NCBI RefSeq assembly: GCF_014646055.1 | Contig: NZ_BMMS01000007.1 | Location: 124,001-188,000 of the forward strand | DNA length: 64,000 nucleotides | Origin: Wenjunlia tyrosinilytica | GTDB lineage: Bacteria; Actinomycetota; Actinomycetes; Streptomycetales; Streptomycetaceae | Reading direction: 5' to 3' | Part shown: positions 1 through 64,000 of the stretch, piece after piece | Numbering within the stretch: the first letter of the stretch is position 1 | Layout of the letters: each line of letters begins with the position of its first letter | Notes under the pieces: generated by a model | Database searches by the model: none | What the model was told of the DNA's origin: nothing | The model's input: the letters and a program-made list of their open reading frames with translations, nothing else | Program-made: the position numbers and the translations under genes

Positions 1-963
1 GAGCAGGAGCAGGTCGCGCTCGGCCATCCCCAGGGCCCGCCCGACCTCGCAGGAGAGCCGGCTCACCCGGCGGGCATGGCCCTCCGGGGTGTATCCGGCG
101 ACCTCGGTGGCCCGCGAGAGGGAGACGATGGTCTGCCGGTACGTCGCCCGAACGGCCGCATGGCGGCGGAACGAGACCTGCGTCAGCAGCAGGGGCACGC
201 TGAAGACCGGCAGCGCCCACAGTCCCATCACCCCGGCGGCCACCGCCATGATCACCCCGGTCGCGCACACCGCCGAGCCGATCCCCATCAGGGCCCTGAC
301 CTCGTCGCGCAGCAGCGCGGGAAAGTGCCGCCCGCTGCGGGCGTGGGTGAGGGCCGCGGCCAGGACCGTGTCGAAGAGCGCCGCCAGGGCGAGCAGAAGG
401 GCCATGAACGCGATGTAGAGCGGCCCTTGGCCGGCCGTGCGGCCGAGGGCGCCGCTGTTGTCCAGCGGCTGGTAGAGCGTGGCGGTGAACGCCACCGTGA
501 GCACCTTGCGGGACTGGTCGGGGTCCAGGTCGCCGAGCGGGCGGCGGTAGGTGCGCCGTAGACGGGGCAGGGAGCCCAGGAGCATCGCCGTCCCGCAGAC
601 GGCGACGACCTGAGGCACCCCATGGCTGGTGGACGTTCCTCCCGCCTGGCCGAGCACGGCGTAGGCGAGCGCTCCGGCGGTGCCCAGCGGCGTCGCCGTG
701 CGCTCGCCCGGAAGAGTGATGCGCAGCCCCTCGCCCGCGGCGACGAAGACGGCGAAGGCGAGCGCCACGGACGGCTGTGCGAGTCCGTGCCACAGCGTCC
801 AGCCCACGGACACGGCGAACAGCACGGCCGCGACGAGGCACAGCGCGGGCGCCGCACACCGCCGCATCCGGCTCCTGGGCGCGGACTGGGCGCTCGCGGA
901 CGCGGGGCTCGTGCGCGCGGGCCGGGGGCTCGCGGACGGTTCGGGCGGTCCGGTGGGGCTCAC
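1..963 (-). CDS. Membrane HD-GYP domain protein (C-terminus beyond the window)
   Basis: Only the N-terminal part is in the window. The minus-strand frame reads a Pro/Ser/Ala-rich tail, then several hydrophobic segments, then the start of an HD phosphohydrolase domain (EGHARRVSRLSCEVGRALGM, about positions 30-90). HD-GYP domains hydrolyse cyclic dinucleotides or phosphate esters; the catalytic HD and GYP residues would lie past base 1. I chose the GTG at 963 because it overlaps the TGA of the upstream HD-GYP gene as GTGA, suggesting coupling. An in-frame ATG at 867 is an alternative that omits the low-complexity tail. It looks like a paralogue of the gene just upstream. Confidence 0.72.
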   Translation of the reverse strand, partial: MSPTGPPEPSASPRPARTSPASASAQSAPRSRMRRCAAPALCLVAAVLFAVSVGWTLWHGLAQPSVALAFAVFVAAGEGLRITLPGERTATPLGTAGALAYAVLGQAGGTSTSHGVPQVVAVCGTAMLLGSLPRLRRTYRRPLGDLDPDQSRKVLTVAFTATLYQPLDNSGALGRTAGQGPLYIAFMALLLALAALFDTVLAAALTHARSGRHFPALLRDEVRALMGIGSAVCATGVIMAVAAGVMGLWALPVFSVPLLLTQVSFRRHAAVRATYRQTIVSLSRATEVAGYTPEGHARRVSRLSCEVGRALGMAERDLLLL

Positions 964-2423
964 GGCCGTCTGCGGGGGGCCGCGGGAAGGGGCTCGGCCC
1001 GGCAGCACTTGTCCCGGCAGACCGGGTCCGGGCAGCACTTGTCCCGGCAGACCGGATCAAGGCAGCCCTTGTCCCGGAAGACCGCATCAGGCGCGGGCAC
1101 AGGCGGCGTGCCGTCGCCGTCGGCCGGGGACGGCACCGCCCAGCCCTGCCGGGTAACGGCGCGTATCAGGGCGTTGACCATGTCCGGGTCGAACTGGCTG
1201 CCCGCGCAGGCCCGCAGTTCCTCCATGGCGACGGAGACGGGCCGGGCGGCACGGTAGACGCGGTTGGACGTCATGGCGTCGAAGGCGTCCGCCACGGCCA
1301 CCACGCGGGCGAACTGCGGGATCCCCGCTCCGGACAGGCCGTACGGGTAGCCGCTGCCGTCGAGTCGCTCGTGGTGGTGCAGGATCGCCGAGAGCGCCTC
1401 CTCGAGGAACTCGATGCCGCGCACCATCTCGTGGCCGTACTCCGGATGGCGCTGGACGATGCCGCGCTCCTCGGGGGTGAGCCGTCCGGACTTGCGCAGC
1501 AGCCGCGTCGGCACCCCGAGCTTGCCCACGTCGTGCAGGGTCCCGGCGAAGCGCAGCGCCTCGATGCGCTCCTCGGGGATCCCGATCTCGCGCCCGATCA
1601 TCACCGATGCCCTGCCGACCCGTTCGCTGTGGCCGCGCGTGTACTCGTCCTTCAGGTCCACCGCCTGGACGAGCGCCCGGACGGTGGCGTGGTGGGCGGC
1701 CTGCTCGCGGTGGTACTGCGCGAAGACCCAGCAGGAGACATACATGGGCAGCAGGGCGAGCACGGCCGCCAGCGGCCCGTAGGGGCCCGTCCAGAGCACC
1801 GCCATGGTGAGGCCGACGACGCCGTGGGCCACGGACGGGGCCAGGGAGGGCACGAGCACCCGGCGCAGCGCGTCCATCGGCGCCCGGCGGGACGCGGTGA
1901 CGAGCACTCCCGACATCAGCGCCCCGGCGACCAGCCAGAACGTCAGGGTGGCCAGCCCCGCGGTGCCGAGCGCCCGGGGGAACTCGGCGTCGCGCAGGAT
2001 CCGGGGGCCGCCCGCCCACTGGTGGACCGCGGAGGCGGCAGCGGCGGCCACGGCGAGCTGCGCCGCGTTCCACACCCGCCTCGGCGCTCCGGCGTGCCCG
2101 GCGGCCGGCAGGAGTGCGGGCCGCCGCGCCGGCCGCCCGATCAGCGCACCCGGCACGGCGACGAGCGCGGCCGCCGGGGGCGGCAGCATGAGCACCCCGG
2201 TGAGGAGAACGGGGAAGAACGCGCCCGTGCCGGTGGGCACGTGTCGCCCCATCAGGCGGCAGAGGGTGGCCTGCTCGCACACGACGCAGAGGGCGGCGAG
2301 CACGAGCACGGCCGTCCAGTCGGTGCGGGCTCCGGCCGTGCCCAGCAGGGGGACCACACAGCCGAGCGCGGCCGCCGCACCGAGCAGGACATACAGGCGC
2401 GCCGCCGGTGGCAGGGCTCGCAT
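960..2423 (-). CDS. Membrane HD-GYP phosphohydrolase with Cys-rich C-terminal repeats
   Basis: A 487-residue protein: hydrophobic membrane segments at about 10-235, then a complete HD-GYP domain (about 240-425) with H265, HD at 297-298 (LHDVGK), HH at 349-350 and the GYP signature at 358-360 (DGSGYP). All residues expected for metal binding are present, so cyclic di-GMP or a related nucleotide is a plausible substrate (inference). The ATG at 2423 follows a GAGGAG Shine-Dalgarno. The C-terminus is odd: three tandem 10-residue units with core DPVCRDKCC (about 447-474); the first unit has lost two cysteines. The gene lies downstream of sigR-rsrA but beyond a strong terminator, so it probably has its own promoter. 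Confidence 0.88.
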   Translation of the reverse strand: MRALPPAARLYVLLGAAAALGCVVPLLGTAGARTDWTAVLVLAALCVVCEQATLCRLMGRHVPTGTGAFFPVLLTGVLMLPPPAAALVAVPGALIGRPARRPALLPAAGHAGAPRRVWNAAQLAVAAAAASAVHQWAGGPRILRDAEFPRALGTAGLATLTFWLVAGALMSGVLVTASRRAPMDALRRVLVPSLAPSVAHGVVGLTMAVLWTGPYGPLAAVLALLPMYVSCWVFAQYHREQAAHHATVRALVQAVDLKDEYTRGHSERVGRASVMIGREIGIPEERIEALRFAGTLHDVGKLGVPTRLLRKSGRLTPEERGIVQRHPEYGHEMVRGIEFLEEALSAILHHHERLDGSGYPYGLSGAGIPQFARVVAVADAFDAMTSNRVYRAARPVSVAMEELRACAGSQFDPDMVNALIRAVTRQGWAVPSPADGDGTPPVPAPDAVFRDKGCLDPVCRDKCCPDPVCRDKCCRAEPLPAAPRRRP

Positions 2424-2586
2424 CACTCCTCCTCGGTCAGGCGTGGAAACAGGCCCTGGGATCGAGTTCGGAGAATAGGCCGCCGGGGTCGGCGCGGCAG
2501 GAATATGGGCGGATTGGTCTACTTGACCGGTCCCGATTCGCACATTCGGGTGAACTGTATGGAACATGTGCACCCTCGAACGCGTA

Positions 2587-2622
2587 AGCGGCCCCGACGG
2601 TCCGAAGACCGTCGGGGCCGCT
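2587..2622 (-). terminator. Hairpin terminator after sigR-rsrA
   Basis: A perfect 16-bp inverted repeat (AGCGGCCCCGACGGTC and its complement) with a CGAA loop lies about 90 bases beyond the rsrA stop codon. It has no long T run, as is common in Streptomyces. It separates sigR-rsrA from the HD-GYP genes. Confidence 0.8.
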
Positions 2623-2660
2623 CGGACACCGTCGGCGCGAGATGCGCGGGCCGTCGGAGC

Positions 2661-2738
2661 CCGCTCCGTGAGGGGCCGCCCAGTCAGGGGCCGCTCCGTC
2701 AGGGGCCGCTCCGTCAGGGGCCGCTCTCCGTCAGGGGC
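2661..2738. repeat. 15-bp tandem repeat across the rsrA 3' end
   Basis: About four or five degenerate copies of a unit near CCGCTCCGTCAGGGG run across the rsrA stop codon. They encode its last residues and continue into the intergenic DNA. Confidence 0.7.
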
Positions 2739-3075
2739 CTGGGGCCCTTGGCGGCGGCTGACTCGGTCGGCGACTCGGCCGCGGGCGACACCGGGGTCAC
2801 CGGCGGCGGCACGGGGGTCACCTCGCCGGCCCGGATCGCCTCGATCCGGCCCATGACCTTGCCCCGCAGGTCGGTCGGCACGGCGTCGGAGCCGCAGCAG
2901 CGCTTGACGAGCTTCTTCACCGCCTGCTCCAGGCCGTACTTCTCGAAGCACGGGTGGCACTCGTCGAAGTGCTCCTGGAACTTGGCGCAGTCCCCAGCGG
3001 GCATCTCGTTGTCGAGGTACTCGTAGAGGTGGTCGAGTACCTCGCTGCAGTCTGTCTCGTGCGGGTTGCCGCAGC

Positions 3076-3079
<4 letters not shown>
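2714..3079 (-). CDS. rsrA: Zinc-binding redox anti-sigma factor RsrA
   Basis: A 121-residue ZAS-family anti-sigma factor. It holds SigR inactive in reduced, zinc-bound form and releases it when its cysteines form disulfides. The family's zinc and redox residues sit at the expected places: C11, H37, C41 and C44 (HxxxCxxC), plus C3 and C31; a CC pair follows at about 62. Its ATG overlaps the sigR TGA as ATGA, so the pair is translationally coupled. The C-terminal 30 residues are Pro/Ala/Ser-rich and encoded partly by a tandem repeat that runs through the stop codon, so the tail is probably dispensable. Confidence 0.97.
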
Positions 3080-3771
<692 letters not shown>

Positions 3772-3970
3772 CTCCTTCACAGCCGAAACGGTTCCCCGCG
3801 CGGGGCCGCTCGAATCGGAGGATATAGGCCCGGCGGACCCACCGCCCAATGCCGCTCCGCCCGTGGGACGCAGTGGCTCCCACGAGAGGTAGGGGGCCTG
3901 GGCGCGAGCCGGGCAAGCTGCTGAAACCATGCGGCTGCCTTCCAGAGTTCTACGAACCGACAGCCTCCAC

Positions 3971-3997
3971 AACGCGAAGGCCGCACGGGACATTCCC
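3971..3997 (-). promoter_or_regulatory. SigR-dependent promoter of sigR
   Basis: Read on the minus strand, GGGAAT (3997-3992) is followed after exactly 18 bases by GTT (3973-3971), the SigR consensus. It lies about 40 bases upstream of the ATG at 3930, so its transcript includes the start codon of the longer SigR form. Confidence 0.88.
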
Positions 3998-4069
3998 GGC
4001 CCCTTCAGGGCCGCCTCGAGCCGCCCTCCGGAGCCTCGGGCGGACAGGAGACCCGCCTCGAGGTGTCCG

Positions 4070-4711
4070 TCACACCACGCGTTCGAGCCAATCGGCGACC
4101 GCGTCCGTGATCACCCGCATCGCCGCCTGCTCGTCGAGGTCCGCCTTCTTCGGCACGGCGAAGCCGTGGTCACCGAAGGGGACGGGGACGAGTTCCCCCT
4201 CGTAGCCCGCCGCGGCGAACTCCTCCGGGCGGCCGAAGGGGTCGCGCTCCCCCTGCACCACGAGCGTCGGCAGCCCGGCGTCGAGCAGTTCCTGAGCCCG
4301 GCTCCTGTCCGGCTTCCCCGGCGGATGCAGCGGGAACGACAGGGCAAGCACGGCCGCCGCTGCGAGGGACCGGCCGGTGCGGCAGGCCACCCGGGCCCCG
4401 GCGCTGCGTCCGCCCGCGACCACGGGCGCGCCTTCGGCCTCCAGCGCCTTCCACACGGCGGTCCATGCCGTGTCGAGGGTCTTCGGCGCGGGCGCGAGCT
4501 TCCTGCCCGCCACCCGCCACGGCTGCTCGACCAGGGCGACGGTCACCCCGAGCGGGGGCAGCGCGGCGGACAGCGCCCGCAGGTCGCGGGCCTCGATGCC
4601 GCCGCCCGCGCCGTGTCCGAGCGCCAGGACCGCGCCGGGCTCGGCGCCTCGGGCACGGGCGTAGGTGATACGGGCGTCGCCGACCGGGGTGGGGACCGGA
4701 ACCACGTTCAT
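4070..4711 (-). CDS. Alpha/beta hydrolase, dienelactone-hydrolase-like
   Basis: A 213-residue single-domain hydrolase. It has an oxyanion-hole region GHGAGGG near residue 33, a nucleophile elbow GGRSAGAR (Ser) near 100, an acidic residue in QGERDPF near 160 and a catalytic His in GDHGF near 185. This pattern fits the small KANL3/Tex30-like hydrolases; the substrate is unknown. It starts five bases after the SRAP stop codon, so the two form an operon. The Shine-Dalgarno is weak and translation may depend on coupling. Confidence 0.82.
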
Positions 4712-4716
4712 GGTGA

Positions 4717-5637
4717 TCAGAACAGCGTCTGCGGGGGCTGCTCCGCAAGCGGCTCGGTGAGCTCGGGCGCGTTGTTGCGGACGTTGCTGACGTCGGGCGA
4801 GACCGGGTACGCCCGCATCAGGCCGGGGCGGGGCGGGGCCAGCAGCGGCAGCAGGCGGTCCGGATCGTCGTTGCGCGGATCCAGCCATGCGGCCCAGCGG
4901 TCCTGCTCCAGCATCAGGGGCATCCGCGGGTGGATGTCGGCGAGCGAGCGCGGCCCGCCGGCTGCGGGCTCTCCCTCTCCCGGCTCCCCCGGCTCCCCCG
5001 ACCCGTCCGACCCGGCCGACCCGGCCAACGCGGCCGACGGGGCGCTCCGGCCGACCCGGCCGACCTCCGCGGCCCCGGCGAACGGCTCGGTCTCCGCCTC
5101 GGTCGTCAGCACCGTGCAGGTGCGCCACCAGGCCAGCGGGTGGTCGTCGGGCAGGGTCCGGTCCCGCCAGAACTCGAAGAGGCCGGCCATGGCCATCACC
5201 GAGCCGTCCGCGGGCGTGATGAAGTACGGCTGCTTGCGGGGCCGCTTCCTGGCCCCCTTCTGCTCCTGCGCGAACTCCCCCTTCGGAGTCAGCCACTCGT
5301 AGTAGCCGTCGGCGGGCAGCAGGCATCGGCGGGTGGCGAAGGCGCGCTTGTACGAGGGCTTCTCGTGGACGGTCTCCGCCCGAGCGTTGATCATCTTCGC
5401 CGCGGACTCGGGGGTCTTCGCCCACGAGGGCACCAGACCCCAGCGCAGCACCCTCAGCTGCCGCACGGGCTCGTCGCTGCCGGACCCCTTGAGGGGCCGC
5501 TGGAGGACGGCCCATACATTCTTCGTCGGTGCCACGTTCCAGTCGGGCTCGATGGTCTCGGTCGGCTCCCAGTGCTCGACCTCGAAGACGTCCGCCAGGT
5601 CCTCGGGTTTACGACTTGCCGCATAACGACCGCACAT
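4717..5637 (-). CDS. SRAP-domain protein (HMCES/YedK-like)
   Basis: SRAP proteins crosslink through Cys2 to abasic sites in single-stranded DNA. The start is the ATG at 5637, because Cys must become residue 1 after Met removal (MCGRYAAS); frames starting upstream would bury it. Other family landmarks: NVAPT, the NARAET segment, LPADGYYEW and HPRMPLML near the C-terminus. At 306 aa it is longer than usual because of a Gly/Ser/Ala/Glu-rich insertion of about 40 residues (bases about 4965-5085) made of short GGCCGACCC-type repeats. It is co-transcribed with the downstream hydrolase. Confidence 0.92.
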   Translation of the reverse strand: MCGRYAASRKPEDLADVFEVEHWEPTETIEPDWNVAPTKNVWAVLQRPLKGSGSDEPVRQLRVLRWGLVPSWAKTPESAAKMINARAETVHEKPSYKRAFATRRCLLPADGYYEWLTPKGEFAQEQKGARKRPRKQPYFITPADGSVMAMAGLFEFWRDRTLPDDHPLAWWRTCTVLTTEAETEPFAGAAEVGRVGRSAPSAALAGSAGSDGSGEPGEPGEGEPAAGGPRSLADIHPRMPLMLEQDRWAAWLDPRNDDPDRLLPLLAPPRPGLMRAYPVSPDVSNVRNNAPELTEPLAEQPPQTLF

Positions 5638-5690
5638 ACGTGCCACCCTGCCAGGCACTAAGGCCTCACGTCGATCGTTGAGCGGAGACC

Positions 5691-6404
5691 ATGGACACGA
5701 CGAAGATCACCGACGTCTGGGACCACGTGGTGGGCACCCAGCCCGACCCACCGACCTGGCTGGTCGCCGTCACCGGTCTGGTGGCGCTCACCGCGATACT
5801 CCCCGACGTCGCCTGGCGGATCAGCCGCAACGTCGTCACGATCGCCCACGAGGGCGGCCACGGTCTGATAGCCCTGCTGACGGGCCGCAGCCTCGACGGC
5901 ATCAGGCTGCACTCCGACACCTCGGGGCTGACCGTCTCACGCGGCAGGCCGACCGGCCTCGGCATGATCCTGACCGCCGCCGCGGGCTACACCGCCCCTC
6001 CCCTGCTGGGCCTGGGCGGTGCCTGGCTGCTCGCCGCCGGCCACATCACGGCGCTGCTGTGGACGGCCACGGCGCTGCTGGCCGCCATGCTGGTGATGAT
6101 CCGCAATGCCTTCGGGGCGCTGTCCGTGGTGGTGACCGGGGGCGCCTTCCTCCTCGTCTCCTGGCTGACCGGGCCCGATGTGCAGGCGGCCTTCGCGTAC
6201 GCCGCGGTGTGGTTCCTCCTGCTGGCCGGGGCGCGGCCGGTCTTCGAACTCCAGCGCAAGCGCGGGCAGGGAGGAGCCCCGGACTCCGACGCGGACCAGT
6301 TGGGACGGCTGACCAATGTGCCCGGCGGGCTGTGGGTGACCCTCTTCGCGGCCGTGGCCCTGTTCTCCCTCTTCGGCGGCGGGCGCTGGCTGCTCGGGCT
6401 CTGA
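5691..6404 (+). CDS. M50B-like membrane zinc metalloprotease
   Basis: A 237-residue polytopic membrane protein carrying HEGGH (residues 54-58), the HExxH zinc motif of site-2-protease relatives (peptidase M50B-like family). It has about six hydrophobic helices, and a C-terminal NVPGGLW segment precedes the last helix. A second metal ligand is not obvious to me, so activity is an inference. The gene diverges from the SRAP gene across a 53-base gap; AGCGGAG precedes the ATG. Confidence 0.82.
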   Translation: MDTTKITDVWDHVVGTQPDPPTWLVAVTGLVALTAILPDVAWRISRNVVTIAHEGGHGLIALLTGRSLDGIRLHSDTSGLTVSRGRPTGLGMILTAAAGYTAPPLLGLGGAWLLAAGHITALLWTATALLAAMLVMIRNAFGALSVVVTGGAFLLVSWLTGPDVQAAFAYAAVWFLLLAGARPVFELQRKRGQGGAPDSDADQLGRLTNVPGGLWVTLFAAVALFSLFGGGRWLLGL

Positions 6405-6599
6405 AGACGCGGACGCCGACTGCTCGGGCTCAGAAGCGCCGCGGACCCGCCGGCTCCGAACCCGGTGCCGTATTGGCGTAGCCCAGGGGGTGTTCTGGGC
6501 CCCCGTGATTTCGTAGACCCCCACGAGCGGTGGTTGAGGGGGCTATGAACGGGTTGCGGCAAATTCCTCCCCGCCCTTGTGGCACTAAGGTGGTGGCAC

Positions 6600-7979
6600 A
6601 TGACCGGCAACTCCGCGCCCAGTGCGCTCTGGCCCGCTCCGACCGCGTCCGGCTCCGTGGACGCGACCGTCACCGTGCCCGGATCCAAGTCGGTGACCAA
6701 CCGTGCCCTCGTCCTCGCCGCCCTCGCCTCCGAGCCCGGCTGGGTGCGCCGCCCGCTGCACAGCCGCGACACCCTGCTGATGGCCGAGGGCCTGCGCAGG
6801 CTGGGCGTCGGCATCGAGACCGTGCCGAACAGCGCCTCCGGTCCCGGCACCGGCCGCGGCGACGCCTGGCGCGTGATCCCGGCCGGACTGCACGGCCCCG
6901 CCTCCATCGACGTCGGCAACGCCGGCACGGTCATGCGCTTCCTGCCGCCGGTCGCCGCGCTCGCCGACGGCCCCGTGCACTTCGACGGCGACCCCCGCTC
7001 CTACGAGCGGCCCCAGCACGGCGTGATCGACGCCCTGCGCGCCCTCGGCGCCCGCATCGACGACGAGGGGCGCGGCTCGTTCCCGCTCACCGTCCACGGC
7101 GGGGGCGCCCTCGACGGCGGCGAGGTCGACGTCGACGCCTCGTCGTCCTCCCAGTTCGTCAGCGCCCTCCTGCTGTCCGCCCCCCGCTTCAACCAGGGCG
7201 TCGAGGTCCGGCACACCGGCAGCTCCGTCCCCTCCCTGCCGCACATCCGGATGACCGTGGAGATGCTGCGCGCGGCCGGAGCCCAGGTGGACACACCCGA
7301 CTGCGGGGGTGAGGCCGATGTGTGGCGGGTCGCCCCCTGCGCCCTGCTCGGCCGCGACATGGTGGTGGAGCCGGACCTGTCCAACGCCGCCCCGTTCCTC
7401 GCCGCCGCGCTGGTCACCGGCGGCCGGGTCACCGTCCGCGACTGGCCCGAGCGCACCACCCAGCCGGGCGATGCCCTGCGCGAGCTCTTCACGCGAATGG
7501 GCGGCTCCTGCGAGCTCACCGAGCAGGGCCTGACCTTCACCGGCAGCGGCCGGATCCACGGCATCACGGCCGACCTGCACGAGGTGGGCGAGCTCACCCC
7601 GGTCGTCGCCGCCGTCGCCGCGCTCGCCGACTCACCGTCCGAGCTCAGCGGCATCGCCCATCTGCGGCTGCACGAGACCGACCGCCTCGCCGCTCTGGCC
7701 AAGGAGCTGAACGAGCTCGGCGGCGATGTCTCCGAGACCGCCGACGGCCTGGTCATCCGACCCCGCCCGCTGCACGGCGGCGTCTTCCACACCTACGAGG
7801 ACCACCGCCTGGCCACCGCCGCCGCGGTGCTCGGCCTCGTCGTCGAGGGCGTCGAGGTGGAGAACGTGGCGACCACCGCCAAGACCCTCCCGGAGTTCCC
7901 GCGGATGTGGGCCGAGATGCTGGAGAAGGACGCGGGGACGACCGCGGGCACCGCGCCTTCCTTCGAGCCGAGAGCCTGA
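6600..7979 (+). CDS. aroA: 3-phosphoshikimate 1-carboxyvinyltransferase (EPSP synthase)
   Basis: Shikimate pathway enzyme joining shikimate-3-phosphate and phosphoenolpyruvate. It has the N-terminal [16 protein letters not shown] signature, [15 protein letters not shown] in the active-site region, [10 protein letters not shown] and the C-terminal HETDRLAAL signature. At 459 aa it is slightly longer than the typical 425-450. The chosen ATG has AAGGTGG upstream; an in-frame ATG at 6579 has no good site. It is followed nine bases later by rsgA, probably as an operon. Confidence 0.96.
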
Positions 7980-7988
7980 CCCTCCGCC

Positions 7989-8993
7989 ATGCGGCGCTAC
8001 GGCAAGGACAGCGACGAGGACGACATCCGGGTCCGCCCGGGTCGCAGGGGCAGCCGCCCGCGCACCCGGATCCGCCCCAAGCACGAGGACGCGTCCGAGG
8101 GCTTCGTCACGACCGTGGACCGGGGTCGCTGCACCTGCCTGGTGGACGGCCGCGTCATCACCGCGATGAAGGCGCGTGAGCTGGGCCGCAAGAGCGTGGT
8201 CGTGGGCGACCAGGTGGCCCTCGTCGGCGATCTGTCCGGCGACGAGGGCAGCCTGGCGCGGATCGTGCGCGTCGAGGACCGCGATTCGGTGCTGCGCCGC
8301 ACGGCCGACGACGACGACCCCTACGAGCGGGTGGTGGTGGCCAACGCCGACCAGATGGCCATCGTCACCGCGCTGGCCGACCCCGAGCCGCGTCCCCGCA
8401 TGATCGACCGCTGCCTGGTGGCCGCCTACGACTCCGGGCTGGAGCCGCTGCTCGTGCTGACCAAGTCCGACCTCGCCCCGGCCGACCCCCTGCTGGACGT
8501 CTACGCCCCGCTCGGTGTGCCGTACGTCGTCACCACCCGGGACACCCTGGGCTCCGGCGGCGCGGACGCGGTGCGCGAGCGGCTGAAGGACCGGATGACC
8601 GTGTTCGTCGGCCACTCCGGCGTCGGCAAGACCACGCTCGTCAACGCCCTGGTGCCCGAACGGCAGCGGGCCACGGGCCATGTCAACGCGGTGACCGGGC
8701 GCGGCCGCCACACCACCACCTCGGTGCTCGCCCTGCCGCTGTCCGACGGGGCGGGGTGGGTCATCGACACACCGGGCGTGCGCTCGTTCGGCCTGCACCA
8801 CGTGGACCCCGGACGCGTCATCAAGGCGTTCCCCGATCTGGAGCCGGGCACCGAGGGCTGCCCGCGCGCGTGCAGCCACGACGAGCCGGACTGCGCGCTC
8901 GACGAGTGGGTGGCGCAGGGCCAGGCCGAGCCGGCGCGACTGGAGTCCCTGCGTCGTCTGCTCGCCTCGCGCGAGCGCCGCGAGGGCGACTGA
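7989..8993 (+). CDS. rsgA: Ribosome small-subunit GTPase RsgA
   Basis: A circularly permuted GTPase for late 30S maturation. The order is an N-terminal OB-fold region (about 35-100), G4 TKSD (158-161), G1 GHSGVGKT (208-215), G3 DTPG (260-263), then a zinc knuckle with C291, C295, H297 and C302. At 334 aa it has the family length. The very basic N-terminus fits rRNA binding. It probably shares the aroA transcript. Confidence 0.95.
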   Translation: MRRYGKDSDEDDIRVRPGRRGSRPRTRIRPKHEDASEGFVTTVDRGRCTCLVDGRVITAMKARELGRKSVVVGDQVALVGDLSGDEGSLARIVRVEDRDSVLRRTADDDDPYERVVVANADQMAIVTALADPEPRPRMIDRCLVAAYDSGLEPLLVLTKSDLAPADPLLDVYAPLGVPYVVTTRDTLGSGGADAVRERLKDRMTVFVGHSGVGKTTLVNALVPERQRATGHVNAVTGRGRHTTTSVLALPLSDGAGWVIDTPGVRSFGLHHVDPGRVIKAFPDLEPGTEGCPRACSHDEPDCALDEWVAQGQAEPARLESLRRLLASRERREGD

Positions 8994-9125
8994 CGCTCCG
9001 TTCGGCGGGGGCCACGCGTGGCCGGAATTCCGTATCGACACGCTTCCGGTGTAGGCGCGCCGAATCTGGGGAGAACATGTGATCATCGAGACCGGTCAGG
9101 CGCGCAGAGGGCGGAGGCTCACCAG

Positions 9126-9449
9126 ATGACATGGCTCCTCGTCGTCGTCGCCGGACTGCTCGAGACCGGGTTCGCCGTCTGCCTGAAGCTCTCCCACGGC
9201 TTCACCCGCCTCTGGCCGACCTTCGCCTTCTGCGCCTTCGCGCTCGGCAGCTTCGGTCTGCTGACCCTGTCGCTGAAGAAGCTCGACGTGGGCCCCGCGT
9301 ACGCGGTGTGGACGGGCATCGGCGCGGCCGGCACCGCCATCTACGGCATGGTCTTCCTCGACGACGTGGTGTCCACGCTCAAGCTGGTGTCGATCAGCCT
9401 CGTCATCCTGGGCATCATCGGCCTCCAACTGAGCGGCTCCGCGCACTGA
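9126..9449 (+). CDS. SMR-family exporter, SugE/Gdx type
   Basis: A 107-residue four-helix small multidrug resistance protein with the essential membrane glutamate E13 in GLLETGFAVCLKLSHGFTR. This motif and GPAYAVWTGIGA resemble the SugE/Gdx branch (guanidinium exporters) more than EmrE, so guanidinium export is the better guess. A strong GGAGG site fixes the ATG at 9126. I found no convincing guanidine riboswitch in the 130 bases upstream. It runs convergently to the MarR gene. Confidence 0.88.
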   Translation: MTWLLVVVAGLLETGFAVCLKLSHGFTRLWPTFAFCAFALGSFGLLTLSLKKLDVGPAYAVWTGIGAAGTAIYGMVFLDDVVSTLKLVSISLVILGIIGLQLSGSAH

Positions 9450-9556
9450 GACCCTGCCCGCCGACCCGCCGACCCGCCCGCTCGTCCCTGATACGGCCCA
9501 CTGGTCCCTGGCACGGCTCTGGCCCCTGTTACCGCCCTCGTACGCCCCCTGGCGCG

Positions 9557-10045
9557 TCAGTCCTTGAGCTCGGGGGTGTTGGCGTCCCTCAGGCGGCGCA
9601 TCAGGGCCGATAGGCGCTCGGCGTCCGCCACCCCCAGGGGCTCCAGGAAGTACCGCCGAAGCGCCTCGGCGTGCCGTGCGCGCGCCCGTTCGGCGATGGA
9701 CAGGCCACTGGGGGTCAGTGCCACGTAGGTGACCCTGCGGTCGGTGGCGCACGCCTGCCGCTCGATGAGTCCCGCTTTGACCATGCGGTCCGCGAACTTG
9801 GTGAAACCGCCCGACGTCAGCGACACCTCGTGGGCGAGCCGGGTCATGGTCAGCCGGTGGCCGGGTGTGCGCAGCAGCCGCAGCAGGACCTCGAACCACG
9901 GGCCGGGGACCGTCACATCGACGCCGAGGTCCGTCGCGGTCAGCCGGTTGGTGCGGGTGTACCCCTCGACCGCAAGACCCCACCAGGTGATGACCTCGTC
10001 GTCGGCGATGTCGGCCGGCCGTACTTGCTCCTGCTCGTTGCCCAT
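9557..10045 (-). CDS. MarR-family transcriptional regulator
   Basis: A 162-residue winged-helix regulator. The core shows RLLRTPGHRLTMTRLAHEVS, then the recognition helix and wing (GGFTKFADRMVKAGLIER, ATDRRVTYVALTPSG), a typical MarR layout. It lies 29 bases downstream of the TetR gene on the same strand, so the two are probably co-transcribed. The target is unknown; the convergent SMR exporter is a candidate by proximity only. Confidence 0.88.
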   Translation of the reverse strand: MGNEQEQVRPADIADDEVITWWGLAVEGYTRTNRLTATDLGVDVTVPGPWFEVLLRLLRTPGHRLTMTRLAHEVSLTSGGFTKFADRMVKAGLIERQACATDRRVTYVALTPSGLSIAERARARHAEALRRYFLEPLGVADAERLSALMRRLRDANTPELKD

Positions 10046-10074
10046 GGCAACAACAGTACGGCCAGCGGGCCCTT

Positions 10075-10653
10075 TCACCATCCCGGGGCGAGAAGGTGAC
10101 GCACCAGGGCGGCCACCTGGGCACAGGCGTCCTCCACGGTCCGGCCCGGCGCCACGGCGTAGGAGAGGGTCAGCCGGACGGCGGCCTCGCAGGCCGCGCC
10201 GATCTGCACCAGGCCCAGCTTGGGGTAGCCGTGCTCGATGGCGCCGATCGCCCGCTCGCGCAGGAGCTCGACGAGTTCGCTGGGAGTGGGGCGGGCGCAG
10301 CGGGGCATGAGCGCGGTGCGCTGTTCGTGGCCGCCGATGAGGACCGAGCGCACCAGGGGGTTGGCCTCGGCGGTCAGCAGGGTCCACGAGGCGGCGGCCG
10401 CGAAGGCGCCCCCGGCGTCCGCGCCGGAGCGCTCCGCCCCGGCCAGCGCCCGCTCCACCCCGCCGATGAAGGCCTCCACCTCGCGGCGGGTCAGCGCGCG
10501 GGCGAGCCCGTCCTTGCTGCCGAACTCGTTGTAGAGGGTCTGCCGGGAGACCCTCGCCGCCTCGGCGACCTCGACCATCCGTATGTCGGACCACGGCTGC
10601 CGCCCCAGGGCGGCGAGGGCGGAGTCGAGGAGGGTCTCGCGGGCAGTCGGCAT
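10075..10653 (-). CDS. TetR-family transcriptional regulator
   Basis: A 192-residue protein with a TetR N-terminal helix-turn-helix (ARETLLDSALAALG, VAEAARVSRQTLYNEFGSKD) and a helical ligand-binding C-terminal domain. It is divergent from histidinol phosphatase (gap about 180 bases) and precedes the MarR gene in an apparent two-regulator operon. The ligand is unknown. Confidence 0.9.
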   Translation of the reverse strand: MPTARETLLDSALAALGRQPWSDIRMVEVAEAARVSRQTLYNEFGSKDGLARALTRREVEAFIGGVERALAGAERSGADAGGAFAAAASWTLLTAEANPLVRSVLIGGHEQRTALMPRCARPTPSELVELLRERAIGAIEHGYPKLGLVQIGAACEAAVRLTLSYAVAPGRTVEDACAQVAALVRHLLAPGW

Positions 10654-10833
10654 CGCCGCCTCCGGGGCTCGCGGGCTGGCAGGGCCGCGGCCGAAAATGG
10701 CCTCACCGACCAGATTTGACGTACCACCAGATGCTGTCAAGGGTGCGGTCGCCCTGCCGCCGAACCGGTGTCGGGCGCGCCCACCGCTGCGCCCCGGTGG
10801 CCCTGACCAGAACCGGTCGATACTGTTCGCCTC

Positions 10834-11634
10834 ATGCCGGACTACCACGACGATCTGCGCCTCGCCCATGTGCTGGCGGACGTTGCCGACGCCGCGACGA
10901 TGGAGCGGTTCAAGGCGATCGACCTCAAGGTCGAGACCAAGCCTGACATGACCCCGGTGACGGAGGCCGACCGGGCGGCCGAGGAGCTGGTGCGCGGCGC
11001 CCTCCAGCGCGCCAGGCCGCGCGACGCCGTGCTGGGCGAGGAGTTCGGCAACCAGGGCCAGGGCCCGCGCCGGTGGATCATCGACCCGATCGACGGGACG
11101 AAGAACTACGTGCGGGGCGTGCCGGTGTGGGCCACGTTGATCTCCCTGTTCGTCCAGGGCCCCGGGGGCGACAAGGGGGTGGTGGGGCTGGTGTCGGCCC
11201 CCGCGCTCGGCCGGCGCTGGTGGGCCTCGCTGGGCTCGGGCGCGTACACGGGCCGCAGCCTGTCGTCGGCGACCCGGCTGCATGTCTCCGGGGTGGCCAA
11301 GCTCGGGGACGCCTCGTTCGCCTACTCGTCGCTGTCGGGCTGGGAGGAGCAGGGGCGCCTCGACGGGTTCCTGGACCTGACCAGGGCCTGCTGGCGCACC
11401 CGCGGCTACGGCGACTTCTGGCCGTACATGATGGTCGCGGAGGGCTCGGTGGACATGTGCGCCGAGCCGGAGCTGTCGCTGTGGGACATGGCGGCCCCGT
11501 CGGTCGTGGTGACCGAGGCCGGGGGCCGTTTCACCAGCCTGGAGGGTGAGCCGGGGCCGGGCGGCGGCAATGCCGCGGCCTCGAACGGGCTGCTCCACGA
11601 GGAGCTGCTGGGCTACCTCGGCCGGGGCCGCTGA
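10834..11634 (+). CDS. hisN: Histidinol-phosphate phosphatase (inositol monophosphatase family)
   Basis: A 266-residue IMPase-superfamily Mg-dependent phosphatase. It has the motif GEEFG near 70, [12 protein letters not shown] near 88 (metal-binding DPxDGT) and a C-terminal [15 protein letters not shown] (WDxAA). In S. coelicolor the orthologue at this location is known as the histidinol-phosphate phosphatase of histidine synthesis; family membership alone would also allow other sugar phosphates. It is a single gene with its own promoter region. Confidence 0.88.
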
Positions 11635-11808
11635 GACTCCTGTGAACGGCTGGGGGGGTGGTGAACACCGCCCGCCCGTCGCTCATCACTCGATCTGGGG
11701 ACACCGGGCCTCTTGTTGCCGCCGCCTCCGCATGTGAACATGAGAATTCGAGCCCTTGTGAATTTGTGAAAGGGTTCTCAATTCCCAACCGAGAGGTGGC
11801 TCCAGCCC

Positions 11809-12219
11809 ATGCTCGTCCGTGACGCCATGAGCACTGTGGTTCTCACCATCGGACCCGCCCATACACTGCGACAAGCCGCCCGCCTCATGTCCGCCCGCCG
11901 TATCGGCGCCGCTGTCGTCCTCGACCCGGACACCTGCGGCCTCGGAATACTGACCGAACGTGACGTGCTCATCTCCGTCGGGCACGGCGAGGACCCCGAC
12001 CGGGAGACCGCCGGATCCCACACCACCACCGATGTCGTCTTCGCCGCTCCCGAGTGGACGTTGGAGGAGGCCGCGACCGCCATGGTCCGCGGCGGCTTCC
12101 GGCACCTCGTCGTCCTCGAGGGTGACGCCCCCGTCGGGATCGTCTCGGTCCGCGACATCATCCGCTGCTGGTCCGGGCAGAGCGCCCGGCCGCGCGAAGC
12201 GGCGGCAGTGGCGGGCTGA
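11809..12219 (+). CDS. Tandem CBS-domain protein
   Basis: A 136-residue protein made of two CBS motifs (about 8-62 and 75-128), each with the pattern T(h)xxAAxLMxxRRIGA and xVVLxxDxxxVGIVSVRDI. CBS pairs bind adenosyl nucleotides. With no fused catalytic domain, it probably acts as a small nucleotide-sensing regulator. A strong terminator follows at 12249-12286. Confidence 0.88.
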   Translation: MLVRDAMSTVVLTIGPAHTLRQAARLMSARRIGAAVVLDPDTCGLGILTERDVLISVGHGEDPDRETAGSHTTTDVVFAAPEWTLEEAATAMVRGGFRHLVVLEGDAPVGIVSVRDIIRCWSGQSARPREAAAVAG

Positions 12220-12248
12220 TCCCCGCCCACGCCGCACAGCCACGGCAA

Positions 12249-12286
12249 GAGGCCGGGCTCCCGACGAATCTCGGGAGCCCGGCCTC
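12249..12286 (+). terminator. Hairpin terminator after the CBS gene
   Basis: A 16-bp perfect inverted repeat (GAGGCCGGGCTCCCGA and complement) with a CGAATC loop, 29 bases past the stop codon. Confidence 0.82.
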
Positions 12287-12288
12287 TC

Positions 12289-12398
12289 AGCCGTTGCAGG
12301 TTCAGCCGTTGCGGGCCCAGCCGTTGCCGGTTCGGCCGTTGCCGGTTCAGCCGTTGCCGGTTCGGCCGTTGCCGGTTCGGCCGGTGCCGGCGCTTGCC
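12289..12398. repeat. 15-bp tandem repeat (CCGTTGCCGGTTCGG unit)
   Basis: About seven copies of a CCGTTGC(A/G/C)GGTTC(A/G)G-type unit lie directly after the terminator hairpin. The outer copies are diverged. Confidence 0.75.
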
Positions 12399-12591
12399 CG
12401 GCCGCCGCCCGGGGCGGACCGGACCGGGCGAGGAACCACGTCGCACCGGCGCTACCTGCGCGAGGCGATCGAGCGCGGCGACTCCTCCCCGCGGACCGTG
12501 CAGGTGCGGATCATGCCGGCGAACGAGGCGGCCGCGGTCCCCCGCCGCCTGCCCAACCGAGTCGCATTTAGACATCATCCAAGTCAAGAAG

Positions 12592-12619
12592 AGTTCCAGC
12601 TCCATACTGGATCGGAACT
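12592..12619 (+). promoter_or_regulatory. Candidate autoregulatory operator upstream of the Fur-family gene
   Basis: AGTTCC and GGAACT form an inverted repeat separated by 16 bases, 30 bases before the ATG. If TAGGCT (12636-12641) is the -10 element, the repeat covers the -35 region, as expected for a repressor site. Confidence 0.4.
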
Positions 12620-12648
12620 TGTCCACGAACACTGTTAGGCTGGAACAC

Positions 12649-13062
12649 ATGAGTGACCTGCTGGAACGACTTCGCGAGCGCGGTTGGCGACTCACCGCGC
12701 AGCGGCGAGTCGTGGCCGAGGTCCTCGACGGGGACCACGTCCACTACACGGCCGACGAAGTACACGCCCGGGCGGTGGAACGTCTGCCGGAGATCAGCCG
12801 CGCGACCGTCTACAACACCCTCGGCGAGCTGGTGAGCATCGGTGAGGTCGTGGAAGTGAGCACCGACGGCCGCGCCAAGCGCTACGACCCCAATGCCCAC
12901 CACGCCCACCAGCACCTGATCTGCTCGCGCTGCGGGACCATCCGTGATGTGCACCCCCTGGGCGATCCGCTCTCCGACCTGCCCGACGCCGAGCGCTTCG
13001 GCTTCGTCGTCTCGCAGGTGGAGGTCACATACCGCGGGCTGTGTCCCGGGTGCCACTCCTGA
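12649..13062 (+). CDS. Fur-family metalloregulator (PerR/CatR-like)
   Basis: A 137-residue Fur protein. It has an N-terminal winged helix (LRERGWRLTAQRRVVAEVL, ISRATVYNTLGELV), the metal-binding HHAHQH cluster, and two CxxC zinc motifs (CSRCG and the C-terminal CPGC). The length and the short C-terminus resemble peroxide-sensing Fur proteins such as CatR/PerR; the metal cannot be told from sequence. There is no clear Shine-Dalgarno and the -10-like TAGGCT ends eight bases before the ATG, so the mRNA may be leaderless. Confidence 0.9.
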   Translation: MSDLLERLRERGWRLTAQRRVVAEVLDGDHVHYTADEVHARAVERLPEISRATVYNTLGELVSIGEVVEVSTDGRAKRYDPNAHHAHQHLICSRCGTIRDVHPLGDPLSDLPDAERFGFVVSQVEVTYRGLCPGCHS

Positions 13063-13097
13063 CGCGGCCCGCCGCCCGATGAGGTGCGACCGACCGC

Positions 13098-14624
13098 TCA
13101 GCGGAGCACGAAGGCGAGGTGCCTGCGCACCGGCTCCGGCAGGCCCGCGGCGCCGATCAGGCCGTTGATCCGGTCCAGGTGCTCCGGATCCGGCCGCGAG
13201 TAGATCTGCCTGCGCAGCCACGCCCTCAGATCGGAACGGGCCTCGGCGGCCACGTGCGGGCGGGGATCGGCCGCCAGCTCCAGATCCACCTCCACGCGCT
13301 GCCAGGGCCCTGACGCCCTCAGCAGGCGCAGCGCGGCCCGGTGCACGGGGACCTCCGGGCGGGCCAGCGCCTCGCGGGCGACATCCACGGGCACCGCGGA
13401 CGCCACGGGGACCAGCGCGTCCAGCACCTCACGCGCCACACTGGGTGTCACGTCGCCCAGCAGGGGCACCAGCAACTGCGGCAACTGCTCCTGGGGGGCC
13501 ACCTTCCCCAGCGCCCTGACCGCCGCACGGCGCACCGCCGACGGCCACGCGGGGCCGCTCTCGCCGCTCTCCCAGGGGTGCGGCTCGACCGCCGCCAGCC
13601 GGGCGAGCAGGGGGACGTCGGTGGCGTCGCCGCACTCGCCGAGTCCCGCCGCCAGCCCGGCCACCAAGTTGGGCGCGGTCGCGCCGCCGCAGCGGCGCAA
13701 TTGCTTGCGATAGACATCGACGGGTGGCTCGCCGCGCTTGTAGAGCTTCCAGCGGGCCTGAGCCCGCACCATCCTCGAACGGTCGGCGAGCGGTGCGGTG
13801 AGCCGCGCGGCGGGAACGTCGTCGGGGAGCGCGGCCACGGCGAGCTCCCGGACGGCGGCCGAGCGCGCCCACATCAGCCGGCCGGCCTGGTCCGGGTCGA
13901 TCTCCAGCAGGCGCTCGGCGCACAGATGGCGGCACACCTGGTCGGCGTCGCGCAGCGCGGTGCGGACGAGGTCGCCGCGGACGTACTCGCCGAGCTCCAA
14001 TGCGAGCTCCACGCCGAAGCGGCGGGTACGGGGATCGGCGTCGGCGGCGAGGCGCCGCACCGTTCTGCGCTGGGCGGGGTCGGTGAGCGCGTCGCGGAAC
14101 GTCTCCAGGGCCCCGCCTGCCCGCACCCGGCGGCTCAGCCGCAGCAGCAGCCGGACGGCGGCGACGGCCTCGTCGGGTTCGAGTCGGCCGAGGAGGGCTG
14201 CGACGGCCTGCTCGCGCACGGGAGGCACCCAGTCGACGGTGCGCAGGGCCAGCGCGTAGGCGGTGTGGGGCCCGCGCTCGGCAGAGAGTGCGCGGACGGC
14301 GGACTCGCGGCGTCTGCCGTCCGACTCCATCGACTCCAGGACGAGGCGCAGGGGGTCGAGGATCTGGGGCAGGCGGCTGTCCCATGTGCGGCGCACGGCC
14401 CGGTCGAGCACGACCCAGACGCCGGGCGGGGCCTCGCAGAGCGCGCGCAGACCGGCGGAGGCTTCCTGTCCCTCGGCGGCGCGCAGCGCCTCGACGAGCG
14501 CCTCACCGTCCGCCCCGCGCCCGGAGAGCGCGGCGTCGCACAACTGGCGCCATGCCCGGCCCGGCGCAAGCCCGGGCGGCGCCGCCTTCTTGCGCAACGC
14601 CTTCCCCAGCCGTCCCCGCAGCAC
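13098..14624 (-). CDS. HEAT-repeat protein
   Basis: A 508-residue alpha-solenoid. Most of it consists of about 30-residue helical pairs rich in Ala/Leu/Arg with HEAT-like spacing (for example VREQAVAALLGRLEPDEAVA, RRAAVRALGKVAPQEQLP and SVAREVLDALVPVASAVP). No catalytic motif, signal peptide or membrane segment is visible, so a scaffold or protein-binding role is inferred. The GTG at 14624 is preceded by GGAGG at seven bases. It lies directly downstream of an initiator tRNA gene on the same strand; the hairpin at 14739-14761 separates them. Confidence 0.82.
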   Translation of the reverse strand: MLRGRLGKALRKKAAPPGLAPGRAWRQLCDAALSGRGADGEALVEALRAAEGQEASAGLRALCEAPPGVWVVLDRAVRRTWDSRLPQILDPLRLVLESMESDGRRRESAVRALSAERGPHTAYALALRTVDWVPPVREQAVAALLGRLEPDEAVAAVRLLLRLSRRVRAGGALETFRDALTDPAQRRTVRRLAADADPRTRRFGVELALELGEYVRGDLVRTALRDADQVCRHLCAERLLEIDPDQAGRLMWARSAAVRELAVAALPDDVPAARLTAPLADRSRMVRAQARWKLYKRGEPPVDVYRKQLRRCGGATAPNLVAGLAAGLGECGDATDVPLLARLAAVEPHPWESGESGPAWPSAVRRAAVRALGKVAPQEQLPQLLVPLLGDVTPSVAREVLDALVPVASAVPVDVAREALARPEVPVHRAALRLLRASGPWQRVEVDLELAADPRPHVAAEARSDLRAWLRRQIYSRPDPEHLDRINGLIGAAGLPEPVRRHLAFVLR

Positions 14625-14738
14625 GCGGCCCTCCTCTGCCGAGCCCCCACTGGTGATCAGGATTACCCGCGGTGCGCGGGAAATCGGCGAGAGTTTGCAC
14701 CCCCTTGCCCGAACCTGTACCAGGCCGAAATGCGGAAA

Positions 14739-14761
14739 GCCCGCAGCCATGGGCTGCGGGC
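14739..14761 (-). terminator. Hairpin terminator after the first tRNA-fMet
   Basis: Inverted repeat GCCCGCAGCC with its complement, ten bases beyond the tRNA 3' end, followed on the minus strand by the T-containing tract TTTCCGCATTTCGG. Confidence 0.78.
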
Positions 14762-14770
14762 CTTCCGTCG

Positions 14771-14847
14771 TGGTAGCGGGGACAGGATTTGAACCTGCGA
14801 CCTCTGGGTTATGAGCCCAGCGAGCTACCGAGCTGCTCCACCCCGCG
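14771..14847 (-). tRNA. Initiator tRNA-Met (CAT), copy 1
   Basis: 77 nucleotides with an encoded CCA end. The cloverleaf is complete: acceptor CGCGGGG, anticodon loop CTCATAA flanked by the three G:C pairs that mark initiator tRNAs, and T-loop GGTTCAAATCC. Position 1 (C) cannot pair with position 72 (T in the gene), again typical of tRNA-fMet, where an unpaired 1:72 end permits formylation. The sequence matches the second copy at 17149-17225. Confidence 0.96.
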
Positions 14848-15018
14848 TCGATGAACCAAACCCTACGTGAGCCCCACCCACCAGCGCAAATCCGTTCCCC
14901 TGGGGGCGGGGAGGGCCGCTGAGTCCCGGCGGCGCGAGCAACGCGACGGGAACGCGAGTGACGCGATGCCGGTGGGGCGCCCGGGTCGCGGGCGCCCCTT
15001 CTCGAGCGGGTGGTGCCG

Positions 15019-16878
15019 CTAGGCCGTTAACTCCTGGTGGAGGGCGGCCTTCAGACGGGCGGCGCGCTCGGCCACCTCCGCCGGGCCGCATTCCGCGGCC
15101 CTGGCGCACCAGGACTCCGCCTCGGACAGCGCGCCGCGGCGGGCGGCCAGGAGGGCAAGGCGCAGGGCCGCGCGGCCGTGGCCGTCGTCCGCCGCCCGCG
15201 TCCACCACACGGCCGCCTCGGGCTCGCTGCCCTCGCGGGCCAGCAGCAGGCCGAGGTTGAACGCGCCGTTCCGGCTGCCCGCCTCAGCCGCCGTGCGGTA
15301 CCACTTCGCCGCCTCGACCACGTCGCCGTGCTGCGCCAGGCACATGCCGAAGCGCACCTGGGCCCGCCGATGGCCCTTGCGGGCCGCCCGCTCGTACCAC
15401 TCCTCGGCCTCGTCCACGCCCTGCCGCTCCAGGAGCGAGCCCAGACGGAAGGCGGCATCCGCGCAGCCGTTGCCGGCGGCGCTGCGGAAGTGCCGCTCCG
15501 CCGCGGGCAGGTCCCCGTCCCGCTGGAGCGCGATACCCACCTGGAGCGCCGCCTCGGCGTGCCCCGCGGCGGCCGCGCGCTCGTACCACTGCCGGGCCGT
15601 GCGCTCGTCGCCTCGGCCCACGTGGAGGATGCCGAGGTTGAACGCCGCGTCGACGCTGCCCGCCTCGGCGGCCTTGGAGAACCACGGCTCCGCGCCCGCG
15701 GTGTCACCGCGCTGGAGCAGCAGCACGGCCAGCGCGTTGCTCGCCTCCCGGTGGCCCGTGTAGGCGGCCCGGCGGTACCACTGCTCGGCCTGCGCCGTAC
15801 GGCCCGAGGCCGAGCACAGCAGCCCGAGGTTGAAGGCGCCGTTGTGGTCGCCCGCCTCCAGCGCGATGCGGTACCACCGCTCGGCCTGCTCGGTCTCCCC
15901 GGCCTGCGCGTGCGTGGCACCGAGCGCGTTCGCCGCGTGGCCGTCCCCGTTCAGCGCGGAGCGCCGCCACCACTCGGCGGCCTCCTCCACCTTGCCCTCG
16001 TCGCGCAGGAGGAAGCCCAGGGCGCACGCCGCGCGCGCCTCGCCCTCGCGGGCTGCCTGGAGGTACCACCTCGCGGCCTCCCTGCGCTCTCCCCGCTCCT
16101 CCAGGAGGGTGCCCAGGCGCAGCGCGGCCCTGCGGTGCCCGCGGGCCGCCGCCTGCCGGTACCAGGTCTCGGCCTGCGCGTTCTCGTTGCGCTCGGCGTG
16201 GATACGGGCGATGCGGTAGGCCGCCTCGCGGTGGCCGTGCTCGGCCGCCGCACGGAACCAGCGCTCGGCACCGACGTCACGACGGTGCTCCAGCAGGTCC
16301 GCGAGGGCGTAGGCGCCGAGGGTGTGGCCCTGCTCGGCGGACTGCCGCAGCCAGTACTCGGCGCCCGGCTCGTCCCCGCGCTCACGCAGGTGCCGGCCGA
16401 GGGAGTGCGCGGCGGCGGCGCTGCCCGCGACCGCGGCGATGCGCCACCACGCGGCCGCCTCGTCGGCGTAGCCGCGCTGGTGGAGCAGGACTCCGAGGTT
16501 GTTCGCGGCGGCTCGCTCACCGGCCGCCGTCGCGCTGCGCAGGCACGGCTCCGCCGCCTCCAGGTCGCCGCGGCGCAGCAGCATCGCGCCGAGGACGCTC
16601 TCGGCCGCGCTGTCCCCGGCGTCCGCGGCACGCCGGTAGCGCGCCTCCAACTCCGCCTCCTCGCGGACGGCGAGGACGTCCTCCAGCGGTGCGGGGTCGA
16701 GGATCTGCTCGGTCGAGGGCAGCAGGCTGTCGCCCGAGTGCCGGGGGGCCGGGAAGAGTTCCGCGGCCTCGGGCAGCTCGCGCAGGGCATCGCCGCCCAT
16801 CGGCAGCGTGGGCGTCGTCTCCGCTTGTGAAATCCGACGTTTGTTCAAAACCTTCGCACTGTCCCCCATAGAGTCCAT
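15019..16878 (-). CDS. Sel1/TPR-repeat protein
   Basis: A 619-residue protein. After a 90-residue N-terminal region it is almost entirely Sel1-like repeats of about 35 residues (consensus GHxxAAxxLGxLLxERGxxxEAExWYRxAAEAG), roughly fourteen copies. Sel1 repeats form superhelical protein-interaction surfaces. No signal peptide or catalytic domain is visible. The first ATG at 16878 is used; ATG at 16869 is an alternative. The gene sits between the two initiator tRNA genes on the same strand. Confidence 0.86.
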   Translation of the reverse strand: MDSMGDSAKVLNKRRISQAETTPTLPMGGDALRELPEAAELFPAPRHSGDSLLPSTEQILDPAPLEDVLAVREEAELEARYRRAADAGDSAAESVLGAMLLRRGDLEAAEPCLRSATAAGERAAANNLGVLLHQRGYADEAAAWWRIAAVAGSAAAAHSLGRHLRERGDEPGAEYWLRQSAEQGHTLGAYALADLLEHRRDVGAERWFRAAAEHGHREAAYRIARIHAERNENAQAETWYRQAAARGHRRAALRLGTLLEERGERREAARWYLQAAREGEARAACALGFLLRDEGKVEEAAEWWRRSALNGDGHAANALGATHAQAGETEQAERWYRIALEAGDHNGAFNLGLLCSASGRTAQAEQWYRRAAYTGHREASNALAVLLLQRGDTAGAEPWFSKAAEAGSVDAAFNLGILHVGRGDERTARQWYERAAAAGHAEAALQVGIALQRDGDLPAAERHFRSAAGNGCADAAFRLGSLLERQGVDEAEEWYERAARKGHRRAQVRFGMCLAQHGDVVEAAKWYRTAAEAGSRNGAFNLGLLLAREGSEPEAAVWWTRAADDGHGRAALRLALLAARRGALSEAESWCARAAECGPAEVAERAARLKAALHQELTA

Positions 16879-17110
16879 CGTCGCACCACCCGCAACCCGC
16901 GTACACCTGGTATACCGCAGCCCTCAAGGTCACTTCAGCGTTTTGTCGACTTCCCGATACGACGACAGATCAAACCATTCCCAGGTGGACTCCCGCCGCA
17001 CGGCGGACAGTTGGCGGGCCGCCGGACCGCCCCGACGCCCTCGCGGGATCACCCGATCGGGAACAGCACCACGCGGCGACACCCTCACCCCCGATCCCCC
17101 GGACATGCGG

Positions 17111-17142
17111 AATGGCCCGCAGCCAAAGGGCTGCGGGCCATT
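17111..17142 (-). terminator. Hairpin terminator after the second tRNA-fMet
   Basis: A 14-bp inverted repeat (AATGGCCCGCAGCC and complement) with an AAAG loop, six bases past the tRNA end. It shares its core with the hairpin after the first copy. Confidence 0.8.
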
Positions 17143-17148
17143 CCGTCG

Positions 17149-17225
17149 TGGTAGCGGGGACAGGATTTGAACCTGCGACCTCTGGGTTATGAGCCCAGCG
17201 AGCTACCGAGCTGCTCCACCCCGCG
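17149..17225 (-). tRNA. Initiator tRNA-Met (CAT), copy 2
   Basis: 77 nucleotides including CCA, with the same sequence as the copy at 14771-14847: three G:C pairs under the anticodon loop and the unpaired 1:72 end of tRNA-fMet. Only about 10 bases on the 3' side and a related terminator are also shared, so the duplicated unit is little more than the gene. Confidence 0.96.
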
Positions 17226-17278
17226 TCGTTGTGTCCCAACCTTACCACGACGCGAGGTGGGCCCCATTCACCCCTGGT

Positions 17279-20185
17279 TCACGGCTTCTTCCCCGGCTTC
17301 TGAGAGGGACTCCCCGAAGGCTTCGTTGACGGCTTGGTCGACTGTGCCTTCTCCTCGGCGTCCTTCGCCTTCCTCAGCGCCTCCTGGAGCTTCTTCTGCT
17401 CCTCTCCGTACCGCGTCCAGTCCTGGCGCTTGAGCGCCTCCTGGCTAGCGTCGAACGCCTTCTGGGCGTCGTCCAGCGCCTTCCGCACCGTGGGGCTCGT
17501 CTGCTTGCCCTGGTCCCCGGGCCTGCCCTGGTCGCCCGTTGGCGGCCGCGTGGCGCTCTTCTTGCCGAACACCACGTCCAGCGCCTGGCCCAAGGTGTTC
17601 TCGAACGCGGTCCTGTCCCCGTACCGCACCAGCACCTTGGACAGCAGCGGGAAGCTGGCGCCCGCGCCCTTCAGATACACCGGCTCGACGTACAGCAGCC
17701 CGCCGTCGAGGGGCACCGTCAGCAGGTTGCCGTACTCCACGTCGGAGTCGCCGCGTCTCCAGATGTTGATCTGCTCGGCGACGGCCTTGTTGGAGTTGAA
17801 CTTGCTCTGCACCAGCTTCGGGCCGTCCACCGTCGAGTTGGACGGCAGCTTGAGCAGTCTGATCGTTCCGTAGTCCTTGCTCGCCGCGTTCGCGTCGACC
17901 GCCATGAACGCCGACAGGTTGTCCCGCCGGTTCGGCACGAACGTCGAGGTGAGCGAGAACGACTGCCCGGGCTGATCGGGCATCTTCATCGACAGGTAGT
18001 ACGGCGGGACGTCGTCACCGCTGGTCGTCGTCGGGTCCGCCGGGATCCGCCACACCTCGCTGCCGCTGAAGAACGTGGACGCGTCCTTGACGTGGTAGCG
18101 GGTCAGCAGGTCCCGCTGCACCTTGAACAGGTCCTGCGGGTACCGCAGATGCTCCATCAGCGCCGGGCTGATCCTCCCCTTCGGCTGGACCGTGCCCGGG
18201 AACGCCTTCATCCACGTCTTGAGCACCGGGTCCTCGGTGTCCCACTGGTACAGCTTCACCGTGCCGTCGTAGGCGTCCACCGTCGCCTTGACCGAGTTGC
18301 GGATGTAGTTGACCCGGTTGTCCGGCGTCAGCAGCTTGCGCTGCTCGTCGGTGAGCGAGTCCGTGGTCGTGTCCCCGAGCGTGGTCCGCGACGCGTACGG
18401 GTAGCCGTTGGTCGTCGTGTAGGCGTCCACGATCCACTTGATCCGGCCGTCGACCACCGCCGGGTACGGGTCGCGGTCGATGGTCAGCCACGGGGCGACC
18501 GCCTCGACCCGCTCCTTGGGCGTGCGGTCGTAGAGGATCTTCGATCCCTTGCCGATCGCGCCGGAGTACATGATCTGCGGCTCGCTGAACGTGACCGCGT
18601 ACGCCGCCCGCGTCAGCGGGCTGTCGAGCCCGACACCGCCCTTGCCGCGGTAGGTGTAGCTCTTCTCACCGCTGTTGTCGGAGTAGTCGATCTCCTGGGT
18701 CGGCCCGCCGACGATCGAGTACTGCTTGGTCTCCTCACCGAAGTACACCCGCGGCTCGTAAGGGCGTAGCTTGCCCTCCGGCGGCAGGTTCTTCTCGGTG
18801 AACAGCGGCTCGCCGTTCGAGCGGGTCGTGGTGCCCTCGGCGGCCACCATGCCGTAGCCGTGCGTGTACTTGAAGTGGTCGTTGACCCAGTTGCTCTCGG
18901 GGATGCCCACGAGGTTCAGCTCGCGCAGGCCGACGACGGTGTCCTGCTCCTTGCCGTCGATCTTGTAGCGGTCCACGTCCAGGGTGTTGGGGAAGGTGTA
19001 GTAGCCGCGCACCTGCTGGAGCGTCTGGAACGTCGGCGAGACCACCGTCGGATCGAGCAGGCGGACCGAGGCCGTGGTGTCGGCGCCGGCCCTCAGCTGC
19101 GTGTCGTCCTTGTCGCTCCTGCCCGGGTACTCCTTGACGTCGGTGTCCTTGATCCCGTACGCCTTGCGGGTCGCGTCGATGTTCTTCTTGATGAACGGCG
19201 CTTCCTTGGCCTGCTCGTTCGGCTGGACCTGGAACTTCTGCACTATCGCCGGGTAGAGGCCGCCGATGAGGATCGCGGAGAGCACCATCAGTCCGAAACC
19301 GATCACGGGCAGCGACCACGTGCGCCGCCACAGCGTGCTGAAGAACAGCAGCGCGCAGACGATCGCGATGCAGAACAGGATCGTCTTCGCGGGCAGGTAG
19401 GCATTGGCGTCCACGTACCGCAGGCCCGTCCAGCCGTCGGTGGCCTTGAAGTCGCTGGACTTGACCGCCAGCGCGTACCGGTCCAGCCAGTAGGCGACCG
19501 CCTTCAGTGAGACGAACACCCCCAGCAGCACCGACAGGTGGCCGGTCGCGGCGCCGGTGGCCCGCGCCCCCGGGCTGGTGATCCGCAGCCCCCCGTAGAG
19601 GTAGTGCACCGCGGCGGCGGCCAGCAGGCACAGCACGGCGGCGGCGAAGCCGAAACTCAGCAGGAAGCGGTACCAGGGCAGGTCGAAGGCATAGAAGGAG
19701 ACATCCTTGTGGAACTGCGGGTCCTTTATGTGGAAAGAGGTCCCGTTCACCCACTGCAGCCAGGTGCGCCACTGGCCGGCCGCCGACGCCCCGGCGATCA
19801 GCCCGACCAGCGAGGAGACGCCGAGCAGAAGCCACTTCTTGTAAGGGGCCACCGCCATGCGGTAGCGGTCGAGGCTCTGCTGCTCCACCGACATGGCGCT
19901 CAGCGGGGGCCGCAAGCGGTGCGCGAGGTAGATGTTCACCCCCACCACCAGCGTCATCAGCAGGCCGAAGACGAAGAACAGCCCGATTTTCGTCCACAGC
20001 ATCGTGGCGAACACCGAGGAGTAGTCAACGGATCGATACCAGAGCCAGTCCGTCCAGAATCCCGCGAAGATGACGAAGGCGATGGCGAGAACGGCCAGCA
20101 CTCCGAGAGTCATCAGCAAGGTGCGGGTACGCCGGGACGGTCGGCCGACTCTGAACCGTGGCCCCGGCGAGCCGCCGCGGTCCGG
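17279..20185 (-). CDS. UPF0182-family large membrane protein
   Basis: About 968 residues. The N-terminal third has roughly seven transmembrane helices (first at about 30-50, [20 protein letters not shown] typical of UPF0182). The rest is a large, probably extracytoplasmic domain with conserved [13 protein letters not shown] and YFGE segments, ending in a Lys/Glu/Ala-rich coiled tail. The family's function is unknown. The start MPDRGG at 20185 follows what I remember of Streptomyces orthologues; a GTG at 20209 is also in frame. It is divergent from the next gene. Confidence 0.9.
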
Positions 20186-20351
20186 CATCTGGAAAACCAA
20201 GGTGCGCACCTCGAAACATCAGCGATAGAGCACTAACAAAGGGGTGCCGGGCCCGGCACCCATCTCATGCAACTTACCCAGCCTTTACTCAAGTTCCCGA
20301 CTGCCGCAACGAATGTGCATCGGGAGGCCCGTGGGAGGCAGGATACGGAGC

Positions 20352-20936
20352 ATGTCCAACATTCCGACCGGAGACGGCCCTCCCGCGGGCGGCACCTCCG
20401 GCACCCCCATGGCGGCCTCACCTCTGACCCGAGCCGTGCTCGAGATCGACGAGTACGCCTCCGGCCTCGGCTGGGACCGGCCGGCCCGGCTGTTCGCGCT
20501 CGTCGACACCAACGCCCTGCGCGGCCAGGAGCCCGGTCTCGCCCAGCAGCTCGGCCTCGACACCGACGCCGAGCCGGGTTCGCTGACCCCGATCGAGCAG
20601 GACGAGCTGCCCTCCGGCACGCCCCTGGACGAGTTCCTCGCCACGATCGCCTGGCCGGACTCGGTCGCCGGGTGCGCGCTGGTCGTGGAGCGGCTGATGC
20701 TCCCGGCGGGGGCCGAGACCGATGTGCCCCAGGGCATCGGCGACGAGGAGCTCGCCCAGTGGGTGGCCGCGCATCCGTCCCGGCAGGAGGTGCGGATGAC
20801 CGTGGGGGTGCTGCGCGACGGGTCACGCGAGTCGGCGCTGCGCCTGCGGGAGAAGGACTCCCCCACCGAGGTGCTGACCGGGTCGAGCCTGGTGCCGGGG
20901 CTGGCGGAGGCGCTGGCGGCGACGTTCGAGGAGTGA
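20352..20936 (+). CDS. PPA1309-family protein
   Basis: A 194-residue soluble, acidic protein. It matches the actinobacterial PPA1309-like family by its LTRAVLEIDEYASGLGWDRP opening, the central TIAWPDSVAGCALVVERLML and the C-terminal VLTGSSLVPGLAEALAATFE. The function is unknown. ATG at 20352 follows GGAG closely. A hairpin at 20969-21002 separates it from the convergent gene. Confidence 0.82.
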   Translation: MSNIPTGDGPPAGGTSGTPMAASPLTRAVLEIDEYASGLGWDRPARLFALVDTNALRGQEPGLAQQLGLDTDAEPGSLTPIEQDELPSGTPLDEFLATIAWPDSVAGCALVVERLMLPAGAETDVPQGIGDEELAQWVAAHPSRQEVRMTVGVLRDGSRESALRLREKDSPTEVLTGSSLVPGLAEALAATFEE

Positions 20937-20968
20937 GCCCGGCGAGGGCACGACCCAGGACCGGGCGT

Positions 20969-21002
20969 CGAGCGGGGCGCGTGCGCGCACGCGCCCCGCT
21001 CG
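20969..21002. terminator. Bidirectional hairpin between convergent genes
   Basis: A near-perfect 17-bp palindrome (CGAGCGGGGCGCGTGCG and its complement) in the 87-base gap between two converging genes. Confidence 0.7.
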
Positions 21003-21023
21003 TACTGACGGTCGCTACGACGG

Positions 21024-22109
21024 TCAGCCGCCGCAGCTCGGCAGCGCGTCGGTCTTGTTCTCACGGATGTCCTTGAGCGCCCCGAGGGCGTCGTCCAACG
21101 TCCTGACCTTCACCAGCCTCAGCCCGTGAGGGGTGTCCTTGGCGGCGGTGGCGCAGTTGTCCGCCGGGGTCAGGAAGTATTCGGCGCCCTTGTCACGGGC
21201 GGCGATGATCTTCATCGAGATGCCGCCGATGGGGCCGACCTTGCCGTCGTCGTCGATGGTGCCGGTGCCCGCGACGAACTTCCCGCCCGTCAGGTTCCCC
21301 GGCTCCATCTTGTCGATGAGGCCGAGCGAGAACATCAGCCCGGCGCTGGGGCCGCCGACGTCGGCGAGCTTGATGTCGATCTTGAACGGAAAGGTGTGCT
21401 CGACGCCCCCCTGGATGCCCACGACCGCGCGGCCGTCGTCCGGGGCCCTGGCCGTCGTGATCGCGACCTCGGTGGTGGGCAGGGACTTGGTGGCGGCCGC
21501 GTCCTTCCCCTTGGCCTTGGCTGCCGGGACGATGGTGAAGACCGCCCGCTCACCGGGCTTGTGCTTGGTGACCGCCTTGGCGATGTCTGCCGCCTTCCCC
21601 ACCTTGGTGCCGTCCACGGCCCTGACGACGTCGCCCGCGTGCAGCTTGTTCTCGGCCGGCGCGCCCTTGACGACGGAGCCGACGATCACCCGGGAGCCGA
21701 CCGGGATCGCGAGGTGGTGCAGCGCCGCCACCTTCGCGCTCTCCTGCGAGGCCGTGAACTCCTCGGCGTTCTCCTGGTCGACCTGCTCGGCGGACTTGTC
21801 GTCCGGGTAGAGGGTCCCTCGGGGGACGACCGCCTCGTCGTGGGAGAGCCAGCCGACGACCGACTCGACGAGGTTCATGCGGTAGTCCGACCCGGTGACG
21901 CGGACCGTGGTCATGTTCAGGTGACCGCTCGTCGGGTAGGTGCGGTGGCCGTCGACCTGGAGCACCGGCTCTCCGCCGTGCTTGCCCAGCGTGTTCACCG
22001 TGGGGCCGGGGCCCAGCTCCGCGTAGGGCACGGGCATGAGCACCCCGACGCAGAGCAGTCCTATGAACAGCAGGGTCGAGGCGAGCATCGTCGCGGTGCG
22101 GCGTGGCAT
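21024..22109 (-). CDS. PDZ-containing Lon-like (S16) serine protease, YlbL type
   Basis: A 361-residue membrane-anchored protease: one N-terminal transmembrane helix (about 8-28), a PDZ domain in the middle (GSRVIVGSVVKGAPAENKLH, AVDGTKVGKAADI) and a C-terminal Lon proteolytic domain. The catalytic Ser lies in GGPSAGLMFSLGLID and the Lys in GGISMKIIAARDKGA, the Ser-Lys dyad of S16. The start MPRRTA at 22109 places the helix at the N-terminus. The active site should face outside. Confidence 0.9.
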   Translation of the reverse strand: MPRRTATMLASTLLFIGLLCVGVLMPVPYAELGPGPTVNTLGKHGGEPVLQVDGHRTYPTSGHLNMTTVRVTGSDYRMNLVESVVGWLSHDEAVVPRGTLYPDDKSAEQVDQENAEEFTASQESAKVAALHHLAIPVGSRVIVGSVVKGAPAENKLHAGDVVRAVDGTKVGKAADIAKAVTKHKPGERAVFTIVPAAKAKGKDAAATKSLPTTEVAITTARAPDDGRAVVGIQGGVEHTFPFKIDIKLADVGGPSAGLMFSLGLIDKMEPGNLTGGKFVAGTGTIDDDGKVGPIGGISMKIIAARDKGAEYFLTPADNCATAAKDTPHGLRLVKVRTLDDALGALKDIRENKTDALPSCGG

Positions 22110-22200
22110 GGGACGACAGTACGGGACATCAGCCGGAAGCGGCTTCCGGGGCCGCAGTCCAGGCCCCTTGCCCACCCCGGCCGCTGGGCTCGAACGCGGG

Positions 22201-22365
22201 CTACACGGGGTCGGAGCTGGACTCGCTCATGACTTCGCGGAAACGGTCGAAACCGGCGAGCGACCTGGCGTCACCCGTGCTGCGGTTGCGTGCCGCCCAG
22301 GCGCCCCAGGCGGCGGCGAGCAAAGTGGCCACAACGGGAATGATCAACCATGCGAGCGCCGCCAT
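22201..22365 (-). CDS. Small single-span membrane protein
   Basis: 54 residues: one transmembrane helix (about 3-22, LAWLIIPVVATLLAAAWGAW), then a basic-acidic cytoplasmic tail. AGGAGG eight bases before the ATG and codon bias support expression. No function is known. It precedes the PDZ protease gene on the same strand, with a 91-base gap. Confidence 0.72.
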   Translation of the reverse strand: MAALAWLIIPVVATLLAAAWGAWAARNRSTGDARSLAGFDRFREVMSESSSDPV

Positions 22366-22671
22366 GCCGGCCTCCTGAATCTGCCGTCGCGAACTGCCAT
22401 ATATGAGCAGATTAACCACTCAATGGGCCAACGGCAGGACTGGCACCCAGGTTACGCCCGACTGGCTCACAGATCGGAGCGAGGGGGTCGCGGAAGCCCG
22501 GCGCGCGGGGAGGCGGCACGAGCCGTCGGGATGCGGCGCGACCGGTCGGGGATTCGGTGCGACCGCTCGAGGTGACTCGAGGTGAGGGGACCGGGACGGC
22601 CGGATCGGGGCGGCCGGATCGGGGCGGCCGGATCGGGGCGGCCGGATCAGTGCGCGGGGGCCGGTGAGGGG
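22366..22671. other. 306-bp intergenic region
   Basis: Contains an AT-rich, promoter-like stretch near 22385-22425 (unusual for this genome) just upstream of the small membrane protein gene, and a 14-bp tandem repeat next to the moaE stop. I see no other gene. Confidence 0.55.
22598..22648. repeat. 14-bp tandem repeat after moaE
   Basis: Nearly four copies of GGCCGGATCGGGGC; the first and last are slightly diverged. Confidence 0.8.
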
Positions 22672-23106
22672 TCAGTGCGCGCAGGCCCCGACCCACTCCT
22701 CGGTGCCGTCCGCGAAGATCTGGTGCTTCCAGATGGGCACCTCGGCCTTGAGGTCGTCGATCAGCCCGCGGCAGGCCGCGAAGGCCTCGCCGCGGTGCGG
22801 GCAGGACACCGCCACGACGACGGCGAGGTCGCCGACCGCGAGGGCCCCCACGCGGTGGACCGCGGCCAGTGCCCGGACGGGGAACTCGGCGGCCGCCTTC
22901 TCCGCCACCCGTCGCATCTCCGGCTCCGCCGTCGGGTGCGCGGAGTACTCCAGGCGGGTGACCTCCTGGCCCCCGTCGTGGTCTCGGACGGTGCCCACGA
23001 AGAGCGCCGTGCCTCCGGCGCTGTCGTCGCCGACCGCGGAGAACACCTCGTCCACGGAGAGCGGGGTGTCGCGGATCTCGAGAAGGCGGATGGGGTCCTG
23101 GGACAT
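22672..23106 (-). CDS. moaE: Molybdopterin synthase catalytic subunit MoaE
   Basis: 144 residues. MoaE receives sulfur from the thiocarboxylated C-terminus of MoaD to make molybdopterin. Seen: GTALFVGTVRDHDGG, LEYSAHPTAEPEM, HRVGALAVGDLAVVVAVSCPHR and the conserved active-site lysine in VPIWKHQ. No MoaD is adjacent. MoeZ at 54.6 kb is a candidate sulfur carrier activator for this pathway. ATG at 23106 gives the family N-terminus. Confidence 0.94.
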   Translation of the reverse strand: MSQDPIRLLEIRDTPLSVDEVFSAVGDDSAGGTALFVGTVRDHDGGQEVTRLEYSAHPTAEPEMRRVAEKAAAEFPVRALAAVHRVGALAVGDLAVVVAVSCPHRGEAFAACRGLIDDLKAEVPIWKHQIFADGTEEWVGACAH

Positions 23107-23289
23107 GCCGCCATCATCGCGCACTCGTGCGGCGCGGCCCAACCGAGGCCCAACCGGGACCCGGCCGCGAGGCGGAGGATCGTCCGCCCACGGCCGCCGG
23201 CAGGGCACCGCCGACAGCGCTTCCTCGGCAGCGCTCCCTCGGCAGCGCACCGCCGGCGGCGCACCGCCATGGCCGCCGGCAGCGCCCCG

Positions 23290-24396
23290 TCAGCCCCGGC
23301 GCCGCTTCCTGGCGCGGCGCACCAGGGCCGCGGTGCCGACGAGGGCCACCGTGGCACCGGCGGCGCCCAGGGTCGTGGCGTCCTTGCGGCCGAGACGGCG
23401 CCCGGCGACCGCGGTGTGCTCGGAGACCTCCTCCAGCAGCTCGGCCAGTGCCTCCTCGTTCGTCCACGTCGGCCGCCAGCCGGCCTCGTGCAGCTTGCTG
23501 CCGGAGACCACCCAGGGGTGCATCGTGTAGGCGAGGTCGCCCGCGGGCGAGGGGGTCAGGCCCAGCCGGTGCAGCCGCGAGGCGGCGCCGAGCGCGATCG
23601 AGGCGGGAAGCTCCATGCGGCGGATGCCGGACAGCTCCTCGACCTCCTCCTGCTCCAGCCAGCCGTCGCAGCCGACCGCGAGCTCGCCCTCGACCTTGCC
23701 CAGCGCCGCGTACTCCAGCGCGCAGACCAGGTCGTCGACGTGGCAGAACTGCCAGCAGGGCCGGCTTCCGGCCACGACCAGCAGCCGAGGCGCCTCGAAG
23801 TGGCGGGTGAGGACGGTGTCGACGCCGCCGACCAGCACCGAGGGGCGCACCACGGTGACGTTCAGGCCGGGGTGGGCGCGGGGGGCGCGGCGCCCGAGGC
23901 GTTCGATCTCCAGGAGGTCGCCGACCGCCGTCGCCTCCTCGGTGGCGCGCAGCGGGGCGTCCTCGGCGAGCGGCACGTCGTTGTCCGGCAGGGCTCCGTA
24001 GACCATCGCCGAGGTGCACAGGACGACGCGGTGGACCCCGGCGGCGGCCGCGGCGGTCAGCACGGTCTGGGTGCCGCGCACGTTGTAGGCGGTGCGGGCG
24101 GCCGGGTCGGACTCCAGGCCCAGGTCGAGGGCGAGGTGGACGACCACGTCGGCGCCGCGCAGGCGTTCGGCGATGGCGGGGTCGCGCACGTCGAGGACGC
24201 GCCAGTGGGCGCCGGGCACGTCGCCGCGCCGCTCGTCGATGGCGACGACCTTGCGGACCTCCTCGGACTCGGCCAGGCGCAGCGCGAGCCGGTGGCCGAT
24301 CCCGGACGCGGCTCCGGTGACCGCGACCACGGGTCGGTTGTTGGAGGCGCCTTCGGCGGTCTGCCGAGAGCGAACTTGTCGGGGCTGGGAACTCAC
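23290..24396 (-). CDS. NAD-dependent epimerase/dehydratase (extended SDR)
   Basis: 368 residues. An N-terminal Rossmann fold (VAVTGAASGIGHRLALRLAE, near 29) is followed by a DVRD cofactor segment, a catalytic-type Tyr in SAMVYGALPDND and the late PSVLVGGVDTVL region common in extended SDRs. The C-terminus ends in a helix and a basic RRARKRRRG tail, which may be a membrane tail anchor. The usual YxxxK lysine is not evident, so catalysis is uncertain. GTG at 24396 follows GGGAG. It is divergent from the next gene. Confidence 0.82.
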   Translation of the reverse strand: MSSQPRQVRSRQTAEGASNNRPVVAVTGAASGIGHRLALRLAESEEVRKVVAIDERRGDVPGAHWRVLDVRDPAIAERLRGADVVVHLALDLGLESDPAARTAYNVRGTQTVLTAAAAAGVHRVVLCTSAMVYGALPDNDVPLAEDAPLRATEEATAVGDLLEIERLGRRAPRAHPGLNVTVVRPSVLVGGVDTVLTRHFEAPRLLVVAGSRPCWQFCHVDDLVCALEYAALGKVEGELAVGCDGWLEQEEVEELSGIRRMELPASIALGAASRLHRLGLTPSPAGDLAYTMHPWVVSGSKLHEAGWRPTWTNEEALAELLEEVSEHTAVAGRRLGRKDATTLGAAGATVALVGTAALVRRARKRRRG

Positions 24397-24591
24397 CGGG
24401 TGTCTCCCACGGTTAATTCTTGTGTGTGATGCGCGACGTCCATCCTGCACGAGGCGCCTTGGCGGCGGAGCGACCAGGTCCATGACGCCGGAGATGTCTA
24501 GGCTGGGACATGTAGTCAAGCACGACCATTTCAGAGCAGCCCGATGCAGTGCCCCGTTGCAGTGCACAGTCCGACAGAGCCGAGGAAGCCC

Positions 24592-26064
24592 GTGAGTGAC
24601 ACCCCATTCGGATTCGGCGTCCCCGAGGAGCCCGAGGACGGGGACGAGGGCAAGAAGAAGGAGGGCTCCGGCCAGGGCGGCGGGAGCGGTCAGAATCCCT
24701 TCGGTTTCGGTGGAAATCCGTTCGGCGGCGGCGACAATCCGCTGGCGGCCATGTTCGGCTCCCTGAATCCGAACGACCTGGGGGCCGCGTTCCAGCAGAT
24801 CGGGCAGATGCTCTCCTACGAGGGCGGCCCGGTGAACTGGGACATGGCCAAGGACATCGCCCGGCAGACCGTGGCGGCCGGCACGGCGGACGGGGTGAAG
24901 GACGCCTCCGTCAGCCCGTCGGACAAGGCGGTGGTCGAGGAGGCCGTCCGCCTCGCCGACCTGTGGCTCGACGGTGCCACGTCGCTGCCCTCCGGCGCCG
25001 CCTCCGCCGTGGCGTGGAGCCGCGCGGAGTGGGTCGAGGCCACCCTGCCGGTGTGGAAGGAGCTCGTGGACCCGGTCGCCGAGCGCGTGGGCGTGGCGAT
25101 GGGCGATGTGCTGCCCGAGGAGATGCAGGCCATGGCGGGCCCGCTGCTCGGGATGATGCGCAGCATGGGCGGGGCGATGTTCGGCTCGCAGATCGGGCAG
25201 GCGCTGGGCACGCTGGCCGGTGAGGTCGTGGGGTCCACCGATGTCGGACTGCCGCTGGGCCCGACGGGCAGGGCGGCCCTCCTGCCGTTGAACGTCGCGG
25301 CGTTCGGCAAGGGGCTCGGCGTGCCCGAGGAGGAGGTGCGGCTCTACCTCGCCCTGCGCGAGGCGGCCCACCACCGCCTGTTCTCCCATGTGCCGTGGCT
25401 GCGGGCGCATCTGTTCGGCACGGTCGAGGGCTACGCGCGCGGGATCAAGGTGGACACCGCCCGTCTCGAGGACGTCGTGGGACAGCTCGATCCTCAGCAC
25501 CCCGAGGCCCTGCAGGACGCGCTCCAGCAGGGCATGTTCCAGCCGGAGGACACGGCGGAGCAGAAGGCCGCGCTGGCACGGCTGGAGACGGCGCTCGCGC
25601 TGGTCGAGGGCTGGGTGGACGCCGTGGTGCACGCGGCCGCGGCCCCGCATCTGCCGTCGGCCGGGGCACTGCGCGAGACGCTGCGCCGTCGGCGCGCCTC
25701 GGGTGGCCCGGCGGAGCAGACCTTCGCCACCCTGATCGGGCTGGAGCTGAGGCCGCGGCGGCTGCGGGACGCCTCCCGGCTGTGGGCCTCGTTGACCGAC
25801 GCCCGCGGTGTGGACGGCCGGGACGGTCTGTGGGAGCACCCGGACATGCTCCCGACGGCGCAGGATCTCGACGACCCGGACGGTTTTGTGCACCGCGAGT
25901 CGGTGGACTTCTCGGAGCTGGACAAGATGCTGGGCGAGGCCGCCCGCGGCAGCGCCGAGGGCGCGGCGGACAAGCGGGGCGAGGCGCCGAGGCCGGCGAA
26001 GGACGAGCCGGGCGGGGAGGAGCCCGGAAGCGAGGGTCGGGACAAGGGCGAGAGCGGCACGTGA
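24592..26064 (+). CDS. Zincin-like metalloprotease family protein (DUF2342)
   Basis: About 490 residues. A Gly/Asn/Phe-rich N-terminus (PFGFG and NPFGG repeats) precedes a helical domain with the family's REAAHHRLF segment, where zincin families have HExxH: the order here is E-A-A-H-H. Actinobacterial proteins of this type are annotated as zinc-dependent metalloproteases or coenzyme F420-related hydrolases, but activity has not been clear. GTG at 24592 has a GAGGAAG site. Its stop overlaps the NUDIX start as GTGA. Confidence 0.82.
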   Translation: MSDTPFGFGVPEEPEDGDEGKKKEGSGQGGGSGQNPFGFGGNPFGGGDNPLAAMFGSLNPNDLGAAFQQIGQMLSYEGGPVNWDMAKDIARQTVAAGTADGVKDASVSPSDKAVVEEAVRLADLWLDGATSLPSGAASAVAWSRAEWVEATLPVWKELVDPVAERVGVAMGDVLPEEMQAMAGPLLGMMRSMGGAMFGSQIGQALGTLAGEVVGSTDVGLPLGPTGRAALLPLNVAAFGKGLGVPEEEVRLYLALREAAHHRLFSHVPWLRAHLFGTVEGYARGIKVDTARLEDVVGQLDPQHPEALQDALQQGMFQPEDTAEQKAALARLETALALVEGWVDAVVHAAAAPHLPSAGALRETLRRRRASGGPAEQTFATLIGLELRPRRLRDASRLWASLTDARGVDGRDGLWEHPDMLPTAQDLDDPDGFVHRESVDFSELDKMLGEAARGSAEGAADKRGEAPRPAKDEPGGEEPGSEGRDKGESGT

Positions 26065-26597
26065 GTCTGCACGCGGACGCCGTGCGCGTTCTGAAGGAGT
26101 GGGCGGCGCCCGACGGGGCACAGGACCGGCTCAGGGCCGTCTACCTCGAGCACCTGGACGAGCAGCCCGAGGGGATGTGGAAGGCCTGCGGGGTCGGCCA
26201 CATCACGGCCAGCGCGCTCGTCGTGGACCCGGGACGCGAGCGGGTGCTGCTGACGCTGCACCGCAAGCTCGAGATATGGCTCCAGATGGGCGGGCACTGC
26301 GAGCCCGAGGATCGCACCCTCGCCGATGCCGCGCTGCGCGAGGCCACGGAGGAGTCGGGCATCGAGGGCCTGGTCCTGCTGCCGGTGGGCCCGGTCAATC
26401 TCGACCGGCATCTGACGCCGTGCACATGGCATCTCGACGTCCAGTACGCGGCCGTGGCCCCGCCGGGAGCGGTCGAGGCGATCAGCGAGGAGTCGCTGGA
26501 CCTGCGCTGGTACGGGTACGACGAGGTGGCCTCGGTGGCGGACGGCTCGGTGCGGCAGCTGCTCGCGCGGACCCGTACGGCTCTGGCGAGCCCGTAG
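26061..26597 (+). CDS. NUDIX hydrolase
   Basis: 178 residues with a full Nudix box (GGHCEPEDRTLADAALREAT and EESG, about 73-95), which binds divalent metal for nucleoside-diphosphate-X hydrolysis. The substrate is unknown. It overlaps the upstream gene by four bases and is probably translated by coupling. Confidence 0.9.
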   Translation: MSLHADAVRVLKEWAAPDGAQDRLRAVYLEHLDEQPEGMWKACGVGHITASALVVDPGRERVLLTLHRKLEIWLQMGGHCEPEDRTLADAALREATEESGIEGLVLLPVGPVNLDRHLTPCTWHLDVQYAAVAPPGAVEAISEESLDLRWYGYDEVASVADGSVRQLLARTRTALASP

Positions 26598-26663
26598 CCG
26601 CACCCCTTCGGCAGACGCCGGTCCTGCCCCGCCCCCGGAGCCGTTTCGGCCCGTCCCCGTCAA

Positions 26664-26700
26664 CGCCGATGGCCCCGAGTCCGGCTCGGGGCCATCGGCG
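26664..26700. terminator. Bidirectional hairpin between NUDIX and AIM24 genes
   Basis: A 16-bp perfect inverted repeat (CGCCGATGGCCCCGAG and complement) with a five-base loop, between convergent genes. Confidence 0.85.
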
Positions 26701-26711
26701 TATGAGCGAGG

Positions 26712-27473
26712 TCAGTTCCAGGCGTTGTTCTGGTTCTGCGCCCGCGAGCCGTGCTGCCCGGCGCCGAACTGGGCGGCGAGGCCCTGCCCGATCTGGGCGT
26801 TCTGCGGGGGCATCTGCTCGCTCGGCTGCACCAGGACATAGCCCTGGCCGACGAACGCCAGCTCCCAGCCCTCGCCGGTGTTGCCGCGGCGGCGGAAGAC
26901 CGAGGAATTGGTGGTCTGCGCCTGCATCTGGACCCGCAGGTCGGTGGACCAGGCGACGACGGCGTCGGCGTCCGCGTAGCAGTACTTGTCCGGGGTGACC
27001 TCCATCAGCAGCGGTTTTCCGGAGGTCATCAGGGCGAGCTTGCCCTGGCCCTGGATCTGCAGGTTGTAGGCGCCCGTGCCGGACAGGCCGAACTGGCTGT
27101 CCACGGCGATGACGTCGTAGTGCAGACCGGAGTCGAGGGCGAGCACGTACTGGCTGTCGACGGTGATCCCGTTGTGCTGCACATCCATGATGTGGATGTA
27201 CTGCGCCAGGTTGGCGAGGTAGACCGTGCCCTGTCCGGAGCACCGCATCAGGTCCAGGCCCTCACCGGTACGGCGGCGGGCGTTGCGCTGGCTGTGCGAC
27301 TGGTACTCGCCGTCGAAGTCGATCATCCCCTGGTACGCCACCATGGCGCCCTTGCGGGCCAGCACCTCGGGGCCGGTGTTGCCGTCGAGCTTCACCCGCA
27401 GGAGGTGGGAGTTCTGGAGGGCGTACCGGTCCTGGGACTGGTTCTCGGTGTTCGCGAAAAGCGGACTCTGCAT
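26712..27473 (-). CDS. AIM24-family protein (third gene of the TerD/AIM24 operon)
   Basis: 253 residues, all AIM24 (TRAP-like beta-roll) domain, with GAMVAYQGMIDFDGEY, GEGLDLMRCSGQGTVYLAN and a Gly-rich WELAFVGQGYVLVQPSEQ end. The family is widespread but uncharacterised in bacteria; its eukaryotic namesake affects mitochondrial inner-membrane structure. GAGGGGG lies nine bases before the ATG. It follows its paralogue by 15 bases. Confidence 0.87.
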   Translation of the reverse strand: MQSPLFANTENQSQDRYALQNSHLLRVKLDGNTGPEVLARKGAMVAYQGMIDFDGEYQSHSQRNARRRTGEGLDLMRCSGQGTVYLANLAQYIHIMDVQHNGITVDSQYVLALDSGLHYDVIAVDSQFGLSGTGAYNLQIQGQGKLALMTSGKPLLMEVTPDKYCYADADAVVAWSTDLRVQMQAQTTNSSVFRRRGNTGEGWELAFVGQGYVLVQPSEQMPPQNAQIGQGLAAQFGAGQHGSRAQNQNNAWN

Positions 27474-27488
27474 GACTGGTGGTCCCCC

Positions 27489-28184
27489 TCAGCCCCGGAT
27501 CCGGAGGCGGTCTGTGCTGTCCTCGCTGGGCTGGACGACGACGAAGCCCTGACCGGAGAACCCGATCTGGAAGGCCTCGCCGCTCCCCCTGCCGATGAGG
27601 GAGGACGCTTTGAAGCTGCGCTTGGCCTTCATCTTCAGGCCGGTCGTCCAGGCCACGAGGGCGTCCGGGTCGACATAGGTCTCGTCCTCTCCGGAGCCGG
27701 AGTCGACGACGACGGGTGTGCCGCGCGAGGTGAGCGCGACCCAGCCGGTGCCCGAGATGGAGACGTTGAACAGGCCCTGCCCGGCGAACTTGGCCAGGCC
27801 CTTGACCCGCTCCACTCCCCACTGGAGGTGGGCGTCGAAGGCGAGGATGTTGGTGCCGTTGACCGACAGGTAGTCGTTGTTGAGGTGGACGATCACCACG
27901 TCGGCGCCGTAGTCGGCGAGATAGAGGACGCCGTCACCGGTGCACTTCATCACCGGGGTGCCCTCACCGGTGAGCCACTGGGCGGCCGCCTGGCGGACGG
28001 CCGGCGGGTTGGGCTCGTACTGGATGAAGCCCTCGTAGGCGACCATCGAGCCGGAGCGGGCGTACAGGTCCTGGCCGCCGGCCATGGCGACCTTGAGCAT
28101 CTGCCCCCCGTGGTTCTCCATCCGGGCGGAGACCGGGCTCGCCGCGTAGCCCGCGATCATCTGCTGGTCCATAGTGACGGTCAC
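27489..28184 (-). CDS. AIM24-family protein (second gene of the TerD/AIM24 operon)
   Basis: 231 residues, a paralogue of both neighbours, with GSMVAYEGFIQYEPN, GEGTPVMKCTGDGVLYLAD and GFSGQGFVVVQPSE. The GTG at 28184 overlaps the TGA of the TerD-AIM24 gene (GTGA); an ATG at 28172 is the alternative. The three tandem AIM24 units probably arose by duplication and may form a hetero-oligomer (inference). Confidence 0.87.
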   Translation of the reverse strand: MTVTMDQQMIAGYAASPVSARMENHGGQMLKVAMAGGQDLYARSGSMVAYEGFIQYEPNPPAVRQAAAQWLTGEGTPVMKCTGDGVLYLADYGADVVIVHLNNDYLSVNGTNILAFDAHLQWGVERVKGLAKFAGQGLFNVSISGTGWVALTSRGTPVVVDSGSGEDETYVDPDALVAWTTGLKMKAKRSFKASSLIGRGSGEAFQIGFSGQGFVVVQPSEDSTDRLRIRG

Positions 28185-29983
28185 ACCTCGTAGGGCTGGA
28201 CGACGATGAAGTTGCCGGGGGCGCCGCGGAACTGGAGGTTCACGGTCTCGCCGCTGTGGCCCGGGTAGGCGTTCCTGCGCAGCCGGACCTGGCTGGAGAG
28301 GATCACCTGAGAGGCGGCCGACCAGGCGACGATCGCGTTGGAGTCGGCGTAGGTGGTCGGGGTGACCGGCAGGACGACGGGAACGCCATGGGTCTTGACG
28401 ATCACCGTTCCCGTGCCGCTGAACTGCATCGTGAACAGCGCGCCGCCGGGGATGCCGTGGCCCTCGATCCGGCGGACCTCGTGCTGAAGCGACTCGTCGA
28501 ACGCGAGGACGCTCTCGGCGCTGACGCAGATCGCGTCGCCCTGGAGCTCGATCTGGTGCAGATGGGCGGCGTCGTCGGCGAGGAAGACCTGGCCCTTGCC
28601 GGTGCAGCGCATCAGCTGCATCTCCTGGCCGGTCATGCTGCCGGTGACCCGGCCCATGATCCCGGAGCCCTTGTGGGAGAACTCCACCTTGCCCTGGTAG
28701 AGCACCATGCTGCCCTGGCGGGCGAGGACGGCGGGACCGCCGGCCTGGAGCTGGGCACGGACCAGTTTGTGGTTCTGCTGGCCCCAGCGGCCGGTGACGG
28801 GGATCTCGCGGTACTGCTGGAACGCGGCCTGGACGCCCGGCTGGGTCGGGGCCTGGGCGACGCCCTGGCCCGGGAACTGACCCGGCTGACCCGGGGCGCC
28901 CTGCTGGCCGGGCACCTGGCCGAACGGGGGCGCGCCGGGGGGCGGCACCGCGCCGGGAGGGGCGCCGGGAGGCGGCACCGCGCCGGGAGGGGCGCCGGGA
29001 GGCGGCACCGCGCCGGGAGGGGCGCCGGGAGGCGGCACCGCGCCGGGAGGGGCGCCGGGAGGCGGCACCGCGCCGGGAGGGGCGCCGGGGGGCGGCACCG
29101 CGCCGGGAGGGGCGCCGGGAGGCGGAACGGCTCCGGGGGCCTGGCCGAACGGCGGGGCCATCGGGGCGGCCATGGTCGGCGCGTAGGGCGAGGGTGCGCC
29201 GGGGGCGGGCGGTGGAGTGCCCGGGGCCTGGGCGAACTGCGGCGACGGGGCCGCGGGCTGGGGAACGTGAGGCTGGGGAACGTGAGGCTGGGGAACGTGA
29301 GGCTGCGGGGCGGGCGCCTGCGGGGCGGGCGCGGCCGGGGCACCGAACGAGGGCGCCGGAGCCGAGGGCGCGGCCGGAGGCGCGAACGACGGCGCGGCGC
29401 CACCGGGAGGCGGGGCGAAGCCCGGGGTCGCCCCCGGCTGGGCGGCGTCCTTCTCCTCGGCGACCTCGCCGCCGAAGTTCTTCAAAAGGGCGTCGAGCCC
29501 CCCGTCGAATCCCTGCCCGACGGCGGCGAATCGCCAGACGTCCTTGAGGTAGATGTCGGCGAGCATCACGGCACGCTCGGTGGTGAACTCCGCACCCGCG
29601 AACGGATAGCGCGCCACTTCCTCGCCGCCCGCGACGATCCGGACGTATCCGGGACCGACCTGGGACATCTGCCCATTGCCGTCGATGGTGGCGGTGAAGG
29701 AGAGTTTCTGGATCTGCTGGGGGATCCTGTCGAGCGTCACGCGGAACGACTGGGTGTCACCCGCCTGCTCTCCGAGCTGCTGAATCGCTTCTTCGGGGGA
29801 CTTCGGCTGATTGAAGAAGATGAAGTAGCGGTCGTCCGAAAGCCGCTCGGACGCGTCCAGGCCGAAGCAGCTGATGTCGAACGCCAGGCCGGGCCCGGCG
29901 ATCTGCACGCCCACATACAGATCCGTGCCCGCCGTCAGATCGCTGATCTTGGCCTTGTGGCCCCGCTGGAATTCTCTAGCCAT
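28181..29983 (-). CDS. TerD-domain protein fused to an AIM24 domain
   Basis: 600 residues in three parts. The first is an N-terminal TerD domain (about 1-175; LTAGTDLYVGVQIAGPGLAF, FDISCFGLDASERLSDDRYF, and the acidic Ca-binding-type segments). The second is a 200-residue Pro/Ala/Gly linker with seven tandem GAVPPPGAPP units and three PQPHV units. The third is a C-terminal AIM24 domain (about 390-600). TerD proteins are calcium-binding and linked to tellurite, phage and envelope stress. The start MAREFQRG at 29983 matches the TerD family N-terminus. It heads the operon. Confidence 0.9.
   Translation of the reverse strand: MAREFQRGHKAKISDLTAGTDLYVGVQIAGPGLAFDISCFGLDASERLSDDRYFIFFNQPKSPEEAIQQLGEQAGDTQSFRVTLDRIPQQIQKLSFTATIDGNGQMSQVGPGYVRIVAGGEEVARYPFAGAEFTTERAVMLADIYLKDVWRFAAVGQGFDGGLDALLKNFGGEVAEEKDAAQPGATPGFAPPPGGAAPSFAPPAAPSAPAPSFGAPAAPAPQAPAPQPHVPQPHVPQPHVPQPAAPSPQFAQAPGTPPPAPGAPSPYAPTMAAPMAPPFGQAPGAVPPPGAPPGAVPPPGAPPGAVPPPGAPPGAVPPPGAPPGAVPPPGAPPGAVPPPGAPPGAVPPPGAPPFGQVPGQQGAPGQPGQFPGQGVAQAPTQPGVQAAFQQYREIPVTGRWGQQNHKLVRAQLQAGGPAVLARQGSMVLYQGKVEFSHKGSGIMGRVTGSMTGQEMQLMRCTGKGQVFLADDAAHLHQIELQGDAICVSAESVLAFDESLQHEVRRIEGHGIPGGALFTMQFSGTGTVIVKTHGVPVVLPVTPTTYADSNAIVAWSAASQVILSSQVRLRRNAYPGHSGETVNLQFRGAPGNFIVVQPYEV
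28940..29135 (-). repeat. 30-bp coding tandem repeat (GAVPPPGAPP)
   Basis: Six to seven almost identical 30-bp units within the linker of the TerD-AIM24 gene. They should be prone to slippage and copy-number variation between strains. Confidence 0.9.
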
Positions 29984-30102
29984 GCGTACGACCGTCCCCC
30001 ATTCCATGCTCGAGTGTGCGTGTGCCAATGCCGGAGTGCTACGGCCGACGGTCAGAGGCTAGCGGCACTTCCCGCGATCTGGAGACGGTGGGGGCGAGGC
30101 AA

Positions 30103-30705
30103 TCAGTTCCCGTCCCGGGCAGGCGGAAGCGGCGGATGGGGCAGGCGGCCGGCCGCCACGACACCCTCCAGGTAACCGCGCGCCCGCTCCGTGCGCGGGT
30201 ACGCCTCCAGCAGCCCCCAGAACTTCGGCCCGTGCCCCGGGACCAGAAGGTGCGCCAGCTCGTGCAGGAGCACGTAGTCGACGACGTACTCGGGCATCCC
30301 CTGGAGCCGGTGGGACAGGCGGATACTGCCTTCGGCGGGGGTGCACGAACCCCAGCGGGTGTTCTGGTTGGTCACCCAGCGGACGGTGTCGGGCACCGCC
30401 CGGCCTCCCAGGTACTGGCCGGAGAGCTGTGCGGCGCGCGCGGCCAGCGCCTCGTCGCCGAGGACCCGCTTGCTCTCCTGCGCGGCGAGCTTGTCCAGCA
30501 TGAGCGCGACCCAGCGCTTCTCCTCGGCCGCGGACATCCGGGCGGGGATGAGCACAATGGTGCGATTGCCCTCGCGGTAGGCCGACACGGTCCTGCGGCG
30601 CCGGGTACTGCGCCGCACTTCGACCGCGCCCGCTCTGCCACCCAGGGCTTGCGTCGCGGTCGGCGAGGCGGTTGCCGTAGGTGAAGTGGTGTGGTCGGCA
30701 GGCAC
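30103..30705 (-). CDS. YgjP-like (M48/DUF45) metallopeptidase
   Basis: 200 residues. Zinc motif HELAHL near residue 148 with a downstream H in GHGPKFW, preceded by TRWGSC and RLSHRLQGMPEYVVDYVL, the typical YgjP/WLM-type signature. No signal or membrane segment is visible, so it is probably cytosolic. The substrate is unknown. It is divergent from the ThiF-like gene. Confidence 0.88.
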   Translation of the reverse strand: MPADHTTSPTATASPTATQALGGRAGAVEVRRSTRRRRTVSAYREGNRTIVLIPARMSAAEEKRWVALMLDKLAAQESKRVLGDEALAARAAQLSGQYLGGRAVPDTVRWVTNQNTRWGSCTPAEGSIRLSHRLQGMPEYVVDYVLLHELAHLLVPGHGPKFWGLLEAYPRTERARGYLEGVVAAGRLPHPPLPPARDGN

Positions 30706-31028
30706 GCGACGACGTTACCGGCTGTTGGACGGGTAAGTCCCGTGCCATCGCCTGTCCGGGGTCCCCGGTCGCGCAGATTTCACTTGACTCGCGCAATCAA
30801 ATGCGGGACAAGCCACTACAAATCATGAGCAAGTGATCGGTTGAACCGGTCCTATTGAACGACCATAACCCCCAGCCTGTGGATAACTTTTTCGACTGCT
30901 CTCCGTTACGAGGCATGCTGCTTGCGGTGAGTAACCGGAAATGGCCACGTCGCCCCGTGGGACGAGGCCGCCAAGAACCGGACCGGAGCGATGAATCCGA
31001 GCAAACCGGTGGATACGGGGGTAGGACG
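30706..31028. other. 323-bp divergent intergenic region
   Basis: Less GC-rich than its surroundings. It includes TTGACT at about 30784 and TTGAAC at about 30842 followed 17 bases later by CATAAC, which could be weak housekeeping promoters for the two divergent genes. No RNA gene or ORF with good coding bias was recognised. Confidence 0.45.
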
Positions 31029-32171
31029 ATGCATCCGATGCTGAAGCCGGCTGTGCGCAGGAGCTGGAGGGACCGCTCCACCGTGCAGTTCGGGGTCGCG
31101 CCCGGCAGGGCGGTGGTGCTCGAGGATGTGGACGCGGGAGCGGCGGCGGTGCTGGAGCTGCTCGACGGCACCCGAGGGCTGGACCGGGTCAGGCGTGAGG
31201 CGGTCGGGCTCGGGGTCGGCACCCGGCGGGTGGACCGGCTGCTCGAAGTGCTGCGCGAGGGCGGCGTGCTCGACGACGCGGAGGCCGCGGCCGGTGCGGC
31301 GACGCTGCCGTACGACGAGCGGGAGCGGCTGCGGCCCGACCTCTCGTCCTTGTCGGTCGTCCACCCGGCGCCGGGAGCCGGGCCTGCCAGGCTCGCCGCA
31401 CGGCGGCGCACCGGTGTGGTGGTGCGCGGCGCCGGACGGGTGGGCTCCTCGATCGCGTCGGTGCTCGCCGCGGCCGGAGTGGGGCGGGTCGACGTGGTGG
31501 ACACCGGCCGGGTGGAGGCGTGGGACGCGGCGCCGTGCGGCACCGCGGCGTCGGAGCGGGGGCGCCAGCGCTCACTGGCGGCGCGGGCGGCGGTGCGCAG
31601 GGCGGCGCCCGGCTCGGCGGCGCGCGGCCTGGCTCTGCGCGGCAGCGAAGTGCGCCTGGTGGTACTCGCGCCGAGGGACGGGCTGTCCGCGTTCGCTCCC
31701 GACCCCGCGGAGAGCCGGGCGCTGGTGGAGGCCCGTGTGCCGCACCTCTATACGGGGGTGGTGGAGGACATGGGGTTCGTCGGGCCTCTGGTGCTGCCCT
31801 GGGGTCATGGGCCCTCCGCCTGCGGGGAGTGCCTGGTCCTCGGGCAGACGCGGGACGATCCGGCCTGGCCGAGGGTGCTGGCCCAGCTGCGGTCCGGGCG
31901 GCCGGGTCCGGTGCCCGCCTGCGACACGGCTCTGGCGACCGTCGTGGCCGGACTCGCCGGACTGCACGCCCTGATACTGCTCGACGGCGGAGTGCCCCCG
32001 AGCGTCGGCGGGCGTATGGGGGTGCATCTCAAGGATCTTTCGGTGGCGGTGAACGCGGTTTCACCCCATCCGGACTGCGGTTGTGGGGCGGCGCGGACAA
32101 GTGTGGGCGGATCCATCGGCCATGCGCCTGCCGCTACGGGGGAGGTGCAGGTGACAATGGAGGCGGGCTGA
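31029..32171 (+). CDS. E1-like ThiF-family protein with an N-terminal RRE-like domain
   Basis: 380 residues. Residues 1-85 resemble the winged-helix RRE/C-protein N-terminus of azoline (TOMM) cyclodehydratase partners (VQFGVAPGRAVVLED, LLDGTRGLDRVRREA, LLEVLREGGVLDD). Residues 128-320 form a ThiF/E1 Rossmann fold (RGAGRVGSSIASVLAAAGVG). The tetracysteine zinc site is kept (C265, C268, C350, C352). The SNLxRQ motif with its arginine finger is absent, so ATP-dependent adenylation is doubtful. No YcaO protein or precursor peptide is nearby. Function is unknown; it may be a peptide-binding scaffold. Confidence 0.78.
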   Translation: MHPMLKPAVRRSWRDRSTVQFGVAPGRAVVLEDVDAGAAAVLELLDGTRGLDRVRREAVGLGVGTRRVDRLLEVLREGGVLDDAEAAAGAATLPYDERERLRPDLSSLSVVHPAPGAGPARLAARRRTGVVVRGAGRVGSSIASVLAAAGVGRVDVVDTGRVEAWDAAPCGTAASERGRQRSLAARAAVRRAAPGSAARGLALRGSEVRLVVLAPRDGLSAFAPDPAESRALVEARVPHLYTGVVEDMGFVGPLVLPWGHGPSACGECLVLGQTRDDPAWPRVLAQLRSGRPGPVPACDTALATVVAGLAGLHALILLDGGVPPSVGGRMGVHLKDLSVAVNAVSPHPDCGCGAARTSVGGSIGHAPAATGEVQVTMEAG

Positions 32172-32214
32172 TGGCCGCTCGCCGAGCGCGGCGGCCGACC
32201 GGAGAGAGGGGCGC

Positions 32215-33588
32215 ATGTCTGATCTTCCGCGCAAGGCAGTGACCCGCACCGCCAAGCTCGCCGCCCTGCCGCTCGGGATCGCGGGCCGCGCCACACTCGG
32301 GCTCGGCAAGCGGATCGGGGGGCGGTCCGCAGAGATCGTCGCGAGTGAGCTCCAGCAGCGCACGGCCGACCAGCTGTTCAAGGTGCTGGGCGAGCTCAAG
32401 GGCGGAGCCATGAAGTTCGGGCAGGCGCTGTCCGTCTTCGAGGCGGCGCTGCCCGAGGAGGTGGCGGGCCCCTACCGCGCGGCGCTGACCAAGCTCCAGG
32501 ACGCCGCCCCACCGATGCCCGCCCGGACCGTCCACAACGTTCTCGCGCAGCGCATGGGCGAGGACTGGCGGGAGCTGTTCCGGGAGTTCGACGACAAGCC
32601 CGCGGCCGCCGCGTCCATCGGGCAGGTGCACAAGGCGCTCTGGCACGACGGCCGCGAGGTCGCGGTCAAGGTGCAGTACCCGGGCGCCGGGCAGGCCCTG
32701 CTCTCCGATCTGGCCCAGCTCGGACGGGTGGCGAGGCTGTTCGGCCCGCTGATTCCGGGGATGGACATCAAGCCGCTGATCGCCGAGCTGCGCGACAGGG
32801 TCTCGGAGGAGCTGGACTACGCGCTGGAGGCGCAGGCGCAAAGCGTCCACGCCGAGGAGTTCTCCGACGATCCGGATGTGCACGTCCCCGCGGTGGTGCA
32901 CCAGGTCGATCAGGTCCTGGTCACCGAGTGGATGGACGGGGTGCCGCTGGCGGAGGTGATAGCGGACGGCACACAGGAGCAACGCGACCGGGCGGGGCAG
33001 CTGCTGTCGCGCTTCCTCTTCGCGGGGCCGGCCCGCACCGGGCTGCTCCATGCCGATCCCCACCCCGGCAACTTCCGGCTGCTGGTGGACGACGGTCCGC
33101 CGGAGGGCTGGCGGCTGGGCGTGATGGACTTCGGCACGGTCGACCGGCTGCCCGAGGGGCTGCCGCTGCCGATAGGGACGGCGCTGCGGCTGGCCATAGA
33201 CCGCGAGGCCCAGGCGGTGCTGGACCTGCTGCGCGAGGAGGGGTTCGTCAAGCCGACGATCGAGCTGAACCCCGACGCGGTGCTGGACTACCTCGAGCCG
33301 ATCATCGAGCCCGCGCAACTGGACGAGTTCACCTTCACCCGCTCCTGGATGCGCAACCAGGCGGCGAGGGTCGCGGACATCCGCTCCCCCGCCTACGCCC
33401 TGGGCAAGCAGCTCAACCTCCCGCCGTCCTACCTGCTGATCCACCGGGTGACGCTGAGCACGATAGGCGTCCTGTGCCAGCTGGGCGCCAGGGTCCGCCT
33501 GCGTGAGGAGTTGCTGGAGTGGCTCCCGTGCTTCGCGGAGGACGGCACCTGGGACCACTGGGAAGAAGAACAGCCCCCGGTCGCATAG
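32215..33588 (+). CDS. ABC1/UbiB-family atypical kinase
   Basis: 457 residues with the ABC1 motifs in order: LKGGAMKFGQ (KxGQ, near 62-71), AAASIGQVHKAL (Ala-rich loop), EVAVKVQYPG (Lys), HADPHPGNF (catalytic loop) and VMDFGTVD (metal-binding DFG). UbiB relatives support quinone or prenyl-lipid metabolism; in actinomycetes menaquinone is the likely context, but this is inference. It lies 43 bases after the ThiF-like gene and probably shares its transcript. It is soluble, with no C-terminal membrane helices. Confidence 0.92.
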   Translation: MSDLPRKAVTRTAKLAALPLGIAGRATLGLGKRIGGRSAEIVASELQQRTADQLFKVLGELKGGAMKFGQALSVFEAALPEEVAGPYRAALTKLQDAAPPMPARTVHNVLAQRMGEDWRELFREFDDKPAAAASIGQVHKALWHDGREVAVKVQYPGAGQALLSDLAQLGRVARLFGPLIPGMDIKPLIAELRDRVSEELDYALEAQAQSVHAEEFSDDPDVHVPAVVHQVDQVLVTEWMDGVPLAEVIADGTQEQRDRAGQLLSRFLFAGPARTGLLHADPHPGNFRLLVDDGPPEGWRLGVMDFGTVDRLPEGLPLPIGTALRLAIDREAQAVLDLLREEGFVKPTIELNPDAVLDYLEPIIEPAQLDEFTFTRSWMRNQAARVADIRSPAYALGKQLNLPPSYLLIHRVTLSTIGVLCQLGARVRLREELLEWLPCFAEDGTWDHWEEEQPPVA

Positions 33589-33703
33589 GGGCGGGGGCAG
33601 GGGCGTGAGCACGGGCGTGGGCGGCCGACCCCGGACGCCCGGCCGAGGCGGTGGAAGGTGCGGGGCGGTGGCAGGTGCGGGGGCAGTGCGGGGCGGTGCC
33701 CGC

Positions 33704-33916
33704 CTACCACCAGGTGGGATCGAGCCTGCCCTCGATGCTGCGGAGGTGGGTGCGGGCGCACGCTTCGCAGAGGTAGTGCTGGGTTCCGTTCTCGACCGAG
33801 CAGGTCCAGGTGAGCGGGAGGCGGTCGCGGGCGGTGCCGCACAGGGCGCAGACGATGCCGCCGCACGCGGTGTCCGCGGTGCCCGGATCGTTGTCCGGGG
33901 GCGTTTCGTGGTCCAC
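33704..33916 (-). CDS. Small zinc-ribbon protein
   Basis: About 70 residues. Two CxxC pairs (CALC and CEAC), separated by about 25 residues and with the intervening WTCSVENG segment, form a probable zinc ribbon; the end is RLDPTWW. The start is uncertain: GTG at 33916 is used, but the frame is open further upstream and no clear ribosome site was seen. Confidence 0.62.
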   Translation of the reverse strand: MDHETPPDNDPGTADTACGGIVCALCGTARDRLPLTWTCSVENGTQHYLCEACARTHLRSIEGRLDPTWW

Positions 33917-34048
33917 CTCGTGACGATACCTCCGGCCTCCTGAGGCGTGCCGAGCCAATGCCGTGCACAACGCCCGGATGGCCCAGCGCACTTGGTGAAA
34001 CTCCCGAAGCCCTCTCGAAGCCCCCTCCCGGGGATACGCGCACACGGC

Positions 34049-34090
34049 GACGGGGCCGGTCCGGCGCTCGCGCGTCGGACCGGCCCCGTC
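34049..34090 (-). terminator. Terminator of the wblC operon
   Basis: A 15-bp perfect inverted repeat (GACGGGGCCGGTCCG and complement) with a 12-base loop, 20 bases past the stop of the small gene behind wblC. Confidence 0.85.
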
Positions 34091-34109
34091 GGATGCGGCG
34101 GATCACCGC

Positions 34110-34394
34110 CTACTGCATGAGCGCCACGGCGAGGGCCCTACGGGCACGCAGTGAGGCTCGTTCGGCCCTGCGCTGCAGCCTGCGGGCGCGCAGGAGGCGA
34201 AGGGCCTTGCGTTCTGATTCGGCCTCGCGGAGGCGTTGCTCCATTTGGGCTCTGGCCAAGGCTTCTGGCATGAGTTGCATTTCAAGGCTCCGGTTCTGGT
34301 GCGGTGCGTGGTCGAGCGCGGCGGATCGGCCGTCGAGGGTTGTAGTCATCGGGACCTGCTTGCTGTGTGTGGGGGTGGGGACGTGCGTGTTCAT
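34110..34394 (-). CDS. Small basic coiled-coil protein coupled to wblC
   Basis: 94 residues. After a 35-residue polar N-terminus, the rest is predicted as one long, highly Arg/Glu/Ala-rich helix (ALARAQMEQRLREAESERKA, then RRLQRRAERASLRARRALAV). The ATG overlaps the wblC TGA as ATGA, so it is made whenever wblC is translated. An internal ATG at 34349 is possible. It matches no family I know. It could bind nucleic acid or ribosomes given its charge (inference only). Confidence 0.72.
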   Translation of the reverse strand: MNTHVPTPTHSKQVPMTTTLDGRSAALDHAPHQNRSLEMQLMPEALARAQMEQRLREAESERKALRLLRARRLQRRAERASLRARRALAVALMQ

Positions 34395-34678
34395 GCGATC
34401 GCCGCGTCCTTGCGCGGACGCCCACGCGGCCGCTTCCGGGGAACGACGACGCCCTGGACGAAGAGCTCTCCGCCCCAGACTCCCCACGGCTCACGCCGGT
34501 CCTTCGCGCCCTGCAGGCAGAGCTCACGGACGGGGCAGGTCTGGCAGAGCGACTTGGCGTACTCGACGTCCGCCGGGGTCTCCGCGAAGAAGACCTCGGG
34601 GTCGTACGAGCGGCACGGGACGGCCACGCCGAGGCGCTCGATCTCGTCGAACGCCGGGGAGAGGTCGGTCAGCTGCAT
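34391..34678 (-). CDS. wblC: WhiB7-type antibiotic-resistance regulator WblC
   Basis: 95 residues. Iron-sulfur cysteines C22, C45, C48 and C54, the EPWGVWGGE turn that binds the principal sigma factor, and a C-terminal AT-hook RGRPRK, which distinguishes WhiB7/WblC from other Wbl proteins. WblC activates intrinsic resistance genes when ribosomes are inhibited. GGAGG precedes the ATG at 34678; an in-frame GTG at 34753 would add a Pro-rich 25-residue extension but lacks a ribosome site. The gene follows a long leader with an attenuator. Confidence 0.93.
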   Translation of the reverse strand: MQLTDLSPAFDEIERLGVAVPCRSYDPEVFFAETPADVEYAKSLCQTCPVRELCLQGAKDRREPWGVWGGELFVQGVVVPRKRPRGRPRKDAAIA

Positions 34679-34840
34679 AAGGGATACCTCCGAGGGCCCT
34701 GGAGGGGGGATCGCTACGGACTGAGTCGGGGACGGGGAGTGCGGCGGGGTCACCGGTTGCACGGCTTGTTGTTCCTCGTCTGGTCGGTCCGACCGGTCGG
34801 CCGGATCTGGGTCAGTACCGGGGTTGCTCAGCTCTTCCGG

Positions 34841-34887
34841 CAAAACAGAAGGGCCGCGGATCCCGGTTGGGGTTCCGCGGCCCTGGA
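34841..34887 (-). promoter_or_regulatory. Attenuator terminator in the wblC leader
   Basis: On the minus strand, GGGCCGCGGA pairs with TCCGCGGCCC (10 bp, then a mismatch and three more pairs, loop CAACC), directly followed by TTCTGTTTTG: an intrinsic terminator about 160 bases before the wblC start. Its 5' arm (34887-34875) can instead pair with 34942-34923 inside the upstream ORF: CCCTGGA with TCCAGGG and CCGCGG with CCGCGG around a seven-base bulge. This would be an antiterminator. Confidence 0.82.
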
Positions 34888-34908
34888 AGGTGCCGACCTG
34901 ATGCGATA

Positions 34909-35310
34909 TCAGGCTGGATCTCTCCAGGGTTCGAGCCCGCGGAAGGCCCTCGTGGTCTGCTGCGTCTTCGTGGCGACATTGGCGCTGCCTGCGAAAGGCA
35001 CACCGCTCTCGATCCACTTCGCCTGGGCGCCGGCACCATTGACCGCCGCGGCATAGGCATGCGCCACTGCCGCTGCTACCGCCGGTGCCTGCATCGGTCG
35101 CTCTCCGCCCTCGCGCATGTCCGGGGCGAACAGACCGGTGCCACGCAGGCGGGAGGCTTCGAGCACGGAAGTGCCGAGGCTGCGAGCCGACAGTCCGGTG
35201 CCCCGCGAATCGCCAAGGGAGACCTTGGTGAAGTGCGGAGCGATGGACAGCTCGCGCTCGGAGCAGGGGGCGGCAACGGCCAGGCTGCTGAATTTCACGA
35301 TGCTGGTCAC
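34909..35310 (-). CDS. Leader ORF (uORF) upstream of wblC, 133 aa
   Basis: GTG at 35310 has an excellent AGGAGG site at eight bases. The frame has Streptomyces-like third positions and ends at a TGA that sits inside a small hairpin (CCTGAT/ATCAGG, 34912-34896), 22 bases before the attenuator. The peptide (opening MTSIVKFSSLAVAAP) matches no family I know. WhiB7/wblC genes are known to be controlled by a translated uORF, so this is the likely sensor: ribosomes that finish it cover the antiterminator arm. It may also encode a functional protein. Confidence 0.65.
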   Translation of the reverse strand: MTSIVKFSSLAVAAPCSERELSIAPHFTKVSLGDSRGTGLSARSLGTSVLEASRLRGTGLFAPDMREGGERPMQAPAVAAAVAHAYAAAVNGAGAQAKWIESGVPFAGSANVATKTQQTTRAFRGLEPWRDPA

Positions 35311-35445
35311 GGGGTCCGCCTCCTCTCGGCGCTTCGGGAACCCAGGTATCGGGCTCGGGGTTTGCATCCACTGATGAAGTGGACGCCGTGCAAGTACATC
35401 ACGGTTGCGTTGACTCCCGGAAGAGTCGCTGCGACGTTGCTCGGA

Positions 35446-35485
35446 AGGCTATGGGGATTGTCGTAGCGGGCGCAAACTATTTTTT
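35446..35485 (-). promoter_or_regulatory. Candidate wblC promoter with AT-rich upstream element
   Basis: Minus strand: the tract AAAAAATAGT (35485-35476) directly abuts TTGCGC (35475-35470, -35-like), followed by 18 bases and TAGCCT (35451-35446, -10-like). An AT tract next to the -35 element is the signature of WhiB7-type autoregulated promoters. The transcript would have a leader of about 760 bases. Confidence 0.6.
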
Positions 35486-35513
35486 CGACGAATCTTCGCC
35501 AGTCCGCGCAAGA

Positions 35514-37685
35514 TTACCCGGGCGTGGCACCGAAGGGCTCCTGACCTGCGCAGAGTTCGAGAACGTCGGCTCCGAAGCGGTCGAGTTTGGCTCGGCCGAC
35601 ACCCGGGATCGCTGTCAGTTCGGCGACAGACGCCGGAGAGCTCTCCGCAATCGCCAGCAGCGTCGCGTCCGTGAAGACGCAGTAGGCCGGCACACCCTGC
35701 TCCTTGGCGCGCTCGCCGCGCCAGTCCCGCAGCCGCTCGTAGAGCCCCTCGTCGAGATCCGAGGGGCAGTCCTCGCAGCGTCGCAGCTTGCGCTCGACCG
35801 CCTCGGACAGCACCCGGCCGCAGACGCGGCACTTGACCGGGCCCCGCCTGCGGCTCGCGCCGCCCGTGCTCTCGGCGGCGCGCCCGCTCCCGGCGGCCCG
35901 GCCCGCCCCTCGCGCCGCCGAGCCGGGCCGCAGACCCTCGAGGAACCGGGTCGGCCTGCGGCCGGCCCTGCCGCCGGGCGAGCGGGCCAGCGCCCAGGAC
36001 AGGGACAGATGCAGCCGCGCTCTGGTGACGCCGACGTAGAGCAGCCGACGCTCCTCCTCGACCTGCTCGGGCGTCCTGGCGTAGGTGATGGGCACCATGC
36101 CCTCGGTGAGCCCGACGAGGAACACCGCGTCCCACTCCAGGCCCTTCGCCGCGTGCAGCGAGGCCAGGGTGACGCCCTCGACGGTCGGCGCGTGCTGGGC
36201 GCTCGCCCGCTCGTCCAGCTCGGCCACGAAGTCCGCCAGCGTGGCCTCCTGCCGACCCGCCGAGAACTCCTCGGCGAGCCGCACCAGCGCGGCCAGGGAC
36301 TCCCAGCGGTCGCGCACCGCGCCCGAGCCCGAGGGGGCCCGAGCGGTCCAACCTCTCGTGCCGAGCACGGCACGGACCTGCTCGGGGACACCGACGGCGT
36401 CGTCGAGCGCCCGGTCGGCGCCTCCCGCGCGGGCCGCCCCTCGCAGCAGCAGCCCCGCCTCGCGCACCTCGGGCCGCTCGAAGAACCGCTCCGCCCCGCG
36501 CAGCTGATAGGCGATGCCGAGGTCGGCGAGCGCCTGCTCGTAGACCTCGGACTGGCCGTTGGTACGGAACAGCACCGCGATCTCGCTGGCCCGCACTCCG
36601 GCGTCGAGGAGGGCCTTGACGCGGCCGGCGGTGCCCTCGGCCTCCGTCGGTTCGTCGGAGTACTCGGTGTACACGGGGTCGGGGCCCGCTTCGCGCTGCG
36701 AGATCAGCTCCAGCCGGTGCTGGGCGGCCCGGCCGCCGCTGCCCGGGGCGGCCGACTGGGCCAGCAGCCCATTGGCCAGGTGCACCACCTGCGGCGTCGA
36801 GCGGTAGTCGCGCACGAGCTTGACCACCGTGGCGTCCGGGTGCCGCGTCCTGAAGTTCAGCAGGAAGTCGGGGGTGGCACCGGTGAAGGAGTAGATGGTC
36901 TGTCCCGCGTCGCCCACGACGCAGACGCTCTCCCGGCCACCGAGCCACAGGTCGAGCAGGCGCTGCTGGAGCGGGCTGACGTCCTGGTACTCGTCGACCA
37001 CGAAGTGCTGATACTGCGAGCGGACCTGCTCGGCGACGTCCGCGCGCTCCTCGAGCACCCCCACGGTCAGCAGGAGCACATCCTCGAAGTCGATCACCGC
37101 CCGATCGCGCTTGAGCTCCTCGTAGGCGGCGTAGATCTTGGCGATCTCGGCGGGGTCGCGCGGGGCCTCGCGGCCGGCCTTGGCGACGGCCGCCGGGTAG
37201 TCCTCGGGGACGGTCTGGGTGACCTTGGACCACTCGATCTCACCGGTGGCGTCCCGCAACTCGTTCCGATCCAGGCGGACACGGCAGCGTGCCGCCGCCT
37301 CGGCCACGAGCTGGACCTTCCGCTCGACCAGGCGCGGCAGCTCCCCGCCGACGGCCCTCGGCCAGAAGTACTGGAGCTGGCGCAGGGCCGCGCTGTGGAA
37401 GGTCCGCGCCTGCACTCCGCCCGCGCCCAGCTGTCTGAGCCTGCCCCGCATCTCGCCCGCGGCGCGGGCGGTGAAGGTGACGGCGAGGACACTGCCGGGC
37501 TGGAGGATCCCCGCACGCACGCCGTAGGCGATGCGGTGCGTGATGGCCCTCGTCTTGCCCGTGCCGGCTCCCGCCAGGACGCAGACGGGCCCGTGCAGGG
37601 CCGTGGCGACCTCGCGCTGCTCGGGGTCGAGCCCTTCGAGCACCGCGTCGGCGGTGGGTGGGGGGAACAGCGGTGGTGCGGTCAC
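35514..37685 (-). CDS. uvrD2: UvrD2-type superfamily 1 helicase with tetracysteine and HRDC domains
   Basis: 723 residues. The N-terminal motor has Walker A AGAGTGKTRAITHRIA (about 38-50), DEYQDVSP (motif II), GDAGQTIYSFTGA (motif III), LHAAKGLEWDAVFLVG (motif V) and VGVTRARLHLSLS (motif VI). A CRVC...CEDC zinc module and a C-terminal HRDC-like domain ending GVGRAKLDRFGADVLELC complete the mycobacterial UvrD2 architecture. The GTG at 37685 gives MTAPPLF. The gene diverges from the mycoredoxin gene. It acts in DNA repair by unwinding 3'-tailed duplexes. Confidence 0.94.
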   Translation of the reverse strand: MTAPPLFPPPTADAVLEGLDPEQREVATALHGPVCVLAGAGTGKTRAITHRIAYGVRAGILQPGSVLAVTFTARAAGEMRGRLRQLGAGGVQARTFHSAALRQLQYFWPRAVGGELPRLVERKVQLVAEAAARCRVRLDRNELRDATGEIEWSKVTQTVPEDYPAAVAKAGREAPRDPAEIAKIYAAYEELKRDRAVIDFEDVLLLTVGVLEERADVAEQVRSQYQHFVVDEYQDVSPLQQRLLDLWLGGRESVCVVGDAGQTIYSFTGATPDFLLNFRTRHPDATVVKLVRDYRSTPQVVHLANGLLAQSAAPGSGGRAAQHRLELISQREAGPDPVYTEYSDEPTEAEGTAGRVKALLDAGVRASEIAVLFRTNGQSEVYEQALADLGIAYQLRGAERFFERPEVREAGLLLRGAARAGGADRALDDAVGVPEQVRAVLGTRGWTARAPSGSGAVRDRWESLAALVRLAEEFSAGRQEATLADFVAELDERASAQHAPTVEGVTLASLHAAKGLEWDAVFLVGLTEGMVPITYARTPEQVEEERRLLYVGVTRARLHLSLSWALARSPGGRAGRRPTRFLEGLRPGSAARGAGRAAGSGRAAESTGGASRRRGPVKCRVCGRVLSEAVERKLRRCEDCPSDLDEGLYERLRDWRGERAKEQGVPAYCVFTDATLLAIAESSPASVAELTAIPGVGRAKLDRFGADVLELCAGQEPFGATPG

Positions 37686-37788
37686 CGGGCCATGCTCTCA
37701 GTTCCAGCGTGATGTGCGGGAAAGTTGTCCACAGGTGGGGTTCGATTGTCGTACTGGAACCTGTGAACGAACCTGGGGCCTCGTCCCT

Positions 37789-37814
37789 GGAATGTCCCGG
37801 GGTGCACACACGTT
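37789..37814 (+). promoter_or_regulatory. SigR-dependent promoter of the mycoredoxin gene
   Basis: GGAAT (37789-37793), exactly 18 bases, then GTT (37812-37814), the SigR consensus. It is about 60 bases upstream of the ATG at 37875. Confidence 0.82.
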
Positions 37815-37874
37815 CTGTGAATGGATCCGCGAGGACCGCCCCACTACCGACAGCTCAGGAGCACGAGGACCGAC

Positions 37875-38129
37875 ATGGGCACTGTGACGATGTACAGCAC
37901 CACGTGGTGCGGCTACTGCCGCAGGCTGAAGGGCCAGATGGACCGCGAGGGGATCGGCTACAGCGAGGTCAACATCGAGCAGGACCCGCAGTCGGCCCAG
38001 TTCGTGGAGAGCGTCAACAACGGCAACCAGACCGTGCCGACCGTTGTCGTGACCCCCGCGGGCGGTGGCGAGCGGGTCGTGATGACCAACCCGAGCCTGC
38101 GTCAGGTCCAGGAAGCCCTCGCCACCTGA
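37875..38129 (+). CDS. Mycoredoxin (glutaredoxin-like, mycothiol-dependent)
   Basis: 84 residues with the redox-active TTWCGYCRRLK (CGYC) near 12-15, the cis-Pro segment QTVPTVVV and a thioredoxin fold of glutaredoxin size. Actinomycete proteins of this type (Mrx1) reduce S-mycothiolated proteins. The start is the ATG at 37875 with GAGG upstream. The SigR promoter in front supports a role in thiol stress. Confidence 0.92.
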   Translation: MGTVTMYSTTWCGYCRRLKGQMDREGIGYSEVNIEQDPQSAQFVESVNNGNQTVPTVVVTPAGGGERVVMTNPSLRQVQEALAT

Positions 38130-38175
38130 CGACGCCGGCCCGTAAGGCCGCGCCGCGGACAAGGCGGACCGCACG

Positions 38176-38207
38176 GAAGGCCCCTTCGCCGACGCGAGGG
38201 GGCCTTC
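38176..38207 (+). terminator. Hairpin terminator after the mycoredoxin gene
   Basis: GAAGGCCCC pairs with GGGGCCTTC around a 14-base loop, about 46 bases past the stop codon. Confidence 0.7.
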
Positions 38208-38210
38208 GCC

Positions 38211-38275
38211 CTGCTTGCTCGGCCTGCTTGCTCGGCCTGCTTGCTCGGCCTGCTTGCTCGGCCTGCTTGCTACGC
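38211..38275. repeat. 13-bp tandem repeat (CTGCTTGCTCGGC)
   Basis: Five consecutive copies, the last diverged, followed by degenerate relatives to about 38355. They sit between the mycoredoxin terminator and the nudC stop codon. Confidence 0.88.
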
Positions 38276-38370
38276 CGTGCCGCTTCGCCGTGCCGCTTCG
38301 CGCTGCTTGCTTCGCGCTGCTTGCTCGGCCCTGCTCGCTTCGCCGGGCTCGCTGCCCGCGCGCCGACGGC

Positions 38371-39381
38371 TCACGGTCGCGGCAGCGGCTCCCCGTACCA
38401 GAGTTCGACCAGCCGCCGCGCGATCGACATCTCCGTCGGCGGGACGACCTCGCCCGACATCACCGCTTCCCGCAGCTCCTCCCGGCTGAACCACCGTGCC
38501 TCGGACATCTCCTCACCGTCCACCTGGATCCCCGTGGTCAGCGCCCTCGCCATGAAGCCGAGCATCAGGCTCGACGGGAACGGGTGCGGCTGGCTGCCCG
38601 CGTAGGCCACCTCGCCGACGACGACCCCCGACTCCTCGACGACCTCCCGGCGCACGGCCTGCTCCAGTGACTCCCCCGGCTCCACGAACCCGGCGAGGGT
38701 GGAGAACCGCCCCTGCGGCCACAGCGCGTGGTTCCCGAGCAGGCAGCGGTCCTGGTCGTCCACCACCAGCATGATCACCGCCGGGTCGGTGCGCGGGTAG
38801 TGCTCCGCCCCGCATGCCGCGCAGCGCCGCACGTGGCCGGCCACCGCGACTTCCGTGGCCAGTCCGCAGCGGGCGCAGAAGCGGTGCATCCGGTGCCAGT
38901 TCTCCAGCGCCACCGCGTGCACCATCAGCCCGGAGTCCAGGTCGTTCAGCAGCAGCGCCACCTCGCGCAGGCCCGCGGGGCGCGCGGGGTCGTCCATCCG
39001 CCCGGGCAGCTTCTCCACGGACAGGGCGAAGTAGGCCACCCCCTCGGCGTCGACGCCGAGGAAGTACCGCTCGCCACCGTCGGGCGCCTCGAAGGACGGG
39101 ACGAGCACGAGCTCCGCCCGCTTGTCCCCGCCGTCCCCCGTGTCCATCACCAGGGCCTTGCCCTCGCTGACGACGAGCACGCGGCTGTCCGGGTGGCTCC
39201 AGGCGGCCGCCAGCCAGGCCTCGTCGGTACGGTGCTCGGCGGCGCGGTCCACCGCGGTGCGGGCGAGCGGCAGCACCGGCTGGCTCACGCCCTCGATGTT
39301 CTCGTAGTCACGGAATCCGGTGAAGCCGGTCCGTTCGGCACAGGTCACAGTCGTCCCATCACCACAGTCGTCGTCCCCCAT
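38371..39381 (-). CDS. nudC: NADH pyrophosphatase / RNA decapping NUDIX protein NudC
   Basis: About 336 residues. A central zinc ribbon (CARCG...CAACG), the Nudix box GFVEPGESLEQAVRREVVEE, and the family marker SQPHPFPSSLM (usually SQPWPFP; Trp is replaced by His here). NudC hydrolyses NAD(H) and removes NAD caps from RNA. The start is uncertain: ATG at 39381 is used, with GTG at 39348 possible. The gene lies 26 bases downstream of the M20 peptidase gene, probably in one operon. Confidence 0.9.
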   Translation of the reverse strand: MGDDDCGDGTTVTCAERTGFTGFRDYENIEGVSQPVLPLARTAVDRAAEHRTDEAWLAAAWSHPDSRVLVVSEGKALVMDTGDGGDKRAELVLVPSFEAPDGGERYFLGVDAEGVAYFALSVEKLPGRMDDPARPAGLREVALLLNDLDSGLMVHAVALENWHRMHRFCARCGLATEVAVAGHVRRCAACGAEHYPRTDPAVIMLVVDDQDRCLLGNHALWPQGRFSTLAGFVEPGESLEQAVRREVVEESGVVVGEVAYAGSQPHPFPSSLMLGFMARALTTGIQVDGEEMSEARWFSREELREAVMSGEVVPPTEMSIARRLVELWYGEPLPRP

Positions 39382-39407
39382 CAACCGGCGCGAACTCCCC
39401 TTCGGTG

Positions 39408-40814
39408 TCAAGCGCCGGCGGGCCGCCAGTGCTCCGCCAGGTCGCCCCACAGATAGGCGGCCGTCTCAACACCCTTGAGCAGCAGGTCCAGCTCCACCTT
39501 CTCATTCACCGAGTGCCAGCCGTCCGACGGGACCGAGATCCCCAGGAACAGCACCGGCGCTCCGAGTACGTCCCGCAGGTCGGCGGCGGGGCCCGAGCCT
39601 CCCTCGCGGGTGAACAGGATCTCCTTGCCGAACGCACGGCCCATGGCCCGCGTCAGGGACTCGAGCGCCGGGTGGTCCAGCGGGGTCAGGCACGGCCGGG
39701 TCGCGCCCCAGAAGGTGATCTCGTGCCGGATCCCGGCGGGCAGCCGCTCGGCGACCCAGTCGGCGATGGACCGCTGGATCTTCGCCTCGTCCTGCCCGGC
39801 CACGAGCCGGAACGACAGCTTCAGCTGCGCCTCGGCCGGGATGATCGTCTTGCCGCCGGGGCCCTGGTAGCCGCCGTGGATGCCGTTGACCTCGGCGGTG
39901 GGCCGCGCCCAGATCCGCTCCAGGGTGGTGAAGCCCTCCTCGCCGAGCAGCGCGCCCGACTTGGAGGTTTCGAGGAACCACTCGTCCTCGAAGGGCAGCC
40001 GGGCGAAGAGTTCGCGCTCGCGGTCGGTGAGCTCGACGACGCCCTCGTAGAAGCCGGGGACGGTGACCCGGCGGGCGTCGTCGTGCAGCGCGGCGGCCAG
40101 ACGGGCGGCCTCGGTCGCCGGATTGGGCACGGCGCCGCCGAAAGAGCCGGAGTGGATGTCCTGGCTGGGCCCGTGCAGGTCGATCTGGCAGTCGGTGAGG
40201 CCGCGCATGCCGGTGCACACGGTGGGGGTGCCCGGGCCCCACATCCCGGTGTCGGAGACGATCACCGTGTCGCAGGCGAGCCGGTCGGCGCGCTCGCGCA
40301 CCAGCTCGAGGAAGTTGGGGGAGCCGGACTCCTCCTCGCCCTCGACGAGGAGTTTGAGATTGACCGCGGGAGCGGTGCGGCCGGTCGCGGCGAGGTGCGC
40401 GCGCACGCCCAGGGTGTGGAAGAACACCTGCCCCTTGTCGTCGGCCGCGCCCCGCCCGTACATCCGGCCGTCCCGGACCGCCGGGTCGAACGGGTCCGTG
40501 TCCCAGCCGTCCTCCCGGGCGGCGGGCTGGACGTCGTGGTGGCCGTAGACCAGCACCGTGGGCGCGTCCGGCTCGCCGGAGGGCCACTCGGCGAAAACGG
40601 CCGGCAGACCGCTGGTCTCCCACACCTGCGCCGTCGGGAAGCCGGTCTCGGACAGCTTGGCCGCCAGCCACTCGGCGCTGCGCCGGACATCGCCCGCGCG
40701 GCCGGGGTCGGCGGAGACCGAGGGGATGCGGAGCCACTCGGCGAGTTCGTCGAGGAAGCCGCCGCCGTTCTGGTCGATGAAGGCGCGGACGCCGTTGTCC
40801 GGTGCGTTGCTCAT
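39408..40814 (-). CDS. M20-family dipeptidase
   Basis: 468 residues with a co-catalytic di-zinc site: GHHDVQPA, GRGAADDKGQ (bridging Asp), the general base in EGEEESGS, the Asp of SDTGMWGP and a late His in WHSVNEKVEL. A dimerisation (lid) domain lies at about 200-350. Related proteins are CNDP-type dipeptidases with wide specificity. It has no signal peptide. ATG at 40814. Confidence 0.92.
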   Translation of the reverse strand: MSNAPDNGVRAFIDQNGGGFLDELAEWLRIPSVSADPGRAGDVRRSAEWLAAKLSETGFPTAQVWETSGLPAVFAEWPSGEPDAPTVLVYGHHDVQPAAREDGWDTDPFDPAVRDGRMYGRGAADDKGQVFFHTLGVRAHLAATGRTAPAVNLKLLVEGEEESGSPNFLELVRERADRLACDTVIVSDTGMWGPGTPTVCTGMRGLTDCQIDLHGPSQDIHSGSFGGAVPNPATEAARLAAALHDDARRVTVPGFYEGVVELTDRERELFARLPFEDEWFLETSKSGALLGEEGFTTLERIWARPTAEVNGIHGGYQGPGGKTIIPAEAQLKLSFRLVAGQDEAKIQRSIADWVAERLPAGIRHEITFWGATRPCLTPLDHPALESLTRAMGRAFGKEILFTREGGSGPAADLRDVLGAPVLFLGISVPSDGWHSVNEKVELDLLLKGVETAAYLWGDLAEHWRPAGA

Positions 40815-40825
40815 GGGTACCGAGC

Positions 40826-43800
40826 CTAACCAACGAGGATGCGCTCGAGTCCCTCGCGGTCGGGCAGGCCTCGCGGCCTGACGACCTCGCCGGTGCGCAC
40901 ATAGAGGAAGGCCGCGTCCACCCGCTCCGGGGCGATACCGAGCTGTTCGGCCCAGGCCAGGCGGTAGACCGCGAGCTGGAGCGGATCGGCGGTACGGCCG
41001 CGGCTGGTCTTCCAGTCCACGACCTCGTAGCCGCCGTCGTCGTCCCGGTAGACGGCGTCGATGCGGCCGCGGACCAGCCGTCCGCCGAGCGAGAGCTGGA
41101 ACGGGGCCTCGACGCGGAAGGGGGTCCGGTCGGCGTAGGAGGTGCGCAGGAACGCCTCCTTGAGCGCGCCGAGATCCTGCTCGTCGTCGATCTCCGCGTC
41201 CTCCATGCCCGGCAGGTCGTCCGGCTCGATCAGCGGCAGCGGCTCGAACAGCGACTCCACCCACGCGTGGAAGCGGGTGCCCCGGCGGGCGGCCGGCTGG
41301 GGCGGGCGGGGCAGCGGCCGGGCCAGCTCCCGGGCGAAGCCGTCGGGGTCGGCGGCCAGGCGCATCAGCTGCGAGGTGGACAGCGACGGGGGCAGGGGGA
41401 CATCCCGGACGGTGGCGCGGGCGCGCCGCAGCTCCCCGGCGAGGGCATCGAGGTCGCGGTCCCAGGACTCGGCGAGCCTGGCCTCCTCGGGATCGAGCAC
41501 CTCCTCGGGAGCGAGCGCTCCTTCAGGATCGAGCACCTCCTCGGGAGCGAATCCCTCCTCCAGGACGAACCTCTCCTCAAGGACGTACCCCTCCTCGGGA
41601 ACGGGCGCCTCCTCGGGAACGTACCCCTCCTCGGGAACGGGCGCCTCCTCGTGGACGACCGCCTGCTTGGGGATCAGCGCCTCGCGCGTGGACGCCTGCT
41701 CGCAGACCCTCCCCTCGCCTGCGCCTTCCAGCAGCGCTCGCACCGTCGCCGCCGCCTGCTTGCGCCGCCGCGTGGCCACCGGGTCGAGCGGGAGCGGCCA
41801 CTGGTGGTCCACCGTCCTGGCCAGGGCCGGGTTCTTCTCGTCCGCCTCCGGTTCGTCCGCCCACGCCTCGATCTCGCCGAAGCCCGCCTCGCAGTGCTCC
41901 CGCAGGGCGGTGAGGAACGAGGACGGGCCGCGCGGACGGGTCTGGCTCGGCCCCCACCAGTGACCGGACCCGAGCAGGAGGGACCGCGGCCGGGTGAACG
42001 TCACATAGCCCAGCCGAAGCTCCTCCACCACCTGGTGCTCGCGCATCCCGGTCTCGAACGCCTTGAGCCCCTTGGCGTTCCACTCGGCGACGTCCGGCAG
42101 GGTCTCCCGGTCGCCGCGCAGGGCGTGCGGGAGCACATGGGCGTTGCGTGTCCACAGCGAGCGGGACTGGGTGCTGGGGAACGACTTCTCCACCAGCCCG
42201 GGGACAGCGACCACGTCCCACTCCAGGCCCTTGGACTTGTGGGCGGTGAGCACCTTCACCGTGTTGGCACCCCCGGGCAGGGTGTTGTCCAGGCCCTTGT
42301 CGTAGCGGGCGGCGGTGCGCAGGAAACCGAGGAACGCGGTGAGCGAGGGGTCCCCGTCGAGGTCCGCGAAGGACGCCGCCGTGTCCAGGAAGGCGCCCAG
42401 GCTCTCCCGGCGCCGGGCCGCCAGCGCGTGCGGTGAGGCGGACAGCTCCACCTCCAGGCCGGTCACCGCGAGGACCCGGTGGAGGACGTCCATCAGCGGG
42501 TCGGCCAGCGAGCGCCGCAGTTCCCGCAGTTCGGTGGCCAGTCGGGCGAAGCGGGTCCTGGCCTCGGGCGAGAACGGCAGATCGTCGCGCGGATCGGCGT
42601 CGAGGAAGGTGTCGAGGGCATCGGCGAGGGAGACCACCTCGGTGGGATCCACGCCCGCGACGGCCTCGGCCAGCCTGCCGTCCGGGTCGTCCCCGTCCGC
42701 CTCGGCCGCGTGGCCCACGAGGGCTCGGGCGCGGCGGCCGAGCAGCGCCAGATCGCGGGGCCCGATCCTCCAGCGCGGCCCGACGAGCAGACGCACCAGC
42801 GCCGCGTTCGCCGTCGGGTCCTGGAGCACCTCGCAGACGGCGACCAGGTCGGCCACCTCGGGCAGGTGCAGCAGCCCCGAGAGCCCCACGACCTCGACGG
42901 GGACGTCCCGTTCGACGAGGGCGGCGTGGATGTCGGGGAAGTCCCGCCCGCCGCGGCACAGCACGGCGATCTCGCCGGGTGCGGTGCCGGTGCGCACCAG
43001 GTGGGCGATGGAGTCGGCGAGCCAGCCGATCTCCTCGTCATGGGTGGACAGCAGGGCGCAGCGCACCAAGCCGTCCCGCTCCGCCCCCGGCGCGGGGCGC
43101 AGCGCCTCCACGCCCTCGTGCCGCTCGCGCAGGTCCTCGGCGAGCCGGTTGGCGAGATCGAGCAGGCGGCCGCCGCTGCGGCGGTTCTCGCTGAGGGAGA
43201 AGCGGCGGGCCGGGGTGCCGTCGCGGTGCGGGAAGTGCTCGGGGAAGTCGTCGAGGTTGGCGACGGAGGCACCGCGCCAGCCGTAGATCGCCTGGCAGGG
43301 GTCGCCGACGGCGGTGACGGGATGGCCGGTCGGCCCTGTCCGCGGGGTGGCGCCGAAGAGCCCGGCCAGCAGGAGCCGCTGGGCGACGGAGGTGTCCTGG
43401 TACTCGTCGAGGAGGACGACCGCGAACTGCTCGCGCAGGATCCGCCCGACCTCCGGCCGCGTCTGGGCGAGGGTGGCCGTGTGGGCGATCTGGTCGCCGA
43501 AGTCCAGCAGGTCGGCGCCGCGCTTCTCGGCGCGGTAGCGCTCGACGAGGTCGGTCAGCTGCAGCCGGGCGGTGGCGGCCTCGGGGACCTTGCGCAGCCC
43601 CTCGTTGCTCAGCCGCGCGCCCTGGAGTCCGGCGAGCAGGTCGCTGTCGTACCGGCGCAGCCGCGCGAGGTCCACCAGGTGCTCGGCCAACTCGCCGTCG
43701 AGGGCGAGCAGGTCGGTGACGAGTTCGGCGAGGGACTTGGTCAGCGCCGGGTAGGGGCCGGGCGCGCGGCGCATCGCCCGGGCGGCGAGCTGGTAGCGGG

Positions 43801-44218
43801 TGGCGTCGGCGAGCAGCCGGGCGGTGGGCTCGATGCCGATGCGCAGGCCGTGCTCCTTGAGCAGCTGCCCGGCGAAGGCGTGGTAGGTGGAGATGGCCGG
43901 CTCTCCGGAGGCCTCGTCCTCGTCCACGGGGTCGAGTTCGACGACGCCGGCCTTGACCAGGGCCTTGCGGACGCGCTCCGCGAGCTCGCCGGCCGCCTTG
44001 TTGGTGAAGGTCAGGCCGAGCACCTGCTCGGGCCTGACCTGTCCGGTGCCGACGAGCCAGACCACCCGTGCGGCCATGACGGTGGTCTTGCCCGATCCGG
44101 CCCCGGCCACGATCACGTTCGGTGCCAGGGGTGCGGTGATGGCCGCCGTCTGCTCCCGGGTGAACGGGATCCCGAGGAGGTCCTTGAGTTCCTCGGGACG
44201 GGTGATGCGCGGTGCCAT
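40826..44218 (-). CDS. adnB: AdnB subunit of the AdnAB helicase-nuclease
   Basis: 1130 residues. UvrD-type motor with Walker A VAGAGSGKTT (near 36-42), VVLLDEYQDTSVAQ, GDPCQAIYGWRGAS and TAHKSKGLEWDVV. The C-terminal RecB-like nuclease has GRIDAVYRDDDGGYEVVDWK (metal-binding D, D and K) and lacks the iron-sulfur cysteines found in AdnA. AdnAB resects double-strand ends in actinobacteria. A 65-residue acidic linker of PEEGYV/PEEAPV repeats (bases about 41470-41660) joins motor and nuclease. ATG at 44218. It is separated from adnA by a lipoprotein gene. Confidence 0.92.
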   Translation of the reverse strand: MAPRITRPEELKDLLGIPFTREQTAAITAPLAPNVIVAGAGSGKTTVMAARVVWLVGTGQVRPEQVLGLTFTNKAAGELAERVRKALVKAGVVELDPVDEDEASGEPAISTYHAFAGQLLKEHGLRIGIEPTARLLADATRYQLAARAMRRAPGPYPALTKSLAELVTDLLALDGELAEHLVDLARLRRYDSDLLAGLQGARLSNEGLRKVPEAATARLQLTDLVERYRAEKRGADLLDFGDQIAHTATLAQTRPEVGRILREQFAVVLLDEYQDTSVAQRLLLAGLFGATPRTGPTGHPVTAVGDPCQAIYGWRGASVANLDDFPEHFPHRDGTPARRFSLSENRRSGGRLLDLANRLAEDLRERHEGVEALRPAPGAERDGLVRCALLSTHDEEIGWLADSIAHLVRTGTAPGEIAVLCRGGRDFPDIHAALVERDVPVEVVGLSGLLHLPEVADLVAVCEVLQDPTANAALVRLLVGPRWRIGPRDLALLGRRARALVGHAAEADGDDPDGRLAEAVAGVDPTEVVSLADALDTFLDADPRDDLPFSPEARTRFARLATELRELRRSLADPLMDVLHRVLAVTGLEVELSASPHALAARRRESLGAFLDTAASFADLDGDPSLTAFLGFLRTAARYDKGLDNTLPGGANTVKVLTAHKSKGLEWDVVAVPGLVEKSFPSTQSRSLWTRNAHVLPHALRGDRETLPDVAEWNAKGLKAFETGMREHQVVEELRLGYVTFTRPRSLLLGSGHWWGPSQTRPRGPSSFLTALREHCEAGFGEIEAWADEPEADEKNPALARTVDHQWPLPLDPVATRRRKQAAATVRALLEGAGEGRVCEQASTREALIPKQAVVHEEAPVPEEGYVPEEAPVPEEGYVLEERFVLEEGFAPEEVLDPEGALAPEEVLDPEEARLAESWDRDLDALAGELRRARATVRDVPLPPSLSTSQLMRLAADPDGFARELARPLPRPPQPAARRGTRFHAWVESLFEPLPLIEPDDLPGMEDAEIDDEQDLGALKEAFLRTSYADRTPFRVEAPFQLSLGGRLVRGRIDAVYRDDDGGYEVVDWKTSRGRTADPLQLAVYRLAWAEQLGIAPERVDAAFLYVRTGEVVRPRGLPDREGLERILVG
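41470..41660 (-). repeat. Coding tandem repeats in the AdnB interdomain linker
   Basis: Degenerate 15-18-bp units with GAGGAG cores encode alternating (V/A/L)(P/L/D)PEE(G/A/V) peptides. The unit pair GAGGCGCCCGTTCCC / GAGGGGTACGTTCCC is duplicated exactly. Confidence 0.82.
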
Positions 44219-44300
44219 CCGAGTGAGGGTAGTCGCAGCCTCGGACAGCCCGGACGGCACCGCTCTCGCTCCGGGACGCGTCAGCACGCCCCGGGAGGCG

Positions 44301-45089
44301 TCATGAGGTGCCCAGCTCCTTGAGCTTGGCGGCGTCCAGGACCTCACCGGCGCCCGGGGTCCTGCTCGGCACGGGCTTGTCGTAGTCCTTGAAGCCCATG
44401 GACGCGGGCCGCCCGTCGTCCGTGCCGACGATCTTGATCACGTACGGCTTGCCGACGGTGGCCACGTAGAGGGTGCTCTTGTCGCTGCCCTTGGTGCCCT
44501 TGAGCGCCACGACCGGGACGCCGTCCACCGTGGAGGTGCCCCCCTTGGCCATCTTGTCGTCGTTGTCGCCGTCCATGTCCTTGGTGAAGGCGTCCAGGTC
44601 GCACATGCCGGCCGCCTGGCCGAACTGCGGGTCGTTGACCGAGGTCTTGATGTACCGGTCGCCCACGACCTCCTTGGCCGCCGCGCCCTTGCTGCCGCCC
44701 TGCGTCGCCCAGAACTGCGAGTCCGGCTTGACGTAGACGTCCTCGCCCCGCTTGATGATCTCCATCTGGCCCTTGGCGGAACCGGCGGTGCCGGAGCAGT
44801 TGCCGTCGCGGTCGATGGCCAGGTCGGTCTTGGCCGCGGCCGTGTCCATCACCAGGCGGAGGGAGGAGGCGTTCTTCAGCTCGGCCCTGGCCTTCTCCGA
44901 GATCTGCTGGGCGGAGAGCTTCTCCACGCCGTTCGGCTTGCCCTGCGCCCTGCCCTGGTCGCCGGACGGGCTGCCCGCCTTCTTGCCGTCGTCCTTGCCG
45001 CTGTCGCCGCTGCTGTTGCCGCATCCGGCCACGCCGCCGAACGCCAGACAGACCACCGCGGTCGCGGCGAGCGTGTGCTTGATGCTCAT
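44301..45089 (-). CDS. Secreted lipoprotein (LppX/LprG-like size)
   Basis: 262 residues: signal peptide with lipobox GGVAGC (Cys about 23), a Ser/Gly/Asp/Lys-rich linker, then a soluble domain of about 200 residues with SSLRLVMDTAAAKTDLAIDR and YVATVGKPYVIKIVGTDDGR, in the style of LppX/LprAFG lipid-binding lipoproteins. It is anchored to the outer face of the membrane. GAGGGGAC precedes the ATG at 45089. It interrupts the adnA-adnB pair and probably has its own promoter. Confidence 0.86.
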   Translation of the reverse strand: MSIKHTLAATAVVCLAFGGVAGCGNSSGDSGKDDGKKAGSPSGDQGRAQGKPNGVEKLSAQQISEKARAELKNASSLRLVMDTAAAKTDLAIDRDGNCSGTAGSAKGQMEIIKRGEDVYVKPDSQFWATQGGSKGAAAKEVVGDRYIKTSVNDPQFGQAAGMCDLDAFTKDMDGDNDDKMAKGGTSTVDGVPVVALKGTKGSDKSTLYVATVGKPYVIKIVGTDDGRPASMGFKDYDKPVPSRTPGAGEVLDAAKLKELGTS

Positions 45090-45252
45090 GTGGATGTCCC
45101 CTCGTTGCTGATCCGCGCGCCGCTGAAGGCCGGTCGCCACGGCTCCGTGCTCGTTACCTGTCAAACGCGGAATTACGACGTCCGGTGGCGGTACGCGGTT
45201 GCGCGGGCCGGATAACGATCTCGCATCCCGCTCTCCGGGGAGCGGCCGGCTG

Positions 45253-48200
45253 TCACTCGATCAGCTGACGCCCCTCGGGCCTGGCGGTGCAACTGCGGTG
45301 GAAGGCACAGTGGTTGCAGTGCTGACCGGTGGTCGGCACGAACCGCTCCGACAGCACCCGCCCGGCCGCCTTGGCCAGCAGGTCCTCGACCCACACGCTG
45401 TCGGGCGGGCGCTGGATCTGCACCAGCGGCAGCTCGCGGTCGGCGCCCTTCCCGGCCGGGCTCTGGCGCAGTTGGACCAGTTCGGCGCCACCGGTCCGCG
45501 GGCGGCCGTCGGCGAAGGCGTCGACGGTGTCGACCGCGCCCTGCCGGACGGCCATCTGGTAGACGGCCAGTTGGGGATGCGTCTGAAGCTCGCGCCCCGA
45601 CGGCTTGCTCGTGCCCGTCTTGAAGTCGACGACGTAGGCGAGTCCTTCGGCGTCCCGCTCGACCCGGTCCATACTGCCGCGGATCTGGATCTCCACCTCG
45701 CCGGAGCGGAAGGTGATGTCGAAGGGGTGCTCGGTGGCGACGGGCACCCGGTTGCGCTCCATCACATGCCAGCGCAGGAACCGTTCCAACGCGTCGCGGG
45801 CGGCGCCCTTCTCCTGCACCGACTTCCAGGGGGCGTCGAAGGCCAGCGCGTCCCACACCGAGTCCAGCCGCTCCATCAGCACCCCGAGATCGGCGGCGGT
45901 GCGCCCGGAGCCCACCTCGTCGGCGAGGACATGGACCACGTTCCCGATGCCCTGCGCACTGGTGGAGGCGGTGTCCGCCCTCACCTCGCGCCCGAGGAAC
46001 CACTGCAGCGAGCACTTGTTCTCCAACTGGTCCAGCGAGCTGCCGGACAGCGCCACCGCCCGGGCGGGGTCGCGGAGCGGAACGGAAGCTTGCGTGGCCT
46101 CCTCCAGCCCCCACCAGCGGTCGGGGTGGGCGGAGGGAACGAGCGGAAAGCCGTCGTCGTCGGTGAGCGCGGCCAGCTTCGCCAGACGCTCCGCCGCCGC
46201 CGCCCGCAGCCGCGGCGAGGCCTGCGGGTCCACCGTGGTGGCCCGGAGCTCGGCGACGAGCGCGGACACCGACAGCGGGCGGCGCGGCCGGTTGGTGATG
46301 TCGACGGGCTCGACGCCGAGCTCGGCGAGGAAACGGGACGGCTGGTCGCCGTCGTCCGCCGGGGCCTTGACCGCCGTGACCACCAGACGCTCCTTGGCCC
46401 GGGTCGCGGCCACGTAGAACAGCCGGCGCTCCTCGGCCAGCAGCGCCCCCGGGCTCAGGGGCTCGGCGAGGCCGTCCCGCCCGATCCGGTCCGCCTCCAG
46501 CAGGGAGCCCCGGCGGCGCAGGTCGGGCCACAGCCCCTCCTGCACCCCGGCCACCACGACCAGGCGCCACTCCAGGCCCTTGGACCGGTGGGCCGTCAGA
46601 AGCCTTACGGCGTCCTGCCGCACCGTCCTCGTGGTCAGCACATCGGCCGCGATGTCCTGTTTCTCCAGCTCCTCCAGGAAGTTGACCGCTCCTCGGTGCC
46701 CTGCCCGGTCCTCGGCGCGGGCCGCCGTCTCGAACAGCGCGCAGACGGCGTCCAGATCCCGGTCCGCGTTGCGCCCGGCCGCCCCTCCGCGCCGCGCCGC
46801 CCGCTCCAGCCGCCCCGGCCACGGTGTGCCGTCCCACAGCTCCCACAGGGCCTGCTCGGTGGAGCCTGCGCCCGCGAGGAGTTCACGCACCTTGCGCAGG
46901 AGCGTGCCCAGGCGCTGCGCCCCCCGGGCGTGGGCGGGGTCCATGGCGACCAGCCGCTCGGGCTCGGCCAGGGCCTCGGCGATCAGCTCGTCCGAGGGCC
47001 TGACCACACGCGGACGCCGACCGCCGGAGTCGAGGGTGTTCGCCTCCCGTTCCTCCTCGCGCAGCGCCCGGCCCAGGCGGCGCAGGTCGGAGGCGTCCAT
47101 GCCGCCGAGCGGGGAGGTGAGCAGCGTGATGGCGCTCTCGGTCGTCAGCGCGTCCTCGGTGGCCGCGCGCAGGGCGAGCAGGAGGGGGGCGACGGCGGGC
47201 TCGTCCCGCAGGGGCAGGTCGTCGCCGTCGATCTCCAGCGGGACCCCGGCCGAGGTCAGCGCGCGCCGCACCCCCGGAATGGACCGGGCGCCCGCGCGCA
47301 CCAGGACCGCCATCTCGCCCCAGGGCACCCCGTCCTCGAGGTGGGCCCGGCGCAGGATGTCGGCGATGTTGTCCAGCTCGGTGCCGGGGGTGGGGAAGGT
47401 CAGCGCCTCGACCGTGCCGCCCTCGCGGGAGGCGGTCAGCTCGCGGTGCGCCCTGACCGCCTCGGCGGGCAGCCTGCCCAGGGGCATCCGCCGGGCGACG
47501 GTCCGCGAGGCGGCGAGCAGCGTGGCCCCCGAGCGCCGGGACACCCGCAGGACCCGGACGTCGGCGGGCGTTCCGTCGCTTCGGGGGAAGTGGTGGCGGA
47601 AGCCGAGGATGCCGTTGACGTCGGCGCCGCGGAAGGCGTAGATCGACTGGTCCGGGTCGCCGAACGCCACCAGGTCGCGGCCCCCGCCCGCCAGCGCTCG
47701 CAGAAGCCGCACCTGCGCCGGGTCCGTGTCCTGGTACTCGTCCACGAAGACGGCCTCGTAGCGCTCCCGCAGGAGGAGGGCCACCTCGTGCTCCTCGGCG
47801 AGCAGGACGGCGCGGTGGACCAGCTCGGCGTAGTCGAGCACCCCCTGGGCGTCCAGGACGTCCAGGTACTCGGCCAGGAACCCCGCCGCGGCCCGCCAGT
47901 CCGGCCGCCCGGTACGGGTCGCGAAGTCCTCCAGCGACCTCGGGTCCAGTCCCAGCTCCCGGCTGCGCGCCAGCACCGCGCGCACCTCGTCGGCGAACCC
48001 GCGGGTGGTCAGGCAGGCCCTCAGCTCGTCCGGCCAGGACACCCCGATCCCCGGCTCCTCGGCGTGTCCGGCGAGGAGCTCGCGGACGACGACGTCCTGC
48101 TCGGGGCCGGACAGCAGCCGCAGCGGGTAGCTGAACAGCTCGGGGTCCTGGTGGGAGCGCACCAGCGCGTAGCAGAAGGAGTGGAACGTGGTGGCCTGCG

Positions 48201-48504
48201 GAGCCCGGGCGGCCCCCATCCGCAGCGCCATCCGGTCCCGCAGCTCGACGGCGGCCCGGCGGCTGAAGGTGAGCACGAGGATCCGCTCGGGGGAGGTACC
48301 GCGCCGGATCCGCTCCGCGACGGCCTCGACGAGCGTCGTGGACTTCCCCGTACCGGGCCCGGCCAGGACCAGCAGCGGGCCCGCCCCGTGCTCCACCACG
48401 GCCCGCTGGGACCCGTCCAGCTCGGGCGGCGCCGGTGCCTCGACGGCCGTGCGCACCAGCCGGTACGGCGAGGAACCGGTGAGCGGTGGTGCGGGCGAGG
48501 TCAC
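45253..48504 (-). CDS. adnA: AdnA subunit of the AdnAB helicase-nuclease
   Basis: 1083 residues. UvrD-type motor with LAGPGTGKSTTLVEAV (Walker A near 46-55), VFVDEYQDTDPAQ, GDPDQSIYAFRGAD and LTAHRSKGLEWRLVVV. The C-terminal RecB-like nuclease has GSMDRVERD...YVVDFKTG, and an iron-sulfur site formed by a Cys in NKCSLQWFL and three in HCNHCAFHRSC. This is the actinobacterial AdnA layout. The GTG at 48504 has no clear Shine-Dalgarno. It acts with AdnB in end resection. Confidence 0.92.
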   Translation of the reverse strand: MTSPAPPLTGSSPYRLVRTAVEAPAPPELDGSQRAVVEHGAGPLLVLAGPGTGKSTTLVEAVAERIRRGTSPERILVLTFSRRAAVELRDRMALRMGAARAPQATTFHSFCYALVRSHQDPELFSYPLRLLSGPEQDVVVRELLAGHAEEPGIGVSWPDELRACLTTRGFADEVRAVLARSRELGLDPRSLEDFATRTGRPDWRAAAGFLAEYLDVLDAQGVLDYAELVHRAVLLAEEHEVALLLRERYEAVFVDEYQDTDPAQVRLLRALAGGGRDLVAFGDPDQSIYAFRGADVNGILGFRHHFPRSDGTPADVRVLRVSRRSGATLLAASRTVARRMPLGRLPAEAVRAHRELTASREGGTVEALTFPTPGTELDNIADILRRAHLEDGVPWGEMAVLVRAGARSIPGVRRALTSAGVPLEIDGDDLPLRDEPAVAPLLLALRAATEDALTTESAITLLTSPLGGMDASDLRRLGRALREEEREANTLDSGGRRPRVVRPSDELIAEALAEPERLVAMDPAHARGAQRLGTLLRKVRELLAGAGSTEQALWELWDGTPWPGRLERAARRGGAAGRNADRDLDAVCALFETAARAEDRAGHRGAVNFLEELEKQDIAADVLTTRTVRQDAVRLLTAHRSKGLEWRLVVVAGVQEGLWPDLRRRGSLLEADRIGRDGLAEPLSPGALLAEERRLFYVAATRAKERLVVTAVKAPADDGDQPSRFLAELGVEPVDITNRPRRPLSVSALVAELRATTVDPQASPRLRAAAAERLAKLAALTDDDGFPLVPSAHPDRWWGLEEATQASVPLRDPARAVALSGSSLDQLENKCSLQWFLGREVRADTASTSAQGIGNVVHVLADEVGSGRTAADLGVLMERLDSVWDALAFDAPWKSVQEKGAARDALERFLRWHVMERNRVPVATEHPFDITFRSGEVEIQIRGSMDRVERDAEGLAYVVDFKTGTSKPSGRELQTHPQLAVYQMAVRQGAVDTVDAFADGRPRTGGAELVQLRQSPAGKGADRELPLVQIQRPPDSVWVEDLLAKAAGRVLSERFVPTTGQHCNHCAFHRSCTARPEGRQLIE

Positions 48505-48674
48505 TGTGGGGTCGTCCCGAGAGGATGTGGCGCTGGTGGTCTGTGTGGCCGAGGTGACGACGATACGTCGCCGGGGCCGTGCCGCTCACCGCTCTCCCCC
48601 GTGCGGGCGACGTGGATGGCATGGGAACCCGCGCGATGCCGGAAGCTGGAAGCGTGGGAGATGCGAAAGCGACG

Positions 48675-49064
48675 TCAGTCGCCGAGGGAGCCGTCCCAGC
48701 GCGCCCGGGCCAGATCGACGCGCGGCAGGTGGTCCTTGCCGGAACGCCCCCGCTCACGCAGCGGGGTCCCCTCCTCGCGGTAGCGCTCCAGCGCACGCAG
48801 CTCGTGCCCGGGCAGGAGCCGGCCGTCGGCCCGCACCACCCGCCACCACGGGACGGGCGCGCCGTACAGGGCCATCACCCGGCCGACCTGGCGGGGGCCG
48901 CCCTCCTCGAGGTATTCGGCGATGTCGCCGTAGGTCATCACCCGGCCGGGCGGAATGCGCTCGGTCAGGTCCAGTACGCGCTCGGCGAAGTCCGGCAGGT
49001 CGCCGCCCGTGCCCCGACCGTCCCGCTCGCCCGGCTCCGGGTCGTACTCGCGGTGCTCGCTCAT
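48675..49064 (-). CDS. Alkyltransferase-like (ATL) DNA-binding protein
   Basis: 129 residues of the MGMT DNA-binding fold (IPPGRVMTYGDIAEYL, GGPRQVGRVMAL). The alkyl-acceptor cysteine of the PCHR motif is missing: the segment reads PWWRVV. This is the hallmark of ATL proteins, which bind O6-alkylguanine and hand it to nucleotide excision repair. Start ATG at 49064; an ATG three codons upstream is possible. It neighbours adnA, consistent with a DNA repair cluster. Confidence 0.9.
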   Translation of the reverse strand: MSEHREYDPEPGERDGRGTGGDLPDFAERVLDLTERIPPGRVMTYGDIAEYLEEGGPRQVGRVMALYGAPVPWWRVVRADGRLLPGHELRALERYREEGTPLRERGRSGKDHLPRVDLARARWDGSLGD

Positions 49065-49246
49065 CCGGCACATCCTGCCGCAGCACTAGGACATCGAGGG
49101 GCGGTTCCCCGGGGCGCGAGCCGGGCTCGACGACGGGTCGAGACCCCGCGAAGCCGGGCCCACGGCCCCCCTGACTTGCCCCCCGGATCCCCCCTGCTGC
49201 CCACTGCGGCGCCCCCGACATGTCACCATCGTCCCGGCGGTGACTG

Positions 49247-52200
49247 GTGATACGAGACCAAAATGACACGACGGACCAGGGTGCGGAGACCGTGAAGGGG
49301 TCCCGCGCCCATGTCGTCGCGCCCGAATCCGAGGCCGGACGCCCGAGCAGCGCCCAGCCGGGCGCAGAACGCGACCCCGGCTCCGCCGAGTCCGGGAACG
49401 CCCGGGACCGTGGCCCCTCCGAGGCATCCGGGGAGCCGCAGGACACGGCGAAGGCCGGGAAGCCGCGAGAGCCCGGCACGGGCCGGGACCGCTCCGCCGC
49501 GCAGGACTCGGCCGCGGCCGCGGACCGCCGGGAGAACGGGGAGGCCGGGGCGTCCGGGGAAGCCGGGAGGCCGGACCCGGGCGCGGGCCGGACGGACGCC
49601 GCGGAACCCGGCTCCGCCGACGGCGCGGGCGCGGGCGCGAAGGGCAGGGCGGCCTCCGGGAGGCCCGCCGCGCCCGAGGACTCCGGCGCCGCCCAGGGAT
49701 CCGGCGAGTCCGGTGGCGGCCAGAAGGGCGGCGGCGCCGACGGCGCGGGTCCGGCTGCCCCGCCGTCCGAGTCCGAGAAGGTCTCCTCCGACGAGCCGCT
49801 GCTGCCCGCTCGGGTCCACCGGCCGATCGATCTCATCCGGTTCTTCATGGGGGCCCTCGGCATCGCCTTGGTCCTCGTCGTCGCCGGGATCGCCAAGGGC
49901 ACCACCTCCGGGCTCGAGGCCGACATCCTCGAGGGGACCAAGAAGGCCCCGGCCCTGCTGATCAGCTTTGCCGGGTTCGCCTCCAGCATCGCCGTGCTCA
50001 TCGTTCCCGTCGCCTTCGCCATCGAGCGGCTGATCAAGCGCGACGGCCTGCGCGTCGCCGACGGCGTGCTCGCCGCCGTGCTCGCGCACGGGGTCTCCCT
50101 CGCCACCGACCTCTGGGTGGCCGAGGCCGCCCCCGAGTCGGTGCGCAACGCGCTCACCCAGCAGGCACCCGGCAGCCTCGGACTCACCGACCCGGTCCAC
50201 GGCTACCTCGCACCGGTCATCGCCTATATGACCGCCGTCGGGCTTTCGAAGCGCCCACGCTGGCGGGTCGTCCTGTGGTTCGTCCTCATCCTCGACGCCC
50301 TCGCCGTCCTGCTCGGCGGCTACACGACCCCGTTCTCGATCATCCTCACCCTGCTGATCGGCTGGACCGTCGCCTACGGCACCCTCTACGCCGTCGGCTC
50401 CCCCAATGTGCAGCCCACGGGCCAGACCCTCCTCGCCGGGCTGCGCCGGGTCGGCTTCTCGCCGGTGCGCGCCCTCCGCGTCGAGGACGGCGCGGGCAGC
50501 CAGGCCGCCGAGCACCGCGAGTACGAGCGCGGCCGCCGCTACCTCGTCGAACTCGAGGCGGGGGCCCCGCTCGACGTCACGGTCGTGGACCGCGAGCGCC
50601 AGGCGTCCGGTTTCTTCTACCGGGTGTGGCGCCGCCTGCAACTGCGCGGGATCACCCAGCGCCGCAGCCTCCAGTCCCTGCGCCAGGCGCTGGAGCAGGA
50701 GGCGCTGCTCGCCTACGCGGCCATCGCGGCCGGAGCGAACGCGCCCAAGCTCATCGCCACCTCCGAACTCGGTCCCGACGCGGTGATGCTCGTCTACGAG
50801 CACATCGGCGGCCGCTCCCTCGACGCCATCCCCGACGAGGAGATCGGCGACGAACTGCTGACCGGGGCATGGAAGCAGGTCAAGGCCCTCCAGTCCCGCA
50901 GGATCGCGCACCGGCGGCTGGTCGGGGAATCACTCCTCGTCGACCGTTCCGGCGCGGTGTTCCTCACCGAGCTGCGCGGGGGCGAGATCGCCGCGGGCGA
51001 CCTGGTCCTGCGGATGGACATCGCGCAGTTCCTGGTCACCCTCGCCCTGCGAGTCGGCCCGGAACGGGCTGTCGCCTCCGCCTCCGCCGTCCTCGGCCCC
51101 GACTCGGTCGCCAACTCGCTCCCGCTCCTGCAGCCCATCGCGCTCAGCCGTGAGACCCGGGCCACCCTGCGGCAGCTCAACAAGGAACGGGCCCAGCGCG
51201 AGCGCGAAGCGGTGATCGCCGCCTCCCGCACCGGTGAGGAGGCCGCCGACAAGGCCGGAGGGGACCGCAAGGCGGCCAGGAAGGCCGCGCGCAAGGCGGA
51301 GAAGCGGGCCATAGACCAGGCGCTGGAGGAGGCCCGCGAGGAGGACCTGCTCTCGCGGATCCGGCAACAGGTGCTGCTGATCCGCCCGCAGGCCCCCGTG
51401 GAGCCGGTCCGGCTCGAACGCATCCGGCCGCGCACCCTCATCAGCGTGATCGCGGGCGCGTTCGCCGCCTACTTCCTCCTCGGCCAGATCTCCCAGGTCA
51501 AACCGGCCCAGCTGTTCGCCGAGGCCGACTGGGGCTGGGCGCTGGTCGCCGTGTTCGGCTCGGCGCTGAGCTATGTGGCGGCGGCGCTGGCGCTGGCCGG
51601 GTTCGTCCCCGAGCGGCTGTCGTTCGGCCGGACGGTGCTGGCGCAGGTCGCCGGCTCGTTCGTGAAGCTGGTCGCCCCGGCGGCGGTCGGCGGAGTGGCG
51701 CTCAACACCCGGTACCTCCAGCGGTCCGGCGTCCGGCCGGGACTCGCGGTCGCCAGCGTCGGAGCGTCGCAGCTGGTCGGTCTGGGCTTCCACATCCTGC
51801 TGCTGCTGACCTTCGGCTATCTCACCGGCACCGAGGAGTCCCCGTCGCTGTCGTCCCCGCGCACGGTGATCGCGGGCCTGCTGACGGCCGCGGTGCTCGT
51901 GCTGGTGGTCACCGCCGTCCCGCAGCTGCGCAAGTTCATCTCGACGCGGGTGCGCTCGCTGTTCGCCGGTGTCGTGCCGCGCATGCTCGACGTGCTCCAG
52001 CGCCCGTCGAAGCTCGCCACCGGGCTCGGTGGCTCGCTCCTGCTGACGGTGGCGTTCGTGATCTGCCTGGACGGATGCATCCGGGCGTTCGGCGGGGAGC
52101 TGAGCTACGCGAGCATCGCGTTCGTCTTCCTCGCGGGCAACGCGCTCGGCTCGGCCGCGCCCACCCCGGGCGGCGTGGGCGCGGTGGAGCTCGCACTGTC

Positions 52201-52339
52201 CGGTGGTCTGATCGCCGCCGGGCTGCCGAAGGAGATCGCCACACCCGCCGTGCTGCTGTTCCGGCTGCTGACGTTCTGGCTGCCGGTACTGCCGGGCTGG
52301 CTGTCGTTCACCTACCTCCAGCGCAAGGAAGCGCTGTAG
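49247..52339 (+). CDS. LPG-synthase-like membrane protein with pseudokinase-like domain
   Basis: 1030 residues. A disordered Gly/Ala/Glu/Ser-rich N-terminus of about 190 residues is followed by about six membrane helices (to about 390). Next is a cytoplasmic domain resembling phosphotransferase/ABC1 kinases (LGPDAVMLVYEHIGGRSLDA, IAHRRLVGESLLVDRSGAVF) whose catalytic HxD and DFG residues are not preserved. A C-terminal UPF0104/LPG-synthase flippase-type domain follows (ALSYVAAALALAGFVPERLS, PAAVGGVALNTRYL, APTPGGVGAVE). It may move or modify lipids (inference). GTG at 49247; the start is moderately certain. Confidence 0.86.
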   Translation: MIRDQNDTTDQGAETVKGSRAHVVAPESEAGRPSSAQPGAERDPGSAESGNARDRGPSEASGEPQDTAKAGKPREPGTGRDRSAAQDSAAAADRRENGEAGASGEAGRPDPGAGRTDAAEPGSADGAGAGAKGRAASGRPAAPEDSGAAQGSGESGGGQKGGGADGAGPAAPPSESEKVSSDEPLLPARVHRPIDLIRFFMGALGIALVLVVAGIAKGTTSGLEADILEGTKKAPALLISFAGFASSIAVLIVPVAFAIERLIKRDGLRVADGVLAAVLAHGVSLATDLWVAEAAPESVRNALTQQAPGSLGLTDPVHGYLAPVIAYMTAVGLSKRPRWRVVLWFVLILDALAVLLGGYTTPFSIILTLLIGWTVAYGTLYAVGSPNVQPTGQTLLAGLRRVGFSPVRALRVEDGAGSQAAEHREYERGRRYLVELEAGAPLDVTVVDRERQASGFFYRVWRRLQLRGITQRRSLQSLRQALEQEALLAYAAIAAGANAPKLIATSELGPDAVMLVYEHIGGRSLDAIPDEEIGDELLTGAWKQVKALQSRRIAHRRLVGESLLVDRSGAVFLTELRGGEIAAGDLVLRMDIAQFLVTLALRVGPERAVASASAVLGPDSVANSLPLLQPIALSRETRATLRQLNKERAQREREAVIAASRTGEEAADKAGGDRKAARKAARKAEKRAIDQALEEAREEDLLSRIRQQVLLIRPQAPVEPVRLERIRPRTLISVIAGAFAAYFLLGQISQVKPAQLFAEADWGWALVAVFGSALSYVAAALALAGFVPERLSFGRTVLAQVAGSFVKLVAPAAVGGVALNTRYLQRSGVRPGLAVASVGASQLVGLGFHILLLLTFGYLTGTEESPSLSSPRTVIAGLLTAAVLVLVVTAVPQLRKFISTRVRSLFAGVVPRMLDVLQRPSKLATGLGGSLLLTVAFVICLDGCIRAFGGELSYASIAFVFLAGNALGSAAPTPGGVGAVELALSGGLIAAGLPKEIATPAVLLFRLLTFWLPVLPGWLSFTYLQRKEAL

Positions 52340-52384
52340 GGCCGCGGAGGACGCGGAGGCCCGAGGGGGGAACGCCGGGGGCGC

Positions 52385-52798
52385 TCAGCGGCCGGCCGCG
52401 TTGCCATAGGTGTGCTCGACGGGCAGGCGGACCACCAGGCGGCGCTCGGCGACCATGGCCCGGCGGAACTCGTCCCAGTCCGGGTGCTCCCCCACGATCG
52501 CCCGGTACACCTCGACGAGCTCGTCGACCGTGGCATCGCCCGGGTCCTGGGCGACCGGCGTCAGCTCGGCGGTCCCCTCGGCGACCAGATACGACCAGAA
52601 ATCCTCACTGGCGACATGGAAGCTCGCGCGCGGATCCCGGCGCAGATTGCGGGTCTTGGCGCGGTCGTCGGTGACCGAGACACGGATCACGCGGCCGATG
52701 TCGTCGTAGGCGAAGGCGACGTTCGACAGCTGGGGGCGGCCGTCGCGCTTGAGTGTGACAAGTACTCCCCGGCGCCTGTCGCGCAGCAGTTCATCCAT
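52385..52798 (-). CDS. PPOX-class F420-dependent oxidoreductase
   Basis: 137 residues of the split beta-barrel flavin/deazaflavin-binding fold: VLVTLKRDGRPQLSNVAF, RVSVTDDRAKTRNLRRDPRA and YLVAEGTAELTP. The Lys/Arg-rich segment is typical of F420 binders. The substrate is unknown. It runs convergently to the preceding membrane protein gene. Confidence 0.9.
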   Translation of the reverse strand: MDELLRDRRRGVLVTLKRDGRPQLSNVAFAYDDIGRVIRVSVTDDRAKTRNLRRDPRASFHVASEDFWSYLVAEGTAELTPVAQDPGDATVDELVEVYRAIVGEHPDWDEFRRAMVAERRLVVRLPVEHTYGNAAGR

Positions 52799-53021
52799 GC
52801 GGACAAACGTAGACCTCGCGGCCGGGCGGGGGGATCAACGACGTCGACTGTCCCGGCGGGACCGGTGGTGGCACGGCAAGGTCGAGGGCTGGGTGTCGGA
52901 CGGATGGCACAGACGTCCGGCCACCGCGGGGTTGCCGCCGCCCCGAGGAATTTCCCGATCGGCGATCTTCCTGCATCCCAGGTGGTGGCCAAGTGCCCCC
53001 TCGCCTCGCCATGCTGGGGCG

Positions 53022-53222
53022 ATGCCCAAGGTGAATATCTCTCTCGATGCCGAGCTGGTGGTCGAGGTCATGGTGCTGGCCGGGGTCGGGAGTCCGCAGG
53101 ACGCCGTCGAGGTGGTCGTCCGCGACTACATCGAGCGGGCGCACCGGACCGAGGCACGGGTGGAGGCGACGGCGGAGGGTCTGCGGGAAGTGGAGACCAG
53201 GCCCAGGGGGCAGGAGGGATGA
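53022..53222 (+). CDS. VapB-like (DUF2191) antitoxin-type protein
   Basis: 66 residues: MPKVNISLDAELVVEVMVLA, then GSPQDAVEVVVRDYI, a ribbon-helix-helix-like pattern shared with DUF2191/VapB antitoxins. The C-terminal 20 residues are charged. No PIN-domain toxin follows; the stop overlaps the ATG of the AlkZ-like gene as ATGA, so the pair is coupled. It may be an orphan DNA-binding regulator rather than an antitoxin. Confidence 0.72.
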   Translation: MPKVNISLDAELVVEVMVLAGVGSPQDAVEVVVRDYIERAHRTEARVEATAEGLREVETRPRGQEG

Positions 53223-54379
53223 TCCGGCGAATCGGAGCCGAGGAGCGCCGGGCTCGGCTCGGCGTGCGGCACCGGCTGGCCCTCTCCGCCCGCGCGGCGA
53301 CCCCCGAGGAGGTCGCCGACGCTGTCGTGGCACTGCACGCCACCGACCCGGCCACGGTGTTCCTGGCGGCGGGGGCACGGCTGCGGGAGCCGGGGCCGGG
53401 CCCCGTCGAGCGCGCGCTGTACGAGGACCGGACCCTGGTGCGGATGCACGGCATGCGCCACACGATCTTCGTCCTTCCGGCGGACCTGGCACCCGTCGTG
53501 CATGCCTCGACCACGCGGGCGGCCGCCGTCAGGGAGCGTTCCCGGCTGGTCAAGCACCTCGCGCAGTGGGCGAACCTCGACGAGCGGTGGCTGGGCGAGG
53601 TCGAGGCGGGCACCCTCGCGGCCCTGCGGGAGCACGGCCCGGCCACCGCCAATGAACTCGCCGTCCGGGAGCCGCGTCTGCGCACCCGGATGGTGGTCTT
53701 CCCGGGCACGGCTCAGGAAGGCCCGCAGGGCGTCTCCACGAGGATCCTGAGGGTCCTGGGCATGGACGGCCGTATCGTGCGCGGCCGTCCGCGCGGGGGC
53801 TGGACGAGCGGGCAGTACGAGTGGGCGCTCGCGGAGGAGCTGCCGGAGCCGTCGCCCACGGCGGCCAGGGAGGATCTGGTCCGCCGCTGGCTGGCCTCCC
53901 ACGGTCCGGGCACGGCCGCGGATCTGAAGTGGTGGACGGGCTGGACCCTCACCGATGTGCGCAAGGCGCTGTCCGCCGTGGGCGCGGAGGAGGTCGGGCT
54001 GGACGAGGGGCCCGGCTACGTCCTGCCCGGTGACACGGTGCCGACCGCCGAGCCCGAGCCCTGGGCGGCGTTGCTCCCGGGCCTGGACCCCACCCCGATG
54101 AGCCGTCGGCACCGCGACTGGTACCTCCCGCAGGAGCACCGGGCCGACCTGTTCGACCGGTCGGGCAATATCGGCCCCACCGTGTGGTGGAACGGCCGCA
54201 TTGTGGGCGGCTGGGCCCAGCGCCCGGACGGTGAGATCGTCCGCCGCCTGCTGGAGGACGTGCCGCGGGAGGCGCGGGAGGCGATCGACGCGGAGGCCGC
54301 CCGGCTGGCCGGCTGGGTGGGGGAGGTCAGGATCACCCCGCGCTTCCGCACCCCGCTGGAGCGGGAGCTGTCCGCGTAG
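53219..54379 (+). CDS. AlkZ-family (HTH_42) winged-helix protein
   Basis: 386 residues of the HTH_42 family, whose characterised members (AlkZ, YcaQ) are DNA glycosylases that unhook crosslinks or alkylated bases. Landmarks: RHRLALSARAATPEEVADAV, MRHTIFVLPADLAPVV, ARPAL-type region DLKWWTGWTLTDVRKALSAV, PGLDPTPMSRRHRDWYL and VWWNGRIVGGWAQR. The segment that carries the catalytic Q-x-Q/Q-x-D in studied enzymes reads LHATDP here, so the mechanism may differ. Coupled by ATGA to the VapB-like gene. Confidence 0.85.
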   Translation: MIRRIGAEERRARLGVRHRLALSARAATPEEVADAVVALHATDPATVFLAAGARLREPGPGPVERALYEDRTLVRMHGMRHTIFVLPADLAPVVHASTTRAAAVRERSRLVKHLAQWANLDERWLGEVEAGTLAALREHGPATANELAVREPRLRTRMVVFPGTAQEGPQGVSTRILRVLGMDGRIVRGRPRGGWTSGQYEWALAEELPEPSPTAAREDLVRRWLASHGPGTAADLKWWTGWTLTDVRKALSAVGAEEVGLDEGPGYVLPGDTVPTAEPEPWAALLPGLDPTPMSRRHRDWYLPQEHRADLFDRSGNIGPTVWWNGRIVGGWAQRPDGEIVRRLLEDVPREAREAIDAEAARLAGWVGEVRITPRFRTPLERELSA

Positions 54380-54535
54380 TCCTTTCCGTGGACCTGTCCG
54401 CGCAGGACCTGTCCCCCCGCAGGGCCTCTCCGCGTAGACGTGCAGGCGTGGACCTGTCCGCTGTGCCTCGGCGCCGACTCACCTGTGCCACGGCGACTCA
54501 CCTGTGCCACGGCGCCGGACCCGCCGACGCACCGC

Positions 54536-54570
54536 GGCCCCGTCTCCCTCGGGTTGAGGGAGACGGGGCC
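54536..54570. terminator. Bidirectional hairpin between the AlkZ-like gene and moeZ
   Basis: A perfect 15-bp inverted repeat (GGCCCCGTCTCCCTC and complement) with a GGGTT loop, between convergent genes. Confidence 0.85.
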
Positions 54571-54639
54571 CGGCGCAGGATGGCTGTCGAACGATGGCTA
54601 CGGGACGCGGTCGGCGCGGACGCCCGGTGGAGCGGGCGC

Positions 54640-55818
54640 CTAGTAGACCGGCTTCTCGGGCTCGATCTGGTTCACCCAGCCGATCACACCGCCACCGACG
54701 TGGACGGCGTCGGAGAAGCCCGCGGACTTCAGGACGGCGAGTACCTCGGCGGAGCGCACACCCGTCTTGCAGTGCAGGACGATCTTCTTGTCCTGCGGCA
54801 GGCCCTGCAGGGCGGTGCCCATGAGGAACTCGTTCTTCGGGACGAGCCGCGCGCCCGGGATGCTGACGATCTCGTACTCGTTGGGCTCGCGGACGTCGAT
54901 GACGTCGATGTTCTCTCCCGCGTCCATCCACTCCTTGAGCTGCTTGGGAGTGATGGTGGACTCGCGAGCGGCCTCCTGGGCCTCCTCCGACACGACACCG
55001 CAGAAGGCCTCGTAGTCGATGAGCTCGGTGACCGTGGGGTTCTTGCCGCAGACCGCGCACTCGGGGTCCTTGCGGACCTTGACCTGGCGGTAGGTCATCT
55101 CGAGGGCGTCGTAGATCATCAGACGGCCGACGAGGGGCTCACCGGTGCCGGTGAGGACCTTGATGGCCTCGGTGACCTGGATCGACCCGATCGACGCGCA
55201 CAGGACGCCGAGCACACCGCCCTCGGCGCAGGAGGGGACCATGCCCGGGGGCGGGGGCTCCGGGTACAGGCAGCGGTAGCAGGGACCGTGCTCGGACCAG
55301 AAGACCGACGCCTGGCCGTCGAAGCGGTAGATCGAACCCCACACGTACGGCTTGTTCAGCAGAACGCAGGCGTCGTTGACCAGGTAGCGGGTGGCGAAGT
55401 TGTCCGTGCCGTCCACGATCAGGTCGTACTGGGAGAAGATCTCCATGACGTTGTCGGCCTCGAGGCGCTCCTCGTGGAGGACGACGTTCACGTAGGGGTT
55501 GATCCCGAGAACGGAGTCGCGGGCCGACTCGGCCTTCGAGCGGCCGATGTCCGCCTGGCTGTGGATGATCTGGCGCTGCAGGTTCGACTCGTCGACCTCG
55601 TCGAACTCCACGATGCCGAGGGTGCCGACGCCGGCCGCGGCCAGGTACATCAACGCGGGCGATCCGAGGCCGCCGGCGCCCACACACAGCACCTTGGCGT
55701 TCTTCAGGCGCTTCTGCCCGTCCATCCCCACATCGGGGATGATGAGGTGGCGGGAGTACCTGCGGACCTCGTCGACAGTGAGCTCTGCAGCAGGCTCGAC
55801 CAGGGGTGGCAGCGACAC
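54640..55818 (-). CDS. moeZ: Adenylyltransferase/sulfurtransferase MoeZ
   Basis: 392 residues. A ThiF/MoeB E1-like domain (VGAGGLGSPALMYLAAAGVG near 47; DESNLQRQ with the arginine finger at about 82; zinc cysteines C180, C183, C254 and C257) is fused to a C-terminal rhodanese domain with active-site Cys350 (HCKTGVRS). MoeZ activates and thiolates sulfur-carrier proteins for molybdopterin, cysteine and other sulfur metabolites. GTG at 55818 has GGAG six bases upstream and matches the length I recall for the S. coelicolor orthologue. A SigR promoter lies upstream. Confidence 0.95.
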   Translation of the reverse strand: MSLPPLVEPAAELTVDEVRRYSRHLIIPDVGMDGQKRLKNAKVLCVGAGGLGSPALMYLAAAGVGTLGIVEFDEVDESNLQRQIIHSQADIGRSKAESARDSVLGINPYVNVVLHEERLEADNVMEIFSQYDLIVDGTDNFATRYLVNDACVLLNKPYVWGSIYRFDGQASVFWSEHGPCYRCLYPEPPPPGMVPSCAEGGVLGVLCASIGSIQVTEAIKVLTGTGEPLVGRLMIYDALEMTYRQVKVRKDPECAVCGKNPTVTELIDYEAFCGVVSEEAQEAARESTITPKQLKEWMDAGENIDVIDVREPNEYEIVSIPGARLVPKNEFLMGTALQGLPQDKKIVLHCKTGVRSAEVLAVLKSAGFSDAVHVGGGVIGWVNQIEPEKPVY

Positions 55819-55861
55819 GGGGACTCCGTTGGTCGGTGGAAGTACGTTTTCTCTTCCCCGT

Positions 55862-55888
55862 AACAGTGCCACGGCCGTCGGCATTCCG
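55862..55888 (-). promoter_or_regulatory. SigR-dependent promoter of moeZ
   Basis: Minus strand: CGGAAT (55888-55883), 18 bases, GTT (55864-55862), the SigR consensus. It is about 45 bases before the GTG at 55818. Confidence 0.85.
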
Positions 55889-55987
55889 AGACACAGGGTC
55901 CGTAGAGCGAGACACACGGTGGCCGTATCCCGGGCAGTCCGCGAATTGCCCGCTTCGACCCGCTTTGCCCCTCGCGATCCGCGAGGG

Positions 55988-57010
55988 TCAGCCGGTGCAC
56001 GGCGGCGGGCCGTCACGCACCGACCGCACCTGCTGCGCCCAGTACCCCGGCAGCCCCTCCCACGGGTCCGCGCCTGTCCGGTCGGTCAGGTGGACGGTGG
56101 CCGCCCCCTGCCACCGGGCCAGCCGCAGGGCCGTCTCCATATGGGCTCTCGGGACGCCGTGCACGAGGTGGCAGAACCGCTCCGGCGGGTGGTTCTCGGT
56201 CCAGGCGGCCGGCTGCGCCCACCGGTACCGCGACCAGGGGCCCTCGAACGTCACCAGCTGGTCGGCCGCCTCCAGGTAGCCGGGATCGGGGTACGCCCCA
56301 TGGCCGGAGACGATGTGCGCCCGCCCGGTCAGCGCGCGGAGCCTGGCCACCGTCCTCCGGTACTCCTCCAGCGCGTGCCCGTCCAACGGCGCCCGGTCCA
56401 GGTAGTAGCCGTCCACGCGGTACCACTCCAGATACCGGCCGGCCTCCGGCAGCAGCTCGCCCGCACGGCGGCCGCCGCGGGCGGCGTCGAGCAGGCCGAG
56501 CAGCCGCACCCCCGCCTCACGCAGCCGGGCCGCGGCGTCGAGGAAGAGCGGGTCGGGGCGGACGCCCGGCCCCCGGTGGACATTGATCACGACCCAGTGC
56601 AACGGGGTGCCGGGGCGGGTCAGCTCCGCCCACTCGCCGGGGGCGAAGAGGGGATGGGCGTAGGCGAGCACGCCGAGCCCGAGCCGGTCGAGGGGGACGC
56701 CCGCGCGCCGGGGAACGGGAAGGTGCCTGCGCCCGGTCCGGGAGAGGGCCGGGCCGGCACCCGGCGTGCCGGGGCCGGTGCCGCCGGTGCCGCCGGTGCC
56801 GCTTTCCGGGGCGCCGGGGCCGCCGCCGGCCCTTCCCGGGGCGCCGGGGCCGCCGCCGGCCCTTCCCGGGGCGCCGGGGCCGCCGCTGCTCCTTCCCCGG
56901 GCGCCGGGGGCCGCCGCTGCTCCTTCCCCGGCCGCCGCCGGGGGGCCGTTTCCCGGGGTGCGTCTGCCAGGGGTACCGCCGCTGTCCGGGGTGGGGGTCA
57001 GACTCGGCAT
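55988..57010 (-). CDS. Spherulin-4-like glycoside hydrolase (Pel-like operon, gene 4)
   Basis: 340 residues. After a 105-residue Gly/Pro/Ala/Arg-rich tail with repeated GAPGRAGGGP-type units comes a spherulin-4-like TIM-barrel: LHWVVINVHRGPG, VRLLGLLDAARGGRR, YRVDGYYLDRAP and LVTFEGPW. Family members such as fungal Sph3 (GH135) cut alpha-1,4-N-acetylgalactosamine polymers. The catalytic-type Asp (YYLD) and Glu (TFE) are kept, but the usual DE pair reads DR here. No signal peptide is seen. Its start overlaps the epimerase stop by 13 bases; it is the last gene of the operon. Confidence 0.82.
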   Translation of the reverse strand: MPSLTPTPDSGGTPGRRTPGNGPPAAAGEGAAAAPGARGRSSGGPGAPGRAGGGPGAPGRAGGGPGAPESGTGGTGGTGPGTPGAGPALSRTGRRHLPVPRRAGVPLDRLGLGVLAYAHPLFAPGEWAELTRPGTPLHWVVINVHRGPGVRPDPLFLDAAARLREAGVRLLGLLDAARGGRRAGELLPEAGRYLEWYRVDGYYLDRAPLDGHALEEYRRTVARLRALTGRAHIVSGHGAYPDPGYLEAADQLVTFEGPWSRYRWAQPAAWTENHPPERFCHLVHGVPRAHMETALRLARWQGAATVHLTDRTGADPWEGLPGYWAQQVRSVRDGPPPCTG

Positions 57011-57915
57011 GCCGCCTCCATCCACACATCCGCCAGGGACTCGTCCATCCCGATCCGGGCCCGCCAGCCGAGCCGGTCCCTGGCGGTGCGCACATCGGCC
57101 TGCTGCCACACCCCGCAGCCGTCGAGCGGGCGCCGGTCGCCGTCGGGGCCGAGGTCGCCGGGCTCGTCGAGTTCGAGCAGGCGGCCGGTGAAGCCGGCCG
57201 TCCTGGCCAGCGCCGAGGCCGCGTCCCGCAGGCGGACGGCGTGGCCGGTGCCGATGTTGATCACCCCCTGCGCCGCCGAGAGCGAAGCCGCGTGCACCGC
57301 GCGGGCCACGTCACGGACATCCACGAAGTCCCGCAGCACCGACATGCCGCCGACCTTCACCTCGCCCTCCCCGATCTGCATCGCCCGGCGCAGCGAGTCG
57401 GCGATGCGGCCGAGCGGGGTGCCCAGCGGGGTGCCGGGGCCGATGGGGGTGAAGACCCGCAGGACGACGGCGTCGAGTCCGGAGCCGAGGACGAGTTCGG
57501 TGGCGGTCAGCTTGCTCACTCCGTAGGCGCCATTGGGCCTGGGCAGGGCTTCCTCGCCGGTGGAGGAGCCGACCGGGGACGGCCCGTACTCGGCGGAGGA
57601 GCCGATCTGTACGAGCCTGGCGGTACAGGTGCTGCGGCGGACCGCCTCGCAGACGGTCGCCACGGAGATGGTGTTGGCGCGCACGAGGTCGCGGGCGGTG
57701 CCCACGGTCGTTCCGGCGCAGTTGATCACGACTCCGGGCTGGATCGCGTCCATGAAGCGGGCGAGCGCGCCGGGGCTGCCGGTGGAGAGGTCGAACCGGA
57801 CGTCGGCGCTGTCGCGGCGCCCCAGTGCGGTGAGCTGGACGGCCGGGTCGGCGAGCAGCCGGTCGGTGACGTGCCGGCCGAGGAATCCGTCCGCGCCTAG
57901 GAGAAGAACCCTCAT
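56998..57915 (-). CDS. NAD-dependent sugar epimerase (Pel-like operon, gene 3)
   Basis: 305 residues of extended-SDR fold: LLLGADGFLGRHVTDRLLAD at the N-terminus, a NCAGTTVGTARD loop, catalytic-type Ser (IGSSAEYG) and YxxxK (AYGVSKL), and the RDFVDVRDVARAV segment of GalE-like enzymes. A nucleotide-sugar 4-epimerase or reductase role is likely; UDP-GlcNAc/GalNAc interconversion would suit the operon (inference). Its ATG overlaps the previous stop as ATGA. Confidence 0.88.
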   Translation of the reverse strand: MRVLLLGADGFLGRHVTDRLLADPAVQLTALGRRDSADVRFDLSTGSPGALARFMDAIQPGVVINCAGTTVGTARDLVRANTISVATVCEAVRRSTCTARLVQIGSSAEYGPSPVGSSTGEEALPRPNGAYGVSKLTATELVLGSGLDAVVLRVFTPIGPGTPLGTPLGRIADSLRRAMQIGEGEVKVGGMSVLRDFVDVRDVARAVHAASLSAAQGVINIGTGHAVRLRDAASALARTAGFTGRLLELDEPGDLGPDGDRRPLDGCGVWQQADVRTARDRLGWRARIGMDESLADVWMEAACRV

Positions 57916-59030
57916 GGTGTCGCGTTCCTTTGATCTTGAAGAGTGGGTTGGAGCGGTGAACTGTGGCTCGAGGCACGACCGAGGGCGCGGAAGCCGTGGG
58001 CGAGCAGCGCGAGGGCGGCGGCCGAGCAGGTCAGGCCCTGGACGGCGCCGGGGTGGGTGGCGAGCAGTCCCTCGTGGGGATGGGTGAGGGCGGCGCTCGC
58101 GGCGGCGAGGGCGAGGGCCGCCGCCTGCAGGGCGCAGGCGAGGGCGCAGCCCAGGCCCGCGGCGGCCGGGTGGCCGTGCACGGTGAGCAGGCGGGCGAGG
58201 AAGAACAGCAGCCCCAGGGCGGCCGAGGCGGCGATCCCGGCCGGGTCGGCGCGTCCGGTGGCGAGCAGGTCGGCGGCGGCGAGCAGCCCGAGAAGGCAGG
58301 GCAGGAAGAGCAGGACCGCGCCCGCGACGAGAGGGCGCACGGCGGCGGCGAACTCGCGCAGGCTGGGCGCGGGTGCGAGGCGGGACCGGGCCTTGCGGGC
58401 GAACCACGCCGCGCACCAGGCGGCGGGCAGGACGGCGAAGGCCAGGGCGGTGGTCCGGGCGACGGCGGCCGGGTCGGGATGGAGGGCTTGGAGGTGGGTG
58501 GGCGGCCGACCGGACAGGCCGATGGCCAACGCGCGCTCGCCGAGCAGCGAGAACGCCGCCAGCCAGAGAGTCCACAGCCACTGGCCGGGCGACGAGAGCG
58601 CCGCGCCGCGGTGCAGCGGCCCCCGGCGCAGGCAGAGCAGAAGCGCCGACCCGGCGGCCACGGCGGTGAGGACCCCGGCCACGAGCTCATCGGCCGGGCG
58701 CAGCCGCATGGTCACCGCGCCGGTGAGGCAGCAGAGCCCGGGCAGGAGATGGACGAGTGGCATGACGGCGGTGCGCTGGGGTTCAGCAGCGCGGTGCTCG
58801 TGGCCGGGCGCGCGTTCCCTGGGCACCCGGGCGTAGAGCTCCTCGGCGAGCGAGAACACATCCCGGTGCCGAAAGTCCCAGGCCACCCGGTCGGTGATGC
58901 CGTGGGCCTCGAGCCCGGCCGCGATCTCCAGGGGATGGGTGGCCCGAGCGCACAGCTCACGATGGCGGTGCATGAGAACCCGCACGGGATCGGCGGGGCC
59001 CCGACGGCGAGAAGCCTGAGTCGCGCTCAA
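57912..59030 (-). CDS. Polytopic membrane protein (Pel-like operon, gene 2)
   Basis: About 372 residues: a soluble N-terminus (about 1-85) with HRHRELCARATHPLEIAAGL and DFRHRDVFSLAEELYARVPR, then about nine hydrophobic helices to near the C-terminus. The chosen start is a TTG at 59030 with a perfect GGAGG at seven bases, overlapping the glycosyltransferase TGA as TTGA; ATG at about 58973 is an alternative. It is not recognisably PelG, but its position suggests a polymer-export or membrane partner for the glycosyltransferase. Function unknown. Confidence 0.78.
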   Translation of the reverse strand: MSATQASRRRGPADPVRVLMHRHRELCARATHPLEIAAGLEAHGITDRVAWDFRHRDVFSLAEELYARVPRERAPGHEHRAAEPQRTAVMPLVHLLPGLCCLTGAVTMRLRPADELVAGVLTAVAAGSALLLCLRRGPLHRGAALSSPGQWLWTLWLAAFSLLGERALAIGLSGRPPTHLQALHPDPAAVARTTALAFAVLPAAWCAAWFARKARSRLAPAPSLREFAAAVRPLVAGAVLLFLPCLLGLLAAADLLATGRADPAGIAASAALGLLFFLARLLTVHGHPAAAGLGCALACALQAAALALAAASAALTHPHEGLLATHPGAVQGLTCSAAALALLAHGFRALGRASSHSSPLQPTLQDQRNATP

Positions 59031-61069
59031 GACCGCACCTCCGAAGCCCCGACGCCGAGCGGCCGGCACTCGTCGAGCGCTTCGGGCCGCGGGAGCGTCT
59101 CGCGGTCCACGAGGGCCGGACCGTCCGTGAGGGGGGCCCGCTCCTCGTAGGGCTCGTCCGCGAGGCTCCCGTGGTCCACGAAGTGGGCGCCGTCCGTCCA
59201 GTGCTCGGGCTCCTCGAAGGGCTCGCCGTGCTCCAGGGCCTCGCGGCCTGCGAGCGCCGCACCTTCATCACGGCGCGCACGGCCCTCGACCGGCTCCCGG
59301 TCGGCGTGGTGTACGTGGTCCTGCGACCGGTCGTGCGCCCCGAGAGCGGCGCGGTCCTCCAGGAGGTCGCTGCGGTCCAGGAGTCCGGGCGCCGCCGGAG
59401 CCTCGTGGGTGCCGTCGTCCAGCAGCTCGGCGGGCTCGAACGCCCCGCCCTGCGCCGCGGCTTCGCCGGCCCACCTCGGGGCGTGTCGGTCGGCCTTGCC
59501 CGAGGTCCACCTTCCTGGGACGTGGGGCTGCGCAGGGCGGGTGAAAGGGGACTCGGCACTGGGGGCCGGGCGGGCCGGGCAGTGCGAGACCAGGTCCAGG
59601 TAGATCTCCCGGAACGCCTCGACCGTCCGTTCCACGGCGAACAGTTCCTGGGCCCTCGCTCTCGCCGCAGCTCCCAGCCGGTCCCGGCGTTCCCGGTCCT
59701 CCAGCAGATCGAGGCATGCCGCCGCCAGCGCCTTCGGGTTGCGTGGCGGGACCACCAGGCCGGTGCCGCCGATGACCTCGCGCACGGCGCCCGCGTCGGT
59801 CGACACCGTCGCCCGGCCGCAGAACATCGCCTCGACCAGCGTCCCCGGGAAGCCCTCCACGATGCTGGAGAGCACCACCACGCTCCCGGCCGCGTACGCG
59901 TCGCGGATCGTCGGGACCTCGGGCGTACCGATGTCCTCGAAGGTCACCGGGCTCTCGCCGACGCTGCGGGTGTCCTGCGCCTCGTCGGGGAAGAGCTGCG
60001 CCGCCAGCGTCCGGCAGTGGGCCAGGTAGGGCTCGCTGCCGCGCCGCACCGGGCCGATGATCCGCAGCTTCGCGTGCGGCAGTTGCTGCCGCACCCCGGT
60101 GAAGGCGTGCAGCAGCGCGGCGATGTCCTTGGCGGGTTCCAGGCGGCCGACCCACACCAGCGTCGGGTCCTCGGGCTCGTCCCCGGCCGGGGCCAGCCGG
60201 GAGGCGTCGATGCCCGGGTACACGGTCCGGATGCGGGAACGGTCGGCACCGCATCGTTCCTGCCAACGCCGGTTGTGCGTATTGCCCGGCGTGGTCAGGT
60301 CCGCCCGGCGGTAGATCTCGCCCGCCAGCAGCCGGTGGAACGCCGACAGCAGCGCCCGCACGGGTGCCGCCGTGCCGTGGCCGCGCCCCGCGACATACGC
60401 GTCGCGCAGCTGGATGCCGTACTCGGTGACCAGCAGCGGGGTGCCGAAGAAGCGTTTGGCCACGAGCCCCGGCAGCCCCGCCAGGCCACCCGAGGCGGCA
60501 TGGCACAGATCGGCCCCCGCCAGCCCGTCCTCGTCGTACCAGGGCGCGGACAGCGGCCGGAGCCTGCGCTCCAGCAGTTCCGTGGCCGCTATGAGGTCGC
60601 AGACTCCCGCGGTGGCGACCGCGGCGGGCGCGCCCGCCGCCCCGCACCGCTCCTCCAGCGCCCGCAGTGCCTCCTCGGAGCGCAGGAAGGGTCCCAGGGG
60701 CCCCCGTTCGCGGGCGAGTTCGGCCAGTCCGTACAGCCCCGAGGCGAAACGGTCCGCCACGCGGGACGAACCCTCCACGGCGTCCCCGGCGGTCAGCGCC
60801 CCCAGCAACTCCCGGTAGTGCGCGAGGTGTTCACGCGCCCGTCGGCCTCCCACCGCGGTCCCGCCGTGCGCCGGGCCCCCCAGCGCCTGCGTCCGCACAC
60901 CGCGCACATTCGCGGGCAGCCGGCCCTCGTCCCTCTCACCGGGCCCCCAGCCCAGGGTGTAGACCTCGAAGTCATGGCCGGGCATTGCGCGGACCAGCCG
61001 GTCGCACCAGGCGCCGGGGCCACTGCTCGCATACGGATAGCCACGTTCCGTGATCAGTGTGATGCGCAC
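59027..61069 (-). CDS. PelF-like GT4 glycosyltransferase (Pel-like operon, gene 1)
   Basis: 680 residues. The N-terminus has the PelF/DUF3492 signature (ITLITERGYPYASSGPGAWC), then CHAASGGLAGLPG and LLVTEYGIQLRDAYVAGRG, followed by a GT-B C-lobe (VWVGRLEPAKDIAALLHAF, nucleotide-sugar site with SSIVEGFPGTLVEAMFCGRA). PelF uses UDP-GalNAc/GlcNAc to build the Pel polymer. The family core ends near residue 497; a 180-residue Glu/Asp/His/Ala-rich repetitive tail follows. GTG at 61069 has GAGGGAG upstream. It is the first gene of the operon. Confidence 0.88.
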   Translation of the reverse strand: MRITLITERGYPYASSGPGAWCDRLVRAMPGHDFEVYTLGWGPGERDEGRLPANVRGVRTQALGGPAHGGTAVGGRRAREHLAHYRELLGALTAGDAVEGSSRVADRFASGLYGLAELARERGPLGPFLRSEEALRALEERCGAAGAPAAVATAGVCDLIAATELLERRLRPLSAPWYDEDGLAGADLCHAASGGLAGLPGLVAKRFFGTPLLVTEYGIQLRDAYVAGRGHGTAAPVRALLSAFHRLLAGEIYRRADLTTPGNTHNRRWQERCGADRSRIRTVYPGIDASRLAPAGDEPEDPTLVWVGRLEPAKDIAALLHAFTGVRQQLPHAKLRIIGPVRRGSEPYLAHCRTLAAQLFPDEAQDTRSVGESPVTFEDIGTPEVPTIRDAYAAGSVVVLSSIVEGFPGTLVEAMFCGRATVSTDAGAVREVIGGTGLVVPPRNPKALAAACLDLLEDRERRDRLGAAARARAQELFAVERTVEAFREIYLDLVSHCPARPAPSAESPFTRPAQPHVPGRWTSGKADRHAPRWAGEAAAQGGAFEPAELLDDGTHEAPAAPGLLDRSDLLEDRAALGAHDRSQDHVHHADREPVEGRARRDEGAALAGREALEHGEPFEEPEHWTDGAHFVDHGSLADEPYEERAPLTDGPALVDRETLPRPEALDECRPLGVGASEVRS

Positions 61070-61227
61070 GGCGGCATCTCCCTCGTGGACAGTCGGGCCA
61101 GTGGACGATCGGGCCAACGGATCGGGTCCCGCACGACGTTAGGCCCGCACACCGATGGCGCGACGGACGGTTGTCCACCGCGCCATCAGAAGGGGTGAAA
61201 GCCCGTAACCTTCCCGGCGATCATCCG

Positions 61228-62880
61228 TTAGTTCGCGGCCAGGGCTCGGCGGGCCCGCCTGCGCGCCGCGGACTCCCGCGGGTCCAGCACGGGGACGGCC
61301 GCCAGCAGCCCCTTGGTGTACGGGTGCCGCGGCGAGTCGTACACCGCGTCGGCCGCGCCCTGTTCGACGACCCGGCCCTGCCGCATCACCGCCACCCGGT
61401 CGCTGACCTGGCGCACCACCGCGAGGTCGTGCGCGATGAACACCAGGGTGAGCCCGAACTCCTCGCGCAGTTCGCCGAGCAGCCGCATCACCTGCGCCTG
61501 CGTGGTGACATCGAGGGCGGAGACCGGCTCGTCGCACACCAGCAGCCGGGGCTTGGGCGCCAACGCCCGTGCGATGCCGACGCGTTGGCGCTGCCCTCCG
61601 GAGAACTCGTGGGGATGGCGCTCGTACCAGTCGGGGTCGAGCCCCACCCGCTCCAGCAACTCCCGCGCCCGTGCCACGATCTCCCGCTCGGTCAGTGCGC
61701 CCTCGGCCCGCAGCGGGTCGGCGATCGACTCACCGATGCAGCGCCGGGGGTTGAGCGAGGAGGCCGGGTCCTGGAAGACCATCTGCATCTCCCGGCGGAA
61801 CGGACGCAACCGCCGTTCGCTCAGCCGGGTGATGTCGCGCCCGTCGAGGACCAGACGACCGGACGTGGGTTCCAGCAGGCGCACGAGCATCCGGCCCAGC
61901 GTGGTCTTCCCGCTGCCCGACTCCCCCACGACGCCCAGCGTCTCGCCGCGCCTGATCTCCAGCGAGACGTCCTCGACCGCGCGCACCCGCGAGCCCCGGC
62001 GCCCGAAATCGCGGCCGAGTCCGTCCACCGAGACAAGGATCTCGGGATCGGAGACGGTCCTGGGCGGCCCGGGGGCCTCCAGCCGGGGCACGGCGCCGAG
62101 CAGTTCCCGGGTGTACGGCCGCCCGGGTGCGCCGAGGACGCGGTCCACCGGTCCTCGTTCCACCTCCCGGCCCTCCCGCATGACCAGCACGTCGTCCACG
62201 CTCCCGGCCACCACACCCAGGTCATGGGTGACGAGCAGGAGCGCCATCCCCGTCTCGGTGCGCAACTCGTGCAGGAGGTCCAGGATCTGCGCCTGCACCG
62301 TCACATCCAGGGCGGTCGTCGGCTCGTCCGCGACCAGCAGGTCCGGCGAGCAGGACAGCGCCATCGCGATGAGCGCGCGCTGGCGCATCCCGCCGGAGAA
62401 CTCGTGCGGCCGTGCCCGGGCCCGCCGCGCGGCGTCGGGGATACCGACCCGGTCCAGCGACTCCACGGCCCGCCGCCGGGCCGCCTTGCGGGAGGCGCCG
62501 GTGTGCACCCGGTACACCTCGGCAATCTGGTCGCCGACGGCGTAGTAGGGGTCGAGCGAGGAGAGCGGGTCCTGGAAGACGAGCGCGGCCCGCGCACCGC
62601 GCAGCCGCCGCAGCTCGGCGTCGGGCGCGTTGAGCACATCGGTGCCCGCCACCCGCACGGAGCCGGTGAGCTCGGCGCCCGTTCCGCGGTGCAGTCCCAG
62701 CAGGGAGAAGGCGGTGGCGCTCTTGCCGGAGCCGGACTCCCCGACCAGGCCGAGCGCCTTGCCCTTCTCCAGGGTGAAGCCGAGCCCGTCGACGGCCCGG
62801 ACGGTGCCGCTCTGCGTGGGGAAGTCGATGGTGAGGCCGTCGACCTCCACCAGGGCGCCCGTCGTACCGGCGCCCGTCAT
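61228..62880 (-). CDS. Fused dipeptide/oligopeptide ABC ATPase (DppD-DppF type)
   Basis: 550 residues containing two ABC cassettes, each with Walker [10 protein letters not shown], a signature ([15 protein letters not shown] and [15 protein letters not shown]), Walker B ([14 protein letters not shown] and [14 protein letters not shown]) and the C-terminal oligopeptide-type motif ([18 protein letters not shown]). In most importers these are two proteins; fusions are common in actinomycetes. Its ATG overlaps the permease stop as ATGA. Confidence 0.93.
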
Positions 62881-63866
62881 GTCAGCACCACCCGTCGGTC
62901 GGCCACCGCGTAGAGCACGTCCGCGAGGGCGTTGGCCACCACCACGAAGAATCCGGTGACGAGCACCAGGGCGACCACGACCGGCAGGTCCACGGCCTTC
63001 ACCGAACGCACCAGCAACTGGCCCACCCCGGGCAGCCCGAACATCGACTCGGTGAGCACCGCGCCGCCGAACATCGTCCCGAAGTCCAGGGCGCTGAGCG
63101 CGATGACGGGTGGCAGGGCGCCGCGCAGCGCGTGCCGTCCGACGATCCCGCGCTCCCCCACGCCATGGGCGCGGAAGGTGCGGATGTGGTCCTCCGCGAG
63201 CGTCTCCAGCATCGAACTACGGGTCAGCCGGGCGTATTTGGCGGACTCGACGAGCGCCAGCGCCACCCAGGGCAGGAGCAGGTTCCACGCCCACTGCTCG
63301 GGATCCTCGGTGAACGGCACATAGGTCGGGAACGGCAGCCACCTCAGATGGGCGCAGAACAGCATCATCAGCAGGAGCCCGACGATGAAGACGGGTGTGG
63401 CCGTCCCGGCGAGGGTGAGCAGGGTCAGCACCCGCTCGGTGAGTCCCCCTCGCCGCAGCGCGGACAGCAGCCCGGTGCCTATGCCGAGCAGGAGCCAGAT
63501 CACCATGGCGCCCAGCGCCAGCGAGCCGGTGACGGGCAGGCGCTGGGTGATGAGGTCGGTGACCTGCTGGTCGTTCTGGTACGACAGCCCGAAGCACGGG
63601 GCGCCGCAGTGCTGGACGGAGGTTCCGGTGCTGTAGTCGTGCCCGGCGGCGATCCCCTGGAGGAAGTGCCAGTACTGGGCGGGCACGGGGTCGTTGAGGC
63701 CGAGTTGTCCACGTACGGACTCGACCTGGATCGTGTTGCATCGCGGCCCGCAGGCCAGCCGTGCCGGGTCGCCCGGCATCAGATAGAACAGCGCGTACAC
63801 CAGGGCGGACAGCGCGAACAGCACGAGCACCATCCCGGCGAGGCGCCGCAGCAGATGGCCCGTCAC
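62877..63866 (-). CDS. ABC transporter permease (DppB type)
   Basis: 329 residues with six membrane helices and the N-terminal helix that begins the DppB family (LLRRLAGMVLVLFALSALVY ... LMPGDPAR). A long periplasmic loop precedes helix 2, and the inner-membrane-protein signature EAA loop lies near RTFRAHGVGERGIVGRHALR. GTG at 63866 overlaps the upstream permease stop as GTGA. Confidence 0.92.
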   Translation of the reverse strand: MTGHLLRRLAGMVLVLFALSALVYALFYLMPGDPARLACGPRCNTIQVESVRGQLGLNDPVPAQYWHFLQGIAAGHDYSTGTSVQHCGAPCFGLSYQNDQQVTDLITQRLPVTGSLALGAMVIWLLLGIGTGLLSALRRGGLTERVLTLLTLAGTATPVFIVGLLLMMLFCAHLRWLPFPTYVPFTEDPEQWAWNLLLPWVALALVESAKYARLTRSSMLETLAEDHIRTFRAHGVGERGIVGRHALRGALPPVIALSALDFGTMFGGAVLTESMFGLPGVGQLLVRSVKAVDLPVVVALVLVTGFFVVVANALADVLYAVADRRVVLT

Positions 63867-64000
63867 CGGCCCGCTCCCTTCGACGTGCCGACGCCCAGGC
63901 GGGAGGCGGCGCGCGGGTCGAGTGCGGTGCGCACCCCGTCGCCGAGGACGGTGAAGGCGAGCACCGTCACGAACAGCAGGGCGGCGGGCAGGAGAACGTA
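63863..64000 (-). CDS. ABC transporter permease (DppC type), C-terminal end only
   Basis: Only the last 45 codons are present: one membrane helix (LPAALLFVTVLAFTVLGDGV) and the RTALDPR motif that ends DppC-type permeases. The stop overlaps the next start as GTGA. The rest of the gene lies beyond the right edge. Confidence 0.88.
   Translation of the reverse strand, partial: YVLLPAALLFVTVLAFTVLGDGVRTALDPRAASRLGVGTSKGAGR

Follow-up and report, generated by a model that had tools for sequence, protein, structure and literature searches.

The leader of wblC in Wenjunlia tyrosinilytica is almost certainly the wblC (whiB7) attenuator, an orthologue of a known system, and its antiterminator co-evolves across actinomycetes. 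Within the window, i.e. the whole 64-kb stretch of DNA analysed here, an upstream open reading frame (uORF) led by a Shine-Dalgarno (SD) sequence stops 28 nt ahead of a Rho-independent terminator that lies between the uORF and wblC, and the end of the uORF can pair with the 5’ arm of this terminator in a mutually exclusive antiterminator. The mechanism is already known, having been published for Streptomyces and mycobacteria: the uORF attenuator of S. coelicolor wblC was reported by Lee, Lee & Roe (2022, Mol Microbiol 117:179; its logic is summarised in PMC11550727, PMC12421871, PMC9618640 and PMC13393426), and a uORF and terminator of mycobacterial whiB7 were seen by Dinan et al. (2014; PMC4128351). 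WblC/WhiB7 drives the intrinsic resistance of actinomycetes to many ribosome-targeting drugs. The base-level pairing and its class-wide co-evolution presented here offer concrete bases to test, and material for an RNA family model that Rfam lacks; with Rfam 15, no gathering-level match was found in the leader, and none at E<=1 in 34600-35520.

The gene downstream of the leader is of the WhiB7 type, its product combining a WhiB domain (PF02467, 1.6e-15) with a C-terminal AT-hook (AT_hook, 0.004), and its nearest paralogue within the same genome is only 44% identical. Upstream of the leader a UvrD-like helicase gene ends at 35514. The source genome belongs to the Streptomycetaceae, like Streptomyces-type genomes, and has a genus label of its own. 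From sequence match and conservation only, a putative autoregulated promoter was assigned, in which an AAAAAT box (35484-35479) stands 3 nt before a -35 element TTGCGC (35475-35470), followed after an 18-bp spacer by a -10 element TAGCCT (35451-35446). S. coelicolor WblC promoters have this same layout (PMC7157823), and the promoter is near-invariant across an alignment of 16 Streptomycetaceae; transcription would start near 35439. Between promoter and uORF, GTGNTGTACTT (about 35404-35391, minus strand) is conserved past the expected start in the Streptomycetaceae alignment. Furthermore, the wblC frame is open through the whole leader (35371-34391, minus strand; 326 codons from a GTG), so that automatic annotation could wrongly stretch wblC across its own leader. 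The features are listed in Table 1.

Table 1. Features of the wblC leader, in coordinates of the window.
Feature	Position	Strand	Basis or remark
WblC-dependent type promoter (putative)	35446..35484	-	conservation and layout match only
Shine-Dalgarno AGGAGG of uORF	35319..35324	-	sequence, Streptomycetaceae alignment
uORF, 133 codons, GTG 35310 to TGA 34911-34909	34909..35310	-	sequence, relatives
Internal motif copy 1, GGCACCGGACTGTC, pause-like	35189..35202	-	motif comparison
Internal motif copy 2, GGCACCGGTCTGTT, pause-like	35129..35142	-	motif comparison
Antiterminator lower stem 5’ arm TTCCGCGG	34937..34944	-	duplex, swap and fold tests
Antiterminator mid stem 5’ arm CCCTGGAG	34922..34929	-	duplex, fold, covariation and swap tests
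Local hairpin CTGGA-GAGA-TCCAG, competitor of antiterminator	34913..34926	-	short-transcript folds
Antiterminator apical hairpin, CCTGAT/ATCAGG core, over uORF stop codon	34897..34914	-	folds, covariation
Antiterminator 3’ arms CTTCCAGGG (34889-34881) and CCGCGGAA (34880-34873), common to terminator 5’ arm	34873..34889	-	
Intrinsic terminator hairpin GGGCCGCGGAACCCCAACCGGGATCCGCGGCCC	34851..34883	-	fold, scan, relatives
T tract TTCTGTTTTG	34841..34850	-	sequence
wblC/whiB7, 95 aa, WhiB domain and AT-hook	34391..34678	-	GGAGG at 34691-34687

The original prediction had placed a terminator hairpin, followed by a T tract, at exactly the hairpin coordinates of Table 1. The hairpin has a calculated energy of -28.0 kcal/mol, with TTCTGTTTTG directly 3’ of it, and it is the sole minus-strand case in the window when the search pattern is a 9-bp stem with 6 or more T in the 9 nt behind it, a scan that yields 0-1 cases per strand on random sequence. 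The segment 34960-34841 folds with a z of -3.68, none of 200 shuffles being equally stable. A simple consensus scan for promoters and terminators detected neither the promoter nor the terminator of the leader, as both depart from its simple patterns; for the terminator, an internal A.A mismatch is probably responsible.

For comparison, 80 Streptomycetaceae loci were taken from a scan of species genomes, and a further 80 loci represent other families within the order and class; of these, 153, the window included, gave a usable terminator anchor. The uORF-terminator layout recurs in 153/160 of these wblC/whiB7 loci. Rule-based assignment of start codons in the relatives has surely misplaced a few wblC starts (L013, L038 and L076), which leaves the terminator-anchored tests unaffected. 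The terminator is almost identical in sequence throughout the Streptomycetaceae, with the uORF stop 24-31 nt upstream, and in the class-wide set its core GGCCGCGG is mostly kept, with the stop 21-35 nt upstream with one exception. The well-initiated ORF of 133 codons that had been predicted is indeed present, and is the longest uORF among 79 Streptomycetaceae loci; lengths among the relatives reach 172 codons. When defined strictly (strict SD, at least 50 codons, and a stop 18-36 nt ahead of the terminator), a uORF is found in 38/47 genus representatives, against 0.2% in dinucleotide shuffles.

The region 34942-34923, proposed as the partner of the terminator 5’ arm, forms a duplex with it of -29.3 kcal/mol, compared to -20.5 kcal/mol when dinucleotides are shuffled (z about -3, p 0.005-0.01), although only about 30% of loci reach significance when tested singly in this way. 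The CCCTGGA/TCCAGGG pairing that had been read from this region is real, but it is not the full extent of the antiterminator, which comprises a lower, a mid and an apical stem in all. TTCCGCGG pairs with CCGCGGAA to form the lower stem, a 7-nt bulge separates this from the mid stem of CCCTGGAG and CTTCCAGGG, and the CCTGAT/ATCAGG hairpin on top contains the stop codon of the uORF. In folds of the growing transcript, the antiterminator has the lowest energy as long as the 3’ end lies at 34880-34856, and the terminator hairpin appears only from 3’ end 34852, when its 3’ arm is complete. Masking 34926-34897 as a presumed ribosome footprint makes the terminator form in the calculation. In the equilibrium fold of the full-length leader, the terminator state is more stable than the antiterminator. 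Antitermination must therefore be kinetic, a matter of timing.

What would happen on a leader that carries no ribosome at all? The original prediction counted absent ribosomes as permissive. However, the antiterminator arm can also be drawn into the local hairpin at 34926-34913, and at equilibrium the terminator wins, so that readthrough without ribosomes is less than certain. Classical leader attenuators terminate by default when no ribosome is present, and by analogy the local hairpin might form first on an untranslated leader and lead to default termination, with readthrough only if a ribosome is stalled upstream of 34944. Short transcripts do form this hairpin in the folds before the antiterminator partner exists, and it is kept in most Streptomycetaceae. 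It is not kept outside that family, however, and the calculated antiterminator displaces it once 34880 is reached. Furthermore, reviews state that disrupted uORF translation yields the antiterminator (PMC11550727). We regard termination by default as an unlikely, albeit serious, version of the mechanism.

Further evidence for the antiterminator comes from its co-evolution. In a swap test over 47 genera, native combinations of uORF end and terminator arm reach a mean of -27.9 kcal/mol compared to -25.2 kcal/mol for permuted ones, with 0/20,000 permutations attaining the native value, while an upstream control segment gave p=0.44. The signal holds for each arm separately (p=0.005 for the mid arm alone, 0/10,000 for the lower arm alone). 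In a fixed alignment of 45 genera, pairing in the terminator, mid stem and apical stem exceeds that of all 1000 row shuffles. For the apical stem over the stop codon this amounts to 0.749 paired versus 0.687 shuffled (0/1000), and among covarying terminator pairs, none of 1000 row shuffles reaches the native level, changes on both sides numbering 7 versus 0.6. The lower stem alone has no covariation signal in the fixed alignment (345/1000 shuffles), probably due to insertions between the blocks, as the gap-tolerant test does show one. Paired changes also stand out in single lineages: in genus g9 (family f6), which we take to be of mycobacterial type, the terminator CCGCGG has become CCACGG and its partner at the uORF end TCCGTGG, a clean double change. 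In S. philanthi (L033), TTCCG/CGGAA is replaced by TCTCG/CGAAA together with a matching terminator change, leaving one mismatch in the changed stem and another in the mid stem.

These data bear on whether the uORF could simply be a small-protein gene with a plain terminator, wblC being expressed through occasional readthrough or from another promoter without any antiterminator. In favour of this are the intrinsic nature of the terminator and the length of the uORF, which at up to 172 codons is unusual for a leader peptide. The encoded protein, however, is poorly conserved except over the RNA elements and has no match in Pfam or NCBIfam, the terminator arm co-evolves with the uORF end, and a mechanism has been published for S. 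coelicolor, so we consider this reading highly improbable. Slighter still is the chance of Rho-dependent control, in which Rho sites would lie bare on a uORF without ribosomes and the hairpin would count for little: to judge by the title of D’Halluin et al. (2023; cited in PMC13236596), Rho and translated uORFs reportedly shape premature termination in mycobacteria, but stalled translation would then lower wblC rather than raise it, and compensatory changes have preserved the intrinsic terminator.

We therefore return to attenuation by translation of the uORF. Transcription would proceed from the WblC-type autoregulated promoter near 35439, and ribosomes would load at the AGGAGG of the uORF. 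A ribosome at the stop codon would cover about 34926-34897 and prevent the antiterminator from closing its mid and apical stems, upon which the terminator at 34883-34851 would form and RNA polymerase would halt about 160 nt short of wblC. If ribosomes are held further upstream on the uORF by translation inhibitors or a lack of amino acids, the freed uORF end could grab the terminator 5’ arm as it emerges, before the terminator 3’ arm is made. Polymerase would then continue into wblC, and WblC would feed back on its own promoter. Drug-dependent readthrough as such is taken from the literature on S. coelicolor and mycobacteria, and W. tyrosinilytica presumably behaves in the same way. The central proposal of the original prediction, that completion of the uORF favours termination and stalling favours wblC transcription, fits the published mechanism, the conservation, the co-evolution and the folding order.

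Several other features of the uORF deserve mention. Its penultimate Pro is kept in 78/79 Streptomycetaceae and in 43/47 genera, being absent in genus g9, and could slow release at the stop codon. A Trp at -5 is often kept as well (WSDPA*, WSPPV*), and both residues persist at loci whose apical stem has another sequence; in the window, this conserved C-terminus corresponds to 34923-34909. An alanine-rich stretch at 35082-35026 (minus strand; 11/19 codons) could sense alanine supply, an idea that derives from the title of Poulton et al. (2024), which reportedly links alanine starvation and whiB7 in mycobacteria. In their N-terminal part, the Streptomyces uORFs conserve AAAATGACCGATCGCTCGGTCGTC, a block with rare codons that can fold as a hairpin GACCGA-tcgc-TCGGTC, a hairpin missing from the window, and a second fixed rare-codon block, GAGCGACCG..GCA (with CGA in 78/79 loci), could pair with it; alignment columns 26-33 and 126-131 cover both blocks.

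When conservation of the uORF is followed by codon, blocks with fixed rare third bases appear, the strongest being GGC ACC GGT CTG TCC. Class-wide this motif takes the form GG[G/C]A[C/T]NNNTNTG[T/C]C and is mostly situated 60-140 nt past the start codon, in phase 0. A score of at least 9/10 is reached in 76/79 Streptomycetaceae loci, and a full match (10/10 positions) is found in 14 genus representatives outside that family, each at p<=0.01 against codon shuffles, values that are somewhat optimistic because the consensus had been derived from these very sequences. Carriers include most of the Streptomycetaceae loci (L001-L080), as well as L138, L152, L162, L168, L174-L176, L181, L184, L185, L189, L191, L213 and L216, while genus g9 lacks the motif and several other families have it weakly or not at all. 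The two copies in the window may contribute to the greater length of its uORF. This nucleotide-level motif of the wblC uORF has probably gone unreported.

So what could this motif be for? Its third bases are fixed where first or second ones vary, which suggests a constraint on the nucleic acid. A role of the peptide (QGTGLS) is disfavoured, since in codon 4 the third-base T, and in codon 5 the TG, are invariant and the rest of both codons varies. Pairing with the apical 3’ arm (CAGGYCGGCRCC, up to 11/12 complementary) was rejected for want of co-evolution (p=0.24), as was a local GGAC/GUCC hairpin within the motif, which is lost where the motif reads GCCC. Co-evolution tests of the motif against the terminator, the SD region and other parts of the leader were equally negative (p=0.53, p=0.96 and p=0.09-0.83, respectively). 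All of the 10/10 motif matches fit a register of G-10, Y-1 and G+1. Besides these, the consensus of elemental pauses has G-11 and T-3, with which fixed positions of the motif coincide as well, and copy 1 of the window has an A at -3. G-10, Y-1 and G+1 belong to the elemental RNA polymerase pause consensus as given in PMC12288461, and regulated pausing in drug-responsive leaders is known for tlrB and vmlR. Judging from the sequence register, the motif might thus be a pause that keeps polymerase and ribosome in step. One tentative scenario, which we would not favour over its absence, is that a conserved pause holds polymerase in the uORF while the leading ribosome closes the gap, which would bring a ribosome to the stop in time for the decision, and that this, perhaps with Pro-slowed release, forms a timing device that many actinomycete families share and mycobacteria have lost. 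Should the motif be a pause site, it would help to explain how polymerase and ribosome stay in step on uORFs that, at up to about 170 codons, are far longer than classical leader peptides.

Among known systems, the ARE-ABCF attenuators (vmlR, PMC9226507; are5sc and tiaA, PMC12421871) share with the wblC leader a uORF, a terminator/antiterminator pair and a translation-inhibitor signal, and the vmlR leader additionally uses RNA polymerase pausing. They differ in their short uORFs (are5sc and tiaA), in responding to only some drug classes and in their target genes; as such, they are alike in working but not homologous. Closer is the mycobacterial whiB7 leader (PMC4128351, PMC9618640, PMC13236596 and PMC13393426), which likewise has an SD-led uORF with a terminator just downstream, where transcription stops until induction. 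The mycobacterial-type leaders of genus g9 also have the antiterminator partner within the uORF end; in contrast, their uORFs measure 53-74 codons without the penultimate Pro, they carry CCACGG for CCGCGG, and the pause-like motif is missing from the nine g9 genomes covered. Compared to the other Streptomycetaceae loci, the window stands out by the length of its uORF (133 codons, n=79) and its two internal motif copies. With the S. coelicolor wblC attenuator, as described in PMC11550727 and PMC12421871, it has in common the orthologous gene, the promoter type, the uORF, the Rho-independent terminator, the antiterminator and the drug- or starvation-responsive logic, and while the genus label differs, both belong to the same family.

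Follow-up and report, generated by a model that had tools for sequence, protein, structure and literature searches.

The four overlapping minus-strand genes at positions 55988 to 61069 of the window (the whole 64,000-nucleotide stretch of Wenjunlia tyrosinilytica DNA that was analysed) are, on balance, probably derived by reduction from a complete actinobacterial CE18/Pel-like cluster that stood beside moeZ in an ancestor of the Streptomycetaceae, the remnant being still a working module. This reading draws on homologies, synteny, gene losses, an intact glycosyltransferase motif and purifying selection, all of them read from sequences. The likeliest role of the genes would be that of a repurposed, non-exporting glycan module in the cytoplasm or at the membrane.

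Operon layout and gene calls

A sequence-only reading of the window had described four minus-strand genes joined by three overlaps, and all of these are present (Table 1). The tight overlaps are not kept elsewhere: the spacing between the membrane protein gene and the SDR gene has a median of 178 bases, with an overlap in 1 of 65 loci. The start codon of gene 2 is uncertain, as is that of gene 4, which has a long Gly/Pro-rich N-terminus. Imperfect direct repeats coding for Gly, Pro and Ala were seen at 56760-56960 of the window; they make up the N-terminus of gene 4 and are probably disordered in the protein.

Table 1. Genes of the operon and the adjoining synteny anchor, with positions in the window.
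Feature	Position	Strand	Remarks
PelF-like GT4 glycosyltransferase (gene 1, GT)	59027..61069	-	GTG start, 680 aa; DUF3492 + GT group 1
Polytopic membrane protein (gene 2, TM)	57912..59030	-	TTG start, 372 aa; TTGA overlap
Extended SDR, RMD-like (gene 3)	56998..57915	-	ATG start, 305 aa; ATGA overlap
Spherulin4/GH135-like TIM-barrel protein (gene 4, SPH)	55988..57010	-	ATG start, 340 aa; 13-base overlap
moeZ-like gene	54640..55818	-	directly downstream; synteny anchor, outside module

Glycosyltransferase and SDR

The gene 1 protein was matched by the Pfam family DUF3492 (PF11997, 109 bits), together with glycosyltransferase group 1, and by the NCBIfam PelF model NF038011 at 118.7 bits (cut-off 100); it is the sole DUF3492 protein in its own genome. 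In the glycosyltransferase tree, a 52-row DUF3492/PelF clade was split (99/99) from 18 GT4 proteins of the same genome, and the window-type clade (100/98) had as its sister the clade of full-cluster sequences from the same family; the two lie within the PelF/DUF3492 group. Profile and tree support the earlier identification of a PelF-like glycosyltransferase, which groups with PelF and apart from other GT4 enzymes rather than with those of the trehalose or glycogen type. The EX7E motif (EGFPGTLVE) and the motif GRLEPAKD are unbroken in the window, and EX7E is unbroken in all 80 of the nearest relatives; the C-terminal tail after about residue 495 is variable and charged. EX7E is degraded in seven glycosyltransferase sequences from other genera, in which the SDR is still intact, and all seven belong to lineages without a detected window-type Spherulin4 gene. 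Since the motif is degraded only in such lineages, this co-retention suggests that the glycosyltransferase and the Spherulin4 protein act together.

Gene 3 encodes a generic extended SDR (126 bits against Pfam Epimerase, PF01370) with both catalytic motifs, GSSAEYG and YGVSK. Its best PDB relative was 2pk3, a GDP-6-deoxy-lyxo-4-hexulose reductase (RMD; E 3.6e-21), and its score against the galE equivalog was 33 bits (cut-off 262). On these scores a GalE-type epimerase was rejected; the protein appears to resemble a GDP-4-keto-6-deoxysugar reductase more closely than GalE, so that of the proposed extended-SDR, PelX-type epimerase the extended SDR stands and the GalE/PelX type does not. Among the four genes it is the most constrained (dN/dS 0.05-0.09 in close Streptomyces pairs). 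For the nucleotidyltransferase of the full cluster described below, the best NCBIfam score was that of the mannose-1-phosphate guanylyltransferase model, below its cut-off. Because the ancestral partners of the SDR would have been a LegB-like dehydratase and this guanylyltransferase-like nucleotidyltransferase, the sugar of the ancestral cluster can fairly be taken to have been a GDP-activated 6-deoxy amino sugar.

Membrane protein

Gene 2 matched no family in Pfam, and likewise nothing in NCBIfam. Its AF2 model has eight transmembrane helices (pLDDT 80.9), preceded by a highly conserved, cytoplasmic N-terminal helical domain (about residues 12-72). Alignment with the full-cluster membrane protein by hhalign gave a probability of 99.9 (E 3.9e-32). 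That relative was modelled with 12 helices (pLDDT 87), and the top 31 PDB hits in a fold search were all MATE, WzxE or MurJ, which have the MOP fold. The full-length relative thus shares the 12-helix, two-lobe fold of the MOP superfamily flippases (PelG, Wzx, MurJ, MATE), whereas gene 2 has eight helices and the fold search with its own model returned no match. The alignment places the missing helices, about four, in the first lobe (N-lobe), the exact helix correspondence being uncertain. To judge from the profile alignment, gene 2 is a shortened relative of the 12-helix MOP-fold exporter of the CE18 cluster; as it is shortened, polymer export by the window locus alone is unlikely on the models, and gene 2 would no longer transport.

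PelG was looked for with PF16933, which gave no match in gene 2 or elsewhere in its own genome and scored 20.5 bits against a distant homologue (L146), below the cut-off of 29; hhalign of the full-length relatives against an 11-sequence PelG profile gave no match. The direct identification of gene 2 as PelG was rejected on these two sequence comparisons. Two actinobacterial loci (L169 and L170, in G255 and G226) carry a triad of PelF, a true PelG and an Agd3-like CE18, the last replacing PelA; PelG sits between the other two, beside PelF as gene 2 is beside the glycosyltransferase.

Spherulin4 protein

Gene 4 was matched by Pfam Spherulin4 (PF12138) at 88.2 bits (cut-off 30.2) and had PDB matches to Sph3 5d6t (E 1.3e-7) and 5c5g, in agreement with its earlier assignment as a spherulin-4/GH135 relative. 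Neither inspection of the sequence nor a simple hydropathy scan over the core showed a signal peptide or membrane helix, which bears out the caveat that the putative hydrolase looks cytoplasmic; the full-cluster copies are without a signal peptide too. Fungal Sph3 is membrane-bound and active at the synthase exit.

In Sph3-type enzymes the nucleophile is an Asp and the acid/base a Glu (PMC12054363), and both residues are present in gene 4 of the window (VDGYYLD, VTFEGPW). The pair is kept in 13 of 14 full-cluster Spherulin4 sequences and in 2 of 38 of the window type, namely the window's own and that of the genome G015 described below; none of the 73 nearest orthologues has it, the acid/base Glu being gone in every one. 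Since purifying selection (dN/dS 0.07-0.44) persists despite the lost catalytic Glu, the protein is probably a binding protein in most species rather than a hydrolase. The window's own copy, having kept both catalytic residues, could be an active hydrolase.

Complete CE18 clusters

The stronger DUF3492 matches of the relatives fall in a second, complete cluster of eight genes, which encode a secreted, Agd3-like CE18 deacetylase (PF25115), a PelF-like glycosyltransferase, a 12-helix MOP-fold exporter (a polytopic protein of 470-550 aa), a LegB-like 4,6-dehydratase, a nucleotidyltransferase, an RMD-like SDR, a Spherulin4 protein and a GH114 lipoprotein. The CE18 gene was present in 77 of 150 genomes of the family, mostly at second loci; a protein search with positive relatives did not find it in the window locus or its own genome, and no gene exclusive to the full cluster was found near any of the 80 nearest glycosyltransferase loci. 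In one genome (G015, L207/L208), the eight genes are all present in the order of the cluster, moeZ lies about 2.5 kb beyond them, and the glycosyltransferase, SDR and Spherulin4 trees each group this genome with the window-type genes. The cluster being complete there and its three genes falling with those of the window type, the sequences are most simply read as the outcome of a full cluster having formerly occupied the moeZ locus and later been reduced. In principle, the G015 locus could be re-assembled rather than ancestral.

A linear plasmid of Streptomyces californicus (L197; NZ_CP070243.1, 5233-14668) carries a complete CE18/PelF/Spherulin4/GH114 cluster, annotated as pelF, spherulation-specific family 4 and endo alpha-1,4 polygalactosaminidase, with the CE18 and membrane proteins as hypothetical. 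At a further locus (L161 in G502, 10000-16100), a tandem pair of DUF3492 glycosyltransferase genes comes after CE18, and genes for a membrane protein and a divergent GH114 come next.

Conservation and synteny

Gene 2 was present in 187 of 200 Streptomycetaceae genomes, the family name of the compared genomes being inferred from named relatives, and was almost missing from the rest of the phylum. Among the first 20 loci read, the glycosyltransferase, membrane protein and SDR genes were in order in 19, the exception (L066) having lost the glycosyltransferase, and the Spherulin4 gene was found in only part of the genera. The nearest glycosyltransferase relatives comprised 80 loci, nearly all named Streptomyces, of which 67 were fully flanked; in 66 of these 67 the order GT-TM-SDR-SPH-moeZ was identical, so the arrangement is not due to chance. 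Far from being rarely found together, the four genes form a single conserved unit, as had been proposed, with the first three in order family-wide. The moeZ gene, 84-96% identical, adjoins all 25 reduced window-type loci examined. Three loci (L066, L167 and L168) have lost the glycosyltransferase gene, or that and the membrane protein gene, and kept the SDR.

The SDR and Spherulin4 genes stand alone beside moeZ at L167 (G010) and L168 (G082), where the glycosyltransferase and membrane protein genes were not found. The only other sampled genome of the window's genus (G001) had no match to the membrane protein gene, Spherulin4, DUF3492 or CE18. A literature search for SCO5179-5182, which we take to be the equivalents of the operon in S. 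coelicolor, gave no papers on these locus tags.

All four genes are under purifying selection. By the Nei-Gojobori method, on few pairs and with saturation possible in the more distant ones, dN/dS of the glycosyltransferase, membrane protein and Spherulin4 genes was clearly below 1 in Streptomyces-like pairs.

Comparison with known systems

The fungal galactosaminogalactan cluster comprises Gtb3, Uge3, Agd3, Sph3 and Ega3, and the ancestral cluster would share its CE18 (Agd3), Spherulin4 (Sph3) and GH114 (Ega3) members. It differs in that the glycosyltransferase here is PelF-like and cytoplasmic and in that the window keeps the Spherulin4 member alone, in cytoplasmic form.

Bacterial CE18 operons, including Spherulin-4 genes in Actinobacteria, are already known from the Agd3 paper (Bamford et al. 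2020; PMC7229062); a description of the reduced form was not found in searchable papers. These agd3 operons share with the window a cytoplasmic glycosyltransferase, a multispanning membrane protein, Spherulin-4 and sugar-nucleotide genes, with four homologues in the same relative order. The window operon differs from them in being without CE18, GH114, the LegB-like dehydratase and the nucleotidyltransferase, in its shortened exporter and in belonging to a type whose Spherulin4 is mostly non-catalytic; the window type is also near-universal at moeZ in the family, whereas agd3 operons are patchy.

The Pel operon, pelABCDEFG or in its Gram-positive form pelDEA-DA-FG (PMC7112168), likewise has a PelF-type glycosyltransferase with an adjoining membrane-protein gene, PelG in that case. 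Unlike it, the window operon has no GalE-type UDP-GalNAc epimerase, and gene 2 is not PelG by Pfam or hhalign. As the sequence-only reading had noted, PelA, PelD, PelE and a recognisable PelG are missing from the four genes by Pfam and NCBIfam; this holds for the operon, and the search was genome-wide for PelG, CE18 and DUF3492.

Alternative explanations

The same reading had proposed a minimal Pel-type system, and its PelF-like glycosyltransferase stands; a simple minimal Pel operon does not, the locus being of a reduced CE18-type, Agd3/galactosaminogalactan-like kind that is complete at moeZ in G015. Should the four genes nevertheless be self-sufficient, they would make and export a GalNAc polymer: UDP-GalNAc would come from the SDR, and the Spherulin4 protein would trim the product. 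The intact motif of the PelF-like enzyme, the Asp/Glu pair in the window's own Spherulin4 protein and the conservation of the operon would all suit this, but the exporter is reduced from 12 to 8 helices, the deacetylase is absent, the SDR is RMD-like rather than GalE-like, and the Spherulin4 protein looks cytoplasmic and is without its acid/base Glu in 73 of the 73 nearest orthologues; we regard such a system as improbable. Assembly of the operon from unrelated glycan genes, its likeness to CE18/Pel clusters being convergent, might be entertained because DUF3492 glycosyltransferases and SDRs are common and gene 2 has no Pfam family. Each of the four genes, however, has a homologue in the CE18 cluster, where the relative order of the four is the same, and a complete intermediate stands at the same locus in G015, which largely refutes this idea; it was rejected and would be very surprising.

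A decaying remnant, in which the SDR alone is useful as a housekeeping sugar-nucleotide enzyme while the other three genes drift away, has a modest chance of being correct. The constraint on the SDR is far above that on the other genes, and the catalytic Glu of the Spherulin4 protein is lost; the degraded EX7E in several genera where the SDR is intact, and the survival of the SDR after loss of the glycosyltransferase or membrane protein gene (L066, L167, L168), fit an SDR-only role. Against such decay stand the unbroken EX7E in 80 of 80 nearest glycosyltransferases, the four-gene order in 66 of 67 loci, dN/dS clearly below 1 for the three supposedly drifting genes in Streptomyces-like pairs and the highly conserved N-terminal domain of the membrane protein.

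Proposed role

Under the preferred reading of a reduced cluster, the operon would have kept a PelF-like polymerase or transferase and an RMD-like SDR for sugar nucleotides, together with a MOP-type membrane protein in shortened form and a Spherulin4-like protein of the cytoplasm, and would have lost the secreted CE18 enzyme, the LegB-like dehydratase, the nucleotidyltransferase, GH114 and about four helices of the exporter N-lobe. The SDR may supply or modify an activated sugar, which the glycosyltransferase would add to an acceptor at the cytoplasmic face; the eight-helix protein would use its conserved N-terminal domain to hold the glycosyltransferase at the membrane, with no export of polymer, and the Spherulin4 protein would bind a short glycan and, in the window organism, perhaps cut it too. 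For most Streptomyces we tentatively suggest, as one possibility, a non-exporting module of an active PelF-like transferase, an eight-helix MOP-derived anchor and a dead GH135 glycan-binding subunit, serving an undescribed intracellular or membrane-linked glycan.

If the reading is correct, a family-wide, selected locus of the main antibiotic producers, undescribed in searchable papers, would be a domesticated polysaccharide cluster. With its dead hydrolase, shortened flippase and intact PelF, it would be a natural case of a synthase-dependent export system that was dismantled and reused, and the complete locus of G015 would, like the second full clusters, offer a ready comparison.
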